Assembly (NCBI RefSeq): GCF_000186245.1
Contig: NC_014935.1
Location: 868,001-932,000 of the forward strand
DNA: 64,000 bases
Reading direction: 5' to 3'
From: Nitratifractor salsuginis DSM 16511
GTDB taxonomy: Bacteria; Campylobacterota; Campylobacteria; Campylobacterales; Sulfurovaceae
Shown here: positions 1-64,000 of the stretch, piece after piece
How the letters are laid out: each line of letters opens with the position of its first letter
How positions within the stretch are numbered: position 1 is the first letter of the stretch
Program-made: the position numbers and the translations under genes
The notes under the pieces: generated by a model
What the model saw: the letters and a program-made list of their open reading frames with translations, nothing else
Told to the model about the DNA's origin: nothing
Databases searched by the model: none

Positions 1-591
1 CGCCTGCGCAATCACTTGAGAAAGATGGGTTTCAATGTGGTTATGACCCGCAGCTCCGACCGTTTCATCAAGCTGCGCCGCCGCACCCACTTCGCCAATC
101 TCAAGCACGGCGATGTCTTCGTCTCTATCCACGCCAACGCCGTAGGGCGGCTGAGCCGCGCCGCCACCGCTCATGGGATCGAGACCTATTTCCTCTCCCC
201 GGCTCGGAGTGAACGCGCGCGCCGTGTCGCCGCCAAGGAGAACAGCATCGCCTTCATCAGGCGTGACAGCAAGACGATGAACTCTTTTATCTCCACGCTG
301 ACCCGCTCCAAGATCATCCTCTCCAATATGCTGGCGTTGGATGTGCAGCGCAGTATCCTGGGGACCCTGCGCCGACGCTACCGCAACGTCACCGACGGCG
401 GGGTACGGGCGGCGCCTTTTTGGGTGCTGGTGGGCGCGGAGATGCCTGCGATTCTGGTGGAGACGGGTTACATTACCAACCCCTGGGAGAAGAAACGTCT
501 CTTCAATCCCCGCTACCAGGATATGGAAGCACAGGGAATCGCCAAGGGGATCGTGCGCTTTTTGCGTAATCGTGAGCGGGAGATGGAATAA
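1..591 (+). CDS. amiC: N-acetylmuramoyl-L-alanine amidase, C-terminal part (5' end outside window)
   Basis: Periplasmic zinc amidase that cuts the bond between MurNAc and the stem peptide of peptidoglycan. The frame is open at base 1, so the N-terminus lies upstream. Visible Amidase_3 signatures are VVMTRSSDRFIKLRRRT near the start, FVSIHANA carrying the metal-binding His, and PAILVETGYITNPWEKKRL near the end with the catalytic Glu. The fold ends with the usual GIAKGIVRFL helix. A hairpin and T-run follow at 656-680. The family call is firm; the symbol is by analogy with Campylobacter amiC. Confidence 0.88.
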   Translation, partial: RLRNHLRKMGFNVVMTRSSDRFIKLRRRTHFANLKHGDVFVSIHANAVGRLSRAATAHGIETYFLSPARSERARRVAAKENSIAFIRRDSKTMNSFISTLTRSKIILSNMLALDVQRSILGTLRRRYRNVTDGGVRAAPFWVLVGAEMPAILVETGYITNPWEKKRLFNPRYQDMEAQGIAKGIVRFLRNREREME

Positions 592-640
592 TAACCGAGT
601 AACGGAGTAATGAGTAACTAGTAACCGAATAATCGGGGAA
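589..640. repeat. degenerate GAGTAACC-type 7-8 bp tandem repeat
   Basis: About six imperfect units of a TAACCGAG/TAATGAG motif lie directly downstream of the amidase stop codon, mixing 7- and 8-base steps. The same family recurs near 8.2, 14.3, 15.95, 18.5 and 32.8 kb. Confidence 0.7.
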
Positions 641-655
641 TGAGTTTGCGGAGGG

Positions 656-680
656 GAGGCCCAGCCGGACCTCTTTTTTT
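656..680 (+). terminator. rho-independent terminator after the amidase gene
   Basis: GAGGCCC-AGCC-GGACCTC forms a stem with one mismatch, followed by seven T on the plus strand. It sits between the convergent amidase and porin genes and suits termination of the amidase transcript. Confidence 0.55.
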
Positions 681-684
681 GAGC

Positions 685-1935
685 TTAGAACTTGTAGTTG
701 AGCTGGACTGTGAGGCCGAGCTCTTTGTGTTCATTTTTGATGGTGACTGCTTGAGCAGGATAGCCGAAAGCCCCTCCGACATTGGCACTGTGTTTTTCGT
801 TCAAAGCATAGACGACAGTGAAGTCGGCAGAGAAGTTTTTACTGAACTGATAGCTTCCGCCGGCGGTGATATGATCCTCCGCCGTGGCGGGGAATCCAAG
901 GAGGTTGAACATATCTTTTGCGGCACCTTGCTGAGTGCTGCCATCGCTGAGATTGATGGGGGTTTTGCCGTGATTGTACCCCACACGCACTGACCAGGTG
1001 CCGGCATCGTATTGATAACCTATGGCGAAGACATCCTGATCATCCCAATCGAAATCCTCATAACCGGCGGCATGGCTCCACTGAATACGTTTCCAGTCGA
1101 TGGCGATACCGTGGGGACCGCTTCTCCACCCCAGGCCGATGCCGAATTCGGCAGGCTGATCGAGATGACCGTCCAGCTGAATGCCAAAAGGAGCTGCCGC
1201 GGCCCTCAAAGTATTGCCGTAATCCATTTTGACTTTACTTTTATACATCGCACCCACACTCAGGCCATTGCCGAAATCATAGGTCATACCGATGTTGGCG
1301 CCGAAACCGAAATCCTGCTTCTGACCGGGGCTGACAGTTCCGGGTTGTCCATTCTGACCGTGCATCACATAATGGATATCCAGGGATCCATACTGAACAA
1401 TAGGGGCGATCCCGATACTGAGGCCGCCGGTTTTATAGGCGACGGGAACGACGAACTGCATCAACTGCAACGTGGTTTCCATATCAAACAGTTTGCTGTT
1501 TCCCGGCATCCAGTTACTGGGCCCGAGCCCACGAAAATCGGTTCCCATTCCGGCGGTTCCGTACATCCCGGCACCGATGTGAACCCCATTGTCCAAATGG
1601 CTCACAATGGCGACCGCGGGGATCATACTGAGGTCGGCATCGCTGTCGGCTTCATCGGTAACGGGTCCATTCTGGGTGTTGGCTGTGAGGCTGGTATGAA
1701 TGTCGGGCATAAAGATCGTGCCGCCGAAGCTGATCTCCGTATCGTCGACGTAGGTGATCAGAGCCGGGTTGACCAGGGTGGACTCGGCACCGTGGCTGAA
1801 GGCGATCCCGGCGCCGCCCATAGATCGGGTCTTGGCTCCGACACCGACGAGGGTATCTCCATTGGTGGCGTAGAGGGCAGTGGAAGCGACCATAGAGAGG
1901 ATCATAGAACCTTTGACGAGATGATTCAGTTTCAT
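685..1935 (-). CDS. outer membrane transport protein, FadL/OMPP1/TodX family
   Basis: Predicted 14-strand outer-membrane beta-barrel for uptake of hydrophobic compounds. The 416-residue protein starts with a signal peptide ending near residue 23 (SMILSMVASTALYA). The mature protein begins with the family motif GVGAKTRSMGGAGIAFSHGA, as in FadL, followed by alternating aromatic/glycine strands and a C-terminal Phe (LNYKF) typical of outer-membrane proteins. AAGGAG precedes the ATG. It faces away from the downstream transporter operon, with an AT-rich region between them. The substrate cannot be read from the sequence. Confidence 0.87.
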   Translation of the reverse strand: MKLNHLVKGSMILSMVASTALYATNGDTLVGVGAKTRSMGGAGIAFSHGAESTLVNPALITYVDDTEISFGGTIFMPDIHTSLTANTQNGPVTDEADSDADLSMIPAVAIVSHLDNGVHIGAGMYGTAGMGTDFRGLGPSNWMPGNSKLFDMETTLQLMQFVVPVAYKTGGLSIGIAPIVQYGSLDIHYVMHGQNGQPGTVSPGQKQDFGFGANIGMTYDFGNGLSVGAMYKSKVKMDYGNTLRAAAAPFGIQLDGHLDQPAEFGIGLGWRSGPHGIAIDWKRIQWSHAAGYEDFDWDDQDVFAIGYQYDAGTWSVRVGYNHGKTPINLSDGSTQQGAAKDMFNLLGFPATAEDHITAGGSYQFSKNFSADFTVVYALNEKHSANVGGAFGYPAQAVTIKNEHKELGLTVQLNYKF

Positions 1936-2055
1936 TTGTTGCTCCTTGAATAATAAATAGTTAAGGTAACAGAAGCATAACTAAATATAGTTAAAGATAA
2001 GATTAATTAATGAAATACTATTTTTAAAAATAAATGCTATTGTTTGTTTATCTGC

Positions 2056-2085
2056 TTTTCATCGAACAGCGCTTCGGAGTATAAT
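2056..2085 (+). promoter_or_regulatory. candidate sigma-70 promoter for the antiporter/ATPase operon
   Basis: A perfect TATAAT at 2080-2085 has a weak TTTTCA at 2056-2061 with an 18-base spacer. It lies 18 bases upstream of the start codon chosen at 2104, inside the AT-rich 1950-2090 stretch. Confidence 0.4.
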
Positions 2086-2103
2086 AAACAGAGGAGTCCA
2101 AAG

Positions 2104-5100
2104 ATGAACGATCAGCTGTTGGGTGAATTTCTACTGTTACTCTCACTTCTCTTCGCTTTGAGCTATTTCCTGGCCGGAGCGTTGGAGCGGGTGAAAGTTC
2201 CGGGATTGTTGGCGGCCCTTTTCGTCGCGATGGGGATCCACTATACCCCGTTGGGGTCCATCCTCACCCAGGGGATCGAAGGGGAGATCTTCACCACACT
2301 GGCGGATCTGGGCGTACTCTTTCTCCTCTTCTTCATCGGTTCGCAGATCGATGTCAAAGAGATGAAGCGCCAGAGCGGCGAGATTGTTCTGGCAACGGTC
2401 CTCAATACGATGGTGCCCTTCCTGCTAGGGATGGGTGTGATGCTCTGGCTGGGCTACGGCTGGATCCTCGCCTTCGTGATCGGGCTGACGCGAATGCCTA
2501 CAGCCGAAGCGGTGATCGTCCCGATCCTCGACGAGTTCAACCTTCTCAAGACCAAGGTGGGCAATTACATCGTCGGCGCTGGGGTGCTCGACGATGTGAT
2601 CGAAGTTTTTCTCGTCGCTTTCGTCTCCATCTGGATCTCGGAAAAGAGCGGCCTGGTCAGCAGCGATACGAAAGAGATCACCGATATTCTCATCAATATC
2701 GCTATTTTCGTGGCGGCGGCCTGGTTCGCCAGGCGCTATGTGCTGGTGCCCCTTTCCCACTGGACACAGCTCAAAGTCTCCAACCTCGTTATGATGATGA
2801 TCCTGGTACTCTTCCTCTTCGGAGGGTTCGCCGAGTATGCCGATCTGGGCCTGGTGGTCGGCGCCATCGTGGCGGGGATTTTGATGCGGCCGGTCCTCGA
2901 TACCGCCGGGGAAGCCGGCGAGCGGGCCGATCGGGCGACCCGGGCGGTGGCTTACGGCTTTTTCGGGGTGATCTTTTTCCTCTGGGTGGGGATGAGCGTC
3001 GATCTGGAGGGGATGATCAAAGCCCCGGAGTTGGCGATCCTGCTCTTCCTGGCTGCCTTTGTAGGTAAGCTGCTGGGGATCTTCCTGATGGTGCCGATGA
3101 AGAAGCTGACGGTCAAAGAGGCATGGACGATCGGGATCGGGCTCAACGCCCGGCTCACCACGGAGATCATCGTCGCCAAACTGCTCCTCGATGCCCAGCT
3201 GATCGATACCCAGCTCTTTACAGCCCTGGTGGCCGCCTCTTCGGTCTCCACGATCGTGGTTCCGTTGCTCTTCTCGGTATTGGTGGCCAGGTGGAGAGAG
3301 GAGCTGACGGCCTCCACTGCTGCCGCCCCCACCCCGAAAGCCAAAGCCGCAACACCCGTCGAAGCGGAGACTCCCTGGCACGCCAAGCCCATTCAAGCGG
3401 TCCTCAATCTCCTGCAGAGCGATCCGAAAAAGGGGCTCACAGAGGCGGAGGCACGTAAGCGCCTTGCTCTCTACGGCCCCAACCGCATCGAGGCGGTTCA
3501 CAAAGAGAAGTGGTATTGGATACTCCTGCGGCAGTTTACCGACGTGCTGATCCTCATTCTGCTGGTAGCAGCGGCGATCTCCTTTGCCATCGGGGAGATG
3601 GGGGATGCCGTCACGATCCTGGCGATCGTCGTACTCAACGGTATCCTGGGCTTCGTCCAGGAGTTCAAAGCCGAAAAGGCGATCGAAGCGCTGCAGAAGA
3701 TGCTCTCTCCCAAATGCAAAGTGCTGCGGGAGGGCCGGGAGATCGAGATCGATGCCGCGCAGCTGGTGCCCGGTGATCTCGTGTTACTCGAGATCGGGGA
3801 CCGGGTGCCGGCCGATCTTCGGCTGATCGAGGCGGTCAATCTCAAGATCGACGAATCGGCACTGACGGGCGAATCGGTCTCGGTCTCCAAGGATACGAAG
3901 CCGGTTCCCAAGGAAGCGCCGTTGGCCGAGCGCCGCGATATGGCGTGGATGGGGACCAGCGTGACCAATGGTTATGCCCGAGGGGTCGTCGTCGCGACGG
4001 GTATGGCGACGGAATTCGGAAAGATTGCCAGGCTCACCAGTGAAGTGAAACAGACCAAAACACCCCTGCAGAAAAAACTGGCAGTGCTCGGAAAGAAACT
4101 GGGCATTCTCTCGGTCGCCATCTCGGTGCTGGTGGCGATCGTCGGCTACCTCTTCGGCAAGGACCTGATGGAGATGTTCCTCACCGGCGTGTCGCTGGCG
4201 GTGGCGGTAGTGCCCGAGGGCTTGCCGGCGGTGGTGACGATCACCCTGGCTCTGGGCGTCAAGGCGATGGTGCGTCAGCATGCGCTGCTGCGGCGCCTGC
4301 AGGCCGCGGAAAACCTGGGCAGCGCCAACGTCATCTGCACCGACAAGACCGGGACTCTGACGCAGAATCAGATGACCGTCAAAAAGATCTGGACCTTCGC
4401 CGGAGCGGTGGAGGTCACCGGCAGCGGTTACGACCCGGCGGGCCATTTCGAAGCGAAGGGCAAACGCATCGATTATAAAAAACGCCCTGATCTGCTGCTC
4501 CTGCTCAAAACCGGACTGATCTGCAACCACGCATCGCTGCGCAAAGAAGAGGAGGGATGGAAAATCTCGGGAGAACCGACCGAAGCGGCCCTCATCGTGG
4601 CGGCCTACAAGGCGTGGCTGAGCCCCGGCGAACCCAAAGTAATCAGCGAATTCTCCTTCAACTCCGAGCGCAAACGGATGACTGTGGTCGTCGAAGAGAA
4701 GGGGCAAAAGATCGCCTACGTCAAAGGGGCCCCCGAAGTGCTGATCGAGCGGGCCACCCACTATTTCGACGGCAAAGAGTGCAAGCCGCTGAATGCGAAG
4801 ATGCGCCGGGCCTTCGAGGCAGCCTACACCGACCTGGCCAAAAAGGGGCTGCGGACCCTGGCCTTGGCCGAACGGGTGCTGCCGCCCGACATTAGGCTCG
4901 ATCCCGACGAGGTGGAGAAGGATCTGACCCTGCTGGGGATTGTGGGCATCATCGACCCGCCCCGTCCCGAAGTCCCCGAAGCGATCCGAACGGCGCAGCG
5001 CGCCGGCATCCGGGTCGTGATGATCACGGGCGACGCGCCGCTGACGGCCCTGGCGATCGCCAAAGAGGTGGGATTGGAGGCGACACGCGCCATCACGGGC

Positions 5101-6051
5101 AACGAACTCAAGGGAATGGAGGATGAAGCCCTCAAAGCCGCCCTCAAAGAGGGGGTCATCTTCGCCCGCGCGACCCCCCAGGACAAGCTGCGCATCGTCG
5201 AAGTGCTCCAGAGCGAGGGGCTGGTGACGGCAATGACGGGCGACGGGGTCAACGACGCCCCGGCGCTCAAACGGGCCGATATCGGCATCGCGATGGGATT
5301 GCGCGGCACCGATGTGGCCAAAGGGGCGGCCGATATGATCCTGCTGGACGACAACTTCGCTTCGATCGTGGGTGCCGTGCGGGAAGGGCGCCGCCAATAC
5401 GACAACATCAAGAAATTCGTCACCTATCTGCTCTCCTCCAATACCGGAGAAGTGATTGCCATTTTCGTCAATATCCTCCTGGGCGGCCCGCTGATCCTGC
5501 TGCCGGTGCAGATTTTGTGGATGAATCTGGTCACCGACGGCATGACGGCGGTCGCGCTGGGGCTCGAACCGGCCGAAAAGGGGATTATGGAGCGGCCGCC
5601 CCGGTCGGTGAACGCTCCCTTCCTGCAGTTGCGGGGTGTGATCATGATCCTCCTGCTGGGAACCTATATCGGCGGCGGGACCCTCTGGCTCTTCCACCAC
5701 TATCTGACATCGGGCCTTCCCGAGGCCCAGGCGGTCGCGTTGGCGCAGACAGTCGCCTTCACGGGGATCATCATCCTGGAGAAGATGAACGTCTTCAACT
5801 ACCGCAGCCTCCGCGCCCCGATGCCGGTGATCGGCTTTTTCTCCAATCCCTGGGTCCTGGCTGCCTGGACACTGACTGTTTCGGCCCAGGTGGCGGCGGT
5901 CTATGTGCCTTTCCTGCAAAAAGCGCTGCACACCGTGCCGCTGAAGCTTGAGGATTGGCTGCTCATCTTCGAAGTGGCCGTCCCCCTCTTTGTGGTGGTA
6001 GAATTGTATAAATGGTTCGAATGGTGGGTGATGAAAAAACGAGGAGCGTAA
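2104..6051 (+). CDS. fusion: CPA2-type Na+/H+ antiporter + Ca2+-type P-ATPase
   Basis: One unbroken frame of 1315 residues. Residues ~1-405 are a multi-helix Na_H_Exchanger (CPA2) domain with the ion-binding Asp pair D163-D164 (GVLDDVIEV), the pattern of NapA-like antiporters. An Ala/Pro-rich linker (~405-425) leads to a complete P2-type ATPase: Cation_ATPase_N, TGES at 588-591, PEGL with E705, phosphorylated Asp D747 (CTDKTGTLT), a KGAPE nucleotide site and TGDGVND at 1045-1051. SERCA-like Ca2+ ligands are visible: E705, N1113/E1116, N1141/T1144/D1145 and E1226. The start at 2104 has GAGGAG upstream; an ATG at 2044 is in frame but lacks a ribosome site. Ca2+ export coupled to Na+ or H+ movement is inference. 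Confidence 0.9.
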   Translation: MNDQLLGEFLLLLSLLFALSYFLAGALERVKVPGLLAALFVAMGIHYTPLGSILTQGIEGEIFTTLADLGVLFLLFFIGSQIDVKEMKRQSGEIVLATVLNTMVPFLLGMGVMLWLGYGWILAFVIGLTRMPTAEAVIVPILDEFNLLKTKVGNYIVGAGVLDDVIEVFLVAFVSIWISEKSGLVSSDTKEITDILINIAIFVAAAWFARRYVLVPLSHWTQLKVSNLVMMMILVLFLFGGFAEYADLGLVVGAIVAGILMRPVLDTAGEAGERADRATRAVAYGFFGVIFFLWVGMSVDLEGMIKAPELAILLFLAAFVGKLLGIFLMVPMKKLTVKEAWTIGIGLNARLTTEIIVAKLLLDAQLIDTQLFTALVAASSVSTIVVPLLFSVLVARWREELTASTAAAPTPKAKAATPVEAETPWHAKPIQAVLNLLQSDPKKGLTEAEARKRLALYGPNRIEAVHKEKWYWILLRQFTDVLILILLVAAAISFAIGEMGDAVTILAIVVLNGILGFVQEFKAEKAIEALQKMLSPKCKVLREGREIEIDAAQLVPGDLVLLEIGDRVPADLRLIEAVNLKIDESALTGESVSVSKDTKPVPKEAPLAERRDMAWMGTSVTNGYARGVVVATGMATEFGKIARLTSEVKQTKTPLQKKLAVLGKKLGILSVAISVLVAIVGYLFGKDLMEMFLTGVSLAVAVVPEGLPAVVTITLALGVKAMVRQHALLRRLQAAENLGSANVICTDKTGTLTQNQMTVKKIWTFAGAVEVTGSGYDPAGHFEAKGKRIDYKKRPDLLLLLKTGLICNHASLRKEEEGWKISGEPTEAALIVAAYKAWLSPGEPKVISEFSFNSERKRMTVVVEEKGQKIAYVKGAPEVLIERATHYFDGKECKPLNAKMRRAFEAAYTDLAKKGLRTLALAERVLPPDIRLDPDEVEKDLTLLGIVGIIDPPRPEVPEAIRTAQRAGIRVVMITGDAPLTALAIAKEVGLEATRAITGNELKGMEDEALKAALKEGVIFARATPQDKLRIVEVLQSEGLVTAMTGDGVNDAPALKRADIGIAMGLRGTDVAKGAADMILLDDNFASIVGAVREGRRQYDNIKKFVTYLLSSNTGEVIAIFVNILLGGPLILLPVQILWMNLVTDGMTAVALGLEPAEKGIMERPPRSVNAPFLQLRGVIMILLLGTYIGGGTLWLFHHYLTSGLPEAQAVALAQTVAFTGIIILEKMNVFNYRSLRAPMPVIGFFSNPWVLAAWTLTVSAQVAAVYVPFLQKALHTVPLKLEDWLLIFEVAVPLFVVVELYKWFEWWVMKKRGA

Positions 6052-6052
6052 G

Positions 6053-7321
6053 ATGGATTATTCGATGATCCAATCCCTGGCGGTTGTGATTCTGCTGGGA
6101 TTCGCCATCGGGATGCAGCGGACCCTGACCTATATGCGTGCAGAGGAGCGGACCTTCGGAGGGAGTCGGACCTTCGCCCTGATCGCCCTGGCCGGATATA
6201 TGGCCGCCTGGCTGGATGAGCGCTTTACGGGCACGATCCTTGTGACCCTGGCGGTGCTGGGTATCCTGCTGGCTCTCTCCTACTATGTCAAAGTTACCAA
6301 AGCCGGCCGCTGGGGGATGACGACCCAGATCGCGGCGCTGGTGACTTATCTGCTGGGAGTCCTGGCCTATCGGGGGGAGCTGCTCTGGGCCGTCTTCATC
6401 GGGGTGGTCGTGATCATCCTCCTGGAGATCAAGCCGAGACTCCAGGCGCTGGAGCGCCATATCGGCCCCACCGATGTCAACGCCGTGATCCTGCTGTTGA
6501 CGATGAGCTTCGTGATCCTGCCGATCCTCCCCGACAAGATGATCGGCCCGGGCCATCTCTTCAACCCCTACAAAACCTGGCTCATGGCGGTCATCATCGC
6601 GGGGATCTCCTTCGTCGGCTATGTGGCGATCAAGGTGCTGGGGCAAAAACACGGCGTCTTCCTCACCGGCGCGGCGGGCGGGCTCATCTCTTCCACGGCG
6701 GTGAGCATCTCCCTTTCGCAGATGTTCCACAAGCAGTACGATCTGATCAACAACTACGCCGGCGGCATCGCCATCGCCTGTACCTTTATGTATCTGCGGG
6801 TGCTCTTCGAAGCCTTCGTGATCCATCCGGAGCTGGCCTGGAGACTCACACCGGCCTATCTGGGGGCGGCGGTGAGCGGCTTGCTCTACAGCTGGTGGTT
6901 CTACCGCCACTCCAAAGCCGCCGAGATCAATTTGGAGAATAACGCCATCGCCAAAAACCCCCTCCAGCTCAGCGAAGCGATCAAGTTCGGCATCCTCTTC
7001 GGGATCATCTACGGCGCCATCGCCTTCGTGCAGGGACGCTACGGCAACATCGGCGTCTATCTCGTCTCCTTCTTCTCGGGATTGACCGACGTGGACGCGA
7101 TCACCCTTTCGCTGAGCGAATTGGCCAAAGACGGCAAACTGGCCGAAACTGCCTCGATGAACGGGATCGTCATCGCCTCGGTGACCAACTCCATCGTCAA
7201 ACTGGGGATCGTCTATTGGCTGGGAGGTGTGAAGCTGGGTTGGAAGCTGACCCTCTTTTTCCTGGTGACCCTGGGAATGATGGGTCTGGGGCTCTGGATC
7301 GGAGAGACATATATTCATTAA
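6053..7321 (+). CDS. MgtC/SapB-family membrane protein with DUF4010 domain
   Basis: Polytopic inner-membrane protein of 422 residues. The first ~140 residues carry the MgtC-type start (LGFAIGMQRTL, FGGSRTFALIALAGYMAAWL); the rest is the DUF4010 region (FLTGAAGGLISSTAVSISLS, FFSGLTDVDAITLSLSELA). MgtC proteins act in Mg2+ homeostasis and ATPase control; DUF4010 relatives are unassigned. Its start lies one base after the stop of the antiporter/ATPase fusion, so the two are probably translated together. Pairing an MgtC-like protein with a P-ATPase recalls mgtBC operons. Confidence 0.82.
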   Translation: MDYSMIQSLAVVILLGFAIGMQRTLTYMRAEERTFGGSRTFALIALAGYMAAWLDERFTGTILVTLAVLGILLALSYYVKVTKAGRWGMTTQIAALVTYLLGVLAYRGELLWAVFIGVVVIILLEIKPRLQALERHIGPTDVNAVILLLTMSFVILPILPDKMIGPGHLFNPYKTWLMAVIIAGISFVGYVAIKVLGQKHGVFLTGAAGGLISSTAVSISLSQMFHKQYDLINNYAGGIAIACTFMYLRVLFEAFVIHPELAWRLTPAYLGAAVSGLLYSWWFYRHSKAAEINLENNAIAKNPLQLSEAIKFGILFGIIYGAIAFVQGRYGNIGVYLVSFFSGLTDVDAITLSLSELAKDGKLAETASMNGIVIASVTNSIVKLGIVYWLGGVKLGWKLTLFFLVTLGMMGLGLWIGETYIH

Positions 7322-7339
7322 GCATCAAAGGGGGCAAAG

Positions 7340-8002
7340 ATGAACGTAGAAGAGTTTATGGCGTTACAGGATGAGGTTTTTATCCGCTACGACGGAGTGG
7401 AACTGCCGGGACGTCTGGCGGTGCCCGAGGGAGCCGAAGGGATCGTGCTTTTCGCCCATGGAAGCGGCAGCAGCCGCCTCAGCCGGCGCAACAATTATGT
7501 CGCCTCGGTGCTCCACGAAGCGGGGATCGCTACTTTGCTTTTCGATCTGCTGATGGAGCCGGAGGCCCTGGATCGGCGCAATGTCTTCGATATCGACCTG
7601 CTGGCATCACGACTGCTGCTGGCGACCCATTGGACGAGCCTCCAACCTGCACTGAAGGATATGAATGCTGGCTATTTCGGGGCCAGCACCGGCTCGGCGG
7701 CAGCGCTCAAGGCTTCGGTCCTTTCCCCGGTACCCATCCGCGCCATCGTCTCCCGGGGCGGCCGCCCCGATATGGCGGCGGACGTGCTGGAGCGTGTCAC
7801 CGCCCCGACCCTCATCATCGTAGGCGGTAACGACTACGGCGTCATCGAACTCAATGAAGAGGCCTACCGCCGACTGCGCTGCGAAAAGGCCTTCGAGATC
7901 GTCCCCGGCGCCACCCACCTCTTCGAAGAGCCCGGCACCCTGGAGCGGGTGGCGGAGCTGGCAAGGGATTGGTTTGTGAGACATTTGAGAGCTGAGAGCT
8001 GA
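7340..8002 (+). CDS. alpha/beta hydrolase, dienelactone-hydrolase-like
   Basis: Small cytoplasmic hydrolase of 220 residues. The oxyanion-side motif LFAHGSGSSRLS precedes the nucleophile elbow GASTGS with Ser116. An Asp (GGNDYGVIE) and a late His (PGATHLFEEPG) complete a plausible triad. Close relatives often occur alone or fused to phosphoribosyltransferases; the substrate is unknown. It is third in the transport operon, 18 bases after the MgtC-like gene, with GGGGGC upstream as a weak ribosome site. Its last codons (LRAES) are already part of the GAGAGCT repeat run that follows. Confidence 0.75.
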   Translation: MNVEEFMALQDEVFIRYDGVELPGRLAVPEGAEGIVLFAHGSGSSRLSRRNNYVASVLHEAGIATLLFDLLMEPEALDRRNVFDIDLLASRLLLATHWTSLQPALKDMNAGYFGASTGSAAALKASVLSPVPIRAIVSRGGRPDMAADVLERVTAPTLIIVGGNDYGVIELNEEAYRRLRCEKAFEIVPGATHLFEEPGTLERVAELARDWFVRHLRAES

Positions 8003-8232
8003 GCGTTGAGAGTTGAGAGTTGAGGGTTGGTCGTTGGTTGTTGGTCGTTGGTTGTTGGTTGTTGGTCGTTGGTCGTTGGTCGTTGGTCGTTGGTCGTTGG
8101 TCGTTGGTCGTTGGTCGTTGGTCGTTGGGGCAGCGGAGAAAAATTACTAGTTACTAGTTTCTAGTTCTTCGGTTACTCATTACTCGGTTACTCATTACTC
8201 GGTTGCTCGGTTGCTCGGTTACTCGGTTGCTC
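7986..8232. repeat. composite run of 7-8 bp tandem repeats
   Basis: Three repeat families sit end to end between convergent genes: TGAGAGC/TGAGCGT units (7986-8030), about 15 TTGGTCG/TTGGTTG units of exactly 7 bases (8025-8127), then ATTACTAG and GGTTACTC/GGTTGCTC units of 7-8 bases (8140-8232). The run starts inside the last codons of the hydrolase and ends at the sirtuin stop codon. No gene is seen in it. Confidence 0.95.
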
Positions 8233-8980
8233 ATTCCAGATCCATTCCCAGCCTCTTCGCCAGCTCTTTGGCCGCTTCGGTCGCTTTCGCCCGGAGGAAG
8301 ATATCGGTGCGGTGTGCGGTGTAGGCGGAGGGCTCGACGTTGATTTCGATTACTTTGGCTTTTTTGCCTTCGTAGGGGAGCATGGAGGCAGGCATCACTT
8401 CTCCGGTGGTGCCGATGATGAGCAATAGGTCCGCCCTTTCGCAAAGTGCCAGGGAGCGCTGGTAGGCTTCGGGCGGGATCGATTCGCCGAAGAAGATGAA
8501 ATCAGGCTTGAGCAGCCCGCCGCACTTTTTGCAAAGCGGCGGCAGATCGTTCAGGTCGTGTTCGGTAAAGGGGGTACGGTCACCGCATTGGGTGCAGAGC
8601 AGCTTCTGGGCGGTGCCGTGAAATTCGATGACGTTTCGGCTGCCAGCCTCCTGGTGGAGGTTGTCGATGTTTTGGGTGATGACTCCCTGCAGCTTCCCCC
8701 GTCGCTCTAGCTCGGCCAGGAAGCGGTGGGCGGCGTTGGGGCGGGCGTTGGCCCCCATATAGTCGTAGAAGATTTCCCGGATCGCTTCCCAGGACTCTTT
8801 GGGGTGCTCATAGAAGTAGCCCAGGTCGAGGATCTTGGGATCGTAGCGGCTCCAGAGCCCCGTGGGCCCCCGGAAGGTGGGGATCCCGCTCTCCACGGAG
8901 ATCCCGGCTCCGGTGAAGGCGACGGGACGCGCGGCCTCCTCGATCCAGCGTGCGGCGGTATCGTAATCGTTTCGTGTCAT
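8231..8980 (-). CDS. cobB: NAD-dependent protein deacylase, sirtuin
   Basis: Class III Sir2 enzyme (249 residues) that removes acyl groups from lysines using NAD+. Motifs are FTGAGISVESGIPTFRG (NAD site), TQNIDNLH, EFHGT with the catalytic His, a structural zinc site CTQC...CKKC, FFGESIP and IGTTGEVMPAS. Length is normal for bacterial CobB. It is directly upstream-linked to murJ: murJ ends one base before this start, so both are probably on one leftward transcript. The stop codon abuts the repeat run at 7986-8232. A second, different sirtuin is encoded at 27086-27907. Confidence 0.9.
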   Translation of the reverse strand: MTRNDYDTAARWIEEAARPVAFTGAGISVESGIPTFRGPTGLWSRYDPKILDLGYFYEHPKESWEAIREIFYDYMGANARPNAAHRFLAELERRGKLQGVITQNIDNLHQEAGSRNVIEFHGTAQKLLCTQCGDRTPFTEHDLNDLPPLCKKCGGLLKPDFIFFGESIPPEAYQRSLALCERADLLLIIGTTGEVMPASMLPYEGKKAKVIEINVEPSAYTAHRTDIFLRAKATEAAKELAKRLGMDLE

Positions 8981-8981
8981 T

Positions 8982-10397
8982 TCACACTCCCAGATATTTC
9001 AAAGCGAGCAAGTGCAGGCCCCACATCAGTGCGGCGGCCAAAGCGAGAGTAAGCAACCAGAGTATTAGCCGTTTTTTATCCAGGAAAGAGCGAAATTTCT
9101 CCCTGCCGAAGGCCCGCACCAATAGAGTGAAGCTCACGAAGCCCGAAAGGGTGCTGGCCAGGGCCAGGCCCATCGCGCCCAGGGGTTGGAAGAGGGCGAA
9201 GGCGGCCAGGGCGTATCCCGCCAGAGACCAGGTGGCGATCTTGGCCGCTGCCATCTGCTCGTGGCGGGAGTAGAGCCAAAGGCTAAAGAGCTTGCCCAGC
9301 CCGAAGGGCAGGAGCCCGATCAGATACATCTGAAGCACGTGGGCCGTCTGGATCGTATCGGCCCGGCCGAAGGCGCCCCGTTCAAACAGGAGCCAAATGA
9401 TCTCGGTGCTGAAGATCACGCCCCCCACGGTCGCCAGGGAAAGGAGAAAAAGGAGAATCCAAAAGCCCCGCTTCATCTCCCGCAGGGCGCCGGCTTCGTC
9501 TTTGTGGCGGATGAGCTTGGCCACCGAGGGGAAGAGGGCGGTGCTGAGCGCGATGGCGAAGAGGGCGAGGGGGAGCTGGAAGATCCGGTTGGCGTAGTAG
9601 AGGTAGCTGATCGAGCCGCTGGCGAGGAAGGAGGCGAGCCAGGTATCGAGAAAGGCCATTACCTGGGCCGTGGAATTGCCCCAGATGGCAGGGAAGAAGT
9701 TGGTGTAGAAGCGGCGGGTGTCTTCGGCGACTTTGCGGCTGTGGGTCCCCAGGGAAGCAAAGCCGATGGCCAGCATCCGTAGCAGCCGGAAACGTCGGGC
9801 CATAATGAGATGGGCGAGCACTTGCAAAGCTCCGCCGACGAGCACGCTGTAGCTGAGCACGAGGAGAATCTGCTCTTTGGGCATCCCCCGGCTCAGCAGC
9901 AGTCCGCCGATGATGGCGATGTTGAGCAGCACCGTAGCGAAGGCGGTGGTGGCGAAGTGCTCCTTCCACTGCAGCAGTGCCCCCAGGAAGGTGACCAAAA
10001 AGATCAGGGGAAGATACCAGAACTGGATCGCCACATAGCGGGCCGCCTGAAGGGTTGCCTCGGGAGAGAAACCAGGCGCGATGATCCGGGTCACCGGCTC
10101 GGAGAAGATCCCCACCAGGATCGAAAGCAGCACGATGATCCCCAGGAAAGTCAGCAAAATCCTGGCGGCAAAAATGCTTTTGTAGCGGCTGGCGATGAAG
10201 GAGGGCAGAAAACTCTGGGCGAAGGCTCCCTCTCCGAAGATGCGGCGAAAGAGATTGGGAAGCTTGAAGGCGACGAAAAAGATGTCGCTGTAGAGGTTGG
10301 CCCCCAGGATCGACGCCATCATCAGATCCCGAATGAAGCCGAAAATCCGGGAGAGGAGAATCCCGCCGCTGTTGGTAAATATGGATCGGAGTTTCAT
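8982..10397 (-). CDS. murJ: lipid II flippase MurJ
   Basis: Inner-membrane MATE-like flippase that moves lipid II across the membrane for peptidoglycan synthesis. The 471-residue protein has the family start (TNSGGILLSRIFGFIRDLMM, KLPNLFRRIFGEGAFAQSFLP) and about 14 hydrophobic helices. This ATG matches the usual MurJ N-terminus. No ribosome-binding sequence precedes it: a promoter with exact 17-base spacing ends 6 bases upstream, so the mRNA may be leaderless. Downstream it is coupled to the sirtuin gene. Confidence 0.92.
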   Translation of the reverse strand: MKLRSIFTNSGGILLSRIFGFIRDLMMASILGANLYSDIFFVAFKLPNLFRRIFGEGAFAQSFLPSFIASRYKSIFAARILLTFLGIIVLLSILVGIFSEPVTRIIAPGFSPEATLQAARYVAIQFWYLPLIFLVTFLGALLQWKEHFATTAFATVLLNIAIIGGLLLSRGMPKEQILLVLSYSVLVGGALQVLAHLIMARRFRLLRMLAIGFASLGTHSRKVAEDTRRFYTNFFPAIWGNSTAQVMAFLDTWLASFLASGSISYLYYANRIFQLPLALFAIALSTALFPSVAKLIRHKDEAGALREMKRGFWILLFLLSLATVGGVIFSTEIIWLLFERGAFGRADTIQTAHVLQMYLIGLLPFGLGKLFSLWLYSRHEQMAAAKIATWSLAGYALAAFALFQPLGAMGLALASTLSGFVSFTLLVRAFGREKFRSFLDKKRLILWLLTLALAAALMWGLHLLALKYLGV

Positions 10398-10403
10398 CGC
10401 TGC

Positions 10404-10432
10404 ATTATAATCGCTCCGTTGGAAGGAGTCAA
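10404..10432 (-). promoter_or_regulatory. strong sigma-70 promoter of murJ
   Basis: Reading leftward, TTGACT (10432-10427), a 17-base spacer, then TATAAT (10409-10404). The predicted transcription start falls at or within a base or two of the murJ ATG at 10397. Confidence 0.75.
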
Positions 10433-10623
10433 TAGAAAGAAAAAGGTCTTTTTCGGCAAAAAGCGTCAGGTACCAAAGTTTTTTGGAGAATCTTCGCTCG
10501 CTTATGTCGATTGTCTGTTGTGTTCGATGGGAAGAGATTACAGGGTGGCGATATTTGATAAGAAGCTTTTATGGTGTGCGGAGAGATCAAACTGAACCGC
10601 GGGCCCAAGACCCGGAGCGGAGC

Positions 10624-10848
10624 TCAATAGTTATCGTATTTCCCGGCTCTTACATCCTCTTTGAGCTTATCGAGCTCCTCCTGCATAATTTGCAGCAGCA
10701 GCTCCGCCGCTTCGCGGTCATCGGCTTCGGGGACATCCCAGTCGGTAATCTTCATATTGGTCTTGAAGAGCAGAGCCAGTTCGGCGGCGATCTCTTTGCG
10801 GCGGCTTTCGAGTTCTTTTTTGATGGGATCCATCTGTTCGCTTGACAT
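10624..10848 (-). CDS. small acidic helical protein of unknown function
   Basis: A 74-residue cytoplasmic protein with two predicted charged helices (PIKKELESRRKEIAAELALL and ELLLQIMQEELDKLKEDVRA). It is preceded by AAGGAAT and ATG on the minus strand. No domain is recognised. It stands alone between murJ and the CcdAB pair. The 226 bases between it and murJ contain the murJ promoter and nothing else recognised. Coding status rests on ribosome site and regular amphipathic pattern. Confidence 0.6.
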   Translation of the reverse strand: MSSEQMDPIKKELESRRKEIAAELALLFKTNMKITDWDVPEADDREAAELLLQIMQEELDKLKEDVRAGKYDNY

Positions 10849-10998
10849 AACTATTCCTTTGCTACTTGGTATGAAAGAAATTCGATTTTACCCTACGGAT
10901 ATTAACGAACTCGGCAATGAATCTAACGGTTTCAAAATTATTTATCAGTAAGATTTGAATTTATGATACAATCATTACAATACGCAAAAGGAGTGCGC

Positions 10999-11244
10999 AT
11001 GAATGTTTTATATGACAAGAAAGCATCGAAGAAAGCGACCAACATCTCCCTTAACAGTGATCTCGTCCGAAAAGCCAAACTCTATGGAATCAATCTCTCT
11101 CAAACCCTCGAAGTGGCATTGGAGCGGATCGTGAAAGAGAAAGAGGAGAAGCAATGGCGCAAGGAGAACCGAACGGCGATCGAAGTCCAGAATCGGCGTG
11201 TCGAAAAGGAAGGGGCCTTTTCCGATGAATTTCGGAGATTCTGA
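10999..11244 (+). CDS. ccdA: CcdA-type antitoxin
   Basis: An 81-residue antitoxin with an N-terminal ribbon-helix-helix DNA-binding part (KATNISLNSDLVRKAKLYGI, NLSQTLEVALE) and a charged C-terminal tail that should wrap the toxin. In CcdAB pairs it neutralises CcdB and represses its own promoter. The ATG at 10999 has AAAGGAG just upstream; an earlier in-frame start at 10963 lacks one. Its stop overlaps the ccdB start in TGATG, as usual for the pair. Confidence 0.85.
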   Translation: MNVLYDKKASKKATNISLNSDLVRKAKLYGINLSQTLEVALERIVKEKEEKQWRKENRTAIEVQNRRVEKEGAFSDEFRRF

Positions 11245-11552
11245 TGGCGCAATTCGATGTCTATCCCAATCCCAATGAATCGAGTGCCGCGCTTTTTCCT
11301 TATCTGGTGGATATTACCAATCCCCTGCACGATGACTTGAAATTACGTGTCGTCGTGCCGCTGTGCAGTGACGGGGCTGCCATTAGACATCTCAATCCCA
11401 TTTTTACCATTGAGGGCAAAGCGGTTTATCTATCGGTGATGGATATTGCCGGTGTACCGGCCTCTTTGCTCTCAAAAGCCCCGGTCGCAAATCTCTCTGA
11501 GAAGCATTCAGAGATCATCGATGCGATAGATTTTCTGCTGAACGGCTTTTGA
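11244..11552 (+). CDS. ccdB: CcdB-type toxin (gyrase poison)
   Basis: A 102-residue protein with the CcdB pattern: start AQFDVYPNPNE, then YLVDITNPLHDDLKLRVVVP, LNPIFTIEGKAVYLSV and the C-terminal helix that ends before Phe102 (IIDAIDFLLNGF). CcdB traps DNA gyrase on DNA. The length matches the family, and the gene overlaps ccdA. The frame is intact, so the module may be active. Confidence 0.85.
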   Translation: MAQFDVYPNPNESSAALFPYLVDITNPLHDDLKLRVVVPLCSDGAAIRHLNPIFTIEGKAVYLSVMDIAGVPASLLSKAPVANLSEKHSEIIDAIDFLLNGF

Positions 11553-12119
11553 CTACGCCGCTCCGGCGACCCCGCACTCTTTGGCTCGGGCTTTCATCGC
11601 CTCGATCACTTCGGCGATCAGCTCATCCAGTTCCATTCCGAGCATCTCGGCCCCTTTTTTGACGATCTCCCGGTCTACGCCGGCGGCGAAGGATTTCTGT
11701 TTGAACTTCTTTTTGACCGATTTGACGCCAAGGTCTTCGATGCTTTTGGAGGGGCGCACAAGCACGCAGGCATTGACCAGGCCGCTGAGCTCGTCGACGG
11801 CGTAGAGGGTCTTCTCCATCGGGCTGAGGGGTTCGACATCGGTGCAAATACCCCACGCGTGGCTCATCATCGCCCGGATGAGCTCCTCGTCGTAGCCCCG
11901 TTCCCGCATAATCTCGGCGGCCTTGTGGCAGTGCCGGTCGGGATACTTCTCATAGTCCAGGTCGTGCAGGAGCCCCGCGATCTCCCAGCGCTCGGCATCC
12001 TCACCCGCTTTTTGGGCGAAATGGGCCATACACGCACCTACCTGGATGCCGTGCTGGACCAGGGCGGGGTTGTCGTTGTACTCTTTGAGCAGTTCGAGCG
12101 CTTCGTCTCGTGAAGGCAT
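11553..12119 (-). CDS. HD-domain metal-dependent phosphohydrolase
   Basis: Cytoplasmic HD-domain protein of 188 residues, similar to those annotated as HDIG hydrolases. Motifs are the early His (LVQHGIQVGACMAHFA), LLHDLDYEKYPDRHC with the HD pair, MMSHAWG, and a late Asp (YAVDELSGLV). Substrate unknown. The ATG at 12119 has AAAAAGGAG upstream and is preferred over 12161. It runs toward ccdB, with stops adjacent. Confidence 0.8.
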   Translation of the reverse strand: MPSRDEALELLKEYNDNPALVQHGIQVGACMAHFAQKAGEDAERWEIAGLLHDLDYEKYPDRHCHKAAEIMRERGYDEELIRAMMSHAWGICTDVEPLSPMEKTLYAVDELSGLVNACVLVRPSKSIEDLGVKSVKKKFKQKSFAAGVDREIVKKGAEMLGMELDELIAEVIEAMKARAKECGVAGAA

Positions 12120-12227
12120 ATTCACTCCTTTTTCCCTTAATTTTGCACTATTATAGTCCAAAATATCCCTATTTTCAGAGAAGTTCTGGGCATAATGTCG
12201 GATACAAAACCAAAAGGAGGATGATCG

Positions 12228-12680
12228 ATGAGACGGAGTTTTTTGATTCTTTCGGCACTGTTGCTATTGGGGGGAAGCGCTCTGGCCGAGCCACCCAAAG
12301 AGGCGGTCAAGATCCTGAAACATCTGGAGTTCCTGGGATACAATGCTACGATGGACAGCAAGCACATCATCGCGAAGCATTCCGAACATCTGAACTTTTA
12401 CCTCAAGCAGTATCGGGGAGGGATGCTTCTGACCAGCTTTTTCACCAGCAATGCCCAGGGGAAAAAGCATCGCAAGGATCTCATCCGGATCGCCAACGAT
12501 CTGAACAAAGATGCCGCCGCGGCCCGTTACTATATTGACAAAGACGGGGACTTGGCCATCGAGGCTTACTACCCCGGTGGATATGAACGGCAGCGCTTTG
12601 GTCTCTTTCTCGATACCTACAATCTGGAAAGTGAGAATATTGCCAATCATAAGAAAGAGCTGGTCAAGTATCTTGAGTAG
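12228..12680 (+). CDS. secreted protein, weakly YbjN-like
   Basis: A 150-residue exported protein with a clear signal peptide (RRSFLILSALLLLGGSALA). The mature part shows a pattern loosely like YbjN/type III chaperone folds: a helix (AVKILKHLEFLGYNA), alternating strands, then NDLNKDAAAARYYIDKDGDL and a C-terminal helix. The YbjN likeness is a guess from pattern. AAAAGGAGG lies upstream of the ATG. It is followed 18 bases later by a TauE-like permease and probably shares its transcript. Confidence 0.65.
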   Translation: MRRSFLILSALLLLGGSALAEPPKEAVKILKHLEFLGYNATMDSKHIIAKHSEHLNFYLKQYRGGMLLTSFFTSNAQGKKHRKDLIRIANDLNKDAAAARYYIDKDGDLAIEAYYPGGYERQRFGLFLDTYNLESENIANHKKELVKYLE

Positions 12681-12698
12681 TAAGAGTAGCCCCTCTTC

Positions 12699-13448
12699 GT
12701 GACGCACGATCTTTTGAGCCTCTGCTGGCTCTTCTTTGCTGGGGTGATGGCGGGCTTTGTCGATTCCATCGCCGGGGGTGGGGGGATTATTACTCTCCCG
12801 GCACTGCTGGCGGCCGGGGTTCCGCCCCATCAAGCTCTGGCGACCAACAAGCTCCAGAGCAGTTTCGGCAGTTTCACCGCGACGATGAACTATGCCCGGC
12901 TGGGCTTGATGAACCCTAGAGAACTGCTGCTCGGAGTCCTCTTTACCCTCATCGGGGCAGCTGCCGGGGCGAGGGTGGTGCAGCGCTTCCCCGCCGATCG
13001 GCTGGAATCCCTCATCATCGTGATGTTGATCGTCATCTTCATCTATACGGCGCTGACCCCGAAACTGGGGCTGGAGCCCAAACCCCACAAAATCCCTCAC
13101 GCACTCTTCTATACGATCTTTGGCTTGCTCATCGGTTTCTACGACGGTTTCTTCGGCCCGGGGACAGGGAGTTTCTGGACGATGGGCCTGGTGCTGCTCC
13201 TGGGCTTGGACCTCAAAGCAGCCACCGCCCAGACCAAACTTTTCAACTTCACGTCCAATATCGTATCGCTGGCGGTTTTCGTCTATGCGGGCTTGGTACT
13301 CTGGATAGTGGGGATCGTGATGGGAACGGGGCAGGTTCTGGGGGCCTGGATGGGATCGAACCTGGTACACAAAAGAGAAGTTAAATTCGTGCGGAGCTTT
13401 TTTCTAATCGTGGTGGGGGCCACGATCCTCAAACTGCTAGTGAGTTAA
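12699..13448 (+). CDS. TauE/SafE-family sulfite/anion permease
   Basis: Inner-membrane permease of 249 residues with about eight hydrophobic segments. TauE/SafE signatures are visible: GFVDSIAGGGGIITLPALLA, PPHQALATNKLQSSFGSFTA, FYDGFFGPGTGSFW and ATAQTKLFNFTSNI. Relatives move sulfite, sulfoacetate or other small anions; the substrate here is unknown. The start is GTG at 12699. The stop is followed by short CAAAATC-type repeats. Confidence 0.85.
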   Translation: MTHDLLSLCWLFFAGVMAGFVDSIAGGGGIITLPALLAAGVPPHQALATNKLQSSFGSFTATMNYARLGLMNPRELLLGVLFTLIGAAAGARVVQRFPADRLESLIIVMLIVIFIYTALTPKLGLEPKPHKIPHALFYTIFGLLIGFYDGFFGPGTGSFWTMGLVLLLGLDLKAATAQTKLFNFTSNIVSLAVFVYAGLVLWIVGIVMGTGQVLGAWMGSNLVHKREVKFVRSFFLIVVGATILKLLVS

Positions 13449-13462
13449 ATTACAATCCCTCA

Positions 13463-13500
13463 CCAATTCAAAATCCAAAATCTATAATCCAAAATTCCCT
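13463..13500. repeat. CAAAATC 7-bp tandem repeat
   Basis: Four units (CAAAATC, CAAAATC, TATAATC, CAAAATT) between the permease and the FTR-rhodanese gene. It is the same family as inside dsbD (15.83 kb) and at the start of truD (25.93 kb). Confidence 0.75.
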
Positions 13501-13502
13501 TA

Positions 13503-14243
13503 TCAGTCTCCCCGGACGATTTCACCGGGGTAGCTGACGATGCCGTAGCTGAGGTTGCCTACATGGGCGAAGCCCTGGGCTTTCATCACGTGCTGGACCT
13601 GATAGCTGCGGCTGCCGGTATGGCAGTAGAGGATGAAGCGCTCCTCTTTGCGTCCCTGGATTTTCTCGAACCATTCGTAGAATTGGCTGGTAGGCCAGAG
13701 CTCGTCGGTCCCTTTGATGTGGCCCATCTGATACTCCATAGGCTCGCGCACGTCGACCAGGGTGAAGGTCACCATCCCCAGCTCCCTGGCTTCCATCAGG
13801 GATTCGAGCTCGTCACCGTCGAGCTGCTCTTTGTCGACGAGGAGTTCGGCCTCTTCCTGGGTGAGGCCACGGGAGTGCTGGTGGGCCGCCTCTTCGGCAG
13901 TCTCCTCGAGCTTTTTCTTCTCGGCATATTCGGGGGTGCAGAAGATCCCGCAGTGACAGACGCCGTCTTCGGGGATCTCCTTCTCCAGCGCCGGTTTGCA
14001 GGGGCAGATGCGATTGTCGGCCTTTTTGCGCTCTTCAGGGGTTTCGCCGATGACCATAAAGCAGGGGCAGTAGCGTTTGCCGTAGATCAGTTTGTTGCGG
14101 GCCAGCCCCATAGCGACCCCTTCGTTGATCTCCTGGTCGGGATTCTGGACGAAGCCGAACTGCTTGTCGACCTTTTCGACGAATTGCCACGTCTTTTCCA
14201 ACTCAGCCTGAAATTCGGGAGAGTTCATATCGATCTGTTTCAT
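13503..14243 (-). CDS. ferredoxin:thioredoxin reductase catalytic domain fused to rhodanese
   Basis: Fusion of 246 residues. Residues ~8-105 hold the FTR catalytic (beta) domain, with a [4Fe-4S] plus redox disulfide: C59-P-C61, C80-P-C82, C96-H-C98 and an extra C102. Loops between pairs are longer than in plant FTR. After a Glu-rich stretch (~105-150), residues ~155-246 form a rhodanese domain (TLVDVREPMEYQMGHI) with active-site Cys207 in YCHTGSRS. FTR passes ferredoxin electrons to thioredoxin; rhodanese handles persulfide sulfur. No variable FTR subunit is nearby. The ATG at 14243 has AAGGA upstream; the frame extends further only through repeat-derived codons. Confidence 0.85.
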   Translation of the reverse strand: MKQIDMNSPEFQAELEKTWQFVEKVDKQFGFVQNPDQEINEGVAMGLARNKLIYGKRYCPCFMVIGETPEERKKADNRICPCKPALEKEIPEDGVCHCGIFCTPEYAEKKKLEETAEEAAHQHSRGLTQEEAELLVDKEQLDGDELESLMEARELGMVTFTLVDVREPMEYQMGHIKGTDELWPTSQFYEWFEKIQGRKEERFILYCHTGSRSYQVQHVMKAQGFAHVGNLSYGIVSYPGEIVRGD

Positions 14244-14283
14244 TGATGGGTTCCTTGAAAATTTTTGCGGGATTGTAACATAG

Positions 14284-14440
14284 ATGAAGAATGAGCAACC
14301 GAGTAACCGAGTAATGAGTAACCGAATGAGTGAGCTGTCGATCATTATGGAGTCATAACACTTAGCACGTAACACTTAACACAATTCTGGCTTGCGACTT
14401 GAGGGGCGAAGCCCCGTGCCTGCGACTTGCGACTCTATAA
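14284..14440. repeat. composite short repeats with a small hairpin
   Basis: Between two leftward genes: GAGTAACC-type units (14290-14330), TAACACTTA units (14355-14380), and CTTGCGA units split by a perfect hairpin GGGGC-GAA-GCCCC at 14403-14415. No coding sequence is seen. Confidence 0.8.
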
Positions 14441-14445
14441 AAAAG

Positions 14446-16437
14446 TCAGTGGATCTCTTTAAGCCGCATGACGAAGTTTCTGGGAGGGACGAAACCGACC
14501 ATAAATTTGTCGGGGAGAGGGCGGCCTTTGGAGTCGAAGACGAGGATGTTGGGGGCGCCGAAGAGTTTGTAGTGTTTGAGGATCTCCTGCTCTTTGGGGG
14601 TGTTGTCGGTGATGTCGATCTGGAGGAATTTGAAGCGTTTGAGGGCTTCGCGGACTTTGGGATCGGGGAAGGTGATGTGCTCCAGTTCGCTGCAGGCGGC
14701 GCAGTTTTCCTTCCCGATATCCACGATGACGGGTTTGCCCTCTTTGGTGGCCTGGGCGATCTCCCGCTGGAGCCGCTCCAGGGTGTAGCCCCGGCGCCGG
14801 GCCATCGGAACGAGGGGCGAGTCACTTTCGGCGCTGGCGGCGACGGTTTTGGCAGTGAAGGGCTCCAGGGGGTTCAGGAGCGATTGGGCCCCGGCCAGCG
14901 TTCCGACGAAGAGAGTGGAGCCGTAGAGGAAAAGGACAAGGGCCAAAAGCTGGATCAGCTTGGCGGCTCCCTTGTAGTGATCGCCGCTATCGAAGACCCG
15001 CAGATAGAGGGCGCTGCCCAGCAGGAGTAGGGAAGCCAGGAACATAAAGAGTCCGGGGCTCAGAACCCCCCGGAGCACATAGAGGGCCATCGCCAGCATC
15101 ACGACGCCGAAGATCTGGCTGACCCGGTTCATCCAGCCGCCCGGTTTGGGGATGAGCTTGTCGGCTCCCAGGCCCATAAGCAGCAGCGGCATTCCGGCGC
15201 CGATCCCCATCACGAAGAGGCTGAGGCCTCCCAGCACGGCATCGCCGGTCATCGAGATGAAGATCACCGCCCCGCTGATGACGGGCGCGGTGCAGGTGCC
15301 CACGATCAGGGCAGAGAGGGCGCCCATAATTGCGGTGCCCAGCAGCCCCTTGCCCTGGGCTTCGTCGCTGGCTTTGGTGAGTTTGCTCTGCCAGGAGGCG
15401 GGCAGGCCCAGCTCGAAGTAGCCAAAAAGCGAGAAGGCCAGGGCCACGAAGAGCCCCGCCATCGGGATCATCACCCAGGGGTTATTCAGATGGGCTTGGA
15501 TATCGAAGCCCAGCAGTCCGGCGACGATTCCGATGAGGGCGTAGGTGGCTGCCATGGAGACCACATAGACCAGCGAAATGATAAAGGCGGTGGAACGGCT
15601 CACCCCTCCCTCTTTGCCCGCCTGTTTGACCAGGATCGACGAGAGGATGGGGATCATCGGCAGGATGCAAGGAGTCAGAGCCAACAGCAGCCCGGCGATG
15701 AAAAAGAGCAGCAGGACAAAAAGGACCCCCTCATCGGCCAATGCCCGGGCGATCTTGGCGCTGTTGCCCTCTTTGGCCAGAGTGGAGATTTTGGCGAAGA
15801 AACCAGGGTGTTCAGCTTTCGCTGAAGATTTTGGATTTTGGATTTTGGATTTTGGATGGGTTTGGTCGTTGGTCGTTGGTCGTTGAGAGCTGAGCGTTGA
15901 GCGTTGAGCGTTGAGCGTTGAGGATTTGTTTTCTTCGGTTGCTCGGTTGCTCGGTTGCTCGGTTGCTCGGTTACTGGATTCCTCATTTGAAGGCTCCGCC
16001 TTCAGGTCGAAGGTGTATTTCTGGGGGGCGTAGCAGATGCCGGCGTCGCTGCAGCCGCTCAGGTCGATCTCCAGGGTGAAAGGGCCTTCGATGCCTTTCT
16101 CCCTTAGCTTCTGGAGGGGGATGTCGATGTTGAGGGTACCGTAATAGACCTTCTGGCCTTCGTAATCTACGGGTTCGGGTTTTTTGACATCGAGCTCGAA
16201 ACTTTTGGGCTTGATGATTTTGAAATGGAGGTCTTTGGCGTAGATGTGGATCTTTTCTCCCAGTTTGACGGTGGTTTTGATCTTGTCCCCCCGGATCTTG
16301 GCCTGGACTTTGAAAGCCTGATCGGGGGTGAGGAACTTGCGCTGGAGATGAAATCCGCCGCTGCTTCCAAAGCCGGCCTGGAGCCAGAGCATCGGAGTGA
16401 GCAGCAATCCCGCGATTATAATGAGACGTCGTAACAT
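14446..16437 (-). CDS. dsbD: thiol:disulfide interchange protein DsbD
   Basis: Carries electrons from cytoplasmic thioredoxin to periplasmic Dsb and cytochrome-maturation partners. The 663-residue protein has a signal peptide (1-21), a periplasmic N-terminal domain with redox Cys129 and Cys135 (SGCSDAGICYAP), a central eight-helix region (LTPCILPMIPILSSIL, GTCTAPVISGAV), and a C-terminal thioredoxin domain with CAAC at 579-582. Between the first domain and the membrane part, residues ~150-207 are encoded by four families of 7-8 bp repeats, giving a low-complexity S/T/N/Q/R linker. The frame is intact. Confidence 0.92.
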   Translation of the reverse strand: MLRRLIIIAGLLLTPMLWLQAGFGSSGGFHLQRKFLTPDQAFKVQAKIRGDKIKTTVKLGEKIHIYAKDLHFKIIKPKSFELDVKKPEPVDYEGQKVYYGTLNIDIPLQKLREKGIEGPFTLEIDLSGCSDAGICYAPQKYTFDLKAEPSNEESSNRATEQPSNRATEENKSSTLNAQRSTLSSQRPTTNDQTHPKSKIQNPKSSAKAEHPGFFAKISTLAKEGNSAKIARALADEGVLFVLLLFFIAGLLLALTPCILPMIPILSSILVKQAGKEGGVSRSTAFIISLVYVVSMAATYALIGIVAGLLGFDIQAHLNNPWVMIPMAGLFVALAFSLFGYFELGLPASWQSKLTKASDEAQGKGLLGTAIMGALSALIVGTCTAPVISGAVIFISMTGDAVLGGLSLFVMGIGAGMPLLLMGLGADKLIPKPGGWMNRVSQIFGVVMLAMALYVLRGVLSPGLFMFLASLLLLGSALYLRVFDSGDHYKGAAKLIQLLALVLFLYGSTLFVGTLAGAQSLLNPLEPFTAKTVAASAESDSPLVPMARRRGYTLERLQREIAQATKEGKPVIVDIGKENCAACSELEHITFPDPKVREALKRFKFLQIDITDNTPKEQEILKHYKLFGAPNILVFDSKGRPLPDKFMVGFVPPRNFVMRLKEIH
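15813..16003. repeat. four repeat families inside dsbD, bordered by hairpins
   Basis: On the plus strand: hairpin TTCAGC-TTTC-GCTGAA (15813-15828), four TTTTGGA units, three TTGGTCG units, about six TTGAGCG-like units, four to five CGGTTGCT units, then hairpin GAAGGC-TCC-GCCTTC (15989-16003). The 7-base and 8-base periods are clean. The whole block is read through by dsbD. Confidence 0.95.
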
Positions 16438-16564
16438 TCAGTTTCCTCCCGGAAAATTTTGATAGTTTTATTGTACCTTTTTGCCGTGTAGTGCTTTGGC
16501 ACATAGACTCGGCGAAACTATAACGCATATTTGTTAATTCAAAGTATCACTATAAAGGAAACGA

Positions 16565-18541
16565 ATGAGTAACCGTTTGATCCACGAGCAGTCCCCCTAC
16601 CTGCGGCAGCACGCCGAGAATCCTGTGGATTGGTATCCCTGGGGGGATGAGGCCTTTGAAAAAGCAAGGCGGGAGGATAAGCCGATCTTCCTCTCCATCG
16701 GTTACAGTGCCTGCCACTGGTGTCACGTGATGGAGCGGGAGAGTTTCGAAAATCCCGAGCTGGCAAAGCTGCTCAATGAACATTTTGTCTCCATCAAAGT
16801 GGACCGGGAGGAACGCCCCGATATCGACAAGCACTTTCAGGAGGTCTTCGTGACGATGAACGGCAGGGCCGGGGGGTGGCCGCTGAGTATTTTTATGACG
16901 CCGGAGAAAATTCCTTTCTACTCGGCGACCTATATTCCCCCCGAGCCCCGCTACGGGATGATGGGATTTGGGGAGCTGCTGGAGACCATCGCCGCCAAAT
17001 ATGCCAAGGATCGCGAAACCCTCATCGAGAAGGGGCGGGAAGTCCTGGAGTTCATCAAACCCAAGGATAAGATCCAGGCGACCCGGATCGACGCTCAGCT
17101 CGAGTCGATCGTGCTCAAGCAGATCAAACAGGTCTATGAACCGAACTTCGGTGGCTTCGGCGGTGCGCCAAAATTCCCCCACGCTTCGACCCTGCGCCTG
17201 GCCCTGGCGATGCTGCAGCTGCGCGATGATAAGGAGCTGGAGCGTATCGTGCGTCATACCCTGGAGAGTATGGCGTTGGGCGGGCTCTACGACCTGGTCG
17301 ACGGAGGTTTTTGCCGCTACAGCACCGACGAGAAGTGGCTGGTGCCCCATTTCGAGAAGATGACTTATGACAATGCTCTGCTGGCGGAGGTCTATGCTAA
17401 AGCGGCCGCTGTCTTTGAAAACGAGGATTATTGGCAAATCGCCCGGGAGACTTTGGACTTTATGCTGGAGCGGATGATGGAGGGGAATCTCTTTTTCTCC
17501 GCCAGCGATGCCGACAGTGAGGGAGAGGAGGGCGAATACTTCGTCTACGACTATGCCGAAGCGGTGGAAGCCTTTGCCCGGGCGGGGATCACGGAGCCGG
17601 AGCTTGCGGCCCGGAAGTTGGGGATGAGCCCGGAGGGGAATTTCGAAGGGAAAAACATCCCGCGTTTAAGCGCTTTTCAAGAGCGTAACGATCCTCAGCT
17701 CAACAAGGCCCTGAAGGTTTTGAAAGAGCTCAGAGCGAAGCGTTGCTATCCCTTTATCGACCGCAAGATTCAGAGCTCCTGGAACGCGATGATGATCCGC
17801 GCGCTTTTCGTGGCGGGACGTCGGGAGCCGCGTTACCTGGAGCAGGCGAAACGCAGCCTAGAGGCGTTGGAGGGGAAAATGACTGCAGGCGTGTGGATCT
17901 TCCACTCGGCCCTTATCGATATGGAGCCGAAGATCGAGGGCTTTTTGGAAGATTACGCCTGGTGGATCAGCGCCCTGCTGGAGGGGTACCGCAGCACCCT
18001 GGATGAGCGTTATCTGATCCGAGCTACGGAGCTGGGCAACGAGGCGATCCGCCGCTTCTACGACCGGGGGCGCTGGCGGATCGACGACGGGGAGTTCCGG
18101 GAGGTCTGTGAGGATACCGATACGGGCTACCCCTCGGCCCTGGCGGTGATGACGGAGGCCCTGCTGGGGATTCGGGCCCTCATCGACCCGGTCTACGACA
18201 AATTCATCGCCCGGACCCTGGAGGTCCACTCCTATCAGCTGATGCGCCAACCCATCGCCCGGCCTACGCTGGCAGAGGCGGCTATCCGCCATTTGCGCGA
18301 CGACTTGATCGTCAAAGGGGCCCTAGAGCGGCTCCGCCCCCATATCCCCGAGATCGACGGTATCGGATATCCCTGGTTCTGGCTCCGAACCGCCTTTGAG
18401 AGCGGCTATATGCTCTGCGGAACCCGGAACTGCTTTGCCAATGAGGAGAGCTTCGAAATGATCCGCAAAGCGGTGAGCTACTGGGTGAATGAGGAATTAG
18501 GAATGAGGAATGAGGAACCGAATAACCGAATAACAGAGTAA
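16565..18541 (+). CDS. DUF255 thioredoxin-domain protein (YyaL/SPATA20 family)
   Basis: Protein of 658 residues. The first ~170 residues form a thioredoxin-like domain with the conserved start ([20 protein letters not shown]), W-Y-P-W, and the CHWC motif in [15 protein letters not shown]. The remainder is an (alpha/alpha)6-barrel like N-acylglucosamine 2-epimerases ([32 protein letters not shown]). Function is unproven in bacteria. The C-terminal ~20 residues after YWV are encoded by ATGAGGA and CCGAATAA repeats, so the native C-terminus was probably replaced by repeat sequence. Confidence 0.88.
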
Positions 18542-18624
18542 CCGAGTAACCGAGTAACCGAGCAACCGAGCAACCGAGCAACCGAATTCTCAACGCTCAA
18601 CGCTTAGCTCTCAGTTCTCAGCTC
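18497..18624. repeat. composite 7-8 bp tandem repeats between convergent genes
   Basis: Order: ATGAGGA units (18500-18515), CCGAATAA/CCGAGTAA/CCGAGCAA units of 8 bases (about nine, 18517-18588), then CAACGCT and AGCTCTC units to 18624, ending two bases before the truA stop codon. The first part overlaps the 3' end of the DUF255 gene. Confidence 0.93.
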
Positions 18625-18626
18625 TT

Positions 18627-19355
18627 TCAATAGATCACTCTTGCCAGATAGAGCCCCTCTGGAGGGGCTAAACGGGTGGTGTATCGCTTACCGAGCTCAA
18701 GTTGTTCTTTGAGCTGTTCCAGGCTCAGTTCACCGTTGGCGACGGCTGCGGCGGCGTGGACCATCATCCGTACCTGCGCCCGGAGAAATCCGTCGGCGTG
18801 GAAGTAGATGTAGCCGTATTTTCCCCTCCGGAGAAAATAGGCCCGGGTGATCGTGCGGATGTTGTGGGCGGTTTCGGAGCCGGTTTTGAGAAAGTGGCTG
18901 AAGTCGTGGCGTCCCTGGAAAGTTTTCAGGGCTTCACTGAGTTTTGCTTCGTCGGCAATGGCGAGTCCGGCGACATACTTTCGCTCGAAAATAGAGGGTT
19001 CTCGGCGGAAAATGTAGCGGTAGATCCGCTCTTTGGCGTCGTAACGGGCATGGAAATCGGCCGGAACGGGGGTGAGGTGCTTGAAGCGGATGGCGTCGAG
19101 GCGCCGATTGAGGTGGATCTGCAGTTCATCCAGGGGTTGTTTCGCCCAGTGAGGAGGGAGGTCGAAGTGGATCACCTGTCCCGTGGCGTGGACGCCGGCG
19201 TCGGTGCGACCGCTCCCAACGATGGGAGTACCGATCCCCAGTGAAGCCAGGGCCCGCTCCAGAGCCCCCTGTACGGTGCGGGGCGTGCGCTTCTGGCGCT
19301 GAAATCCCTCGAAGGCCGATCCGTCGTAGGCGATGACCGCTTTGATCCGCTGCAT
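18627..19355 (-). CDS. truA: tRNA pseudouridine(38-40) synthase
   Basis: Makes pseudouridine in the tRNA anticodon arm. The 242-residue protein shows IAYDGSAFEGFQRQ at the start, the catalytic Asp in GSGRTDAGVHATGQV, RYIFRREP, HDFSHFLKTG, and the family ending LAPPEGLYLARVIY. The length is typical. The gene starts two bases after the end of the LptF/G-like gene in the same leftward block. Confidence 0.93.
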   Translation of the reverse strand: MQRIKAVIAYDGSAFEGFQRQKRTPRTVQGALERALASLGIGTPIVGSGRTDAGVHATGQVIHFDLPPHWAKQPLDELQIHLNRRLDAIRFKHLTPVPADFHARYDAKERIYRYIFRREPSIFERKYVAGLAIADEAKLSEALKTFQGRHDFSHFLKTGSETAHNIRTITRAYFLRRGKYGYIYFHADGFLRAQVRMMVHAAAAVANGELSLEQLKEQLELGKRYTTRLAPPEGLYLARVIY

Positions 19356-19357
19356 CG

Positions 19358-20380
19358 TCAGAAGCTCCTGAGCACCCTGCGGCGCAGCAGGAAGATCCCC
19401 AGAGCCAGCAGGAAGATGACCAGGGCGATAAAAAGAGGAACGCTACCGCTCTTTTGGAGGATCGCCGCCGGCAGGTAGACGGCCAGGGCGGTAATGAAGA
19501 TCACCGCGATCGAGAGGCTGCGCTGATAGCGGGGATTGTAAAAGGTCAAAGCGGCGATGATCCCAAAAGCGAGGATGGGTGTCAGCGAAACGAAAATCAG
19601 ATAGAGAAGTTTCCCCCGTCGCCCCTTGTCGTGCAACGCCTTTTTCCAATACTCTCGGCTCGTGACGATGCTCTGATAGACGTTGCGGGGATATTGATAG
19701 ATATCGAGCTCCCGGTAATGAAGGTTCTCGACCTTTTTGGGGTCGCTGGTCTCCCCCGTGCCGTTGCGCAGGGTCAGGGTAAAGCGCTTGCCGTCGTTGG
19801 CCACTCTTCCTTCCCGGGCGATGAAGAGCTGGTAGGCCCCCTTGGTGCCCTGGTTGAAGAGAACCATATTCCGATAGGTGTCGTTGGCGTCTTTGCTCTC
19901 GACGAAGACGTGGTAGCTGCCGAAATTCTGGCTGAGTTTGTTGGGGGAGATATTGAGGGTGGCTTCGGCGATCTTCTGGCGCTTGAAGTGGTTGAGCTTC
20001 TGCTTCATCTGAGGGTAGAGCATCACGGAGAGGACCAAAAGCAGGGCGGTAAAGAGCAGGAGCGTCGGGATCATAAAGCGAAGCACCTTCCCGGGGGTAT
20101 GGCCCAGGGAGAAGAGGGCGATGAACTCGTTCTCCTCGGAGAAACGGGTGAAGGTATTGGCCAGGGCGGCGATCAGGGAGAGGGGAACGGTGTAGAAGAA
20201 GATCTCCGGAAGCATATAGCCAAAAAGCTGCACCAGCTCCCTAAACTCCAGGTTGACCCGGGAGGAGAGGATGGAGAGCTGAATGACGAAGATCAGGGAA
20301 ACCACCAGCAAAAAGGGGAGGAAGACCAGGAGATAGGCTTTGGCGAAAGACCAGAGGATATAGCGCCGTGTTTTACCCAT
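19358..20380 (-). CDS. LPS export permease, LptF/LptG family
   Basis: Inner-membrane component of the Lpt complex that lifts lipopolysaccharide to the outer membrane. The 340-residue protein has the YjgP/YjgQ layout: three N-terminal helices, the coupling-region motif EENEFIALFSLG, a periplasmic beta-jellyroll (~135-235), and three C-terminal helices. Whether it is LptF or LptG cannot be settled by eye. Its start overlaps the end of the prepilin peptidase gene by 8 bases, implying coupling. Confidence 0.85.
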   Translation of the reverse strand: MGKTRRYILWSFAKAYLLVFLPFLLVVSLIFVIQLSILSSRVNLEFRELVQLFGYMLPEIFFYTVPLSLIAALANTFTRFSEENEFIALFSLGHTPGKVLRFMIPTLLLFTALLLVLSVMLYPQMKQKLNHFKRQKIAEATLNISPNKLSQNFGSYHVFVESKDANDTYRNMVLFNQGTKGAYQLFIAREGRVANDGKRFTLTLRNGTGETSDPKKVENLHYRELDIYQYPRNVYQSIVTSREYWKKALHDKGRRGKLLYLIFVSLTPILAFGIIAALTFYNPRYQRSLSIAVIFITALAVYLPAAILQKSGSVPLFIALVIFLLALGIFLLRRRVLRSF

Positions 20381-21173
20381 AGATGAGCTGCTCCAAAAGC
20401 CGATAGATCGGTTTGTCGAAGAGATAGAGGATCAGGGTTCCCAGGGAGAGAAAGGGCACGAAGGGGATCATCGTATCTTTGGCGAGCAGGGAGGGAAGGA
20501 TCGCCAGGATTGCCGAGAGAAAGAGGGCGATGAAAAATCCGGGAAGCCCGAGTAGGGCCGCCATCGTTCCGGCCACGATCACATCGGCACCGCCCATCGC
20601 CTCTTTTTTGAGGGCTTTGCCAAGCAGCCAGGCCAAGAGCCAGAGCCCTCCGGCGGCAAGTGCTGCATCCCGAAGGGCCGTGACAAGAACCTCCCAATCG
20701 CCCAGCTGCCAGGCGTGGGCCGCCGCCGCCAGCAGGGCCGTGACGAGGGCGAAAAAGTTGACCGAATCGGGGACAGCGAAATACTCGAAGTCGATCATAC
20801 TCAGAGCCAGCAGGGCCGAAAAGGTTGCCGCGATGAAGAGAAAATAGAGGATCGCGGGGAGACCGGGTTGCTGCAGCTGGGGGGCGAGCTTGAAGTAGAG
20901 GGCCGTCCAGAGCAGGGCATTGAGCAATTCCACCAGGGGGTAGCGGGCACTGATCGGCTCACGGCAAAAGGCGCAGCGCCCCCGCAGGGCGATCCAGGAG
21001 AGCAGGGGGACATTGTGATACCAGTGCAGGCTCTCGCCGCATTTGGGGCAGTGGGAACCGGGCCAGGCGATATTCTCCCCCCGGGGAGTGCGGTAGATCA
21101 CCACGTTGAGAAAGGAGCCCACCAGGAGCCCGAGGATGAAGGCCGCCGCAGCGCCCAAAAAGATTCCCGTCAT
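20373..21173 (-). CDS. pilD: prepilin leader peptidase/N-methyltransferase (type IV)
   Basis: Membrane aspartic protease that cleaves and methylates type IV prepilins or pseudopilins. The 266-residue protein has an N-terminal methylase loop (GSFLNVVIYRTPRG) with two Cys pairs, CPKC and CAFC, that bind zinc. The catalytic Asp pair is in SMIDFEYFAVPD and MGGADVIVAG (the GxGD-type site). Eight hydrophobic segments are visible. No pilin gene lies in the window. It follows uppS directly. Confidence 0.88.
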   Translation of the reverse strand: MTGIFLGAAAAFILGLLVGSFLNVVIYRTPRGENIAWPGSHCPKCGESLHWYHNVPLLSWIALRGRCAFCREPISARYPLVELLNALLWTALYFKLAPQLQQPGLPAILYFLFIAATFSALLALSMIDFEYFAVPDSVNFFALVTALLAAAAHAWQLGDWEVLVTALRDAALAAGGLWLLAWLLGKALKKEAMGGADVIVAGTMAALLGLPGFFIALFLSAILAILPSLLAKDTMIPFVPFLSLGTLILYLFDKPIYRLLEQLIYG

Positions 21174-21854
21174 TTAAATGCCTCCGAATTTACGGTTTCT
21201 GTTTTTGAAATCATCGATGATGCTTTGGAGCTCTTCGACGGAAAAGTCGGGCCAGTAGGTCGGGGTAAAGGCCAGTTCCGTGTAGCTGAGCTGCCAAAGC
21301 AGAAAATTGCTCAGCCGCTGCTCCCCGCTGGTGCGGATCAACAGATCGACATCCGTATACGGAGTGTCCAGATGGCGGCTGATGTTCTCTTCGCTTGGCT
21401 CTTCGCCCGCTGCGAGGCAGCGCCGGACACTGCGGACGATCTCATCCCGCCCTCCGTAGTTGAGAGCCAGGATCTGGGTGAGGCGGCGGTTGTTCCGCGT
21501 CAGCTCCCGGGTCGCTTCGAGGGTTTGGCGCAGTTTGGAGCCGAAGGGGCTCAGATCCCCGATGGTTTCGAAACGGATCCCGTGCTCCATATAGTGCTCC
21601 TGCTCCTGGCGGATATACTTTTCGAGCAGGTGCATCAGGTAGTCCACTTCCATCTTGGGGCGTTTCCAATTCTCGGTGCTGAAAGCATAGAGAGTCAGTG
21701 TCTCGATCTCCGGCTCCTTGGCGCAGTACTCGGTGACACGTCGAACCGTTTCGACCCCCGCTTCGTGGCCCTTGGTGCGGCGCAGGCCCCGCTCGGCCGC
21801 CCAGCGTCCGTTGCCGTCCATAATGATGGCGAGATGTCGGAGGGTGTTACTCAT
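21174..21854 (-). CDS. uppS: undecaprenyl diphosphate synthase
   Basis: Cis-prenyltransferase making the C55 carrier lipid for peptidoglycan and LPS. At 226 residues it has the signature HLAIIMDGNGRWAAERG with the catalytic Asp, TLYAFSTENWKRP, NYGGRDEI, and the closing block LIRTSGEQRLSNFLLWQ...ELAFTPTYWPDF. The ATG at 21854 gives the standard N-terminus and overlaps the coaBC 3' end by 8 bases; the frame is open further upstream but that is coaBC shadow. Confidence 0.94.
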   Translation of the reverse strand: MSNTLRHLAIIMDGNGRWAAERGLRRTKGHEAGVETVRRVTEYCAKEPEIETLTLYAFSTENWKRPKMEVDYLMHLLEKYIRQEQEHYMEHGIRFETIGDLSPFGSKLRQTLEATRELTRNNRRLTQILALNYGGRDEIVRSVRRCLAAGEEPSEENISRHLDTPYTDVDLLIRTSGEQRLSNFLLWQLSYTELAFTPTYWPDFSVEELQSIIDDFKNRNRKFGGI

Positions 21855-23124
21855 CGGCTGCCAGCCTCTTCGCCTGCTCGAGGATGCTGAAGGCCAGCTC
21901 CGATTTGGGGGCGGTATGCAGCTCTGTCTCCTCATCCGCCGTGATGAAAGTGACGGCGTTCTCATCTTTGCCGAAGCCTTTGCCTTCGCCGACGTGGTTG
22001 TAGCAAACCGCATCGACCCCTTTTTCCTCCAGGAGTTTGCGGGCGTTCTCCCTGCCCGCTTCGCTGTCGGTCTCGGCTTTGAAAGCGACGGAGACGATCC
22101 CGCTTTTGTCCAGAGAAGCGAGAAGGTCGGGGTTGCGGACCAGCTCCAGCGTCCAAGTCTCCCCGAGAGTATTCTTTTTGAGTTTGCCCTCCTGGGGGAA
22201 GCGGGGGCGGTAGTCGCTGACTGCCGCCGCCATAAAGAGGTAGGGGGTCTTTTGGACCATTCCGACGGGGTTGGGGTTGTTCATACTGGGTTTGCTCATC
22301 ACCCCTTTTTTGGCGACCCGGATGCAGTCGACGAGGTATTCGCCCATCTCTTCGGCGCTCTCCACATCGATGGTGTAGACCTTTTGGGGCAGACCCTCGT
22401 TGGCGACGGTGCGCAGGTAGCAGACATCGGCGCCCCGGAGCCAGAGGGCGGTCGCCAGGGCGTCGGCCATTTTGCCGCTGGAGCGGTTGCCGATGTAGCG
22501 CACGGGGTCGATCGCTTCCCGGGTGCCGCCGCCGGTGACGACCGCTTTGCGGTCCTGCCAAAAAGGATCACGCAGCAGGGCCCGCGCCCCCTGGTAAAAG
22601 ATCTCCAGAGGCTCGGCCAGGGCGCCGCTGCCTTCGTCACCGCAGGCGAGGAGCTTTTCGGCGGGTTCGATGACGGTGACGTCGTTGACCTTGAGCATTT
22701 TGAGGGAGCCTTCGGTGTAGTGGCTGCGGAGCATTTGGGTATTGGCCGCGGGGGCCACCAGGAGGGGCCCGGCGTAGGCCAGGGCGCTCTGGAGCAGCAG
22801 GTTGTCGGCGATCCCTTTGGAGAGCTTGTTGAGGGTGTTGGCGGTGGCGGGTGCGATGATGAAGGCTTCGGCCCATTTGCCCACGTCGATATGGTTGAGT
22901 GGGCCGCTCCAGCTCTCGGTAGATTCGGTGAGCACGGGGCGGCGGGTAAGGGCTTCGAAGGTGAGCGGGGAGACGAAGCGCTCGGCGGCGGGGGTCATCA
23001 CCACCTGCACCTCAGCTCCGGCTTTGATGAAGAGCCTCGCTACGTCACAGGCTTTATAAGCGGCGATGGAGCCGCTGACGCCCAGGAGGATGCGGCGTCC
23101 CTGGAGATCGACTTTGGGGGTCAT
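21847..23124 (-). CDS. coaBC: bifunctional phosphopantothenoylcysteine decarboxylase/synthetase
   Basis: Two consecutive steps of coenzyme A synthesis. At 425 residues, the N-terminal CoaC flavoprotein half has GVSGSIAAYKACDVARL, the FMN-site His in GPLNHIDVGKWAEA, and PAANTQML. The C-terminal CoaB half has VTGGGTREAIDPVRYIGNRS, AAAVSDYRP and KKNT. It overlaps glmU upstream by 4 bases and uppS downstream by 8, so it is in the middle of a tightly packed transcript. Confidence 0.94.
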   Translation of the reverse strand: MTPKVDLQGRRILLGVSGSIAAYKACDVARLFIKAGAEVQVVMTPAAERFVSPLTFEALTRRPVLTESTESWSGPLNHIDVGKWAEAFIIAPATANTLNKLSKGIADNLLLQSALAYAGPLLVAPAANTQMLRSHYTEGSLKMLKVNDVTVIEPAEKLLACGDEGSGALAEPLEIFYQGARALLRDPFWQDRKAVVTGGGTREAIDPVRYIGNRSSGKMADALATALWLRGADVCYLRTVANEGLPQKVYTIDVESAEEMGEYLVDCIRVAKKGVMSKPSMNNPNPVGMVQKTPYLFMAAAVSDYRPRFPQEGKLKKNTLGETWTLELVRNPDLLASLDKSGIVSVAFKAETDSEAGRENARKLLEEKGVDAVCYNHVGEGKGFGKDENAVTFITADEETELHTAPKSELAFSILEQAKRLAADE

Positions 23125-24419
23125 GCGCGGCCTTTGTTGAAAAATTTGCGGTAGAAGCCTTCGACGATCTTGAGAGGAGTGCGGCTGATGGCCAGAGCCC
23201 CCGAGGGAACATCCCGGGTGACGGTGCTGCCCGCGGCGATGATGCTCTCATCCTCCACGGTCACGGGGGCGACCAGTTGGGTGTCGCTGCCGATGAAGAC
23301 GTTTTTGCCGATGATGGTCTTGTATTTGGCTTTGCCGTCGTAATTACAGGTGATAGTGCCGGCGCCGATGTTGGTACCTTCGTCGATCTCGCTGTCGCCC
23401 AGGTAGCTCAGGTGGCCCGCTTTGACCCCCTTGAGGATGGACTTTTTGACTTCGACGAAGTTGCCGATATGGGTATGCGAAAGGTTCGATCCTGGGCGGA
23501 TACGGGCCATAGGCCCCACGTCGCCGTCACGGATCACGGAATCCTCGATGACGCTGTGGGCTTTGATGTGGGCATTTTCGATGCGGCAGCGGCCGTGGAT
23601 CTGCACACCGCTTTCGAGCTCGCACTCCCCGAGGAACTCCGCCCGGCAGTCGATATAGATCGTCTCGGGCAGGCGCATTGTGACCCCCTCCAGCATCCAG
23701 TAGCGCCGGATGCGCCGCTGCATGATCTCCTCGGCATGGGCCAGGTCCACTCGGGAGTTGACCCCCTTGAACTCCTCCTCTTCGACGAAGACCGGCTTGA
23801 CGTGGCGTCCCTCTTCGACCGCCATTTTGACGATGTCGGTGAGGTAGTATTCCTGTTGGGCATTGTCATTGGAAAGGGCGGGGATATAGCGCTCCAACAG
23901 TTCGCGTTTGACGCAGTAGACCCCGGCATTGACGGTCTGGATGAGGCGCTGTTCGGGGCTGCAGTCCTTCTCTTCGACGATCTCTTTGACTTCGCCTTTT
24001 TCGATGACGACCCGTCCGTAGCCGCTGGGGTCCTCCACGTCGATGACACTCATCGCGATATCTCCGCCGGCATCGACGAGGCGGAGCAGGGAGCTGGTGG
24101 TCACCAGAGGCATATCGCCGTTGAGGATCAGCACCCGATCGTGCCGGTAGTCGATCCCCCGGAGGGCTCCGCCCGTGCCGGGATAATTCTCGGCATCCTG
24201 ACGGTGGATCTTGATCTTTTTGTATTCGCTTTCGATCGCCTCTTTGACCCGGTCAAATTGATGGTGAAGCACGACCGTGACATCGTCGCTGATCTTCACC
24301 GCGGCATCCAGGGCGTGAAAGAGCATCGGTTTCCCGCTGATGGTGTGGAGGACTTTCGGGGTCTTCGATTTCATTCGGGTTCCCTTGCCCGCGGCGAGGA
24401 TCACGATACTGACAGACAT
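23121..24419 (-). CDS. glmU: bifunctional UDP-GlcNAc pyrophosphorylase/GlcN-1-P acetyltransferase
   Basis: Makes UDP-N-acetylglucosamine for cell wall and LPS. Of 432 residues, ~1-225 form the uridylyltransferase (VILAAGKGTRMKSKTPKVLH, YPGTGGALRG where most homologues have GTAxA, NGDMPLV) and ~240-432 the left-handed beta-helix acetyltransferase (RIRPGSNLSHTHIGNFVEVK, GDSEIDEGTNIGAGTITCNYDG). The ATG at 24419 has AAAGGAA upstream; the longer frame to 24521 is not needed. It heads the leftward block, divergent from trmA. Confidence 0.94.
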   Translation of the reverse strand: MSVSIVILAAGKGTRMKSKTPKVLHTISGKPMLFHALDAAVKISDDVTVVLHHQFDRVKEAIESEYKKIKIHRQDAENYPGTGGALRGIDYRHDRVLILNGDMPLVTTSSLLRLVDAGGDIAMSVIDVEDPSGYGRVVIEKGEVKEIVEEKDCSPEQRLIQTVNAGVYCVKRELLERYIPALSNDNAQQEYYLTDIVKMAVEEGRHVKPVFVEEEEFKGVNSRVDLAHAEEIMQRRIRRYWMLEGVTMRLPETIYIDCRAEFLGECELESGVQIHGRCRIENAHIKAHSVIEDSVIRDGDVGPMARIRPGSNLSHTHIGNFVEVKKSILKGVKAGHLSYLGDSEIDEGTNIGAGTITCNYDGKAKYKTIIGKNVFIGSDTQLVAPVTVEDESIIAAGSTVTRDVPSGALAISRTPLKIVEGFYRKFFNKGRA

Positions 24420-24483
24420 ACTTGTTGTTCCTTTTGGGTAAAATCTCTTCAAAATATAGCAATTATATCCAAAGGGAATTAAG

Positions 24484-25608
24484 GTGAAATGCAGACATTT
24501 CGGAGCCTGCGGCAGTTGCACGCTCTACAAATTGGACTATGAAAAGCAGTTGGAGCGCAAAGCAGAGAGGCTGCGGGGGCTTTTGGCCCCTTTTTATGAT
24601 GGCGAAATAGAGCGCTTTGCCTCCCCAGACTCCCATTACCGGGCCAGGGCGGAGTTTCGTATCTGGCACGAGGGCGGCCGGGCCGACTACGCGATGGGCA
24701 ATCTGAGCAAGGACGGCAATGTCATTATAGAAGAGTGCCCCAAAGTGATCCGCCCCGTCGAAGAGCGAATGGAGCCGTTGCTGGAGGCGGTCAACGCTTC
24801 GCCGGTGCTTTCACGCAAGCTCTTCGGTGTGGAGTTCCTGGCCGCGACGACGGGGGAGTGCCTGATCACGATGCTCTATCATCGTCCGCTGGACGAGAGT
24901 TGGGCACGGGAAGCCAGGGCCCTGGAGGAGCAGCTCAACGCTTCGATTATCGGTCGGGCCCGCAAACAGAAGGTCGTCCTCTCCCGGGAGTTTGTCACCG
25001 AGGAGCTGGAGATTGATAGTAAAAAATATAAATATCGCCACTACGAGGGGGGATTCACCCAGCCCAACCCCTACGTCAATACCAGGATGATCGCCTGGGC
25101 CAGGGAGCGGGCCGCCGAAGCGGGGGGAGGGGATCTGCTGGAAGCCTACTGCGGGTTGGGGAATTTCACCATCCCTTTGGCGGAGAATTTCTCCAAGGTC
25201 CTGGCGACGGAGATCAGCAAAAACTCCATCAAAGCCGCCAAAGAGAACTGTGCCCTCAACGGGGTGGAGAATATCGAGTTTGTCCGCCTCAGCTCCGAGG
25301 AGATGACTTCTGCCCTACGCAAAGAACGGCAATTTAACCGCCTGAAGGGAATCAATATTGATGAATATGATTTCAAATGCGTCCTAGTAGACCCTCCCCG
25401 CGCCGGGTTGGACGAAGCGACACGGGAGTTGATCACCACATTTGAAAATATCATCTACATCTCCTGCAACCCCGAGACCCTGGCACGGGACCTCGAGCGG
25501 TTGAGCCAAAGCCACGAAGTGCATGCCGCGGCGAGCTTCGACCAGTTTCCCCACACGGAGCATTTGGAGAGTGGGGTCTTTTTGCAGAGGAGGCAGATCA
25601 ATCCTTGA
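24484..25608 (+). CDS. trmA: tRNA (uracil-5-)-methyltransferase with N-terminal Cys cluster
   Basis: SAM-dependent enzyme that makes ribothymidine-54 in tRNA. The 374-residue protein has EAYCGLGNFTIPLA (SAM site), VLVDPPRAGLD, catalytic Cys in YISCNPETLARDL and the TrmA-like ending FDQFPHTEHLESGVFL. Unlike E. coli TrmA it carries C3, C9, C12 and C85 in the spacing of the [4Fe-4S] site of RlmD-type enzymes. The start is GTG at 24484 with AAAGGGA seven bases upstream. Confidence 0.87.
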   Translation: MKCRHFGACGSCTLYKLDYEKQLERKAERLRGLLAPFYDGEIERFASPDSHYRARAEFRIWHEGGRADYAMGNLSKDGNVIIEECPKVIRPVEERMEPLLEAVNASPVLSRKLFGVEFLAATTGECLITMLYHRPLDESWAREARALEEQLNASIIGRARKQKVVLSREFVTEELEIDSKKYKYRHYEGGFTQPNPYVNTRMIAWARERAAEAGGGDLLEAYCGLGNFTIPLAENFSKVLATEISKNSIKAAKENCALNGVENIEFVRLSSEEMTSALRKERQFNRLKGINIDEYDFKCVLVDPPRAGLDEATRELITTFENIIYISCNPETLARDLERLSQSHEVHAAASFDQFPHTEHLESGVFLQRRQINP

Positions 25609-25622
25609 CGAAAGGTAAAAGT

Positions 25623-25874
25623 ATGACTGAAGTATTAGCCAATTACACAGCGGACATTTCAGAATTGAAACAGAATCCCTGTGAGCTGATCAAAAGGGCT
25701 GAGGGACAGGCCGTGGCGATTTTGCACCACAACAGACCCAGCGCTTATCTTCTCCCTGCTGAACTTTATGAACAAATGATAGATATTCTGGAGGATTATG
25801 CTTTGACCCAGGAGCTTAAGAAGCGCTTGAACGATGAAGAAAAACCAATAACAGTAAAACTCGATGAACTATGA
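25623..25874 (+). CDS. Phd/YefM-type antitoxin, apparently orphan
   Basis: An 83-residue antitoxin: N-terminal Phd-fold DNA-binding part (ADISELKQNPCELIKRAEGQ, AVAILHHNRPSAYLLP) and an acidic C-terminal toxin-binding helix. The ATG at 25623 is preferred over a TTG at 25605. Such genes normally overlap a RelE/ParE toxin. Here the next frame starts in the expected overlap (ATG at 25864) and reads MNYESTSIPKAQRKALNK, like the first residues of a RelE toxin, but then runs through repeats into truD. Confidence 0.85.
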   Translation: MTEVLANYTADISELKQNPCELIKRAEGQAVAILHHNRPSAYLLPAELYEQMIDILEDYALTQELKKRLNDEEKPITVKLDEL

Positions 25875-25917
25875 GTCAACGTCTATCCCAAAAGCTCAAA
25901 GGAAAGCATTGAACAAA
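25864..25917 (+). pseudogene. N-terminal remnant of a RelE/ParE-type toxin
   Basis: About 18 codons overlapping the antitoxin stop by 11 bases. The reading MNYESTSIPKAQRKALNK matches the pattern at the start of many RelE-family toxins. It then meets AATCCAAA repeats and continues as TruD, so no toxin body remains. Identification rests on a short stretch and on gene order. Confidence 0.5.
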
Positions 25918-27033
25918 GAACAATCCAAAATCCAAAATCCAAAATCCAAAATCTCCAATCCCTGGCTCTTCCCCACCGCCCAGAAAAACGACTTCGTTTT
26001 CACCCCCTCTCCCAGGGATTTCACCGTCAAAGAAATTCCCCTTTATGAGTTTTCAGGCGAAGGGGAGCACCTGATCGTGCAGGTGCGCAAGAAGGGGTTC
26101 TCGACCTGGGAGTTGACCGACCGGCTGAGCAACCGTCTGGGTATTCCCAGGCGGCAGATCGGCTATGCGGGGCTCAAGGACAAGCACGCCTTGACCACTC
26201 AGTATCTCTCTTTACCCGCCGCTTGTGAAAAGTCGTTGGAAGGAATGGAACTGGAAGGGGTGAAAATCCTCGACGTGACCCGTCACGACAACAAGCTCAG
26301 GGTCGGGCATCTCAAAGGCAACCGCTTCCGCCTGCGTTTCAAAAAGGTTTTGGGGGTGCAGAAGGAGAAGATCGACTCCGTGCTCGATTGGATCGAGCGC
26401 TGGGGGATGCCCAACTACTTCGGCCTCCAGCGATTCGGCACCGAAGGGAACAATTGGCAGGAGGGCCTGGCGCTGGTAGAGGGACGCTTGAAGATCCGCG
26501 AGCGCAAAATGCGGGAGTTCCTCATCAGTGCCTATCAGAGCAGGCTCTTCAACGATTGGTTGAGCCGGCGTATCGGGCTGAGCCGGTTGCTGGAAGAGTT
26601 TGGCGAACGGGAGGTAGAAACGATCGAGAAACTTCCCGCCGGATCGCTCTCAGGGGTCAAAAAACAGGAGCACTTTTTCAAAATCCTCTCGGGGGATCTG
26701 ATGATGCACTATCCCTATGGCAGGCTCTTCCCGGCCGAGGATCTCGACTCCGAAGCGGCAAAGTTCGCCGCCAAAGACCGGGCTCCCACCGGTCTGCTGC
26801 CCGGTCGGAAGGTCAAGCGGGCCGAAGGGACTGCCCGGTTGATCGAAGAGCTTTATGACGGCAAGAGGATTTCGGAGCAGGGGAGCCGCCGATATGCGTG
26901 GGTCTTTCCATCGGAGATCCACCGCCGCTATGTGCCGGAGAAGGCGCATTATGAGCTGAGCTTCACACTGCCGAAAGGGAGCTATGCGACGGTGCTGGTG
27001 GCGATGCTGAAAGGGAAATGGAATGAGGAGTGA
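25864..27033 (+). CDS. truD: tRNA pseudouridine(13) synthase, start fused to toxin remnant
   Basis: Makes pseudouridine-13 in tRNA-Glu. The 389-residue reading contains the catalytic Asp in GYAGLKDKHALTTQYLS, NYFGLQRFGTEGNNWQEG and SGEGEHLIVQVRKKG. TruD sequence proper begins only around residue 37 (LFPTAQKNDF). Residues 1-18 look like a RelE toxin start and ~19-35 are coded by CCAAAATC repeats. No ATG occurs in between; a TTG near 25908 is the only other start before the TruD body. Translation probably begins at the old toxin ATG, coupled to the antitoxin. Confidence 0.9.
   Translation: MNYESTSIPKAQRKALNKEQSKIQNPKSKISNPWLFPTAQKNDFVFTPSPRDFTVKEIPLYEFSGEGEHLIVQVRKKGFSTWELTDRLSNRLGIPRRQIGYAGLKDKHALTTQYLSLPAACEKSLEGMELEGVKILDVTRHDNKLRVGHLKGNRFRLRFKKVLGVQKEKIDSVLDWIERWGMPNYFGLQRFGTEGNNWQEGLALVEGRLKIRERKMREFLISAYQSRLFNDWLSRRIGLSRLLEEFGEREVETIEKLPAGSLSGVKKQEHFFKILSGDLMMHYPYGRLFPAEDLDSEAAKFAAKDRAPTGLLPGRKVKRAEGTARLIEELYDGKRISEQGSRRYAWVFPSEIHRRYVPEKAHYELSFTLPKGSYATVLVAMLKGKWNEE
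25918..25960. repeat. CCAAAAT 7-bp tandem repeat at the truD 5' end
   Basis: Four near-perfect AATCCAA/CCAAAATC units with a final degenerate TCCAATCC, in frame with TruD (encoding KIQNPKSK). It is the inverse strand of the family inside dsbD. Confidence 0.88.
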
Positions 27034-27085
27034 GGAATTATGGTTTGCGTTACACGGTAACGCTTTTATTTGAAGTGATGGGACG

Positions 27086-27907
27086 ATGAAAAGAGTTGAC
27101 GAAATTCGGGATTTTGTCGAAAAGGCCGAGGCGATCCTGGTCACTGCGGGTGCTGGGATGGGGGTCGATAGCGGTTTGCCCGATTTTCGGGGGGATGAGG
27201 GGTTTTGGCGGGCCTATCCGCCCCTGAAGAAACTGGGGATACGTTTCGAAGAGATGGCGAATCCCCGCTGGTTCGAGGATGATCCAGAACTTGCCTGGGC
27301 TTTTTACGGTCACCGGCTCAATCTCTACCGTGAAACGGAACCCCACGAGGGGTTTGCGATTCTCCGCCGGCTGATCGCCGCCAAAGGGGGAAACGGTTTT
27401 GTCTTTACCTCCAACGTAGACGGGCAGTTTCAGAAAGCGGGCTTCGATGAGCAGGCGATCTATGAAGTGCACGGCTCGATCCACTATTTGCAGTGTCTGC
27501 ACAATTGCACCGATGCCATCTGGCCCAATGAAGAGGAGGTTCCCGTAGATACAGAGCGTTTCCGGGCCTTGCGTATTCCCCGCTGTCCCCGCTGTGGAGG
27601 CGTGGCGCGCCCCAATATCCTGATGTTCGGCGATTGGGGATGGAACAGCAATCGAAGCGAAGCCCAGGCGATAGGATTCGGTGCCTGGCTTGAAAAAAAC
27701 AGAGCGAAACAGATGGCGATCATTGAGGTTGGGGCCGGAACTGCTGTGCCTACCGTCCGCCGTCAAGGGGAAGTTTTGGCCGCGAAGCTTCCCGGAGCCC
27801 GACTCATCCGCATCAATCCCGGAGAGCCTCAGATCGATGAAAGGCTTGGCTGGGGATTACCCCTGGGAGGTTTGGAGGGGATTTGTGCGATCGTGGGTCG
27901 GGAGTGA
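27086..27907 (+). CDS. Sir2-family NAD-dependent enzyme, divergent
   Basis: A 273-residue sirtuin-like protein unlike the one at 8.2-9.0 kb. NAD motif VTAGAGMGVDSGLPDFRG, TSNVDGQF (usual QN replaced by SN), catalytic-type His in YEVHGSIHYLQC, a zinc pair CPRC plus CLHNC, and PNILMFGDW. GAGMG and SNVDGQ place it in a separate clade often annotated simply as Sir2 family protein; substrate unknown. It follows truD after about 50 bases with no obvious own promoter, so co-transcription is possible. Confidence 0.8.
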   Translation: MKRVDEIRDFVEKAEAILVTAGAGMGVDSGLPDFRGDEGFWRAYPPLKKLGIRFEEMANPRWFEDDPELAWAFYGHRLNLYRETEPHEGFAILRRLIAAKGGNGFVFTSNVDGQFQKAGFDEQAIYEVHGSIHYLQCLHNCTDAIWPNEEEVPVDTERFRALRIPRCPRCGGVARPNILMFGDWGWNSNRSEAQAIGFGAWLEKNRAKQMAIIEVGAGTAVPTVRRQGEVLAAKLPGARLIRINPGEPQIDERLGWGLPLGGLEGICAIVGRE

Positions 27908-27959
27908 ACCCGCTCTCAAAAGATCCAGTAACTTTAGAGGTTATTGATCGGGGCAAGAG

Positions 27960-28035
27960 AGAGCCGGGAGCAGCGACTTTAGTCGCTGAAATGAGCCCAC
28001 GATCTTTAGGAGTATGCTACTAAAGTCGCCTCTTC
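27960..28035. repeat. REP-like inverted pair of GCGACTTTAG elements
   Basis: A perfect hairpin CAGCGAC-TTTA-GTCGCTG (27971-27988) is followed ~30 bases on by TACTAAAGTCGC, an inverted copy of the same core. This is the layout of repetitive extragenic palindromes. Only this instance was noticed in the window. Confidence 0.5.
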
Positions 28036-28084
28036 TGGACCAATGAACGACAAAAAGCAAGGGTAGAACTTTTCGTAACATCAG

Positions 28085-28552
28085 TTAGTAAGGGATCTTG
28101 TCCTCTTTCTCCTCCCAGAGTTTCAAAAGCCGGGTGCACGTGGGAAGCGGATGACGTGCGAAAGGGATGGGATCGGGTTTTTCACCCCGGATGATTTCGG
28201 TGATAAAGGTGTCATCGAAGCCGATTTTTGCGGCCTCCTCTTTGGTGTTGCAGTAGATCACCCGGTCGAGATGGGCCCAGTGGATGGCTGAAAAGCACAT
28301 AGGACAGGGCTCTCCGGTACAGTAGAGGGTGCAGCCATTCAGGTGAAAGCGCTGTAGTTTTTCCCCGGCTAAGCGGATCGCCAAAATCTCGGCGTGGGCA
28401 GTGGGATCGTTGCGCAGCACGACCTCGTTATGGGCGGTGGAGACAATTTCACCCCGGTAAACGATCACAGCGCCGAAGGGTCCGCCGTGGCCCGCTTCTA
28501 CCCCTTTGCGGGCCTCTCCGATCGCAATCTGAAGATATTCTTCGGTATTCAT
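28085..28552 (-). CDS. guanine deaminase-like nucleobase deaminase (CDA family)
   Basis: A 155-residue zinc deaminase resembling Bacillus GuaD, which converts guanine to xanthine. Zinc ligands and proton shuttle lie in PTAHAEILAIRLA and TGEPCPMCFSAIHWA; GGPFGAVIVYRGEIV is the family start, and FDDTFI near residue 120 fits GuaD rather than TadA. It could instead be another small-base deaminase. It stands alone, leftward, between REP-like palindromes and radC. Confidence 0.8.
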   Translation of the reverse strand: MNTEEYLQIAIGEARKGVEAGHGGPFGAVIVYRGEIVSTAHNEVVLRNDPTAHAEILAIRLAGEKLQRFHLNGCTLYCTGEPCPMCFSAIHWAHLDRVIYCNTKEEAAKIGFDDTFITEIIRGEKPDPIPFARHPLPTCTRLLKLWEEKEDKIPY

Positions 28553-28633
28553 ACGCTCTTCCTCGAGATAATGTTATCTATACTCAATAGCTTTAGTGTA
28601 GCAGGGTTTCTGAGGAAATTTTAACGAGTGGGG

Positions 28634-29293
28634 TCAGAGCATTCCCTCGTCGGCGAAACTGAAATACCCCTCCTTGGTCAAAATGACGTGATCGAGCAGA
28701 TCGATGCCCACCAGACGGCCTACCTCTTTGAGGCGGTCGGTAATGGCGATATCGGGGCGGCTGGGCGTCAGGGTGCCGCTGGGGTGGTTGTGGGCGACGA
28801 TGATGCCGGCGGCGCGGTCGGCGATGGCGTCGGCGAAGACTTCCCTGGGGTGGACCAATGATTGGTTGAGGGTGCCGATGAAGACCGTGCGGACTTCGAT
28901 GACCCGTGAAGCGCCGTCAAGGGTGACGCTGAGGAAATGCTCCCGGCTTTTGTTGGCAAAGGGCTCCAGCAGTTCATACACTTCCGCCGCGGAGTGGATC
29001 TGTCGGCGGCTGCTCAGTAGAAAGCGACGGCTCAGCTCTATGGCGGCCAGAATCTGGGAAGCTTTGGCCGGCCCCAGGCCGTGGATCTGTGTCAGCCGCT
29101 CCAGATCGAGCCGATCGAACTCTTGCTCCATCACCGCAGCGATTTCACGGGCCAGTTTACGCACATCTTTGCCCGGAATCCCCGATCCAAGCAACACAGC
29201 CAGCAACTCTTCGTTTTTGAGGGCTCCGGCACCCCGTGCCGCCATCTTCTCCCTGGGTCTATCCCGATGATACATCTCCTGAATGCTTGTCAT
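28634..29293 (-). CDS. radC: RadC family JAMM/MPN protein
   Basis: A 219-residue RadC protein. The N-terminal helix-hairpin-helix part reads REKMAARGAGALKNEELLAV and IHGLGPAKASQILAAIELSR; the C-terminal JAMM metalloprotease-like domain has VAHNHPSGTLTPSRPD. Despite the name, no DNA-repair role is established. Length and motifs are complete. It stands alone, leftward. Confidence 0.92.
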   Translation of the reverse strand: MTSIQEMYHRDRPREKMAARGAGALKNEELLAVLLGSGIPGKDVRKLAREIAAVMEQEFDRLDLERLTQIHGLGPAKASQILAAIELSRRFLLSSRRQIHSAAEVYELLEPFANKSREHFLSVTLDGASRVIEVRTVFIGTLNQSLVHPREVFADAIADRAAGIIVAHNHPSGTLTPSRPDIAITDRLKEVGRLVGIDLLDHVILTKEGYFSFADEGML

Positions 29294-29464
29294 ATCTACC
29301 TCCTGCCCGGATACTTTACATCATTATGGGGACATCGGGGTTTTGGGATGACAAAGTGAAATATTCGGATGAGGAAAATGGGGAGAGTGTGGTGCGTTAC
29401 CTGTTTCACAAAGAGTTCACTTTTGTCTCTTATCATTTGATGATCACATAAGAAGGAGTCTGAG

Positions 29465-29956
29465 ATGAAAAAGTTGTTTCTACTGAGCCTTTTGGCTTTC
29501 GGTTCGATCTATGCAGGATCTTTTAGCTGGTATCGTGACGTGCCGGTGATCCGAAGCAAACCCGTCTATGAAACGGTTACTATAAGAAAACCCTATGAAG
29601 TCTGCTATAACCGTCAGGTGCCGGTCTATCGAAACGGCATCGAGGAACCCGTCGCGGCACTTCTGGGCGGTGCGGCCGGCGGGGTTCTGGGCCACCAGAT
29701 CGGCAAGGGGCGCGGTAGAACCGCCGCGACGATAGGCGGAGCCGTAGTCGGCGCTTTTGTAGGAGACAATCTGGCCAGACGACAGCGTAGGGTTTACTAC
29801 CGTCCCCATCGCGTCTGTGAAACCCGCTATAGAGTGCATGGGGAGCGTCAGTTGGTCCATTATCGGAATGTCGCCCGTTTTCATGGAAGACGGATCGTGA
29901 AGTTCAGTTCCCGCCCCCTCCGTTATATCCGGATAAAAATAACGGCGAGCTATTGA
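29465..29956 (+). CDS. glycine-zipper 2TM domain envelope protein
   Basis: A 163-residue exported protein: signal peptide (KKLFLLSLLAFGSIYA), a Tyr/Arg/Val-rich segment, then a glycine zipper (AALLGGAAGGVLGHQIGKG and AATIGGAVVGAFVGDNLARR), and a basic Arg/Tyr/His-rich tail. This arrangement is common in outer-membrane-associated small proteins of the 17 kDa antigen/YmgG type. AAGGAG precedes the ATG. Function unknown. Confidence 0.8.
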   Translation: MKKLFLLSLLAFGSIYAGSFSWYRDVPVIRSKPVYETVTIRKPYEVCYNRQVPVYRNGIEEPVAALLGGAAGGVLGHQIGKGRGRTAATIGGAVVGAFVGDNLARRQRRVYYRPHRVCETRYRVHGERQLVHYRNVARFHGRRIVKFSSRPLRYIRIKITASY

Positions 29957-30049
29957 TTGCTTGCCGGTTTATACAACGGTATAATTGTTTTATAACCTCA
30001 GTAGGATATAATTCTGTAGAAAACAATATTTTATAAAGAAAGGCTAAAA

Positions 30050-30751
30050 TTGGATTTTCTGTCTCAAACTTTCATAATGGCTGATGCTTTTTTTTCTGCT
30101 CTTTTTACTCTTTTGATTTTTTTCCTCTGTTTCTATGCTATACCGCGTCATTCCACAACTATGAATTTCACTATTGCGACTAACCACGCGAAAAAATATG
30201 GAACAGGGCCCTCACTGGATATAGGTGACGATCTCTCTATGCTGGACAAATGGAAGTACAAAGGTCTTATGGAGAAACTTCTGCGGCTGAAGCATCGCAT
30301 CTATTTGGAGAGCGAGATCTATCAACACTACGCCAACAGCGGTTTGGGGAAGTTCTCAGAGGGACCTGATGGTGCCCAGCAGGTGATCGCCCTCAATATC
30401 GCCGGCGCTCTTGACGAGATCAAAAAAGAGCTCCAAGAGCGAAAAAAGAGTGAGGGGAGTCGCTCGTTTTTGCGCTCGGTCATTTGGGGTTTGCTCGGTA
30501 CGCTCCTCTATACAGGTCTTTTTGGCGTCATCCTTTTTCTCAACTTTGGAATGCATAAAGTGGCTCTTCTGAGCAGTGTCTATATTCCTTTTTATGGCGG
30601 TCTCGTTCTTACGGCGTTGATCACAGGTATTTTGGGTGGTCGTTCGTGGGGAGATACTTTGGCGTTAAGGAGAATGGAGGAGGAGGTCAAGGTATTGGAC
30701 GAGAGAGCAAAACCGATCCTGGTCCATGCCAAGATCGTCAATCCTGACTAG
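30050..30751 (+). CDS. membrane protein of unknown function
   Basis: A 233-residue protein with an N-terminal hydrophobic helix (~10-33), a cytoplasmic charged helical region (~40-140) and two C-terminal membrane helices (~148-168 and ~178-198), then a charged helix. No family recognised. The TTG at 30050 has AAAGAAAGG seven bases upstream; the alternative ATG at 30077 would remove nine residues. A single-gene unit, more AT-rich at its 5' end than its neighbours. Confidence 0.65.
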   Translation: MDFLSQTFIMADAFFSALFTLLIFFLCFYAIPRHSTTMNFTIATNHAKKYGTGPSLDIGDDLSMLDKWKYKGLMEKLLRLKHRIYLESEIYQHYANSGLGKFSEGPDGAQQVIALNIAGALDEIKKELQERKKSEGSRSFLRSVIWGLLGTLLYTGLFGVILFLNFGMHKVALLSSVYIPFYGGLVLTALITGILGGRSWGDTLALRRMEEEVKVLDERAKPILVHAKIVNPD

Positions 30752-31038
30752 ATCTCTTTTCGATTCTCTCACGGGCGACTTCAACTCCTTCCCTGATTCG
30801 GTATTCTTCTTTCTACTCAATACCTTTCAGTTATTCCAGACTCTCACTCGAAACAGGGCTGTATGGCCCTATCATTTCTACACACCTCTCTGTCAAACTC
30901 TTTGTTTCAAAGTGGTGATCTGATATTCTTTGAGCACTTTTCCTATTTTTAAAAAAGACGGTCAGGTCAATTCAATGGCACTTATTTCGGTTGAATTTGC
31001 GAAAGCGACAAATAGATAATAAAGAAGGGAAGAATCGT

Positions 31039-31875
31039 ATGAGAATATGGCTCACAGGGATCTTTTTGACCGTTTCTGTCAGTGTATTTCTACTGGGTGG
31101 GAATACTCTTTCGAATGGTGCAACTCCATCTCCGGCAGCCCAGGCAAAAAGAGCGAAAACAACAGAGGGGATAGATTGGAACGATCCCGCTGCGGTCGCT
31201 GCCTTGCGGCAGGTCCTGAGCCGGGACGCCCTCTCTCGGGTCCGGCGGTATGCACTGAGCCACAGGATGGGTTTTCGTTCCCGTGATCTTACCCATTGGA
31301 TCGCCGGCATCTACTTTGCCAGAGAAGGGGGCAGGGATGTGGCCTGGGTGGTGGCTGCCAGCAAACCCCGGCGCAATTTCGAGTGCCACGCCTGTTATCC
31401 GAAGCTCTCTATACTCGTTTATGCCCAGGCGGCTCCCAACCGATGGCAGCTGACCGGGCAAGGGTATGAAACCTTCGAAAGCTCCTACGGTTGGGGGAAT
31501 GCGCCGGATGAGAAGAATATGGCTCTGGTGCACATCGCTCCCGACAAAGTCGCTTTGGCCGTGCGCTCCAGTTTTTTCAATATGGGATGGGAAGAAGATT
31601 ATTATGCCCTATATCGGGTCGAGAGGGATAGGGGACACCAGATCCTTTTTACGCAGATACATACCGACAATAAAGCGGCAGACTCTAAACCCTTTACTGA
31701 CTGGAGCACTGAGTTACGTTTGCGCCCAAGCAAAGAGAGCCCTTGGTGCGAGATCTATCTCAAGCGTCGTGGGATAGATGAAGGGCGACCCATGGATCAA
31801 ACGGTAGTCTATCGCTATTCAAATGGATCATACCGTCCTATCGGGGATGACCCGGTAATGAAATGGCGCCGTTAG
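31039..31875 (+). CDS. exported protein of unknown function
   Basis: A 278-residue secreted or periplasmic protein. The ATG at 31039 (GAAGGGA upstream) gives a standard signal peptide (MRIWLTGIFLTVSVSVFLLG, cut near NGATP); a longer frame from 30991 would spoil it. The mature part has two Cys close together (ECHACYP) and many aromatic residues; no domain recognised. The 287 bases before it contain no gene I can support. Confidence 0.65.
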   Translation: MRIWLTGIFLTVSVSVFLLGGNTLSNGATPSPAAQAKRAKTTEGIDWNDPAAVAALRQVLSRDALSRVRRYALSHRMGFRSRDLTHWIAGIYFAREGGRDVAWVVAASKPRRNFECHACYPKLSILVYAQAAPNRWQLTGQGYETFESSYGWGNAPDEKNMALVHIAPDKVALAVRSSFFNMGWEEDYYALYRVERDRGHQILFTQIHTDNKAADSKPFTDWSTELRLRPSKESPWCEIYLKRRGIDEGRPMDQTVVYRYSNGSYRPIGDDPVMKWRR

Positions 31876-31882
31876 CGTCCGG

Positions 31883-32533
31883 CTAGGGGGCGAGGGGGTG
31901 CCGCTCCGTCAGATCGGGAAGGAGATAACCGTCGCGGTAATATTCCAGGAGTAGATATTTCCCGTCGGAGGCGGCGTGAAACTGCAGGGTCTGGGGTGAA
32001 GCGGGAGTTTGCCCGCGGGATCGGCCGAAGAGTTTGAAATCAAAAGCCCGGGGGCCTGTCTTTTTGAAAATGACCGTCGCCTGTGTGTAATTCCCTGTCC
32101 GGTCGTGGTCGCAGAGTCTTCGCCCCTGTAGACCGGGTCGGCAGGAACTCTCGATGTCGATGAGGTGATCTCCCTGGATGAACCGGGGAGAGAAGTGGAG
32201 ATAGTAGGGGTCGAGGGGCGGCAGGGCTTCGCCGTCGATAGCCAGGCTCTTGTCACTGAGTGTAATTGCAAAGCGCTTTTTCTCCCGGCCTCCCTCCCAT
32301 CGGGTATGGAACCTTTCGATATGCTCGGCTTTGGCAGCTTTCACCGGTGCGGCACCTGAAGCTTTGTGCTTTTGCCTGACGATCGGAGCAGGGTAGGTGC
32401 AATCGACTTCTCCGGCTTTGAGCCGTTGGCATCCCCGGTAATCGCCGAATTTCTTGCAGAGATCCTGGCAACTTGTCGCCGCAGCGAGAGAAAAAGTCGC
32501 CGCCAGGAAAAGGATGGAAAGGTTTGAAAACAC
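31883..32533 (-). CDS. exported Cys-containing protein of unknown function
   Basis: A 216-residue exported protein. GTG at 32533, eight bases after AAAGGA, gives a compact signal peptide (FSNLSILFLAATFSLAAA) and a mature start TSCQDLCKKFGDYRGCQRL with three of its Cys clustered. An in-frame ATG at 32566 would place eleven extra residues before the signal. The rest is beta-rich with CRPGLQGRRLCDHDRTGNY. No family recognised. It converges with the gene at 31039 (stops 8 bases apart) and overlaps its divergent neighbour. Confidence 0.65.
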   Translation of the reverse strand: MFSNLSILFLAATFSLAAATSCQDLCKKFGDYRGCQRLKAGEVDCTYPAPIVRQKHKASGAAPVKAAKAEHIERFHTRWEGGREKKRFAITLSDKSLAIDGEALPPLDPYYLHFSPRFIQGDHLIDIESSCRPGLQGRRLCDHDRTGNYTQATVIFKKTGPRAFDFKLFGRSRGQTPASPQTLQFHAASDGKYLLLEYYRDGYLLPDLTERHPLAP

Positions 32534-32726
32534 GGATTTTCCTTTGATCGATCTGAATAAAATCATAACGAAGTTCTGTGGGATTTCGGGATGTGAAAAA
32601 TCTTTCCTGCCCCAGATCATGGCCGAAGGTCGCAAGATCGGAATCCGGAAAGTGATGGCCCACGGCGACGAACTCAAAGCGATCGTCATCAAAGCCCTCC
32701 AACAGCAAAAACCTGCCGCCAAATAA
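32514..32726 (+). CDS. small cytoplasmic protein of unknown function
   Basis: A 70-residue protein: FPLIDLNKIITKFCGISGCE, then KSFLPQIMAEGRKIGIRKVM and a C-terminal helix. Regular helices and two Cys five apart argue that it is real. AGGAAAAGG lies just before the ATG at 32514. It starts inside the 5' end of the divergent exported-protein gene, with ~20 bases coding on both strands. Not recognised; possibly a Campylobacterota-specific family. Confidence 0.55.
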   Translation: MERFENTDFPLIDLNKIITKFCGISGCEKSFLPQIMAEGRKIGIRKVMAHGDELKAIVIKALQQQKPAAK

Positions 32727-32785
32727 TCGGCTTATCCGGTCGCCCGTCGCCAGTGCGGGGGCTTTGCTCCTTGAATATGTGTTAC

Positions 32786-32826
32786 GAACCATTCGGTTAT
32801 TCATTACCCGGTTATTCGGTTAAGCC
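32786..32826. repeat. degenerate GGTTATTC 7-8 bp repeat
   Basis: Four imperfect units (CGGTTATTC, ATTACC, CGGTTATTC, GGTT) just before the haem operon; a relic of the GGTTACTC family seen at 8.2 and 15.95 kb. Confidence 0.6.
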
Positions 32827-32900
32827 GTGACTTATTATCCTTTCTGTCTCTTTGCTATAATACCTCTCCTATAATTTTAAAAGTGACGAAAGAGAGCATA

Positions 32901-33185
32901 ATGCGACTGTTTGATGATGATGAAGATGGTTTCCTGAGCACCACCCCCAGAGAGAACTTTTTCCAGGTGATCCATACCGCCAACCGGAACATCGTAGATC
33001 TGGAGCTGGAGAAGCTCATCGAGCGCCTGGCTGTGGCAGAAAAGATGCTCGAAGAGAAGGGCCTCGAAGAGGAGTATGAGCGTCAAGTGCTCACACTCCC
33101 TACCGCAGAGCCCACGGAGATCGAGAACCGAAAAAATTCTCTTTTTATCGAGACGGTGGGCAACATCGTCACTCAGTGTGAGTAG
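32901..33185 (+). CDS. DUF2018 family protein (HP0242-like)
   Basis: A 94-residue helical protein matching the Campylobacterota-specific DUF2018 family: acidic start (MRLFDDDEDGFLSTTPRENF), then LEKLIERLAVAEKMLEEKGL and ENRKNSLFIETVGNIV. The H. pylori member HP0242 is a knotted all-helical homodimer of unknown function. The ATG at 32901 is preferred over a GTG at 32883. It is the first gene of the haem/quinone operon, as in Campylobacter. Confidence 0.8.
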   Translation: MRLFDDDEDGFLSTTPRENFFQVIHTANRNIVDLELEKLIERLAVAEKMLEEKGLEEEYERQVLTLPTAEPTEIENRKNSLFIETVGNIVTQCE

Positions 33186-33196
33186 AAAGGTTTGAT

Positions 33197-34093
33197 GTGC
33201 TGGAGGCGGTAGAGCGTCAGATCGAACACTACATCAACGACCTGGAGGATGCCGACGCGCGGCAGCTCTATAGTCGGCTGCCCGCAGGCAAACGCCTGAG
33301 GGCGCGGCTGATCCTCACCATTGCCGGATCGGGCCTGAGCGCCGTCAAAACCGCCGCCATCGTCGAGATGATCCATGCCGCGAGCCTGCTGCATGATGAT
33401 GTGATCGACGACGCCTACACGCGCCGCGGGCGCCCCTCCATCAATGCCCTCTACGGCAATAAAACCTCCATTATGTTCGGGGATGTCCTCTACTCCAAAG
33501 CCTTCTACGAGCTGGTGGATATCGACCGTCAGGTCGCTCGCAGCATCGCCAATGCCGTCGTACTCCTGAGTCTGGGGGAGCGCCAGGATGTACTCCTCTC
33601 CGAATCCTTCAATCCCGACCGTGATGCTTATTTGAAGATGATCTATCAAAAGACCGCCGCGCTGATCGAAGCGGCGGCGGAGTCGGCAGCGATCCTGGCG
33701 GGCAAGGATCGGGAGGCGTACCGCACCTACGGGCGGAACCTGGGGATCGCCTTTCAAATGATCGATGACATCCTGGACATCACCCAGAGTGCCGAAGCTC
33801 TGGGCAAGCCGGCGATGCACGATTTCGAAGAGGGCAAGACGACGCTGCCCTATATCTATCTCTACGAAGCCTTGGACGAGCCGGATCGCAAGCGGCTGCT
33901 GGCTATGCACCGCCAGCCGGTGACCGGGGAGAACGCCGAGTGGATCCGGGAGCGGATGGCGCGGACCGGCGCACTGGAACGTGCCCGCGACGAAGCCAAA
34001 GCCCTGATCGAAGAGGCCATCGCCCTGATGCGCCGCGAAGGGGAACCGGAGCTCGAAGCCCTGGCAATGAAGATGATCGAAAGGAACTACTGA
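33197..34093 (+). CDS. ispB: polyprenyl diphosphate synthase (quinone side chain)
   Basis: Trans-prenyltransferase that builds the side chain of menaquinone. In 298 residues the two Asp-rich motifs are present: LLHDDVIDDAYTRRGRPSIN and FQMIDDILDIT, plus GKRLRARLI at the IPP site. Start GTG at 33197 after AGAAAGG. Chain length cannot be read off. hemA begins 2 bases after its stop. Confidence 0.9.
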   Translation: MLEAVERQIEHYINDLEDADARQLYSRLPAGKRLRARLILTIAGSGLSAVKTAAIVEMIHAASLLHDDVIDDAYTRRGRPSINALYGNKTSIMFGDVLYSKAFYELVDIDRQVARSIANAVVLLSLGERQDVLLSESFNPDRDAYLKMIYQKTAALIEAAAESAAILAGKDREAYRTYGRNLGIAFQMIDDILDITQSAEALGKPAMHDFEEGKTTLPYIYLYEALDEPDRKRLLAMHRQPVTGENAEWIRERMARTGALERARDEAKALIEEAIALMRREGEPELEALAMKMIERNY

Positions 34094-34095
34094 GT

Positions 34096-35391
34096 ATGCA
34101 CTATCAGGTGGTGAGCTTCAACTACAAACACTGCTCCCTCGAAGAGCGGGAACGCCTGGCGTTTAAAAACGATGATGAGATCCGGGAATTTCTTCAGACG
34201 CTCGTGGCCTTCGATTTTATGCTCGAAGCCTTTGTGATCAATACGTGCAACCGGATCGAAGTGGTCACCGCCAGCCGGGACAATTTCGCCACCTTTCACG
34301 CAGTCCTGGGGCTCCTGTCGCGTACCCGGGGTGTGAATTTCTACGAATTGGAAAAGAGCGCCAAGCGTTATGAGGATGAAGAGGCGGTCCGACACCTCTT
34401 CAGCGTGGTCAGTTCTCTCGACTCTCTGGTGATCGGGGAAGCCCAGATCACGGGACAGGTGAAGCAGGGGTTCAAACTCTCCTACGACAACGGCACCGCC
34501 GGACGGGAACTCAACCGGGTGCTCAGCTACGCCGTCAAATGCGCCGCAGAGGTGCGCAATGCCACCAATATTTCCGAAAACCCTATCTCCATCGCTTCGG
34601 TGGCGGTGGCCCAGGCCCAGGATCTGATGGGAGGAACCCTGGCGGGGATGACCGGCGTGGTGGTCGGCACGGGGGAGATGGGACGCCTGGCGGCCAAGCA
34701 TCTGCTCCGTGCGGGGGCCGATGTGCTGCTGGTTTCACGCACCCGGGCACACGCAGAAGCCCTGGCCGAGGAGCTGGGAGAGAATGTCCGGGTGGGCTCG
34801 ATGGAGCGTCTGGAAGACTATATCAACCGCTATCGGCTGCTCTTCAGCGCCACCGCTTCCCCCGAGCCCATCATCACCCCCGCGATGGTGGAAGCCAAGG
34901 ATCTCAACCGGATCTGGTTCGATATGGCGATCCCGAGGGATATCGCCGAAATTTGCGAAGCGGATATCCGTATTTTCCGGATCGACGATCTGCAGGCGAT
35001 TTCCAAGAACAACCACGCTTTGCGCCAGGAACAGGCGCTGAGGGCTTCGGAGATCGTCGAACGATATGTGGAGGAGTTTTACCGTTGGCTCCAGGCCCTC
35101 TCCATCGAACCGGTGATCCGGCAGATGCGTCTGGAGATCGAGGCGGTGATCGACGAGGAGATCGCCCGGGCCCTGCGTAAGGGCTACATCCCCGCCGAGA
35201 GTGCCGAGAATGTCCGCCATCTGGTGGCCCAGTCCTTCGACAAATACCTCCACCGGCCCACCAAAAATCTCCGCGGAATTTCCAAAGAGAGTGATGGAAG
35301 CCGGGCTATCGAAGCGATCAAAACGATTTTCGAGATCGATACCTCCGATGTCGATCCCAAACAGTATAAAAATCAGTCAAAGGAATCCTGA
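34096..35391 (+). CDS. hemA: glutamyl-tRNA reductase
   Basis: First committed enzyme of the C5 haem pathway: reduces Glu-tRNA to glutamate-1-semialdehyde with NADPH. At 431 residues it has [10 protein letters not shown] with the catalytic Cys, [33 protein letters not shown] and the C-terminal helical dimer domain. The ATG at 34096 gives the family N-terminus; the open frame upstream is ispB shadow. proS follows after 2 bases. Confidence 0.94.
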
Positions 35392-35393
35392 GT

Positions 35394-37109
35394 ATGCGCT
35401 TTTCCAAACTATTGATCCCCACCGCCAAAGAGGCACCCAGCGACGCGGTGCTTCCCAGCCATATCTACCTGCTTCGCGCCGGGTTTATCCAGAGTGTGGG
35501 AGCGGGACTTTATAACTTCCTCCCTCTGGGCAAGCGGAGCCTGGACCGGGTGCGCCAGGTGGTCAAAGAGGAGCTCGACGCCGCGGGTTGCCAGGAAGTG
35601 GACCTGGCCTTCGTGACCCCGGCGGAGCTCTGGCGTGAGAGCGGACGCTTCGAGAAATACGGCAAAGAGCTGCTGCGCTTCACCGACCGCAAGGAGAACG
35701 AGTTTGTCCTGGGGCCCACCCACGAAGAGATGATGGTCAACCTGGTGCGCCAGAGTGTCAAAAGCTACAAGCAATTGCCCCTGCATCTCTATCAGATCAA
35801 GACCAAGTTCCGTGACGAGATCCGCCCCCGCTTCGGACTGATGCGCGGGAGAGAGTTTTTGATGGAGGACGGCTACAGCTTCCACAAGGACGAAGAGGAT
35901 ATGAAGCGGGAGTTCGACCATATGGAGGCGACCTACAGCCGGATCTTCACCCGACTCGGGCTCGATTTCCGTGTCGTCGAAGCCGACAGCGGTGCCATCG
36001 GCGGCAGCGGATCCAAGGAGTTCATGGTCCTGGCCGACAGCGGCGAGGATACCATCGTGGTCTGTGAAGGGTGCGACTACGGCGCCAACATCGAGGCGGC
36101 GGTACGCGCCCCCAAAGCGGCGCCGGAGTACGAAGAGGGCGAAGAGCCCGAAATGACCGCGGGTGAATTCCAGACCCCGGGCATCAAGACCATCGACGAT
36201 CTGGCGGATTTCTTCCATATCGATCCTCACCATCTCATCAAAGCGGTGGCCAAAAAGGCCCTCTACGACGAAGGGCGCGAAGCGATCGTCCTCTTCTTCC
36301 TCCGGGGCAACGACGAGCTGGAGGAGACCAAAGCCTGCAACGCCGTAGGAGCCAACGAACTGGTCGATGTGAGCGAGGAGGAGCTTCGGGCCGCCGGGCT
36401 TACCCCCGGATTTATGGGTTTTATCAATCTTCCCGATGGGATCCGCTACGTCATCGACAAAGAGCTCAAGGGCGAAACTCCGATGATCATGGGGGCCAAC
36501 AAAGAAGATTACCATCTCATCGGTGTAACGGTACCCGACTACGGTGATTTCTTCGCCGATCTGGTGGCGGTGCAGGAGGGGGACCGCTGTGCCAAATGCG
36601 GCGGGCGGCTCCACTACACCAAGGGGATCGAAGTAGGGCACATCTTCCAGCTCGGGACCCGCTACAGCGAGCCGCTCAATGCAACCTTCCTCGACGAGAA
36701 CGGCAAGCGCCGCCCCTTCGTGATGGGAACCTACGGTATCGGGGTCTCCCGGCTTCTGGCGGCGATCATCGAGCAGCACCACGACGATCGGGGCTGTATC
36801 TGGACCCGGGAGAGTGCCCCCTTCGATGTGGAGATCATCGTCTCCAACATCGCCAACGACGCCGAGCGGGAAGCGGCCGAAGAGCTCTACCGCCTGCTGA
36901 AAAGCAAAGGGGTGGAGGTGCTCCTCGACGACCGCAAGGAACGCTTCGGATTCAAAATGAAGGATTTCGAGCTCATTGGGATTCCCCTGGGGATCGTAGT
37001 GGGCAAGAAACTGGCCGATGGCCAGGTGGAGCTGATTGTCAGGGACGGTCTGGAGCGCATCGACCTGCCCCTGGAGCGCGTGGCCGACGAGGTCCTGGAA
37101 CGGGTCTAG
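35394..37109 (+). CDS. proS: prolyl-tRNA synthetase, bacterial type
   Basis: Class II synthetase of 571 residues with the INS editing domain (~225-385) between motifs 2 and 3, the usual bacterial form. Motif 1 [12 protein letters not shown], motif 2 ([20 protein letters not shown]) and motif 3 ([14 protein letters not shown]) are visible, followed by the HGTP anticodon domain. The fxsA start lies one base after the stop. Confidence 0.94.
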
Positions 37110-37110
37110 G

Positions 37111-37545
37111 ATGCTCTACCTTCTCATACTCTTCTTCGCCGAACTCTTCGTCTCTCTCAAAGTAGGGACGGTGATCGGCTTTGGCTGGAGTGTGGTTTGG
37201 ATTCTCTCGACGATGATCCTGGGGGCTCTGCTGCTGAAACTCTCCCCCTATGCTCTCTGGAACAATTTCCAAACCTTCAATTTCGGCAAGTTCGACCTGC
37301 GGGATGTCCACAACGCCTCCATAGCTTATATGGCGGGGGCAATCCTGCTGATCATCCCCGGAGTGCTGACGGATCTGATCGGTATCGCCCTCCTGCTCTA
37401 CACACTCTATTTACATTTGTTCGCTAGAATCCGACCTAAGCAGCAAACACCGCATGACCCATTTTATGAAGGAGACAACAATGTCATTGACGTGGAAATT
37501 ATCGATGAGCCTGATCACAGCGAGCGTGATCGCAAGCTCCGCTGA
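37111..37545 (+). CDS. fxsA: FxsA family membrane protein
   Basis: A 144-residue inner-membrane protein with the FxsA pattern: ELFVSLKVGTVIGF, ILGALLLKL, and LLIIPGVLTDLIGIALL, with four short hydrophobic segments and an acidic cytoplasmic tail. FxsA overproduction relieves phage T7 exclusion by F in E. coli; its normal role is unclear. The last 65 bases, coding the tail, overlap the start of the next gene in another frame. Same position in the Campylobacter haem operon. Confidence 0.85.
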   Translation: MLYLLILFFAELFVSLKVGTVIGFGWSVVWILSTMILGALLLKLSPYALWNNFQTFNFGKFDLRDVHNASIAYMAGAILLIIPGVLTDLIGIALLLYTLYLHLFARIRPKQQTPHDPFYEGDNNVIDVEIIDEPDHSERDRKLR

Positions 37546-38308
37546 ATTCAACCTGGAGAACTTCGTTCGTCATACCCTGGTGAAAAACCCGAGGATCAAG
37601 GTCGAGAAGGTTCAGGAGATCGCCCATCAGTCCCTGGAAGGGCGTCCAGGATGGACCGTTTATATGTTTACGATGGACCTGGTGATGGGAAAACGCAAGC
37701 AACAGATCCCCGAGATGGTCTTCATCAACCCCAAAGAGGAACTGGCCGCCATGTCTTTGATCGATCTCAAGACAGGGGAGGATTTGCGCAACACTATCAA
37801 GCCCAAGATGCCCGAAAGCTTCTACAACAAGAAGCACCTGATTGCCGGCAATGCCGACGCTCCCCACAAGATCGTGGTCTTCTCCGATCCCCAGTGCCCC
37901 TTCTGTCTAGGCTATCTGCCGGGCCTGCTCAAAGATGTCCGGGCCCATCCCGACAAAATGGCCCTCTATTACTATCATATGCCGCTGAAACGCCTCCATC
38001 CGGTCTCCGAGACGTTGACCCGGGCTATGGAATATCTCCAGAGTCACGGCAGGGCCGATGAAGCAATGAAATTCTACAGCCTCAAGATCGATCCCCGTGA
38101 GAAAAACGAGAAAAAAATTCTCGCCGAGATAAAAAAACAGCTCGGTATCGATCTGAAAGCTGCGGATATCGACAAGCCCGAGTATAAGACCGCTGTCAAA
38201 GCTGATATGAATAAAGCGGCTTCGATGATGGTTCGCGGCACCCCCACCGTCTATTTCGACGGGAAGTACGATCCGACCCGCAGCGCCTATAAAAAATACC
38301 TCAAATAA
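37481..38308 (+). CDS. periplasmic thiol:disulfide protein, DsbA/DsbG-like
   Basis: A 275-residue protein with a short signal peptide (LSMSLITASVIASSAEF), an N-terminal dimerisation-like part (~24-120) and a thioredoxin-fold part with Cys139-Pro-Phe-Cys142 in FSDPQCPFCLGY, plus cis-Pro in RGTPTVYF. The two-part build resembles DsbC/DsbG. The ATG at 37481 has AAGGAG upstream and lies inside the fxsA tail. It sits between fxsA and hemC, an insertion relative to the Campylobacter order as I recall it. Confidence 0.82.
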   Translation: MSLTWKLSMSLITASVIASSAEFNLENFVRHTLVKNPRIKVEKVQEIAHQSLEGRPGWTVYMFTMDLVMGKRKQQIPEMVFINPKEELAAMSLIDLKTGEDLRNTIKPKMPESFYNKKHLIAGNADAPHKIVVFSDPQCPFCLGYLPGLLKDVRAHPDKMALYYYHMPLKRLHPVSETLTRAMEYLQSHGRADEAMKFYSLKIDPREKNEKKILAEIKKQLGIDLKAADIDKPEYKTAVKADMNKAASMMVRGTPTVYFDGKYDPTRSAYKKYLK

Positions 38309-38317
38309 GGACTCGGT

Positions 38318-39271
38318 GTGGATAAGTTGACCATCGTGACCCGGGCGAGCCAACTGGCCCTCTGGCAAGCCTATCACATCAAAGATCGGATCGAGAAGGC
38401 CCGCCCCGAACTGGAGGTGGAGCTGATGGAGATCACCAGCCGGGGAGACAAGATCCTGGACCGTCCCCTCGCTCTGGTGGGCGGCAAGGGGCATTTCACC
38501 AAGGAGTTGGAGGATGAAATGCTCGCGGGCCGGGCGCAGATGGCTGTCCACTCCCTCAAAGACGTGCCTACCTTCATCCCCGAAGGCTTGGAGCTGGCGG
38601 CGATTACCGAACGCCAGGATCAGAGCGATGTCTTCCTCTCCCATCGCTTCAGCTCTCTGGAAGCTCTGCCCGAGGGAGCCGTGGTGGGGACGACGAGCCT
38701 GCGGCGCCGGATGCAGTTGCTCCAGCGCCGCCCCGATCTGATCGTGAAGGATCTGCGGGGCAATGTCAATACCCGCCTGCGCAAGCTGGCAGAAGGGCAA
38801 TATGACGCCATCATCCTCGCCTACATCGGTTTGGCGCGCCTCGATCTGCTCAAGGAGATCCCCCACGTCCAAAAGCTGGAGTGGATGATCCCGCCCATGG
38901 GCCAGGCGGCCCTGGGGATCGAGATCCTCTCCGGAGACGAAGAGTTGCGGCATCTCGCGATGGAACTGGATGATCCCGAGACCCATCTCTGCACCGAGAT
39001 CGAGCGGGAATTCGTGGCGGCGGTGGGGGCAGGATGCTCGGCTCCCGTTGCGGTCAATGCCCGTATTATCGATGGTGAATTGGACTTGCGTGCGATGCTG
39101 GGCTATCCCGACGCCAGCGAAGTGCTCTACGAGGAGCTGGTGCTCCCGATGGAAGAGGCCACGGGTGCGGGCAAGCGCCTGGCCGAGAAGATGATCGCCG
39201 ACGGAGCGCTGGAACTTCTGGCCGAGGCGGAAAAACGCGCTTTCAAAGAGGAACGCCCCGAACGCCTCTGA
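38318..39271 (+). CDS. hemC: porphobilinogen deaminase
   Basis: Joins four porphobilinogens into hydroxymethylbilane. The 317-residue protein shows TRASQLALWQA, GDKILDRPLALVGGKG, HSLKDVPTF, RGNVNTRLRKLAEGQYDAII and the dipyrromethane-cofactor Cys in GAGCSAPVAV. Start GTG at 38318. Last gene of the 32.9-39.3 kb operon. Confidence 0.94.
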   Translation: MDKLTIVTRASQLALWQAYHIKDRIEKARPELEVELMEITSRGDKILDRPLALVGGKGHFTKELEDEMLAGRAQMAVHSLKDVPTFIPEGLELAAITERQDQSDVFLSHRFSSLEALPEGAVVGTTSLRRRMQLLQRRPDLIVKDLRGNVNTRLRKLAEGQYDAIILAYIGLARLDLLKEIPHVQKLEWMIPPMGQAALGIEILSGDEELRHLAMELDDPETHLCTEIEREFVAAVGAGCSAPVAVNARIIDGELDLRAMLGYPDASEVLYEELVLPMEEATGAGKRLAEKMIADGALELLAEAEKRAFKEERPERL

Positions 39272-39597
39272 AGTTCCAGAAACAAAACCTATTCAAATTT
39301 TACCCCTATGTTAACTTAGCTTTCCATATAGCTAAAGACAAGTAGTTTCCTACAAAACCCAATCTAATCTTTTCCTCTTTGATACAATTTTAACAAAATC
39401 TTGACTAAATTAAAATGAGTATTCTAGTTACTACTCCTTGGCCTTTTTCCTAAATTCTAGGATGAGCTTTTTCTTTTATTGCGAATTGGTCTTTAGAATG
39501 TGAGGGGGCAATGCTGATTGTGAGCACTTTTGGAGTGGGGCTTTGTGGTGGGTGATGAGGTTTAAGTTTTATGAGAGCCGCCACTTTGTACTCTGGC
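39272..39597. other. 326-base intergenic stretch without recognised gene
   Basis: AT-rich space between the convergent hemC and adk genes. No open frame with a ribosome site, no strong hairpin plus T-run and no repeat family member was seen. Confidence 0.6.
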
Positions 39598-40197
39598 TCA
39601 ATCTTCAGCGGCTTTTTCTTTGATGAAGGCTTCCATCTCTTCGACGATGGGTTCGATGGGGCGCTCGCCGTCGATGACTTTGAGCAGGCCCTTCTCTTCA
39701 TAGAACTTCTCGATCTCGGGCAGGGGATCGAGGTAAATCTTCATCCGCTGTTTGAAGACCTCTTCATTATCGTCGCTGCGCTTGACTTCCGCCTCTTCGG
39801 CACGGCCGAGGATCCGCTCGCGGGCGACGGCTTCGCTGACCCGCACTTCGATGACCGCTTTGAGCTCGATCTCGGGGTCTTTGGAGAGGATCTCGTCGAG
39901 GGCTTTCATCTGCTCGACGCTGCGGGGGAAACCGTCGATGAGGATGATCTCTTTGGGGGCGTTTTTGACGGCATTGACGATGGTGTTGATGACGATATCG
40001 AGGGGGACTAGGGCGCCGCGGGAGATGTAGCTCTCGATCTCTTTGCCCAGTTCGCTGCCGCTGGCGACCTCCTGGCGGAGCATTTCACCGGTGGAGTAAT
40101 GCACGACGCTATCGGGGTTGCGCTCGGCGATGATTTCCGCGTCGGTAGTTTTGCCCGATCCGGGGGCGCCGATGATGAGGAAGAGTTTTTTTGCCAT
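39598..40197 (-). CDS. adk: adenylate kinase
   Basis: Interconverts ATP+AMP and 2 ADP. The 199-residue protein has P-loop IIGAPGSGKTTDAEIIAERN, the AMP-binding STGEMLRQEV and ILIDGFPRSVEQM. It is the short form with no zinc LID insertion. Epsilonproteobacterial genomes commonly place adk after aspS, as here. A repeat and hairpin lie between the two. Confidence 0.92.
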   Translation of the reverse strand: MAKKLFLIIGAPGSGKTTDAEIIAERNPDSVVHYSTGEMLRQEVASGSELGKEIESYISRGALVPLDIVINTIVNAVKNAPKEIILIDGFPRSVEQMKALDEILSKDPEIELKAVIEVRVSEAVARERILGRAEEAEVKRSDDNEEVFKQRMKIYLDPLPEIEKFYEEKGLLKVIDGERPIEPIVEEMEAFIKEKAAED

Positions 40198-40205
40198 AAT
40201 TTTTC

Positions 40206-40317
40206 CTTTCTGTGTTGGTCACTGGTCATTAGCCACTGGCGATTGGGTAAAGTGTCGGTTCAGGCCCCAATGACCAATGACCAATGACCAATGCCCGAAA
40301 GAGCGGAAGCTCTTTCG
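40206..40317. repeat. CCAATGA 7-bp repeats plus perfect hairpin
   Basis: Degenerate TTGGTCA/CATTAGCCACTGG units precede four CCAATGA units (40266-40293). Then a perfect 9-bp hairpin CGAAAGAGC-GGAA-GCTCTTTCG (40296-40317) directly abuts the aspS stop codon. There is no T-run on the transcribed strand. Confidence 0.85.
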
Positions 40318-42096
<1,779 letters not shown>

Positions 42097-42238
42097 GTTG
42101 CTTCCTGATGTGATATTTTGGCGCGATTATAGCGAAAGGGGGATAAGGAGGGGTTGAGAAGGTTCTGGCGTCATCCCCTTTAAGGCGGAATAGGGGATAA
42201 TCGAAAAAAGATCGCTCATAGCAACGAAAGGGCAAAAG

Positions 42239-42880
42239 ATGAAAAACATCCATATCATTGAACATCCGCTTATCGACCACAAACTTTCCATCCTGAGGAA
42301 CAAGGAGACGCCGATGCACGAGTTCCGTCGGCTGCTTGACGATATCGGACTGTTGATGACCTACGAGGTGACCCGAAGCCTGGAGACGGAGCCGGTGGAG
42401 GTGGAGACCCCGGTGGGGAAGGCGGTATGCAATCGGCTGGCCAAACCCCCGGTCCTGGTGACGATCCTGCGGGCGGGGATCGGGATGCTGGGTTCTTTTA
42501 TGCAGATGCTGCCCGAGAGCCCGGTCGGCTTCCTGGGCATGCAGCGCAACGAAGAGACTCTGCAGCCGGAGAGTTACTACTCCAAGATCCCCTCAGCCGC
42601 ACGGACCCATCCGGTGATCCTCATCGACCCGATGCTGGCGACGGGGGGATCGGCAGGGGATGCCGTGGCCCATCTTCAGGCCAACGGTGTGGAGGAGATC
42701 GTCTTCGTCTGTCTCGTCGCGGCACCGGAGGGGGTCAAGGCGCTCAACGCGCGTTATCCCAATCTCCATATCTATACCGCTGCTCTGGATGACCGGCTCA
42801 ACGAGCACGGCTACATCGTCCCGGGCCTGGGAGATGCCGGAGACCGGGTCTTCGGAACCGGTGTGGATGATATACGTTAG
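42239..42880 (+). CDS. upp: uracil phosphoribosyltransferase
   Basis: Pyrimidine salvage: uracil + PRPP to UMP. The 213-residue protein has EHPLIDHKLSILRNKET, ILRAGIGMLG, the PRPP loop ILIDPMLATGGSAGDAV and the uracil-binding end YIVPGLGDAGDRVFGT. ATG at 42239 after AAAGGGC. Single gene, divergent from aspS. Confidence 0.95.
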   Translation: MKNIHIIEHPLIDHKLSILRNKETPMHEFRRLLDDIGLLMTYEVTRSLETEPVEVETPVGKAVCNRLAKPPVLVTILRAGIGMLGSFMQMLPESPVGFLGMQRNEETLQPESYYSKIPSAARTHPVILIDPMLATGGSAGDAVAHLQANGVEEIVFVCLVAAPEGVKALNARYPNLHIYTAALDDRLNEHGYIVPGLGDAGDRVFGTGVDDIR

Positions 42881-42932
42881 GAGTGATATAAGGGGAGTGA
42901 AGGGGCTTTGGCAGTTCGGGTAGCCCCCGATT

Positions 42933-43496
42933 TTAGAGCTTCTTGTAGTAGTCTTCGATCTCTTTGGCCGTCATAGCGCCGAGTTGCATATGTTTCACTT
43001 CTCCGTTTTTGTCGCTGAGGATGATGAGGGGGACGGAGCCCTTCCATCCGGCGACCCGGGCGATGAAGTTGGCGAAGGGCAGAGCCTGGGCGGTATCGAC
43101 CAGGTGGATCCCCTGAAGGGAGAGCTCTTTTTCGAAGGCTTTGAGCTGATCGGGCTTGAGCCCTTTGAGTTCGAAGGCGACCACTTCCATATCTTTGAGT
43201 TTGGGCTTGAGCTGCGTTAGGGTCTGCAACTCATTGCGGCAGGGGGTCCCGCTGTTGATGAAAAACATCGCGAAGACCTTTTTGCCTTTGAATTCGGGAT
43301 AGTTGAGCCCTTTGGGGCCCGGGATGATGTGGAAGATCTGTCCGTGGGTATCGGTGAAGGTGAATTGGAGTTTTTGTGTCTGGGGACTTTGGGGCGCGGG
43401 CTGTGTGGCGGAAGCCGGAGACGTTTCGGCTGCTACGCCGTTGATCCCCGAGATTAGCGCTATCAGAAGGGAAAGCAGAATCTTACGGCTTTTCAT
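42933..43496 (-). CDS. TlpA-like thioredoxin-fold protein lacking the first active-site Cys
   Basis: A 187-residue exported protein: signal peptide (KSRKILLSLLIALISGINGVAA), a Pro/Gln-rich spacer, then an AhpC/TSA-TlpA fold (KVFAMFFINSGTPCRNELQT). Where TlpA has WCPPC this has SGTPC, so only the second Cys remains and ordinary dithiol chemistry is ruled out. It has the expected cis-Pro-type segment (GSVPLIILSDKNGEV). It could be a chaperone-like or single-Cys redox protein. Confidence 0.72.
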   Translation of the reverse strand: MKSRKILLSLLIALISGINGVAAETSPASATQPAPQSPQTQKLQFTFTDTHGQIFHIIPGPKGLNYPEFKGKKVFAMFFINSGTPCRNELQTLTQLKPKLKDMEVVAFELKGLKPDQLKAFEKELSLQGIHLVDTAQALPFANFIARVAGWKGSVPLIILSDKNGEVKHMQLGAMTAKEIEDYYKKL

Positions 43497-43640
43497 TTAC
43501 TATATCCTTTATTTATTTATAATAAGATTTCGTTGAAGTGATTGTATCACAAAAGATTTGGGTGAAACGGATGTTGTTTTCATAAAAAAATCGATTCACT
43601 GGAGTAAAATTGTAGCGATGATGAAGAAAGGATTGCAAAG

Positions 43641-46040
43641 GTGTCTGAAAACCGTAATAAGAAAAGCCTCCGTGAAGTCGTAAGCCTGCAATTTTTGCTC
43701 GGAACGATGGGAATCGTTTTGATTTTACTTTTTATGCAGATCATCTTCAGTTGGCAGAACATACGGCGATATGTCAAGGCGGACTTTAGCAAAAGTGTTT
43801 CTGTTGTGGCATTGAACATAGAGAAACTGGAGATTCCTATCCGAAAAACCCTGGAAACGCTGGCCGAATACTCTCCCTCCTTTGATGCCACTCGCTCGGG
43901 GAATGAACAGAAAGATGCCTTGCGGAAACTGGCGAATATCCTGGAACTCTACCCCGATATCTATGCGATCTATCAAGGGAACCCTCGGGGAGATCTTTAT
44001 GAATTGGTCAATCTCGATAGCGAATCCGTCGTCAGGGAAATTTACCAAGCTCCCAAATCGGCCCGATGGCTCCATATCAGGATCTTTAATGATAAAAGCG
44101 GGAAAAGAGTCCGGATCTTTGAATTCTTTGACCCTGATTTCCACCTGCTCAAAGTACGTCAAGATTCCAGTAATTACTATAGCTACAAACGCCCCTGGTT
44201 CTTGGAAGCCCTACAAACCACCAAGGTTGTGAAGACCGGTGTCTATCTCTTCAGCAATCTGCGTCGCAGAGGGGTGACCTATGCCAGACAGATGAAAAAC
44301 GGTGAAGTGGTTGCGATGGATATTACGGTGAGTAATTTGCATCGACTCCTTAATGCATTGAGGTTTCAGCCGGCAGTTTCTATTTCAATGTTGGATGAGA
44401 AAGGTCAAGTGATTGCGGCAAGTGATCCGGAGGAAGAGTCTGTCTCATCAGCGATTCTTAAAGCGATCCGAGATGGGCGGGAGCATCGACTCTTCACCTA
44501 TACCGACAAAAACGGTGTAAAAAAGCTTGCGATGGTCGTACTCCTCAGTAAGGGACCCATTAAGAGTTGGTTGGCATTTGAGGCTGGTGAGTTTGCCCTG
44601 ATGAAACCCTCTCTCTTCCAATTGTTGATCTCTCTGGGGATTGCGTTGGTTTTCATTGTTCTCTATTTGATTGTAGTGAGACGAATGATCGACCGTATCG
44701 TCAAGCCTATTGAGCAATTGGTGGATGAGACTAAACGAATCGGCGGAGGAGACTACTCATTTGCCCCCACAGTCAAAAGTAACGTTGAAGAGATTTCCCG
44801 ATTGTCGGAGTCGATTCGGGCGATGTCTCAATCAGTTTTGAGACAGAAAACGGCCCAAAAAGAGTTGATCCACTCTTTCGTCTTTACCTTGGCGGAAGCG
44901 ATTGATGCGAAATCCTCCCATACGAGTAATCATGCCAAAAAAGTTCCGGAGATCGCTCTGAGTATTCTGGAAGAGGTGAATCGATCCGACCGGGGAAGGC
45001 TGGCCGCTTTTTGTATCGATAAAGAGAGTGAGTGGGAAGAGTTTGAACTTAGTGCCTGGCTGCACGATTGCGGCAAGATCGTCACCCCGCAGCATCTCTT
45101 GGACAAAGCGACAAAGTTGGAGACAGTCTATGACCGGATCCATGAAATACGTACCCGATTTGAGATCCTTTGGCGTGATATCGAGATCGACTTTTGGAGG
45201 GACAAACTGAAAGGTAAGGTTCCTGAAGAGGAATTGCGGAAGATAAAAGAGGAGCGGCAGTGTGAACTTCAAGAAGAGTACCGTTTCATTTGCGGCCTGA
45301 ACCGGGGGGAGATTCCTGTGGACGAAGCGGCCCTGGAACGACTCAGAAAGATTGCAAAGCGACGTTGGATGCGCCATTTTGACAAGCGACCGGGGGTCAG
45401 CAATGAAGAACGCTTCCGGATACCGGCAGATAGAGGACTCCCCGTCGAAGAGTCACTCCTGGCCGATCTTCCGGAGCATAAGGTTATGCGAGATGCAGCG
45501 GAGATCGCCGAGTACCGTAAACAGGGATTTAAGGTGAATGTTCCTTCGGCACTCCGCAATAAGGGAGAGATATATAACCTGAGCATTCCACGCGGCACAC
45601 TGACCCCCGAAGAACGTTTCACGGTTCAAGAGCATGCGATGGTGACGATACGAATGCTTCGGAATCTCCCCTGGCCGGAGGAGATGTCACGGATTCCCGA
45701 ATATGCCGGGGGACACCATGAACAGCTCGACGGAAAAGGGTACCCCTATTGCCTGCGCGGGGATGAGATCTCCATTCCCGCCCGAATTATGGCTATTGCT
45801 GATATTTTTGAGGCCTTGACTGCGGTCGACCGACCTTACCGTGCCGTGATGAAACTCTCCGAAGCCCTTGAGATTATGGCGGAGATGGTTCAAGAGCAGA
45901 AGATCGATGGGGAGATCTTCGCCCTTTTCGTGCGTCGGGAGATCTATAGGGCTTATGCGGAAAAGTATCTTCGTGAAGATCAGAAAGATTTTGAAGCGAT
46001 CGACAAAGATGCGTTGTTGAATAAGGCGGGTTTGAACTAG
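43641..46040 (+). CDS. membrane HD-GYP c-di-GMP phosphodiesterase sensor
   Basis: A 799-residue sensor. An N-terminal helix (~14-36), periplasmic Cache-like domain (~40-320, with RVRIFEFFDPDF and SNYYSYKRPWFLEA), a second helix (~326-350), HAMP (~350-405) and a HD-GYP phosphodiesterase domain with H475-D476 (AWLHDCGKIV) and HHEQLDGKGYP at ~692-702. HD-GYP proteins hydrolyse c-di-GMP. The distance between HD and GYP is about 225 residues, roughly 150 more than usual, caused by a charged helical insertion. Start GTG at 43641. Its last bases overlap the convergent nadE by 4. Confidence 0.87.
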   Translation: MSENRNKKSLREVVSLQFLLGTMGIVLILLFMQIIFSWQNIRRYVKADFSKSVSVVALNIEKLEIPIRKTLETLAEYSPSFDATRSGNEQKDALRKLANILELYPDIYAIYQGNPRGDLYELVNLDSESVVREIYQAPKSARWLHIRIFNDKSGKRVRIFEFFDPDFHLLKVRQDSSNYYSYKRPWFLEALQTTKVVKTGVYLFSNLRRRGVTYARQMKNGEVVAMDITVSNLHRLLNALRFQPAVSISMLDEKGQVIAASDPEEESVSSAILKAIRDGREHRLFTYTDKNGVKKLAMVVLLSKGPIKSWLAFEAGEFALMKPSLFQLLISLGIALVFIVLYLIVVRRMIDRIVKPIEQLVDETKRIGGGDYSFAPTVKSNVEEISRLSESIRAMSQSVLRQKTAQKELIHSFVFTLAEAIDAKSSHTSNHAKKVPEIALSILEEVNRSDRGRLAAFCIDKESEWEEFELSAWLHDCGKIVTPQHLLDKATKLETVYDRIHEIRTRFEILWRDIEIDFWRDKLKGKVPEEELRKIKEERQCELQEEYRFICGLNRGEIPVDEAALERLRKIAKRRWMRHFDKRPGVSNEERFRIPADRGLPVEESLLADLPEHKVMRDAAEIAEYRKQGFKVNVPSALRNKGEIYNLSIPRGTLTPEERFTVQEHAMVTIRMLRNLPWPEEMSRIPEYAGGHHEQLDGKGYPYCLRGDEISIPARIMAIADIFEALTAVDRPYRAVMKLSEALEIMAEMVQEQKIDGEIFALFVRREIYRAYAEKYLREDQKDFEAIDKDALLNKAGLN

Positions 46041-47938
46041 TCGTCCAGTTCCGCCAGCCAGGCATCGACATTGGCGTCGCTGGGCATCCGCCAGTCGGCC
46101 CGCGGGCTGAGGCTGATGGTCCCCACTTTGGGGCCGTCGGGCATACAGGAGCGTTTGAACTGCTGGGTGAAGAAGCGCCGAAGGAAGAGCCGCAGCCATT
46201 TTCTGATCGTCGCTTCGTCGTAGCGGCCGTCGAAGGCCAGGGTGGCTAGATAGAGGATCTTGGCCGGTTCGGCGCCGTATTTGATGAAGTGGTAGAGGAA
46301 AAAGTCGTGCAGCTCGTAGGGGCCCACGATCTCCTCGGTCTTCTGGGCGATCTGCCCCTCCTCGGCGGGCAGGAGCTCAGGGCTGACGGGAGTGGAGAGG
46401 ATGTCGCCCAGCACGTCGCTGAGCTCGGGATGTATCCGGGCGTAATACTCCACCAGGTAGCGCACCAGGGTCTTGGGAATGCCGCTGTTGAGGGCGTACA
46501 TACTCATATGATCGCCGTTGTAGGTAGAGAAGCCCAGGGCGATTTCGCTCAGATCTCCCGTGCCCACGACCAGGCCATGCTCCTTGTTGGCCAGGTTCAT
46601 CAGGATTTCGGTGCGGGCGCGTGCCTGGACATTTTCGTAAGTCACATCGTGGGTTTCGGGATCGTGGCCGATGGCTTCAAACTCGGCTAGAGCCAGCTTT
46701 TGGATGGGGACCTCCCGAAGTTCTACCCCCAGGGTTTGGCAGAGCTTGACGGCGTTGGCGTAGGTGCGCCCCGTGGTGCCGAATCCCGGCATCGTTACCG
46801 CGAGGATCTCCGAGGGGTCCCGCTCCATAATTTGAAAGGCTTTCCACGTGGCCAGCAGAGCCAGGGTCGAGTCGAGCCCTCCCGAGATTCCAAGCACCGC
46901 CCGCCGGATACGGGCCTGCTTCATCCGGCGGATCAGGGCGTGGGCCTGGATGGCGCTGATCTCTTCGCAGCGTCGGTTCCGATCTGCGGGATTGCCGGGG
47001 ACGAAGGGGTGGGGATCGATAGGACGACGAAGCGCATCGGGCCGGGGTAGCGGGGCGACGTTGATACGGCGCATCTTCCGGCGGGGGGCATCGCAGTAGC
47101 CGGTCTCCGCCTCTCTCAGCCCGGTGAGTTTGCGCAGGTCCACATCGGCGGCGATGAGTTGGCTCTCGAAGCGAAAGCGCTCTCCCCGGGCGAGGAGAGA
47201 GCCGTATTCGGCGATCATGGAGTCTCCGCCGAAGACCGTATCGGTGCTGCTCTCCCCCGGGCCGCTAGAAGCGTAGGCGTAGACGCAGACGAGCCGGGCG
47301 CTCTGGGTGCGGACCAGTTCCGCCCGGTAGTCCGCCTTGCCCGCCAATTCGTTGCTGGCGCTGAGGTTGAGGATGAGGTTGGCCCCCGAGGCGGCCAGGA
47401 GGTTACTCGGCGGCGTGAGGGCCCAGAGATCTTCGCAGATCTCCACCCCCATACGAAATTCTCCCTCGTCCCGGAAAATCAGGTCCACACCGAAGGGGAC
47501 TTCCCGCCCGAACAGAGTGACCGTCTCTCCGACGATCTCCCGGCCGGAGTCGAATTGCCGTTTTTCGTAGAACTCCCGCTTGTCGGGAATATAGCTCTTG
47601 GGGATGATTCCCAGGATTTCACCCCGCTGGATCACGGCAGCAACATTGTAGAGCCGGTCATCGACGCGAAGCATCATCCCCACTGCCGCGAGGGTGTCGA
47701 AATCCCGGCTCTGCTCCAGCAGCCACTCCAGCGCTTCGTTCTGTGCCCGGTAGAGGCGCTCCTGGAAGAAAAGGTCGGCAAGGGTGTAGCCTGTCAGGCA
47801 GAGCTCGGGAAAGACTACGGCAGTTATACGCTCATTCGAGGCCTGCCGGTAGAGTCGGAGGATCTCCCGGACATTGCGCGCCGGATTGCCCAGGTGAAGC
47901 TTGGGTACTGCGGCGCCGATACGGTAGAAGCCATACAT
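46037..47938 (-). CDS. nadE: glutamine-dependent NAD+ synthetase
   Basis: Last step of NAD synthesis. In 633 residues the N-terminal nitrilase-type glutaminase (FPELCLTGYTLADL with Glu, IPKSYIPDKREFYE with Lys, GVEICEDLWA with Cys) feeds ammonia to the C-terminal synthetase (LGISGGLDSTLALLA, GTGDLSEIALGFSTYNGDHM). The length fits the long, two-domain form. Confidence 0.94.
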   Translation of the reverse strand: MYGFYRIGAAVPKLHLGNPARNVREILRLYRQASNERITAVVFPELCLTGYTLADLFFQERLYRAQNEALEWLLEQSRDFDTLAAVGMMLRVDDRLYNVAAVIQRGEILGIIPKSYIPDKREFYEKRQFDSGREIVGETVTLFGREVPFGVDLIFRDEGEFRMGVEICEDLWALTPPSNLLAASGANLILNLSASNELAGKADYRAELVRTQSARLVCVYAYASSGPGESSTDTVFGGDSMIAEYGSLLARGERFRFESQLIAADVDLRKLTGLREAETGYCDAPRRKMRRINVAPLPRPDALRRPIDPHPFVPGNPADRNRRCEEISAIQAHALIRRMKQARIRRAVLGISGGLDSTLALLATWKAFQIMERDPSEILAVTMPGFGTTGRTYANAVKLCQTLGVELREVPIQKLALAEFEAIGHDPETHDVTYENVQARARTEILMNLANKEHGLVVGTGDLSEIALGFSTYNGDHMSMYALNSGIPKTLVRYLVEYYARIHPELSDVLGDILSTPVSPELLPAEEGQIAQKTEEIVGPYELHDFFLYHFIKYGAEPAKILYLATLAFDGRYDEATIRKWLRLFLRRFFTQQFKRSCMPDGPKVGTISLSPRADWRMPSDANVDAWLAELDD

Positions 47939-48047
47939 TCATCATCTCCTCGTGATGGAGTGTTGTCCACATTTTAGCACAGGAGAGGGAATTTATTTTT
48001 CTGTAAGTCTTGACGCGTGACAATAGAAGAAAAAACGGGAGGAACCT

Positions 48048-49373
48048 ATGAAGAGATGGATGAAATGGGGTCTTGTGCTTATGCTGTTAGTCGCCGTACT
48101 GGAGGCAGAGGACCGAAGTTACCGTGTTCTCTATGCGTACAACGGCAATAACGTGCCTCTGCGCTATCAGGGAGACAGCTATCTCAACCGGATCTGGGGA
48201 TACCGGATCGGGATCCCCTCACGCTTCCGTGATGGAAACATTATCAATCAAAACACCTGGGGGATTATGCTTTCGCCACCCCTTTCCAAGAGAGCCCGTG
48301 GGTTTTTGATGGGGGAGTTCTTTGATGTGTCGGGTTTCGGTCCGGTCAGTGATCTGGAAAGCGCTTGTGAAAGTGAGAAGAGGCTCATGCTCAAAAAGGG
48401 TCCCAATCAAGAAGCAAAACTTATTCGCTACGACTTTGCCGGAGATCACTGCCGGATCGAAGTGGAGGGGCATCTGGGCAACGAAGCCTTCGGCTCGTTG
48501 GCTTATCTGGCTCGCCGAGGCAAAAGAGGCGTACGCGTCCTGATGCAGTATCCACCCTCATTACGGGATCTCTATCACCGGATCTTCGAGAAAACGGTCG
48601 CTTCTTTGCAATGGTTGCCCGTGCCTGCGGGGTGGACGGTCCCTTCGCCGTTTCCTGCCGCAGCAACTCCCAAGAATCCGATCGGTGCGCCGTCCGCCTC
48701 CGCGGGCGGGACCGTCTCGAGTCCGGTGGGGAGCAGCTCTTCACACAGCACCGGGACATCCGGGAAAGCTTCGAGCGCGACTGGCCGGAAGGAGTGGGCC
48801 GAAGGCTACGACAATCCCGTATGGGGAATCCATCTACGCTTTCCGGCCGGGTTTTTCATAACTCCACCTCTGAAGACCCGGGACTATGGGGTCGTCTTCC
48901 CCTCGATGGATCGGCGAAGCCTCCTGTACATCTCCTGGGCCGAGACCCCCGCTTCTCTTAGGCAGATCTACCGGGTGAGTCTCGAAAAGATGAGGCGGAA
49001 TCCCGACCTGCGTATCACTTATAGGCGTATAGACGGCCATTGGTTCGTCATCTCTTCCATCAATCAAGCTAAAGGGACCATCAGCTATATGAAAGGTTAC
49101 AAAAAAGGCCGTCGCTTTCTCCTCTATCTACTGATTTATCCTATGCAACAGAAGCGCCGCTATGACGAACTGATACCGGTGCTCAATCGGCAATTCGGTC
49201 CCTCTGGACAGAAAAGTACCCGTCGGCGGCAGAAACGGCATCACCGAATTAGCGGTCGATGTTGTGACGCTATGGCACGGACCTGCTATGCGGAGTGCCC
49301 GGATGAAAATGACGGATGTTTGGAGCGATGTGAAGCCAGACGGGACCGATGCTACCGGACAGGAAGATGGTGA
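48048..49373 (+). CDS. exported two-part protein of unknown function, Cys-rich tail
   Basis: A 441-residue exported protein: signal peptide (WGLVLMLLVAVLEA), a first part (~22-185), a Ser/Thr/Gly/Pro linker (~195-240) and a second part (~245-380). Both parts contain a similar opening (RIWGYRIGIPSRF versus PVWGIHLRFPAGF) and a later LRDLYHRIFEK versus LRQIYRVSLEK, suggesting an internal duplication. The last ~35 residues are basic with eight Cys (CCDAMARTCYAECPDE). No family recognised. GGGAGG precedes the ATG. Confidence 0.7.
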   Translation: MKRWMKWGLVLMLLVAVLEAEDRSYRVLYAYNGNNVPLRYQGDSYLNRIWGYRIGIPSRFRDGNIINQNTWGIMLSPPLSKRARGFLMGEFFDVSGFGPVSDLESACESEKRLMLKKGPNQEAKLIRYDFAGDHCRIEVEGHLGNEAFGSLAYLARRGKRGVRVLMQYPPSLRDLYHRIFEKTVASLQWLPVPAGWTVPSPFPAAATPKNPIGAPSASAGGTVSSPVGSSSSHSTGTSGKASSATGRKEWAEGYDNPVWGIHLRFPAGFFITPPLKTRDYGVVFPSMDRRSLLYISWAETPASLRQIYRVSLEKMRRNPDLRITYRRIDGHWFVISSINQAKGTISYMKGYKKGRRFLLYLLIYPMQQKRRYDELIPVLNRQFGPSGQKSTRRRQKRHHRISGRCCDAMARTCYAECPDENDGCLERCEARRDRCYRTGRW

Positions 49374-49479
49374 GCCTGGTTTCCACAGTATGCAAGCGAG
49401 ATGAACAGTTCAGGAATGATGAAGCTAAATGAAAAAGGGCTGCTAATCTAGAGATTTGGGAAATGATCGATAAAAGAAG

Positions 49480-49556
<77 letters not shown>

Positions 49557-49621
49557 ATGAATTCGGTGCGTATTTTACTCTTTTTTCCTTACGATCTTCC
49601 AAGAGGATGGAGAAGGGGGCT

Positions 49622-50320
49622 TCAGACCTCCTCCTCCGATTCATCCAGGAAGAGCTGAGGCGGGCAGGGGAGGCGCTCCAGGGTCTTCTCTCCGCTCTCG
49701 GGATCGAGGATGACCCGGTAAAGCGAACCGATGATGAGGGCGGGTTTGTAGTCGAAATTGTCGATTTCGAAAGGAGTGCCGGCATAACTGCACTTGCCGG
49801 GTACGAAGGTATCACAGAGATAATCATAGTAACTCTCGGTGAGAAGTTCGTACGTATCGAGGGTTTGGGCACAGTCGTAGTACCCCATCTCGATCTTTTC
49901 GGGGGAGAACTCCTCTTCGTCGCTTTCGGTATAGAGGTCCCAGATTCCCCGCCCCTCTTCACTGCGGATATAGAAGATCTCTCCGACCTCCGCACGCTCG
50001 ATGATCCCCAGGGGCTCATCGACAGAGAGGTTTTTGAGGGTCAGGGTATCGTAGCTGAGCTCCTGCTCCTCTCCATCGTCGACAGAGACGCCCAGGAGGT
50101 CTACTTCTTCGGGATTGGCCCCTGTGACGACGCAGGCTGCCTCCAGGAGGTCGAGCTCCTGGCTTTCGACGAGGGCGTTGACATCTTCGATATAGCGTTG
50201 CAGATCCTCCCGGTCCTCCAGGTCATAGGCATCGCTATCGATCCCTTCGAGCTCCAGCTGGTCGAGATTGTAGAGTCCGACTTTCGCTGCGCCGGCTTCA
50301 AGATGAATTTTGATCTCCAT
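49622..50320 (-). CDS. very acidic cytoplasmic protein of unknown function
   Basis: A 232-residue protein rich in Asp/Glu with no signal peptide. It opens MEIKIHLEAGAAKVGLYNLD and contains IIERAEVGEIFYIRSEEGRG and FEIDNFDYKPALIIGSLYR. No motif is recognised. GGAGAG lies upstream of the ATG. It lies between tRNA-Pro and a divergent Nudix gene. Strong codon-like pattern and a clean start support coding. Confidence 0.68.
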   Translation of the reverse strand: MEIKIHLEAGAAKVGLYNLDQLELEGIDSDAYDLEDREDLQRYIEDVNALVESQELDLLEAACVVTGANPEEVDLLGVSVDDGEEQELSYDTLTLKNLSVDEPLGIIERAEVGEIFYIRSEEGRGIWDLYTESDEEEFSPEKIEMGYYDCAQTLDTYELLTESYYDYLCDTFVPGKCSYAGTPFEIDNFDYKPALIIGSLYRVILDPESGEKTLERLPCPPQLFLDESEEEV

Positions 50321-50401
50321 TTTTCTCTCCTGTGAATTTTTGTCATACTATAACACGCGTGCACCCAAAGAGGGGTGATCTAAGTTGCATAAGGAGTGAA
50401 A

Positions 50402-50854
50402 ATGGTTCAAAGCGCGGGGATTCTCCCCTATCGGAAGGGCAAAGAGGGTATAGAAGTCTATTTGGTCCATATGGGCGGACCCTACTGGCGGAACAAAGAT
50501 CGCTCCTGGAGTATCGCCAAAGGGATCGTCGAGGAGGCAGAGACTTCCGAGCAGGCGGCCCGGCGGGAATTTTCCGAAGAGACAGGGCAAAGGATCGAGG
50601 GGCCTTTGGAGTTTTTGGGTGAGGGGCGATCAGGGAGCAAGAAGCTGCTTATCTACACCACGGAGGATCCCGATCTCTCCACCGAGATCCACTCCAATAC
50701 TTTTACCCTCGAGTGGCCCCCTCATTCGGGAAAAGAAGAGAGCTTTCCTGAAGTGGACCGGGCCGCCTGGATGCCTCTGGAGAGGGCACGTGAAATTCTG
50801 GTCAAGAGCCAGCTTCCTTTTTTGGATAGGCTGGAAGAGAAGCTCAAGGGTTGA
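50402..50854 (+). CDS. Nudix hydrolase
   Basis: A 150-residue Nudix pyrophosphohydrolase. The Nudix box is complete: GIVEEAETSEQAARREFSEE followed by TGQ (G-x5-E-x7-REUxEExGU). It opens SAGILPYRKGKEGIEVYLVH and has DRSWSIAKG before the box, as in diadenosine-polyphosphate or predicted NTP-type relatives. Substrate unknown. ATG at 50402, five bases after AAGGAG. It converges on the potassium channel gene. Confidence 0.88.
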   Translation: MVQSAGILPYRKGKEGIEVYLVHMGGPYWRNKDRSWSIAKGIVEEAETSEQAARREFSEETGQRIEGPLEFLGEGRSGSKKLLIYTTEDPDLSTEIHSNTFTLEWPPHSGKEESFPEVDRAAWMPLERAREILVKSQLPFLDRLEEKLKG

Positions 50855-52516
50855 TTAACCCTTTCCGGTAAGGACGTATTCGAGCTCGTAATAGTTGTTG
50901 ACGATGTATTCGAAGTCGGTTTTGCTCTCCTCCAGAGCGGCGATGAAGAGCTTCATACCGGGTTTGAGCTCCAGATCGTCGGTGGGGAGGAGATGGATCC
51001 GATGTTCATCCTCCTTGCAGAGCAGAACGATAGCCGGCAGAGGCTGACTACGCTCAGCTCGGGAGCGGAGGATCTCTCCCAGGCGGATCGTCCGTCCGCG
51101 GCTGAGCTCGCGGTGCAGAGCGTAGGCGTGCTCTTCATCGAGGGGGATCTCGAAGTGCAGGGGGTTCTCCCCCAGGGTTTGGTGCATCCGCTCCACCAGT
51201 TGATGACCCCAGGCCTCGTCTTTGGTATGCAGAAGCCGGACGAAGCGATAGGCGAGGGGCCGGGCGATGAAGAGATAGGTAAACTCCGCCAGGATCTGCT
51301 CCAGGATATAGACCCGGTTGATCCGGGCTGCTTTGAAGATGCTCAGGTCGTCGAGGGTATTCTCCCGCCCGATGGTGTAGATCTTGGGATTGAGCTTCTT
51401 GGCGGTGGTGAGGATGGTGAGGTTGATCAGGTCGTCTTTGGTAGCGGCGATGATAGCGGCCGCCTCTTTGATCCCCGCTTTGAGGAGCGCTTTGTAATCC
51501 TCGGCGTCGCCGAAGACGGCACTTTGCTTCTCTTCTTTGTAGTCGGTCGATTTGATGTCGATATGGGAGTAGGGCATTCCGGCTTTTTTCAGTGCCCGCT
51601 CCAGCGCGTGTCCCATCCGTCCGTAACCGCAAATGATGTATTTGCCGCGGGGGAGCGTTTCCCGTCCTCTCACCTTGAGGATATGGCCGAAGGTCCACAT
51701 CTCCAGCAGCCAGAGGCTGGGAGCGGTAAGGGCCAGATACATACGGTTAGAGATGAATTGAAAGGGGTCCTCGATGTAGCGGACCCCCAGGTTGTGCAAG
51801 TGTTCACTCTGGGTCTGTGTGGTCGATTTGATGACCAGTTTGATCCGTTTGTTGAGCAGCCTGGCTAGCAGAGCGATCTTGGTGTTTTTGATGTCGTCAT
51901 CGAAGAGGGAGACGAGGGCTTGGCAGTTTTTTTGGTGGATCCCGGCCATTTTGAGGGTCTCAGGGGTGGTGACATCCGCGGCGAGGGAGGGGACTTCCGG
52001 GATGAAATTCTCCAGATCGAGTGCTTCGACCTTCGCTTCGTCTTTGTCCACGACGACGACCCGGATCCCCTCACGGTTGAGCCAGTCGATAATCTGATGG
52101 GTGACGTTGTTGTACCCCAGGATGATAGTAAAAGGTTCTCTGATCTCCTGGATCTTTTTGCGGAAGCGGGCGATATCGATCTCCCGGGCGAGGCGTTTGT
52201 CCTGTACAAGAGCCACGATGGCTCCGATGCCGTAGAACCAGCCGATGACCGTCAGGTAGATACAGGCCGAAACCCACATCCGCTGGGGATAGGTGAAGGT
52301 GTAGGGAGCTTCCCCGAAGCCGATGGTCGACGCCATATAACTGACGAAGTAAAAAGCGTCGAAGAAGGTCATCTTGTAGGGGTGGCCCTGATCGTCCATC
52401 CCGGGGATCAGGGTGAGTCCCAGGATCGAGATGGAGAAAGTGACGATGATGACCAGGAAGGGCACCCGCATCCGGCGGATGATGATCCAGATGGTGTTGT
52501 TGCTGGCGTTATCCAT
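50855..52516 (-). CDS. potassium channel with two RCK (TrkA-N) domains
   Basis: A 553-residue Kch/MthK-like channel: first helix ~19-40, pore helix with selectivity filter TIGFG at 64-68, second helix ~82-104, then two Rossmann RCK domains (ILGYNNVTHQIIDWLN and YIICGYGRMGHALERALKKA) with a TrkA-C-like end. The first RCK has GYNNVT in place of GxGxxG, so its nucleotide binding may differ. The upstream small membrane gene ends 6 bases before its start, suggesting a shared transcript. Confidence 0.88.
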   Translation of the reverse strand: MDNASNNTIWIIIRRMRVPFLVIIVTFSISILGLTLIPGMDDQGHPYKMTFFDAFYFVSYMASTIGFGEAPYTFTYPQRMWVSACIYLTVIGWFYGIGAIVALVQDKRLAREIDIARFRKKIQEIREPFTIILGYNNVTHQIIDWLNREGIRVVVVDKDEAKVEALDLENFIPEVPSLAADVTTPETLKMAGIHQKNCQALVSLFDDDIKNTKIALLARLLNKRIKLVIKSTTQTQSEHLHNLGVRYIEDPFQFISNRMYLALTAPSLWLLEMWTFGHILKVRGRETLPRGKYIICGYGRMGHALERALKKAGMPYSHIDIKSTDYKEEKQSAVFGDAEDYKALLKAGIKEAAAIIAATKDDLINLTILTTAKKLNPKIYTIGRENTLDDLSIFKAARINRVYILEQILAEFTYLFIARPLAYRFVRLLHTKDEAWGHQLVERMHQTLGENPLHFEIPLDEEHAYALHRELSRGRTIRLGEILRSRAERSQPLPAIVLLCKEDEHRIHLLPTDDLELKPGMKLFIAALEESKTDFEYIVNNYYELEYVLTGKG

Positions 52517-52522
52517 CGGTGC

Positions 52523-52903
52523 TTATCGTTTGGATTTGAGGGTGTCCCCTATAAACAGAGTCACCGAGACGATGTTGGCGATGAAGGCCCCGGCGGCCAG
52601 GGAGACGACGGCGACGGTGCTCTCGACGTTCATCCCGCCCATTACATAGACGGCGAAAGCCCAGACCGTGGCCGAGGCGATGAGCTGGATATCGGCGACG
52701 AGGCTGGTGGCCAAGAGGACCGATCCCAGCTGGGTCTTGTCGCCGAGTTTGAGGATGGTGGCGATGAGGTTGATGACGATGGCGGCGAAGAGTTCGTAAC
52801 CGCTGTGGTATTCCAGATTGGCGGGATCACCGTAGACGAATCCGAAGTTGATCGTCATAGCGAGGATAAAGAAAAATCCGGAAATCACCTTTTCAGTATT
52901 CAT
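52523..52903 (-). CDS. small four-helix membrane protein, probably DUF6394-like
   Basis: A 126-residue protein with four hydrophobic segments (ISGFFFILAMTINFGFVYG, FAAIVINLIATILKLG, TSLVADIQLIASATVWAFA, VAVVSLAAGAFIANIVSV). It immediately precedes the K+ channel gene and may be an accessory subunit; that is inference from order. The DUF name is from memory and uncertain. Confidence 0.7.
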   Translation of the reverse strand: MNTEKVISGFFFILAMTINFGFVYGDPANLEYHSGYELFAAIVINLIATILKLGDKTQLGSVLLATSLVADIQLIASATVWAFAVYVMGGMNVESTVAVVSLAAGAFIANIVSVTLFIGDTLKSKR

Positions 52904-53015
52904 TCTGACTCCTTGATGAATTATGACAGTTTAGAATCAAAAGACTTAGAGAGGCATTTAAAAAGGTACCGTGCTACAATAGCCTATAAGGACTCCAATA
53001 GAAAAGGATTTTCTG

Positions 53016-54413
53016 ATGCGTAGAGTGATAGGAGTTGGCCTGGCCATCGTTCTGTTTACCGGCTGCGGCGGAGGCGGAGGCGGCGGGAAAGATTCCGGTC
53101 AGAGTGCATTGCTTCATCGTTCGATCACTTCGACGATTTTCTGGGTGGGAGAAGAAGCGGGTCCCGCCAACGGCGGGATCTCCAACCAGCCGAGTGCCTG
53201 GGATGGGCTCTGGACATTGAGCTACGGCGGCGTGGATGACCCCGAGCATCGCAACGGTTATCTTCCGGCGGGGTTTATACCCTATGAGAACCCGTTTTAC
53301 GTCGCGCTTCCCTTCAACGACCTGGATGAGCAGGGGCAGCGGAAAAAGGGGTTGAAGAAAATCATTCCCTGGTACAACGATGAAGATCCGAGAGAATCTC
53401 TTTGCAAAAATCACTGGGTGGAGATCAGCAAAGATGGGAAAACGGTCTATGCCCAATGGGAAGATGCCGGGCCGTTCGAAACGAATGACAGCGAATATGT
53501 TTTCGGTACCGCGCGACCGAAAAACAGGATCAACGACCATGCCGGGATCGATCTCTCTCCCGCAATCAGGGATTATCTGGGAGTCGAAGATATCGACCGG
53601 GTCGATTGGCGTTTCGTGGATGAATCGGAAGTGCCCGAGGGCCCCTGGAAAGAGATCGTCACCCGAAGCGGAGTCCACTGGCCCGATCCCGACGCCTATA
53701 TCCCGCCTGAGAGCCGTTGGCAATGGCAGTTGCAGGGAGATTTGAATACCTCGTATGATGTCGATTATTATGATATCGATCTCTTTGATACGCAAGAGGA
53801 GGAGATTCGGCAGCTACACAGTGAGGGACAAAAGGTGATCTGCTATTTCAGTGCCGGGAGTTGGGAATCGTGGCGCCCGGATGCCGAAGCCTTCCCGGAG
53901 CGGGTCAAAGGCCGAAAAATGGACAGATGGGATGAACTCTGGCTCGATATTCGCGATCCGGCTGTCCGCTCTTTGATGAAAAAACGGCTCGATTTGGCTC
54001 TCGGCAAAGGCTGCGACGGGGTGGAACCGGACAATGTGGACGGTTACGCCAACGAAACTGGTTTCAATCTGAGTGCACGGGATCAGATCGACTATAATCG
54101 GTTTTTGGCACGCGAAGCCCACAAAAGGGGGCTCTCCATCGGGTTGAAAAACGATCTGGAACAGGTGAAAGTCCTGGAGCCCTGGTTCGATTTCGCCCTC
54201 AATGAGCAGTGTCACGAATATGGGGAGTGCGATCGCCTGAGCCCCTTCATCGAAGCGGGAAAGGCGGTTTTCAATGCCGAATATGCGGAAAAATATGTAA
54301 AAAACACCGACGGGGCGAGAGATGCGCTCTGTCAGGATGCGAAAGAGAGGAAATTTTCCACGCTGGTCCTGCCGAGGGAATTGGACGGATCGTTTCGATA
54401 CAGCTGTGACTAA
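53016..54413 (+). CDS. lipoprotein with GH114-type glycosidase domain
   Basis: A 465-residue lipoprotein: signal ending in LFTGC with a run of Gly after the lipidated Cys18. Residues ~28-225 are an unassigned domain (SITSTIFWVGEEAGPANGGI); ~235-465 match the GH114 TIM barrel (WQLQGDLNTSYDVDYYDIDL, GQKVICYFSAGSWESWRPDA, GCDGVEPDNVDGYANETGF, LSIGLKNDLEQV). GH114 covers endo-alpha-1,4-polygalactosaminidases, so cleavage of a galactosamine-rich exopolymer is plausible. Confidence 0.83.
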   Translation: MRRVIGVGLAIVLFTGCGGGGGGGKDSGQSALLHRSITSTIFWVGEEAGPANGGISNQPSAWDGLWTLSYGGVDDPEHRNGYLPAGFIPYENPFYVALPFNDLDEQGQRKKGLKKIIPWYNDEDPRESLCKNHWVEISKDGKTVYAQWEDAGPFETNDSEYVFGTARPKNRINDHAGIDLSPAIRDYLGVEDIDRVDWRFVDESEVPEGPWKEIVTRSGVHWPDPDAYIPPESRWQWQLQGDLNTSYDVDYYDIDLFDTQEEEIRQLHSEGQKVICYFSAGSWESWRPDAEAFPERVKGRKMDRWDELWLDIRDPAVRSLMKKRLDLALGKGCDGVEPDNVDGYANETGFNLSARDQIDYNRFLAREAHKRGLSIGLKNDLEQVKVLEPWFDFALNEQCHEYGECDRLSPFIEAGKAVFNAEYAEKYVKNTDGARDALCQDAKERKFSTLVLPRELDGSFRYSCD

Positions 54414-54416
54414 AGA

Positions 54417-54959
54417 TCAGAGCGTCGCTTTGCGGAAGAAATCCCGCACATACTCGTAACCGCTGTAGAGGGTCAGAGCCACGGCGATCCAGAGCAGGAA
54501 GGTGCCGCCGGGCCACTCCATAAGCAGAAAGCCGATGGCGAACATTTGGCTGACGGTTTTGACCTTGCCCATCCAGCTGGCGGAGATGTCGATGCCGTGG
54601 CTGACGGCCGAGACCCGCAGTCCGGTGATGAAGAGTTCCCGGGTGAGGATCAGGTAGATGGCCCAGGGATCGGCCCGGCCCAGGAGCATCAGCCCCAAAA
54701 AGCCCGCCAGAGTCAGCATCTTGTCGGCTAAGGGATCGAGGATGGCGCCCAGGACGGTCACCTGATCGAAGGTTCGCGCAATGTAGCCGTCGAAAAAGTC
54801 GGTGGCGCTGGCCAGGACGAAGAGAAAGGCCGCCGCATAATCGAGCCAACTGTAGTGGATTCCGGCAAAGATAGGCAGGTCCCGGTTGACCAGCAGAAGA
54901 TACATCAGTGGCGCGCAGAGCAGGCGGATGAAGGCGAGGAGATTGGGGATGTTATACAA
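54417..54959 (-). CDS. pgsA: CDP-diacylglycerol--glycerol-3-phosphate phosphatidyltransferase
   Basis: Makes phosphatidylglycerophosphate at the inner membrane. The 180-residue protein has the CDP-alcohol phosphotransferase motif in SATDFFDGYIARTF...LDPLADK and four hydrophobic helices. The start chosen is TTG at 54959 (reading MYNIPNLLAFIRLL), five bases after AAGGAG; the frame stays open to a TTG at 54989 that has no ribosome site. The chosen start and ribosome site lie inside a perfect 17-bp hairpin. Confidence 0.9.
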   Translation of the reverse strand: MYNIPNLLAFIRLLCAPLMYLLLVNRDLPIFAGIHYSWLDYAAAFLFVLASATDFFDGYIARTFDQVTVLGAILDPLADKMLTLAGFLGLMLLGRADPWAIYLILTRELFITGLRVSAVSHGIDISASWMGKVKTVSQMFAIGFLLMEWPGGTFLLWIAVALTLYSGYEYVRDFFRKATL

Positions 54960-54987
54960 AACGACTCCTTGAGTCGTTTTGTATAAC
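54951..54987 (-). promoter_or_regulatory. perfect 17-bp hairpin over the pgsA start
   Basis: Bases 54951-54967 and 54971-54987 are exact inverted copies separated by three bases. In the pgsA mRNA the loop plus first stem bases form AAGGAG and the UUG start lies in the descending arm, so translation initiation would be masked when the hairpin forms. Confidence 0.75.
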
Positions 54988-54989
54988 AA

Positions 54990-55092
54990 ATGAGGAATGA
55001 GGAATGAGGAATGAGGAATTTTTTGTAGTGGATATTGTTGCTTCGTTTTTTATGCTATACATCTTCCATCTCTCCATCATCAATCCTCCATC
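54990..55092. repeat. ATGAGGA tandem repeats and degenerate TCCATC repeats
   Basis: Four perfect ATGAGGA units (54990-55017) touch the outer end of the pgsA hairpin. After ~45 bases of AT-rich spacer come degenerate CCATCTC/TCCATCA/TCAATCC units (55065-55092) that reach a 22-bp palindrome. Confidence 0.85.
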
Positions 55093-55114
55093 CGTTCCGC
55101 TGATCAGCGGAACG
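55093..55114. repeat. 22-bp perfect palindrome at the FabL-like gene stop
   Basis: CGTTCCGCTGA followed by its exact reverse complement, with the stop codon of the reductase gene in the centre (55104-55106). It could act as a 3' stabilising hairpin or be part of the repeat locus. Confidence 0.75.
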
Positions 55115-55886
55115 TCGTTCCTCCGTCGACCACAAGGGTGTGGCCGGTGATCCAGCTTGCGTCGTCGCTGCAGAGGAAGAGAATGGCTCCGGCGAGGTCC
55201 TCGGGGGTGCCCATTCGATTGAGAGCGGAGCGTTTGATGGTTTCGGCTTTGACCTCTTCGTAGTTGGTAAAGGCCCGCAGAGCGTCGGTCTCGATGGGGC
55301 CGCCGCTGACGGCGTTGACCCGGATGTTCCATTCACCCAGCTCCACTGCCGCATAGCGGGCCATCGCTTCCACGGCGGCTTTGTTGGTGCCGTGGCCGGC
55401 GTAGTTTTCGATGTAGATACGGTTGCCGGTGGAGCTCAGCGTCACGATGGCGCCGCCGCCCACTTTTTGCATCCGCTTGGCCGCTTCCTGACTCCCGGCG
55501 ACGAAGGCGCCCACGGTGGCCATATAGATATTGGCCAGGCCCTTTTTGGGGCGCAGTTTCATAAATTTCCCGTAACCGCCTACGACAGGTCGGCCGTAGA
55601 TCATAGCGTTGGAGACGAAGAAATCCACCCGGTCAAAATCCTCGTCGATCGCTTCAAACAGGGGTTTGAACTGGTCGGTATCGAGGATATCCAGCGCATA
55701 GGCGCGGGCTTTGATGCCGTAGGTCTCCTCCAGCTCTTTGGCGAAGTTCTCCGCCGCTTCCTTGTTGGAATTGTAGGTCAGGGCGACATTGACGCCGTTT
55801 TGGGCGAATTTCTCGGCGGTGGCTTTGCCGATGCCTTTGGTGGCCCCGGTAATCACCAGGGTCTTGCCTTTCATAGTTTCATACAT
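55104..55886 (-). CDS. fabL: enoyl-ACP reductase-like SDR (FabL type)
   Basis: A 260-residue short-chain dehydrogenase: NADP motif TGATKGIGKATAEKFAQNG, FFVSNAMIYGRPVVGGYGKF, active-site pattern YAGHGTNKAAVEAM (Tyr-x6-Lys) and VDGGTTFR at the end. SNAM and the Tyr-x6-Lys spacing point to FabL-type enoyl reductases of fatty acid synthesis rather than FabG. It follows dapA by one base, an order also known from Campylobacter. The exact substrate is inference. Confidence 0.8.
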   Translation of the reverse strand: MYETMKGKTLVITGATKGIGKATAEKFAQNGVNVALTYNSNKEAAENFAKELEETYGIKARAYALDILDTDQFKPLFEAIDEDFDRVDFFVSNAMIYGRPVVGGYGKFMKLRPKKGLANIYMATVGAFVAGSQEAAKRMQKVGGGAIVTLSSTGNRIYIENYAGHGTNKAAVEAMARYAAVELGEWNIRVNAVSGGPIETDALRAFTNYEEVKAETIKRSALNRMGTPEDLAGAILFLCSDDASWITGHTLVVDGGTTFR

Positions 55887-55887
55887 T

Positions 55888-56784
55888 CTATTTCACTCCG
55901 GGGATGGTGTAGTTTTGAATCGCCGCTTCGATCTTTTTCATATTCTCGGCGCTGGGGGGCACCAGGGGGAGGCGGTATTCGAGGGTGGGCAGGAGCCCGG
56001 CGAGATACATCGCCGCCTTGACGGGGATGGGGTTGGATTCGACGAACATCGCTTTGTTGATGGGATAGAGGGAGTCGTTGATCGCTTTGGAAGCGGCCAA
56101 GTCGCCCGCCAGGGCTGTATGGACCAGCTTCGATTTCAAATCGGGCAGGAGGTTGGCAGTGACGGAGATGACCCCCTTGGCGCCGTTGGCCAGGAGAGGA
56201 TAGTCGATGGCATCGTCGCCGCTGACGAGGCAGAGCTCGGGACGGGCAGCCAGCAGGTCGACTGCCCGCTCCATCGAGCCGGTCGCCTCTTTGATGGCGT
56301 AGATGTTTTCCACTTCGTCGAAGAGGCGGAAGACCGTGGCGGGCTGGATATCGACGGAGGTACGCCCCGGCACATTGTAGAGCATCACGGGGATTTCGAT
56401 GGCTTCGGCGATCGCCTTGTAGTGCTGGTAGAGGCCCTCCTGGGAGGGTTTGTTGTAGTAGGGGGCGACGGAGAGGATGGCGTGAGCACCGCACTCCTGG
56501 GCGTGGCGGGCGATGTCGATCGCTTCGTGGGTGGCGTTGGATCCGGCCCCGGCAATCACCTTGACGCCGCTGTCCCGGCAGACTTCCACCGCGATCTCGA
56601 TGCAGCGTTTGTGCTCATCGTGGCTGAGGGTGGCGCTCTCTCCGGTAGTGCCGACGGGGACGACGGCATCCATGCCGTGTGCGATCTGGCGGCGAATCAG
56701 GTCGGCGTAGGTCGCTTCATCCAGCTCGCCGTTGCGAAAGGGGGTAATCAGGGCGGTCATCGCCCCGCAAATCATGGAACTCAT
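55888..56784 (-). CDS. dapA: 4-hydroxy-tetrahydrodipicolinate synthase
   Basis: Lysine/diaminopimelate pathway enzyme condensing pyruvate with aspartate semialdehyde. In 298 residues, [14 protein letters not shown], catalytic Tyr in [14 protein letters not shown] and Schiff-base Lys in YAIKEATGS are present. AGGAGC precedes the ATG, which overlaps the end of the M16 protease gene by 4 bases. Confidence 0.95.
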
Positions 56785-58154
56785 TTCGAATTGCTCCTGA
56801 GAATAATGGTGGTCGATGTGGAGTTGTCGAAGTATTTTCGAGCCACCTCTTTGACCATTTCGGGGGTAATTTTATCCAAATCTTCCTCATACTCCAGCAG
56901 GGGTTTCAGATCGCCCCGTGCCAGATAGGACCCAAAGAGCGTCGCGGTAGAGGATGAGCTCTCCAGTTCGTGGATGAAATCGACCTTGGTATTGAGTCGG
57001 ATTTTGCGCAGTTCCTCCTCGGTGACGCCTTCTTTTTTGATCCGCTCGATCTGCTCCAGGATCGCCTTTTCCAACTCCTCGGCCTTGACACCGGGGTTGG
57101 CGACCGCCATAAAAATAAAAACTCCGGGGTCCCGCAGCTCCATATTGTAGCCGTAGACCTGGGTGGCCAGAGAACGCTTCTGCACCAATTCCTGATAGAG
57201 CCGTCCGCTTTTACCGCTGCTGAGAATCTCGGAGATCATGGAGAGGACCACCTGGTCCTTGTGGCGGAAATCGGGGATGGAGTAGGCGATGGCGATCGTC
57301 TCGGCGGTGTTGTTCTCTTTGTGGAGGATCACCCGTTTGGCTCCGTCGGGGGCGGGCTCGTGGGGTTTGTTGGTGGTGATGAGGGAGCAGTGGCAGCTCT
57401 CTTTGGGGGCTGAGATCTTGCCGAAGGTCTCCCCAGCGGTCTTGAAGACTTCGTCAGGGTTCACGTCGCCGGCGACAATGAGGATGGCGTTATCGGGGCG
57501 GTAGAAACGGGCGTGGAATTCCCGGAGGTCCTCTATGTTCCAGCTCTGGATATCGTGCATAAATCCAATCGGGGTCCAGTGGTAACTGTGCTCCACGTAG
57601 TGGGTATTAAACAGGCGGAAATAGAGATAACCGATGGGGTTGTTGTCGGTACGCCAGCGCCGCTCCTCGGCGACCACTTTGCGCTCTTTTTGGAACTCTT
57701 CGTCGCTGAGCTTGAGGTGGGCCATCAGCTCGGCGTAGAGCTCCATCGCCATCTTCATATTCTGGGTGCTGGACTTGATGAAATAGTGGGTGTAGTCGAA
57801 GCCGGTGGAGGCGTTGTTGACCCCGCCGTGGGCTTTGACGATCTTGTCGAACTCCCCCTCTTTGAGGTGCTCGGTCGATTTGAAGTTCATATGCTCGAGC
57901 ATATGGGCGATGCCGGTCTTGCCCAGGATCTCGTTGCGGGAACCGACCTTGTAGAAGATATCGGTGGTGATGACCCCGGTGCCGTTTTCGAGGGGAATGG
58001 CATAGACCTCCAGGCCGTTGTCGAGGGTTTGGTGGTAGTACTTGGGTAGTGAATTTGCCATGAGCGCTCCAGTGAACAGCCACAGCAGGGCTGTCGTAAG
58101 TAGTAGGGTGTGGGTTGTGCCTCTTGTGAAGAGATGCTTTGGGAAGTGTGTGAA
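56781..58154 (-). CDS. M16 family zinc protease
   Basis: A 457-residue exported inverzincin peptidase (processing-peptidase family). After a hydrophobic N-terminal segment ([19 protein letters not shown]) it has the inverted zinc motif HMLEH in [16 protein letters not shown] with the distal Glu in [10 protein letters not shown], and [19 protein letters not shown] at 58154 with GGAAAAG upstream. It sits before dapA as in Campylobacter. Substrate unknown. Confidence 0.9.
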
Positions 58155-58269
58155 CATTGTCTGCTTTTCCAAAAAGATTGTCACCTGTTTTCGTAGTGGA
58201 AGGATAGCGAATTTGGGCTAATGGTTAGGGTGGATTTTTTGGAATAGATGAAATGAGATCAGTGAAATA

Positions 58270-58285
58270 TGACACGAAGCTGTCA
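58270..58285. promoter_or_regulatory. inverted repeat TGACA-N6-TGTCA, copy 1
   Basis: TGACA-CGAAGC-TGTCA. The same 16-base design recurs at 58719-58734 just before the AT-rich cassette. A candidate operator; the binding protein is unknown. Confidence 0.45.
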
Positions 58286-58344
58286 TCTTGCTGCGCTACG
58301 ATAGTGATGTCTCGATGGTGAGACACCCCGGGCCTGCTGAAAAA

Positions 58345-58647
58345 ATGTGTCGTCGGAAGCAGCCATACATCTTCGTCGATACCGATTTCAAACGCCGAAA
58401 CCAGCCGATCTTCGCCCTGGCGATGCTGGAGTTCCGCCGCCGTCTTCGTATCGGAAGAAGGAGATCTACGGCAAGCCGATCGAGGAGGTCCTGGAAATGG
58501 TCGGCGGTCTCGTGCGCTGTCACTACATAGAGAGCGGTGGTGATCTACCGCTCTGAGGAAAGATCCGGCGTTATGCCCACCACCACAGCGATGGAAAAGT
58601 TTTCGTCTTCGATACGGAGGGTAGGCCTATGAGCGTGGTTTTTTAGG
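58345..58647 (+). pseudogene. frameshifted coding remnant, unidentified
   Basis: Three protein-like pieces lie in shifted frames: MCRRKQPYIFVDTDFKRRNQ and onward to ALAMLEFRRR; then EIYGKPIEEVLEMVGGLVRC to GGDLPL and stop; then KIRRYAHHHSDGKVFVFDTE to SVVF and stop. The GC content is like the core genome, not the AT-rich cassette that follows. No family is recognised. The rest of 58155-58776 contains only inverted repeats and AT-rich sequence. Confidence 0.4.
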
Positions 58648-58718
58648 CATAGTAGGAAATAGGAATAGGATGAGAATTAAAATTGACTGAAATGTAAACA
58701 AAATATTCTTCACAAACC

Positions 58719-58756
58719 TGACAAAAAGTTGTCATATTTATTCTGTAAAATAATAC
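58719..58756 (+). promoter_or_regulatory. cassette promoter with overlapping operator copy 2
   Basis: TGACA-AAAAGT-TGTCA at 58719-58734 overlaps a -35-like TTGTCA (58729-58734); a -10-like TAATAC follows after 16 bases (58751-58756). The ATG of the first cassette gene is 20 bases further. An inverted repeat over a -35 box is the classic place for a repressor. Confidence 0.5.
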
Positions 58757-58776
58757 AAATATACAAAAGGACGATA

Positions 58777-59691
58777 ATGAGTATTCCATCTAAAGACACG
58801 ATATGGGGATATTTGAAATACAAGGGAAAAAGCTATGGGGTGCTGAGTGCTCCGATTACCGATGAGCTAAGGGAACGCATCAATCGTTGTAATCAGGAAA
58901 AGGAACTTTTGCCCTACACCAGCGCACCCTGGAGATATAAAAAAGAGTGGAGTCTTGAGGATGGGAAGCTCTATTTGACGAAGCTTTATTCGGAAGAGTT
59001 TCACAAAGAGGTATTTGGAACTATAGAAAAGGTTTTTGCCGACTGGGTCGATAGAATGGAAATCCTTATCGAGGATAGGCGCATATGCAAGACTTATCAA
59101 CATCAGGGTGAGTATCTGCATGAGATTCGGTATATCGAGCTGAACTTCGACAAAGGGGTTCTGATCGACAGCTATGAGAAGAGTGAACTCTATACGAGAA
59201 TCGATCTGGTCAACTACATAGAGCGCAACGATCGTATTACCACTCTCCGTATCGATATCACAGAATTGCTCGCATATCTTTGGGATGACAGAAGACCGCC
59301 CAATGATCTACTCTGGCTAAGGATCGAAGAGACTATCGAGCTTATGATCTCAAAGAAGGAGAAAGGGGGTTCGTCAGTCAGCAGAGAGAAGCTGATAGAC
59401 ATTTTCAAATTTGGAGACAGTGCGGTTGTCGCTCATCTGCGAGGAAATGATATTGAGCAGATGATTGATTCCCTCATCGATACAGTGACAGACGAAGTGA
59501 TACAAATCAAGGGATATGCTCTTCATATAATGACAGGGATAGAAAATTCTGAGAAAGTATTTGAACAAGTACTGAATAAAGTTCATCACAAGATTGCAAA
59601 AGATAGAGGTATTGAGGTAATGATGGTTAAATCCATTGAAGAGAATATAAGGAATGGTGAACTTATATTGAGAGCAATAATTGGTATTTGA
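58777..59691 (+). CDS. cassette protein 1: unknown N-terminus + FtsZ C-terminal-domain-like region
   Basis: A 304-residue cytoplasmic protein, AT-rich codons. Residues ~210-304 read like the second half of FtsZ: GDSAVVAHLRGNDIEQMIDS aligns with the GxAMMG...GEDRAxEA helix, IKGYALHIMTG with the strand GVLVNITGG, and ENIRNGELILRAIIGI with the final strand pair ending VATGI. The first ~205 residues show no GTPase signature (no GGGTGTG) and no domain I know. ATG at 58777 with AAAAGGA upstream. The likeness was judged by eye; structure prediction would settle it. Confidence 0.62.
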   Translation: MSIPSKDTIWGYLKYKGKSYGVLSAPITDELRERINRCNQEKELLPYTSAPWRYKKEWSLEDGKLYLTKLYSEEFHKEVFGTIEKVFADWVDRMEILIEDRRICKTYQHQGEYLHEIRYIELNFDKGVLIDSYEKSELYTRIDLVNYIERNDRITTLRIDITELLAYLWDDRRPPNDLLWLRIEETIELMISKKEKGGSSVSREKLIDIFKFGDSAVVAHLRGNDIEQMIDSLIDTVTDEVIQIKGYALHIMTGIENSEKVFEQVLNKVHHKIAKDRGIEVMMVKSIEENIRNGELILRAIIGI

Positions 59692-59753
59692 TTAAAATTT
59701 ATAAGTAAATAATTGTTATTATAAAACTCAAAATAAAAGTGGAGGGGGGCGAA

Positions 59754-60368
59754 ATGTCACGAGCAGTGAGTACGAGCCGCATTGTTGATGCTTGTCTGGA
59801 TGGAATAAGGCAATCTTTTGAGGAGTATGAAGAATGGAGTGGAGGTTGCTGGCTGGGGAAAGCTCCTGAGTATTTACTTACTGTAAATATAGCAAAAGAG
59901 CTTGCTATGATAGATGGCTCAAAGTATATCACGCTTGAAGATAATGTAAAAAAGACATTAAAAAATGCGAATGCAAATTTGAAAGGAAGACAATCTGGTT
60001 ATATGCGGCAAAACGGCAGAGCTGATATTGTTGTATGGTGGGGAAACTATATACCAAGAGGTATCATTGAGGTAAAACATAGAGTCTATAAGTTTAATAG
60101 TTTTTCTGCAGACATAGATAGGATTATCGAAATTCTCAAAAAAGAATCAGATATACAATTTGGAATTTCAACATTTTATATTAGCAACTATTATTCTGGA
60201 AATGCAGAGGAAAAAATGGATAACAGGATAAAAACACTTTATGAGCAAACCAAGGACTACCTAAATGAGTTTGCTCCACAGTTGAAGATAAAATTAGAAT
60301 ATGATATTTTTCCAGATGAAGATGACTGTAATGTATGGGCATCAGTTGCTATATTGATGATGAGATGA
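59754..60368 (+). CDS. cassette protein 2: PD-(D/E)XK-type nuclease candidate
   Basis: A 204-residue protein, strongly AT-rich. GRADIVVWWGNYIPRGIIEV followed by KH gives the D-x(14)-E-x-K spacing of PD-(D/E)XK nucleases: D91, E106, K108; Glu39 in the first helix may complete the site. Mixed alpha/beta pattern follows. The ATG at 59754 comes after GGAGGGGGG. No specific family named; a restriction-like or effector nuclease is inference. Confidence 0.6.
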   Translation: MSRAVSTSRIVDACLDGIRQSFEEYEEWSGGCWLGKAPEYLLTVNIAKELAMIDGSKYITLEDNVKKTLKNANANLKGRQSGYMRQNGRADIVVWWGNYIPRGIIEVKHRVYKFNSFSADIDRIIEILKKESDIQFGISTFYISNYYSGNAEEKMDNRIKTLYEQTKDYLNEFAPQLKIKLEYDIFPDEDDCNVWASVAILMMR

Positions 60369-60381
60369 TGATATTGTTTGA

Positions 60382-60397
60382 TCAAGTTGCAACTTGA
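60382..60397. promoter_or_regulatory. 16-bp perfect palindrome before cassette gene 3
   Basis: TCAAGTTGCAACTTGA, four bases before the first possible ATG of the next gene. Too short for a terminator stem with loop; better suited to a dimeric DNA-binding protein. Confidence 0.4.
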
Positions 60398-60400
60398 CAA

Positions 60401-61021
60401 ATGATGGAAGGATGTAATTTGTTCTCTATTCTAAATAAACTTAAAAAGAATAAGCATTGGAAAGATATCACTCGAGAGTTGCATCCAAAAGGAAGAAAAT
60501 TTCCTGCAAGTTCGGTCTTTTATGCCAAGGTAGCTTATGGACAGGAAGTGAGTGCCAATGATAAATGGGAAAGGGCACGAGGATATAATTATTGTAACGG
60601 CATCGATTATAGCATGCCCAAAGAAGAAGAGTTACAGAGGGGAGGAACTATTGTTTTTCCTATCGATTTAGATCCTGATGAAAACAAAAAGTTCATATCT
60701 GATATAAAGAGATATTTTCAAATATTGGATATCCGCATAAAGAGTGATGAAAAATTTGAAAAAATTATCAGAAAATCAAAAGATAAATTCAGACTTAGTG
60801 AACTCGGATATTCAATCGGTAGTTTTTTCAAAGGACGATACATCGATGAAGCCGGACACCAGTGGGATGATAAATCTTTTTCAATAGATGTAATCGGAAT
60901 ATCTTCTGATTTTTTGAAAATCTTGACAGAGGATATTTCTAAAGAGTTTACCCAAAAAGCTATACTTTTAAAGGATTACAATTTAAATAAAATTTACTTG
61001 CTGGATGAAGCCAAGAGATAA
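60401..61021 (+). CDS. cassette protein 3: unknown
   Basis: A 206-residue protein, AT-rich, predicted cytoplasmic. It has basic N-terminal helices (LNKLKKNKHWKDITREL), a DKWERARGYNYCNGIDY segment, and a C-terminal alpha/beta part (SIGSFFKGRYIDEAGHQWDD, SFSIDVIGISSDFLKILTED). No family recognised. ATG codons at 60401/60404 lack a ribosome site; TTG at 60419, six bases after GGAAGG, could be the true start. Confidence 0.6.
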   Translation: MMEGCNLFSILNKLKKNKHWKDITRELHPKGRKFPASSVFYAKVAYGQEVSANDKWERARGYNYCNGIDYSMPKEEELQRGGTIVFPIDLDPDENKKFISDIKRYFQILDIRIKSDEKFEKIIRKSKDKFRLSELGYSIGSFFKGRYIDEAGHQWDDKSFSIDVIGISSDFLKILTEDISKEFTQKAILLKDYNLNKIYLLDEAKR

Positions 61022-61085
61022 GATAATAAGTGAAAACAGAGAGATAGTATAGTATTGAGGTGCAAGTCCGGAAAGGAAAGCCAGT

Positions 61086-62033
61086 GTGAATCAACCGAAA
61101 AGCAGAACCAGCAAAGCCACCCGCAAACGCCGCTACGCCAAAGGAAACGAACGCCTGGCTCAGATCCTGGCGCGGCTCTATAGCGGAGAAGTGCTCTCCA
61201 AAAAGGAGCTGGCGCAGGAATATGGCGTTAGCCTGCGGACGATGCAGCGCTATATCAACGAGCGACTCTCCCACTTTCCCATCCGGCACGAGGGGGATCG
61301 CTTTATGCTCGATTCTGTGGCAGATCAAAGTGATCTTTCCGACGAAGAGGTGACGGTGCTGGAGCTGCTGGAGGAAATGAGCCGGAAGCAGGGGAGAGAG
61401 TTCTATGCCCGGGCCCATCCATTGCTGGAGAAGCTTCGTCACGCCTCGGCCAATCCTTTTTATACCAAGCTGGATATGGAAGATATCGGACCCAAACTCG
61501 ACGAGGCGATTTTGATCGAGCGGGCGATCCGTGAGCGGAGGGTGGTGGAGTGCCGTTATCGGATGGGCGAGGAGGCGAAGCGAATCGAGATCAAACCCCT
61601 CAAGATCGCCAATTTCGAGGGTTTCTGGTACGTCATCGCCCAGGATGCCCGTAACAACCGGGTCAAAAAATACCTGCTGCGCAAAATCTCGGATGTGACG
61701 GTCAAAGAGGAGCGTTTCGAGCTCTCGGAAGATTTGGAGAAAAAAGTTCATAATGCTGCCAACGTCTGGTTCGAGCCGGCCAACGACCCCATCGACGTGC
61801 GGCTCTTCATTGATGCCGAGGTGGCCCGATATTTCCGTCTCAAACCCATCTCTCCTACGCAGAGTATCATTGGCGAAGATGCTGACGGCAGCATCGAAGT
61901 GCTGTTGCAGATCACCCATCCGATGGAGATCATTCCTATCGTCAAATATTGGATGCCCCATCTCAAAGTTTTGGAACCGTTAAAGATCAAAGAACAGATC
62001 GAAAATGATGTAAGAAAGTGGTTGGAAGAGTAA
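61086..62033 (+). CDS. WYL-domain transcriptional regulator
   Basis: A 315-residue regulator: basic N-terminus, helix-turn-helix (LSKKELAQEYGVSLRTMQRY, ~38-58), then a WYL domain (IEIKPLKIANFEGFWYVIAQ, ~175-195) and a WCX-type C-terminal part. WYL regulators of the BrxR/CapW type often control phage-defence genes. Base composition is like the core genome, unlike the three AT-rich genes before it. Start GTG at 61086 after GGAAAGGAAAG. It is the best candidate to bind the inverted repeats upstream of the cassette, by position only. Confidence 0.83.
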   Translation: MNQPKSRTSKATRKRRYAKGNERLAQILARLYSGEVLSKKELAQEYGVSLRTMQRYINERLSHFPIRHEGDRFMLDSVADQSDLSDEEVTVLELLEEMSRKQGREFYARAHPLLEKLRHASANPFYTKLDMEDIGPKLDEAILIERAIRERRVVECRYRMGEEAKRIEIKPLKIANFEGFWYVIAQDARNNRVKKYLLRKISDVTVKEERFELSEDLEKKVHNAANVWFEPANDPIDVRLFIDAEVARYFRLKPISPTQSIIGEDADGSIEVLLQITHPMEIIPIVKYWMPHLKVLEPLKIKEQIENDVRKWLEE

Positions 62034-62038
62034 ATAAG

Positions 62039-62115
62039 TGGTGGGTCCTCCGGGACTCGAACCCGGGACCGCCCGGTTATGAGCCGGGAGCTCTAACCAA
62101 CTGAGCTAAAGACCC
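62039..62115 (-). tRNA. tRNA-Met (anticodon CAT)
   Basis: Reading leftward: acceptor GGGTCTT pairs with AGGACCC, D-arm TAGCTCAGTTGGTTAGAGC, anticodon stem CCCGG/CCGGG with loop CTCATAA (CAT), T-arm GGTTCGAGTCC, encoded CCA at 62041-62039. Probably elongator Met; tRNA-Ile2 with a modified CAT cannot be excluded. Its 5' ten bases overlap the 3' end of rodA. The AT-rich cassette lies on its 3' side. Confidence 0.93.
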
Positions 62116-63335
62116 TCGGAAGGGGAGGTGCCCTCTTTGCGCCGTCGGCGCTCACGGATGGGACGGGGGAGGTTGGGGGAGGGCTGCTGGAGCTCTCCCT
62201 TGCCCATCATCGTGATTTTCGCGTCGGCATTATACTGGAAATAGCGCCGGAAGGCAATGAGATTGATCAGGATCCCGAAGAGCACCGCGAAGATGATGAA
62301 AGAGGTTCCCCCGTGGCTGAACATAGGCAGGGGGACCCCCACCACGGGTGCCATACCGATGATCATAGCGATGTTGACCCCCATATAGATGAAGATGAGA
62401 AAAGCGATCCCTCCCGCGACGGTCTTGATGAGATAGTTCTGCTCGTAGATCCTGGAGAGATAGAGCAGGTGGACGATCAGCAGGATATAGAGGGTGATGA
62501 CCGTGAGCATCCCTTTGAAGCCGAAGCGTTCCCCCAGATAGGCGAAGATGAAGTCACTGGAGGAGATGGGGAGGAATTTGAGCTGGGTCTGGGTCGCCTC
62601 CTCCTTGGGTTTGCCCTCCAGGCCTCCGGAACCGATGGCGATGAGGGCCTGGCGGACGTGGTAGCTGGGTTTGCCGAGGAAGTCACTGATCCGCTTTTTC
62701 TGATAGTCGTGGAGGTGGTTGTAGAGCACCGGAGCGGCAAGAGCCGTCAAGAGCAAAACAGTAAACCAGACCCGCCAGCGTACCCCCACGAGAAAGAGCA
62801 CCCCGTAGCCCGTCAGCAGCAGGACCATCGCGGTACCGAGATCGGGCTCTTTGGCGATGAGGAGGAAGGGGATAATGATGATGACCGAGAGCTTGAGAAA
62901 GTCTTTGAAGCCGTAGCCCTCTTTGGGCGGGGGATTACGGTAGATCAGATAAGCCAGCATCAGCAGGACGCTGATCTTGATGAATTCTGAGGGTTGCACC
63001 GTCATCCCGGTGCCCGGGATGGGGAGCCAGCGCCGGGCCCCCAGGATCGATTTGCCTGCCACATCGACGGCGAGGAGGAGTAGCAGGTTGAGCAGATAGC
63101 TCAGGGGGGCGAACCACCAGAGGATCCGCTCCCAGGGGATGAAGACGGCGATGAGGAAAGCCATAGCCCCCACGGTATAGTAGATCATCTGTTTGGTAAA
63201 GAGAGCCGGGTTGATCTCTTTGATGAGGATCGAAGAGATGATCAGGAGGGGAATGATCTGGAGAATGAGGAGGTAGTCGAAGTTTTTCGGAAGTATTTTA
63301 AGGTAGTTGGATACCTCTTTCCAGTCCAGGTGCAT
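62106..63335 (-). CDS. rodA: peptidoglycan polymerase RodA (SEDS family)
   Basis: Glycosyltransferase of the elongasome, ten-helix SEDS protein of 409 residues. Signatures: DVAGKSILGARRWLPIPG, TVQPSEFIKISVLLMLAYL, AKEPDLGTAMVLLLTGYGVL and PVVGVPLPMFSHGGTSFI. The C-terminal tail is basic. The last three codons and stop lie inside the tRNA-Met gene on the same strand, so the tRNA is processed out of, or promoted within, the rodA transcript. Confidence 0.93.
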   Translation of the reverse strand: MHLDWKEVSNYLKILPKNFDYLLILQIIPLLIISSILIKEINPALFTKQMIYYTVGAMAFLIAVFIPWERILWWFAPLSYLLNLLLLLAVDVAGKSILGARRWLPIPGTGMTVQPSEFIKISVLLMLAYLIYRNPPPKEGYGFKDFLKLSVIIIIPFLLIAKEPDLGTAMVLLLTGYGVLFLVGVRWRVWFTVLLLTALAAPVLYNHLHDYQKKRISDFLGKPSYHVRQALIAIGSGGLEGKPKEEATQTQLKFLPISSSDFIFAYLGERFGFKGMLTVITLYILLIVHLLYLSRIYEQNYLIKTVAGGIAFLIFIYMGVNIAMIIGMAPVVGVPLPMFSHGGTSFIIFAVLFGILINLIAFRRYFQYNADAKITMMGKGELQQPSPNLPRPIRERRRRKEGTSPSEGL

Positions 63336-63398
63336 GGGCCTCTCTTCGCTAAAAGTTGCGCTATTATATCAGAACGTATGCCGGGGAGAGTGAGCAAA

Positions 63399-64000
63399 GT
63401 GTTGGAGTTGACATATTCGCAAATATTAAAAAGCCAAAAAGGACTGAGGCACTGTATCACCCAAAAGAAGAGCGGGGAAAAGCTCTCTTTTTCTCTGGCG
63501 CTGCATACGGGAGAAAGCTCGGAAGCCGTGTTGGAAAATCGGCGGGAACTTCAGCGTTTTTTTGGGAAAGAGGCCCGTTTCGTTTCGGCGCTCCAGGTCC
63601 ACAGTGACAGGATCTATGCCGTGGAGTCGGTTGAAAACCGCGGCTGGGAGAGCCTGGATGAGACTCTGCGGGCCGATGCCCTCATCACCGATCTGCCGCA
63701 GGTGGTACTGACGATTTTGACGGCTGATTGTGTACCGATCCTGCTCTATGAACCCGAGCGCAGGGTAATCGGGGCGGTCCATGCAGGGTGGCAGGGGAGC
63801 CGTCTGGCGATCGTTATCAAGTGTGTCGGAGCGATGAAGCGACGCTACGGTGCCGATCCCGGGAAGATGCTTGCCTACATCGGCCCCTCCATCGGAGGGT
63901 GCTGCTATGAAGTGGGTGAAGAGGTGGCTGGCCATTTTCAAATGATTGAAGGGGCGGTCCAGCCTGGGCCTCGGGGGAAACCGATGCTCGATCTCAAACG
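63399..64000 (+). CDS. pgeF: PgeF/YfiH laccase-domain protein, 3' end outside window
   Basis: Multicopper-like purine nucleoside phosphorylase/peptidoglycan editing factor family. Open to the window end. Motifs in order: SLALHTGESSEAVLENRREL, SALQVHSDRIYAVE, TILTADCVPILLYE, GAVHAGWQGSRLA and YIGPSIGGCCYEVGEEV, carrying the His and Cys zinc ligands. The start is probably GTG at 63399, eight bases after GGGGAGAG; in-frame ATG at 63378 and GTG at 63390 are alternatives. Divergent from rodA. Confidence 0.88.
   Translation, partial: MLELTYSQILKSQKGLRHCITQKKSGEKLSFSLALHTGESSEAVLENRRELQRFFGKEARFVSALQVHSDRIYAVESVENRGWESLDETLRADALITDLPQVVLTILTADCVPILLYEPERRVIGAVHAGWQGSRLAIVIKCVGAMKRRYGADPGKMLAYIGPSIGGCCYEVGEEVAGHFQMIEGAVQPGPRGKPMLDLK

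Follow-up and report, generated by a model that had tools for sequence, protein, structure and literature searches.

Does a single gene join a secondary transporter to an ATP-driven pump, how did such a joint come about, and what may the joined protein do? To our knowledge, cells normally make the pumps and the exchangers for a given ion economy as separate proteins. A sequence-only reading of DNA from Nitratifractor salsuginis had claimed that a complete CPA2 antiporter and a complete P2-type, SERCA-like ATPase are encoded as one polypeptide. All positions given here refer to the window, i.e. the whole stretch of 64,000 nucleotides that was analysed, and all genes, domains and the promoter-like site described within it lie on the forward (+) strand.

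A single reading frame conserved in Campylobacterota

The gene at 2104–6051 starts with an ATG at 2104 and runs uninterrupted to a stop codon at 6049–6051, thereby encoding 1315 amino acids. The Pfam domains follow each other in the order PF00999 (residues 19–394), then PF00690, PF00122, PF00702/PF13246 and PF00689 (over residues 425–1305), and all matches were well over the gathering scores. With a single frame, these domains and intact residues in both halves, the claim of two complete transporters in one polypeptide holds; D163-D164, TGES, D747, E705, N1113, E1116, N1141, T1144, D1145 and E1226, which had been named in support of it, are all in place. An AGGAG motif is located 8 nt 5′ of the ATG, and a sigma-70-like promoter candidate (TTTTCA-18-TATAAT; 2056–2085) was recognized upstream of the gene by consensus match only. 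An Rfam scan of window positions 1900–8100 found no RNA elements. Because no in-frame ATG, GTG or TTG was seen in codons 395–445, the product should be one chain, and a separate ATPase made from an internal translation start was rejected.

N. salsuginis E9I37-1T comes from a deep-sea vent, uses hydrogen, grows at 1.5–3.5% NaCl and has a genome of 2,101,285 bases (PMC3156401). The genome holding the fused gene is a single contig. A search for the fusion in other Campylobacterota had been proposed as a check, and the full-length form indeed recurs in many independent genomes: It is present in one open frame in 13 of 397 Campylobacterota genomes, and with broken frames in two further ones (G082 and G401). 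This genome survey together with contigs found through the antiporter half gave about 24 distinct fused loci including that of the window (at least 23 others), several of them in single-contig genomes and named as Hydrogenimonas, Nitratiruptor, Sulfurovum, Sulfurospirillum, a Lamellibrachia-associated MAG, and others. In the main clade, full-length copies share 68–88% identity with the protein encoded in the window. The full-length conservation in other genomes excludes a product of chance or an assembly artefact. Frameshifts within the fused gene of two MAG relatives (L008 and L009) look like draft errors and indicate that errors do occur in this region, but the recurrence of the joint in many independent genomes, several of them single-contig, and purifying selection on either side of it leave next to no probability for an assembly or sequencing error that joined two genes, and we regard this explanation as already refuted. 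The sequence-only reading had also considered that homologues might be two separate genes, with the stop between them lost in this assembly alone. Separate genes were found in more distant relatives, whereas a loss specific to this assembly does not agree with the independent recurrence of the fusion.

Properties of the two halves and of the linker

The antiporter domain comprises residues 1–400 (2104–3303) and was assigned by PF00999 (145.5 bits; gathering score 26.2), by its profile match to NapA, by an AlphaFold2 (AF2) model and by conservation. NapA of Thermus thermophilus, a CPA2 antiporter (PDB 4bwz, 5bz2), ranked first among solved structures (4bwz, E 5e-20), and the NapA-like fold covers residues 6–405. 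In the alignment D163, D164 and K322 correspond to D156, D157 and K305 of NapA, so that the fold, the DD pair in TM5 and the lysine in TM10 are shared; all three residues are invariant in 52 sequences of the antiporter subgroup described below. The model (pLDDT 88.3, pTM 0.83) superimposes on NapA with a Z of 41.8 and an rmsd of 3.1 over 381 residues, and represents an NhaA-type fold with two broken, crossing helices (120–128/135–144 and 337–346/352–363).

Despite the common fold, the antiporter half is only 25% identical to NapA, is fused to an ATPase, and carries the motifs MPTAEAV, LDDVIEV and NARLTTE together with three extra acids, E135, E167 and E354, where NapA has V, G and G. In the 52 subgroup sequences E135, D163, D164, T352, T353 and E354 are invariant, E167 is invariant in every sequence having that position, and R130 is kept in 47. 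The three motifs as a set were absent from the other Pfam matches of the same genome and from a haloarchaeal CPA2 relative, whose residue at the E354 position is, however, likewise acidic. The half did not reach the cut-off of NCBIfam TIGR00932 (105.6 vs 238.3 bits), which places it as a divergent CPA2 subgroup outside that named subfamily. Judging from the sequences, it belongs to a distinct subgroup characterized by the extra invariant acids near the DD pair. The sequence-only reading had named Na+ as the transported ion, which follows from homology only; given three additional conserved acids in or close to the ion site, Na+ is not assured, and Ca2+ or another cation is a possible substrate. 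In the model, E135 and E354 lie N-terminally in the second half of the respective broken helix, beside the ion site expected for this fold, and this placement may indicate an ion or a stoichiometry differing from that of NapA.

The ATPase domain comprises residues 425–1315 (3376–6048), of which about 425–1306 resemble SERCA and SPCA, and was assigned to the P2A type (SERCA/SPCA-like) by Pfam/NCBIfam, structure-profile matches and ligand alignment. TGES at 588, DKTGT at 747 and the P2 domain order are present. Among solved structures SPCA1 (E 1e-186), LMCA1 and SERCA are the best matches, and the entire half can be aligned to the P2A Ca2+-ATPases SERCA, SPCA (ATP2C1) and LMCA1, including DKTGT, TGES and the equivalents of E309, N796 and D800; the fused protein is set apart from all of them by its N-terminal antiporter. 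NCBIfam equivalog cut-offs were narrowly missed (PMR1-type TIGR01522, 788.2 vs 798.3 bits; SERCA-type TIGR01116, 682.2 vs 703.4 bits), and the half was thus filed as P2A-like with no named equivalog. The SERCA ligands E309, N768, E771, N796, T799, D800 and E908, which form both Ca2+ sites, correspond to E705, N1113, E1116, N1141, T1144, D1145 and E1226, and in this ATPase subfamily all 41 homologues compared keep the seven unchanged. SPCA and LMCA1 diverge at site I, LMCA1 having Arg795 there and one Ca2+ site (PMC11977196), whereas the ATPase half retains the site I ligands of SERCA. With all seven ligands present, site I included, transport of two Ca2+ per ATP with counter-transport of H+ is plausible.

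The two halves are connected by a linker rich in Ala, Pro and Lys (residues 401–428; 3304–3387), which was delimited by identity, pLDDT and the lack of an in-frame start codon. Between the window and its relatives the linker is 30–50% identical compared to 68–90% in the halves, and pLDDT drops below 50 for residues 407–424. In comparisons with the nearest relatives, each half has a dN/dS of about 0.09 and the 28-residue linker one of 0.35–0.6. Comparison of these sequences indicates that both halves are under strong purifying selection, while the tether evolves fast and is not conserved. The C-terminus of NapA-type antiporters, which are dimers, is located in the cytoplasm, as is the N-terminus of P2 ATPases. 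The joint is therefore topologically sound, and the fused protein would form a dimer bearing two pumps.

Relatives, neighbouring genes and origin of the fusion

Bacterial relatives of SERCA commonly neighbour Na+-H+ exchangers (PMC7016017). A one-chain form is not described in the part of that paper considered here. We found the antiporter and its matching ATPase as separate neighbouring genes outside Campylobacterota, in eight other phyla: Adjacent pairs occur in Chromatiales and other Gammaproteobacteria, Desulfobulbaceae/Desulfobacteraceae, Nitrospirota, Myxococcota, Planctomycetota, Actinomycetota, Chloroflexota and Hydrogenedentota. In seven loci (L031, L034, L037, L038, L040, L041 and L061) a universal stress protein (Usp) gene encoding about 140 amino acids lies between the two, which Pfam confirmed for three of the seven, and its product is a possible regulator of the pair. 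The proteins of the antiporter–Usp–P2 ATPase clusters of Chromatiales, Desulfobulbaceae, Nitrospirota and others are about 58–71% identical to each half of the fused protein, but their genes are separate, several with the Usp gene in between. In Gammaproteobacteria, none of the matches listed (274 genomes) is a fusion. In Campylobacterota of the Sulfurovum type the two genes are adjacent and share about 10 nt, the ATG of the ATPase gene preceding the antiporter stop.

In trees of both halves the fused copies form two clades, A, which contains the window, and B (L045, L047 and L050), and the clade with overlapping genes is sister to clade B in both. The antiporter and ATPase trees are concordant on which copies are fused. 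The antiporter data reject a single clade of all fused copies (AU p 1.7e-6), whereas the ATPase data do not (p 0.065). The two clades together with this rejection imply that the genes were fused twice, or were fused once and separated again later. The ancestry in separate genes is clear from these comparisons: The fusion arose from two neighbouring genes, probably co-transcribed, which still overlap in close relatives. Antiporter-only loci (L025, L094 and L063) are nested in the fused clades with the MgtC-DUF4010 gene still adjacent, suggesting that the pump part was lost later, and their presence inside both clades implies that the link between antiporter and pump is not obligatory. A viral origin was rejected, with no relatives in IMG/VR, and so was plasmid carriage; P2 ATPases on Leisingera plasmids (about 51% identical) adjoin Usp genes without an antiporter in the stretch viewed, and plasmid antiporters among the matches listed are at most 30% identical.

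The gene following the fused one encodes the MgtC-DUF4010 membrane protein of 422 amino acids (6053–7321; PF13194, PF02308, synteny), its ATG being located one base past the fused-gene stop. It is found downstream of most Campylobacterota copies, fused and unfused. This protein was modelled with middling confidence (pLDDT 74.9), and matches to ion-transporter folds were weak (Z ≤8.6). In L025, L063, L094 and L099 (G013), the subgroup antiporter is directly followed by the MgtC-DUF4010 gene without an ATPase, so that the pair of antiporter and DUF4010 may represent the more basic arrangement among Campylobacterota. The probable last gene of the operon encodes an alpha/beta-hydrolase-like protein (7340–8002; weak PF12146), of which an 89% identical copy occurs in the nearest relative, L021.

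Several further observations were made in the window and among distant relatives. A chromosomal CcdA/CcdB toxin-antitoxin pair is located at 10963–11244 and 11244–11552; both Pfam matches were strong, while NCBIfam equivalog cut-offs were not reached. Tandem arrays of 7- or 8-base units (GTTGGTC, TCGGTTAC/GAGTAACC, CGTTGAG, AATCCAA) occur at 592–632, 7985–8232, 14293–14382, 15827–15972, 18487–18585, 32791–32828 and other positions, many of them apparently intergenic, and one motif was counted 25 times compared to 1.3 expected. In a Diapherotrites archaeon (L067, 1–2555) the end of a P2 ATPase gene (43% identity) precedes a distant PF00999-like antiporter (25%) with an overlap of a few bases, i.e. 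in reversed order. In a Nitrospinota locus (L043, 1537–6739) the antiporter gene adjoins, as judged by eye, an MgtE-like, a CorA-like and another CPA2 gene, and the same genome has a 62% identical ATPase elsewhere.

Functional interpretation and significance

Considering the single frame, the catalytic and ligand residues intact in either half, the purifying selection acting on both, the conserved fusion and the separate-gene ancestry, we regard it as probable that a CPA2 cation/proton antiporter with a NapA fold and a SERCA-like P2A pump are tethered by a flexible cytoplasmic linker into a co-assembled cation-efflux unit whose halves work independently. Each half would run on its own standard mechanism: As suggested by its residues, the ATPase half would export Ca2+ via two sites with counter-transport of H+, and the antiporter half would exchange inward H+ for an exported cation, which may be Na+ or a divalent like Ca2+. 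The fusion would fix a 1:1 stoichiometry, co-insertion and a common location, with dimerization via the NapA-type antiporter and two pumps attached. Such an efflux unit would act against the cation load of vent and sea water and would not be a stoichiometrically coupled hybrid machine.

It is possible, though we hold it doubtful, that both halves move the same divalent, a high-affinity Ca2+ pump being combined with a high-capacity exchanger of Ca2+ (or another divalent) and H+ for two-tier efflux in one chain. The extra acids, which adjoin the DD pair and sit where the two helices break, and which are invariant or nearly so, would fit such a function, the pump partner is of the Ca2+ type in every adjacent pair tested, and the downstream MgtC-DUF4010 gene and the MgtE-/CorA-like genes by the Nitrospinota homologue (by eye) hint at divalent homeostasis. 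However, NapA, the closest solved relative with the same DD pair and lysine, is a Na+/H+ antiporter, the extra acids could have a role in H+ coupling or in structure, one of them may be neutralised by R130, and the haloarchaeal relative is also acidic at the E354 position. Only tentatively, then, may the protein be seen as a hybrid of secondary and primary transporter, recurrently fused in Campylobacterota, whose antiporter half represents a new CPA2 subgroup for a divalent (Ca2+/H+); if this is true, one protein holds a high-affinity pump and a high-capacity exchanger for the same ion.

True functional coupling, in which ATP-driven Ca2+ export and Na+/H+ exchange recycle each other's counter-ions in one complex, appears rather improbable, although both transporters are in one chain and are consistently paired as neighbours in other phyla. 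A SERCA-type pump takes H+ in as Ca2+ goes out, and H+ is likewise taken in by a CPA2 antiporter running on the proton motive force. Protons would thus enter through both halves and could not be recycled between them unless the antiporter ran in reverse, so the recycling suggested by the sequence-only reading is unsupported; moreover, the linker is flexible and poorly conserved, and homologues exist unfused or without the pump. We regard it as very unlikely that the antiporter half chiefly regulates the ATPase, be it by sensing pH or cations or as a dimer scaffold: CPA folds are elsewhere fused to regulatory parts, e.g. in SLC9C1 and SOS1, which were among the fold matches, but every transport residue is retained here under strong selection, and antiporter-only versions exist.

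The independently working efflux unit, which we prefer, combines known families in a domain architecture that is new. To the sequence-only reading no described protein of this build was known, and we likewise found no published description of an antiporter-ATPase fusion in the literature searched, mainly papers available without subscription. The conserved one-chain form, together with living relatives that have unfused or overlapping genes, suggests that pump and exchanger are linked physically and functionally in bacteria, and the fused protein would offer a single purifiable complex for testing their cooperation. It also draws attention to a distinct subgroup of antiporters that has Ca2+-type pumps as partners in about nine phyla.

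Follow-up and report, generated by a model that had tools for sequence, protein, structure and literature searches.

Polar heptamer arrays, mostly of four units, at gene edges in Nitratifractor salsuginis and related genomes

Introduction

STRR heptamers, short tandem repeats with a period of seven, have reportedly been described in cyanobacteria by Mazel and others. That heptamers are in excess in bacterial spacers has been on record from 2007 at the latest (Mrazek, cited in PMC4679880 and PMC4692102), with no accepted cause so far. The GGGAATC and GGGGA(C/T)T heptamers of Xanthomonas and Nostoc PCC 7120 are intergenic and mostly four units long, and Rehm et al. (2015, PMC4692102) pointed out that a G-quadruplex needs at least four tracts. 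The TAACTGA direct repeats of the Beggiatoaceae form one intergenic family, which in the Guaymas genome lies mostly in the forward sense just upstream of start codons (MacGregor 2015, PMC4679880). GGGAATC in Xanthomonas and Nostoc (PMC4692102) is the closest published case to the arrays described here.

We compare these systems with a locus of N. salsuginis that lies in the window, a 64-kb stretch (C1:868001-932000) of the closed genome G000 (2,101,285 bp). According to a sequence-only reading of the window, no such system is known from Campylobacterota, and our search of the open-licence literature yielded none for the phylum and no earlier description of such arrays from Nitratifractor or Sulfurovum.

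Materials and methods

The G000 sample (464 kb) consisted of the window and, at even spacing, 20 further stretches of 20 kb each. The genus sample held 13 genomes, including G000, G008 (about 80% identical to G000) and G011. G109 and G115 belong to the same family as G000 and to another genus, and their polarity was counted on contigs of 3 kb or more. The cyanobacterial comparison set comprised 60 loci chosen for carrying CCAATGA arrays. Genes were called with a home-made codon-usage ORF picker, which covered 0.795 of the G000 sample; PMC3156401 gives the N. salsuginis genome as 91.19% coding, so some of the labels 'far' and 'intergenic' are too generous. An assembly artefact is an unlikely source of the arrays, since independent drafts are in agreement with the finished genome.

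Results

The focal locus is a string of four arrays between two convergent genes, a hydrolase-like ORF and SIR2. Its features, in window positions, are:

7340..8002, plus strand: ORF of 220 aa with weak Hydrolase_4 similarity (22.7 bits, under the 27-bit cut-off)
7985..8029, plus strand: array TTGAGAG x6.4 (TRF), C-poor strand on plus
8026..8128, plus strand: array GTTGGTC x14.7 (TRF), the longest 7-mer array in the sample
8144..8166, no strand: array TTACTAG x3.3 (TRF), skew 0
8169..8232, minus strand: 8-mer array TCGGTTAC x8.2 (TRF), adjoining the SIR2 stop codon, skew slightly negative
8231..8980, minus strand: Sir2-family gene (PF02146, 165.7 bits)

The four 7-8-bp arrays adjoin one another across 7985-8232, and the locus of nearly 250 bases singled out by the sequence-only reading is real. 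The TGA stop of the ORF (8000-8002) lies inside the first array, TTGAGAG, and the SIR2 stop overlaps the last, TCGGTTAC x8.2. At 103 nt and 14.7 units, the GTTGGTC (equivalent to TTGGTCG) array is an outlier in length. No array-abutting palindrome is detectable at 7985-8232. The orthologous hydrolase-SIR2 spacer of G002, G007 and G008 holds other heptamers between the same two genes. The spacers of G002 and G008 (L041, L042) also carry palindromes of the CGTCATTCCGGGCTCGACCCGGAATCC type, which resemble the CGTC-tagged REPs described in PMC3733652.

Further arrays and palindromes of the window are:

592..632, plus strand: 8-mer array TAACCGAG x5.4, beginning directly past the upstream gene
13465..13495, minus strand: 7-mer array AATCCAA x4.4 (TRF)
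14293..14325, plus strand: 8-mer array GAGTAACC x4.2 (TRF)
14356..14382, minus strand: 7-mer array TAACACT x3.9 (TRF)
15811..15826, no strand: palindrome TTCAGC-TTTC-GCTGAA, ending exactly where the array block 15827..15972 begins
15827..15972, plus strand: four adjacent arrays, GATTTTG x4.4, TTGGTCG x3.4, CGTTGAG x6 and TCGGTTGC x4.8
18487..18517, plus strand: 7-mer array GAATGAG x4.4, encoding C-terminal residues of gene 16565-18541
18512..18585, minus strand: 8-mer array GAGTAACC x9.2 (TRF)
25922..25953, minus strand: 7-mer array AATCCAA x4.6, at the 5' edge of the TruD gene
32791..32822, no strand: weak 8-mer array ATTCGGTT x4.1, skew 0
40267..40293, minus strand: 7-mer array CCAATGA x3.9, with a hairpin of stem 9 at most 2 nt from the array start
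54950..54988, no strand: palindrome of stem 18 and loop 3, ending exactly at array 54989..55019
54989..55019, plus strand: 7-mer array AATGAGG x4.4 (TRF)
55060..55092, minus strand: 7-mer array CATCTTC x4.6 (TRF)
55093..55114, no strand: palindrome CGTTCCGCT-GATC-AGCGGAACG, abutting array 55060..55092

The block at 15827-15972 is translated in frame within the minus-strand gene 14446-16392, where it forms the linker (residues about 141-189) that joins DsbD_N to DsbD_TM. No empty site for this insert turned up among the loci compared. The palindrome at 54950..54988 overlaps the start region of gene 54417-54959, and that at 55093..55114 sits at the edge of gene 55104-55886.

Period 7 stands out genome-wide. 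The 464 kb contained 45 perfect lag-7 runs of at least 12, and neither order-1 nor order-5 Markov sequence contained any; in the genome lag 8 gave 5 and each of lags 2-6 and 9-13 gave 0-2. At the loose cut-off of 30, TRF returned 49 rows for the window, many of which had other periods than 7 or 8. Raising the cut-off to 36 left 19 arrays of 7- or 8-mers without overlap, spread over about a dozen places, which bears out the earlier impression of at least ten loci, often with several families side by side; the arrays are mostly intergenic. The whole 464-kb sample held 106 non-overlapping 7- or 8-mer arrays, 12 in called genes, 4 at stretch edges and the remainder intergenic by the home-made caller. 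Lack of the same families elsewhere in the genome would have refuted the sequence-only reading, but a scan found that they recur: the focal DNA has 52 matches in its own genome (the focal copy counted), TTGGTCGx3 has 12+20 overlapping matches and GAATGAGx3 has 26+44. About 40 heptamer families occur in G000 and its relatives.

The lengths of the 7-mer arrays centre on four units. Arrays of 29-33 nt, or about four units, made up 51/91 in G000, 50/88 in G008 and 16/26 in G011, and this mode holds in G000 and its relatives whatever the heptamer; arrays of 2.4 and 3.4 units form the low end of the distribution. By a second detector, lag-7 arrays above 34 nt were 5/86 in G000 and 4/87 in G008, and 107/237 in the 60 CCAATGA-selected cyanobacterial loci. 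In unbiased stretches of two cyanobacteria, array lengths were broad, reaching 168 and 273 nt. Outside the genus, the 29-33 nt class held 8/27 arrays in G109 and 3/10 in G115, and both genomes also carry longer arrays, so the four-unit cap is not family-wide.

The arrays are also polar with respect to genes. We scored arrays lying no more than 60 nt from a gene edge by the strand richer in G than in C. This C-poor strand ran 5' to 3' from the gene into the spacer ('inward') in 126 arrays and in reverse ('outward') in 8 (G000 67/4, G008 59/4). Of 203 arrays, the count passes over 22 inside genes, 6 at stretch edges, 37 labelled far and 4 of zero skew. The rule held in all four gene-pair orientation classes (61/2, 7/0, 24/3 and 34/3), in further genomes of the genus (G006 5/0, G010 5/0 and G011 9/1, where 17/29 arrays are far) and elsewhere in the family (G109 13/3, G115 3/0). 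Inward polarity recurs in Cyanobacteria (Westiellopsis 17/4 and ESFC-1 11/4 in unbiased stretches; 28 in and 8 out in total), and small samples of Bacteroidota and Planctomycetota show it too; a fallback caller gave 5/0 for Mucilaginibacter and 3/0 for Zavarzinella. Array-free spacer edges show a slight skew in the opposite direction. Arrays overlapped the gene end at 25/93 of 3' edges and at 1/45 of 5' edges, which indicates that selection shapes array position. The left and right heptamers of a spacer were no more alike than shuffled ones (p 0.66, 22 pairs; 0.92, 18 pairs), as expected if the two ends were extended independently; this rules out a MITE with terminal inverted repeats.

Length and polarity both bear on G-quadruplex selection, in which four units would supply the minimum of four G-tracts, as Rehm et al. 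note for GGGAATC (PMC4692102). Four GGG runs occur in none of the arrays here, and where GG is lacking altogether the polarity is still 19 in and 2 out in one count and 17/3 in the other, with 11/22 and 18/30 of these arrays at 29-33 nt. Two-tetrad structures could still form in the GG class. Since both the length mode and the polarity hold without GG, G-quadruplexes are ruled out as a general cause, and we regard the whole idea as extremely improbable. C-poor repeats growing out 3' on both ends also resemble telomere polarity, which would fit a telomerase-like or other reverse-transcriptase addition to DNA ends. RVT_1, however, was found in 2/13 genus genomes (G003, G009) and is absent from the array-richest, G000, G008 and G011. 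Such an enzyme is very improbable, although an unrelated polymerase could still act in this way.

Many arrays are flanked by hairpins. Palindromes were sought at 220 oriented arrays of G000, G008 and G011 (12 of 232 were set aside for zero skew or for lying close to the end of a stretch) as stems of at least 6 within 45 nt on the gene side, with shuffles that preserve single-base composition only. Gene-side hairpins accompanied 66/220 arrays, against 8.6 in shuffles, and at 27/220 the stem ended exactly at the array's first base, where 0.6 were expected and the maximum in 20 shuffles was 2. Outside the GTTGC group these stems were locus-specific, 58/59 being distinct. On the inner side 76/220 arrays had a hairpin, which in 41 cases began 6-9 nt past the array. 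G109 shows the same abutment (distance 0 in 5/22, expected 0.2), and the cyanobacterial loci show no excess of gene-side palindromes at distance 0 (1/223, expected 0.7).

At the L014/L075 locus, the gene's own terminal codons make up one arm of the palindrome. The palindromes there are perfect yet different in two species; read by eye, the coding arm has three substitutions, and in each genome the opposite arm has changed to fit. From this comparison, the palindromes appear to be remade at this locus.

Other dispersed repeats were met in the same genomes. An element of about 138 bp at L082:10028-10166 of G008 has many copies in G001, G002, G007 and G010; G007 lacks it at the L082 site, where the flanking matches overlap by 5 bp, which suggests a MITE with a 5-bp target duplication. 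Seven Y1_Tnp (PF01797) copies of equal score, in 143-aa frames, lie between 844811 and 1664761 of C1 in G000 and look like a recently multiplied IS200-like element. In G002 and G001, the orthologues of L071:6600, L071:8484 and L082:3935 contain a recurring insert that starts at about 'ggtttcattcgatggcgacaaaggag' and ends at about 'gctatcgagtgaaacc', a dispersed repeat with inverted ends and variable length.

Spacers with arrays change quickly. We compared G008 with G007 and G002, whose flanking genes are about 93% identical, counting 60 nt of gene in each identity. The median spacer identity was 0.705 / 0.68 with arrays (n=13, 18) and 0.857 / 0.889 without (n=17, 19), and spacer length differed by more than 20 nt in 19/31 cases with arrays versus 7/36 without. 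Array position is kept across species while array sequence changes. Presence is patchy as well: GAATGAGx3 occurs in 30/175 family genomes and 5/11 genera, with 74 matches in G115, 65 in G109 and 70 in G000, none in many congeners of G000, and none in 8 genomes of other phyla.

Where their flanks persist, arrays mostly keep their length. Array length was the same in 49/59 comparisons where 12 nt persist on each side (counted in both directions, hence non-independent), and changes of +/-7 were seen in 4/59. The frequent unit-wise length change of phase-variation microsatellites is thus not found between species, and the arrays differ from ordinary microsatellites of variable length. At L075:19165 and L071:11054 the orthologous sites differ, with one unit against 4.4 and direction polarised informally only, and at L068:854 a native 'cagcactt' is present at about 1, 3 and 9 units in three genomes. 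GARTGAG arrays were pure at the variable base in 13/16 and 11/13 cases. Homogenised units and growth from a local seed indicate that part of the process is local amplification.

These results are partly those expected of replication slippage, in which the heptamer would reflect how many nucleotides of DNA the polymerase holds (Mrazek, as reported in PMC4679880 and PMC4692102), arrays would change stepwise and selection would confine them outside genes. The dominance of period 7, the homogenised units, the seed expansion at L068:854, the occasional +/-7 changes and the 2.4- and 3.4-unit arrays all suit it. Slippage does not, however, predict a strict polarity on both sides of the spacer in all gene orientations. 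It is also at odds with the abrupt upper limit of about 32 nt in G000 and G008 and with the many retained arrays whose length did not change. We consider slippage rather unlikely as the explanation.

Pure local amplification is not enough either, given that identical imperfect arrays are present at several loci and that the shuffle-controlled in-register excess is 0.0116 vs 0.0006 and 0.006 vs 0.0004. This small excess and the recurring imperfect arrays point to some whole-array copying. Dispersed modules of array, linker and hairpin could be copied from one spacer to another, whether through ectopic template switching, gene conversion or a transposase, which would account for the shared heptamers, for recurring orders such as CCAATGA - ttgccgaaggcaac - ACTTGCG, and for the arrays beside hairpins in Nitratifractor and G109. 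But the arrays share no one conserved element, those on the left and right of a spacer are unrelated, the gene-side palindromes are locus-specific and the copying signal is small. The two RVT_1-bearing genomes are both array-poor in the sampled stretches, and Y1_Tnp is absent from array-bearing G001, G002, G007 and G010 (three of them incomplete), which speaks against the Y1 transposase as the cause. Copied modules are therefore distinctly unlikely. The sequence-only reading had proposed active spreading; fast turnover and some whole-array copying fit that proposal, whereas homogenised units and growth from local seeds do not.

Selection might instead keep the length and polarity of the arrays as protein-bound sites, Rho utilisation (rut) sites or insulators. 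Transcription outward from the spacer would then yield the C-rich, G-poor strand, terminator-like hairpins lie inside, positions persist while sequences change, and Rho is present in G000, G008 and G011 (689-695 bits). The polarity nevertheless does not depend on whether the gene edge is 5' or 3' or on the gene-pair class, spacers are replaced fast and wholesale, and presence across the family is patchy. Rho/rut is ruled out as a general cause because cyanobacteria keep the polarity with 0/5 genomes reaching the Rho cut-off. Selected sites of any of these kinds are quite improbable.

Discussion

The rules described above hold in dozens of families that cannot form three-tetrad structures, and the polarity recurs in other phyla, so sequence is probably not the cause. 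We tentatively propose, as a possibility we hold at less than even confidence, that the arrays are scars of a sequence-independent fault of DNA synthesis at gene edges. A 3' end facing into the spacer, either a nascent strand from either side or one of the two ends of a break, would stall at a central hairpin or break near it. It would then fold back and copy its own strand, giving the palindrome, and would next, starting from a seed on the spot or close by, repeat a 7-nt step some four times, giving the array, after which synthesis or joining would resume. Selection would remove the events that damage genes, leaving arrays gathered in spacers, at 3' gene ends and, once, in a protein linker.

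Faults of 3'-end synthesis fit the polarity, the independent ends, the abutting palindromes, the birth of arrays as whole blocks and their later stability. We infer the stall or break, the fold-back and the reiteration, and the model does not itself yield the 7-nt step or the limit of four. Several observations stand against it: a palindrome is detectable directly beside only 27/220 arrays and none at the focal locus, the TTGGTCG array there runs to 14.7 units, whole-array copying leaves a small signal, arrays overlap 3' but hardly 5' gene ends, and cyanobacterial arrays have the polarity without abutting palindromes.

It is tempting to speculate, though we find it doubtful, that at least four phyla share an end- or stall-processing activity that adds a C-poor 7-mer to spacer-facing 3' ends, with two independent ends per event. 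In the relatives of Nitratifractor this would run for about four rounds after fold-back copying, and spacers would be strings of scars. If so, spacers are rewritten faster than genes diverge. The abutting palindromes offer a concrete handle on fold-back synthesis, and close genomes could reveal single events.

How do these arrays compare with known systems? Like cyanobacterial STRRs they are tandem with period 7, dispersed, intergenic and of many families side by side, and the sampled cyanobacterial arrays share their inward polarity. The resemblance to STRRs suggested by the sequence-only reading therefore stands for period and polarity. It fails for the four-unit cap (107/237 cyanobacterial arrays above 34 nt, against 5/86 in G000), for the abutting palindromes (1/223 against 27/220) and for a shared lexicon, as 5 families are shared with cyanobacteria (of 39 and 65) where chance gives 3.0, with a maximum of 8. 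CCAATGA itself occurs in at least 5 other phyla among the matches listed (80 loci; phyla from record titles).

The repeats of Rehm et al. (PMC4692102) follow the same rules in several respects: the 5' end of the G-rich strand lies at the ORF in either orientation, inverted pairs are convergent, and sister species have the same genes with repeats of other length and sequence. They are one G4-forming family, whereas about 40 families occur here, none with four GGG runs; here, abutting palindromes and hairpins at 6-9 nt occur as well. TAACTGA resembles our arrays as an intergenic heptamer, patchy across phyla and mixed with other heptamers in some genomes. It differs in being one family and in lying mostly in the forward sense ahead of start codons (Guaymas genome), where the 5' gene edges here have the C-rich sense.

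REP/BIME elements (GTAG- and CGTC-tagged, both types in Sulfurovum according to PMC3733652) are likewise short spacer palindromes. They form families, in contrast to the locus-specific gene-side palindromes here, whose stems are diverse, and Y1_Tnp occurs in 7/13 genomes without clear relation to arrays. The arrays do match the LSSR description of Mrazek, with units of 5-11 nt and lengths beyond chance. Intergenic heptamer repeats are thus already known; what is new here is arrays that are multi-family, length-capped and palindrome-abutting.
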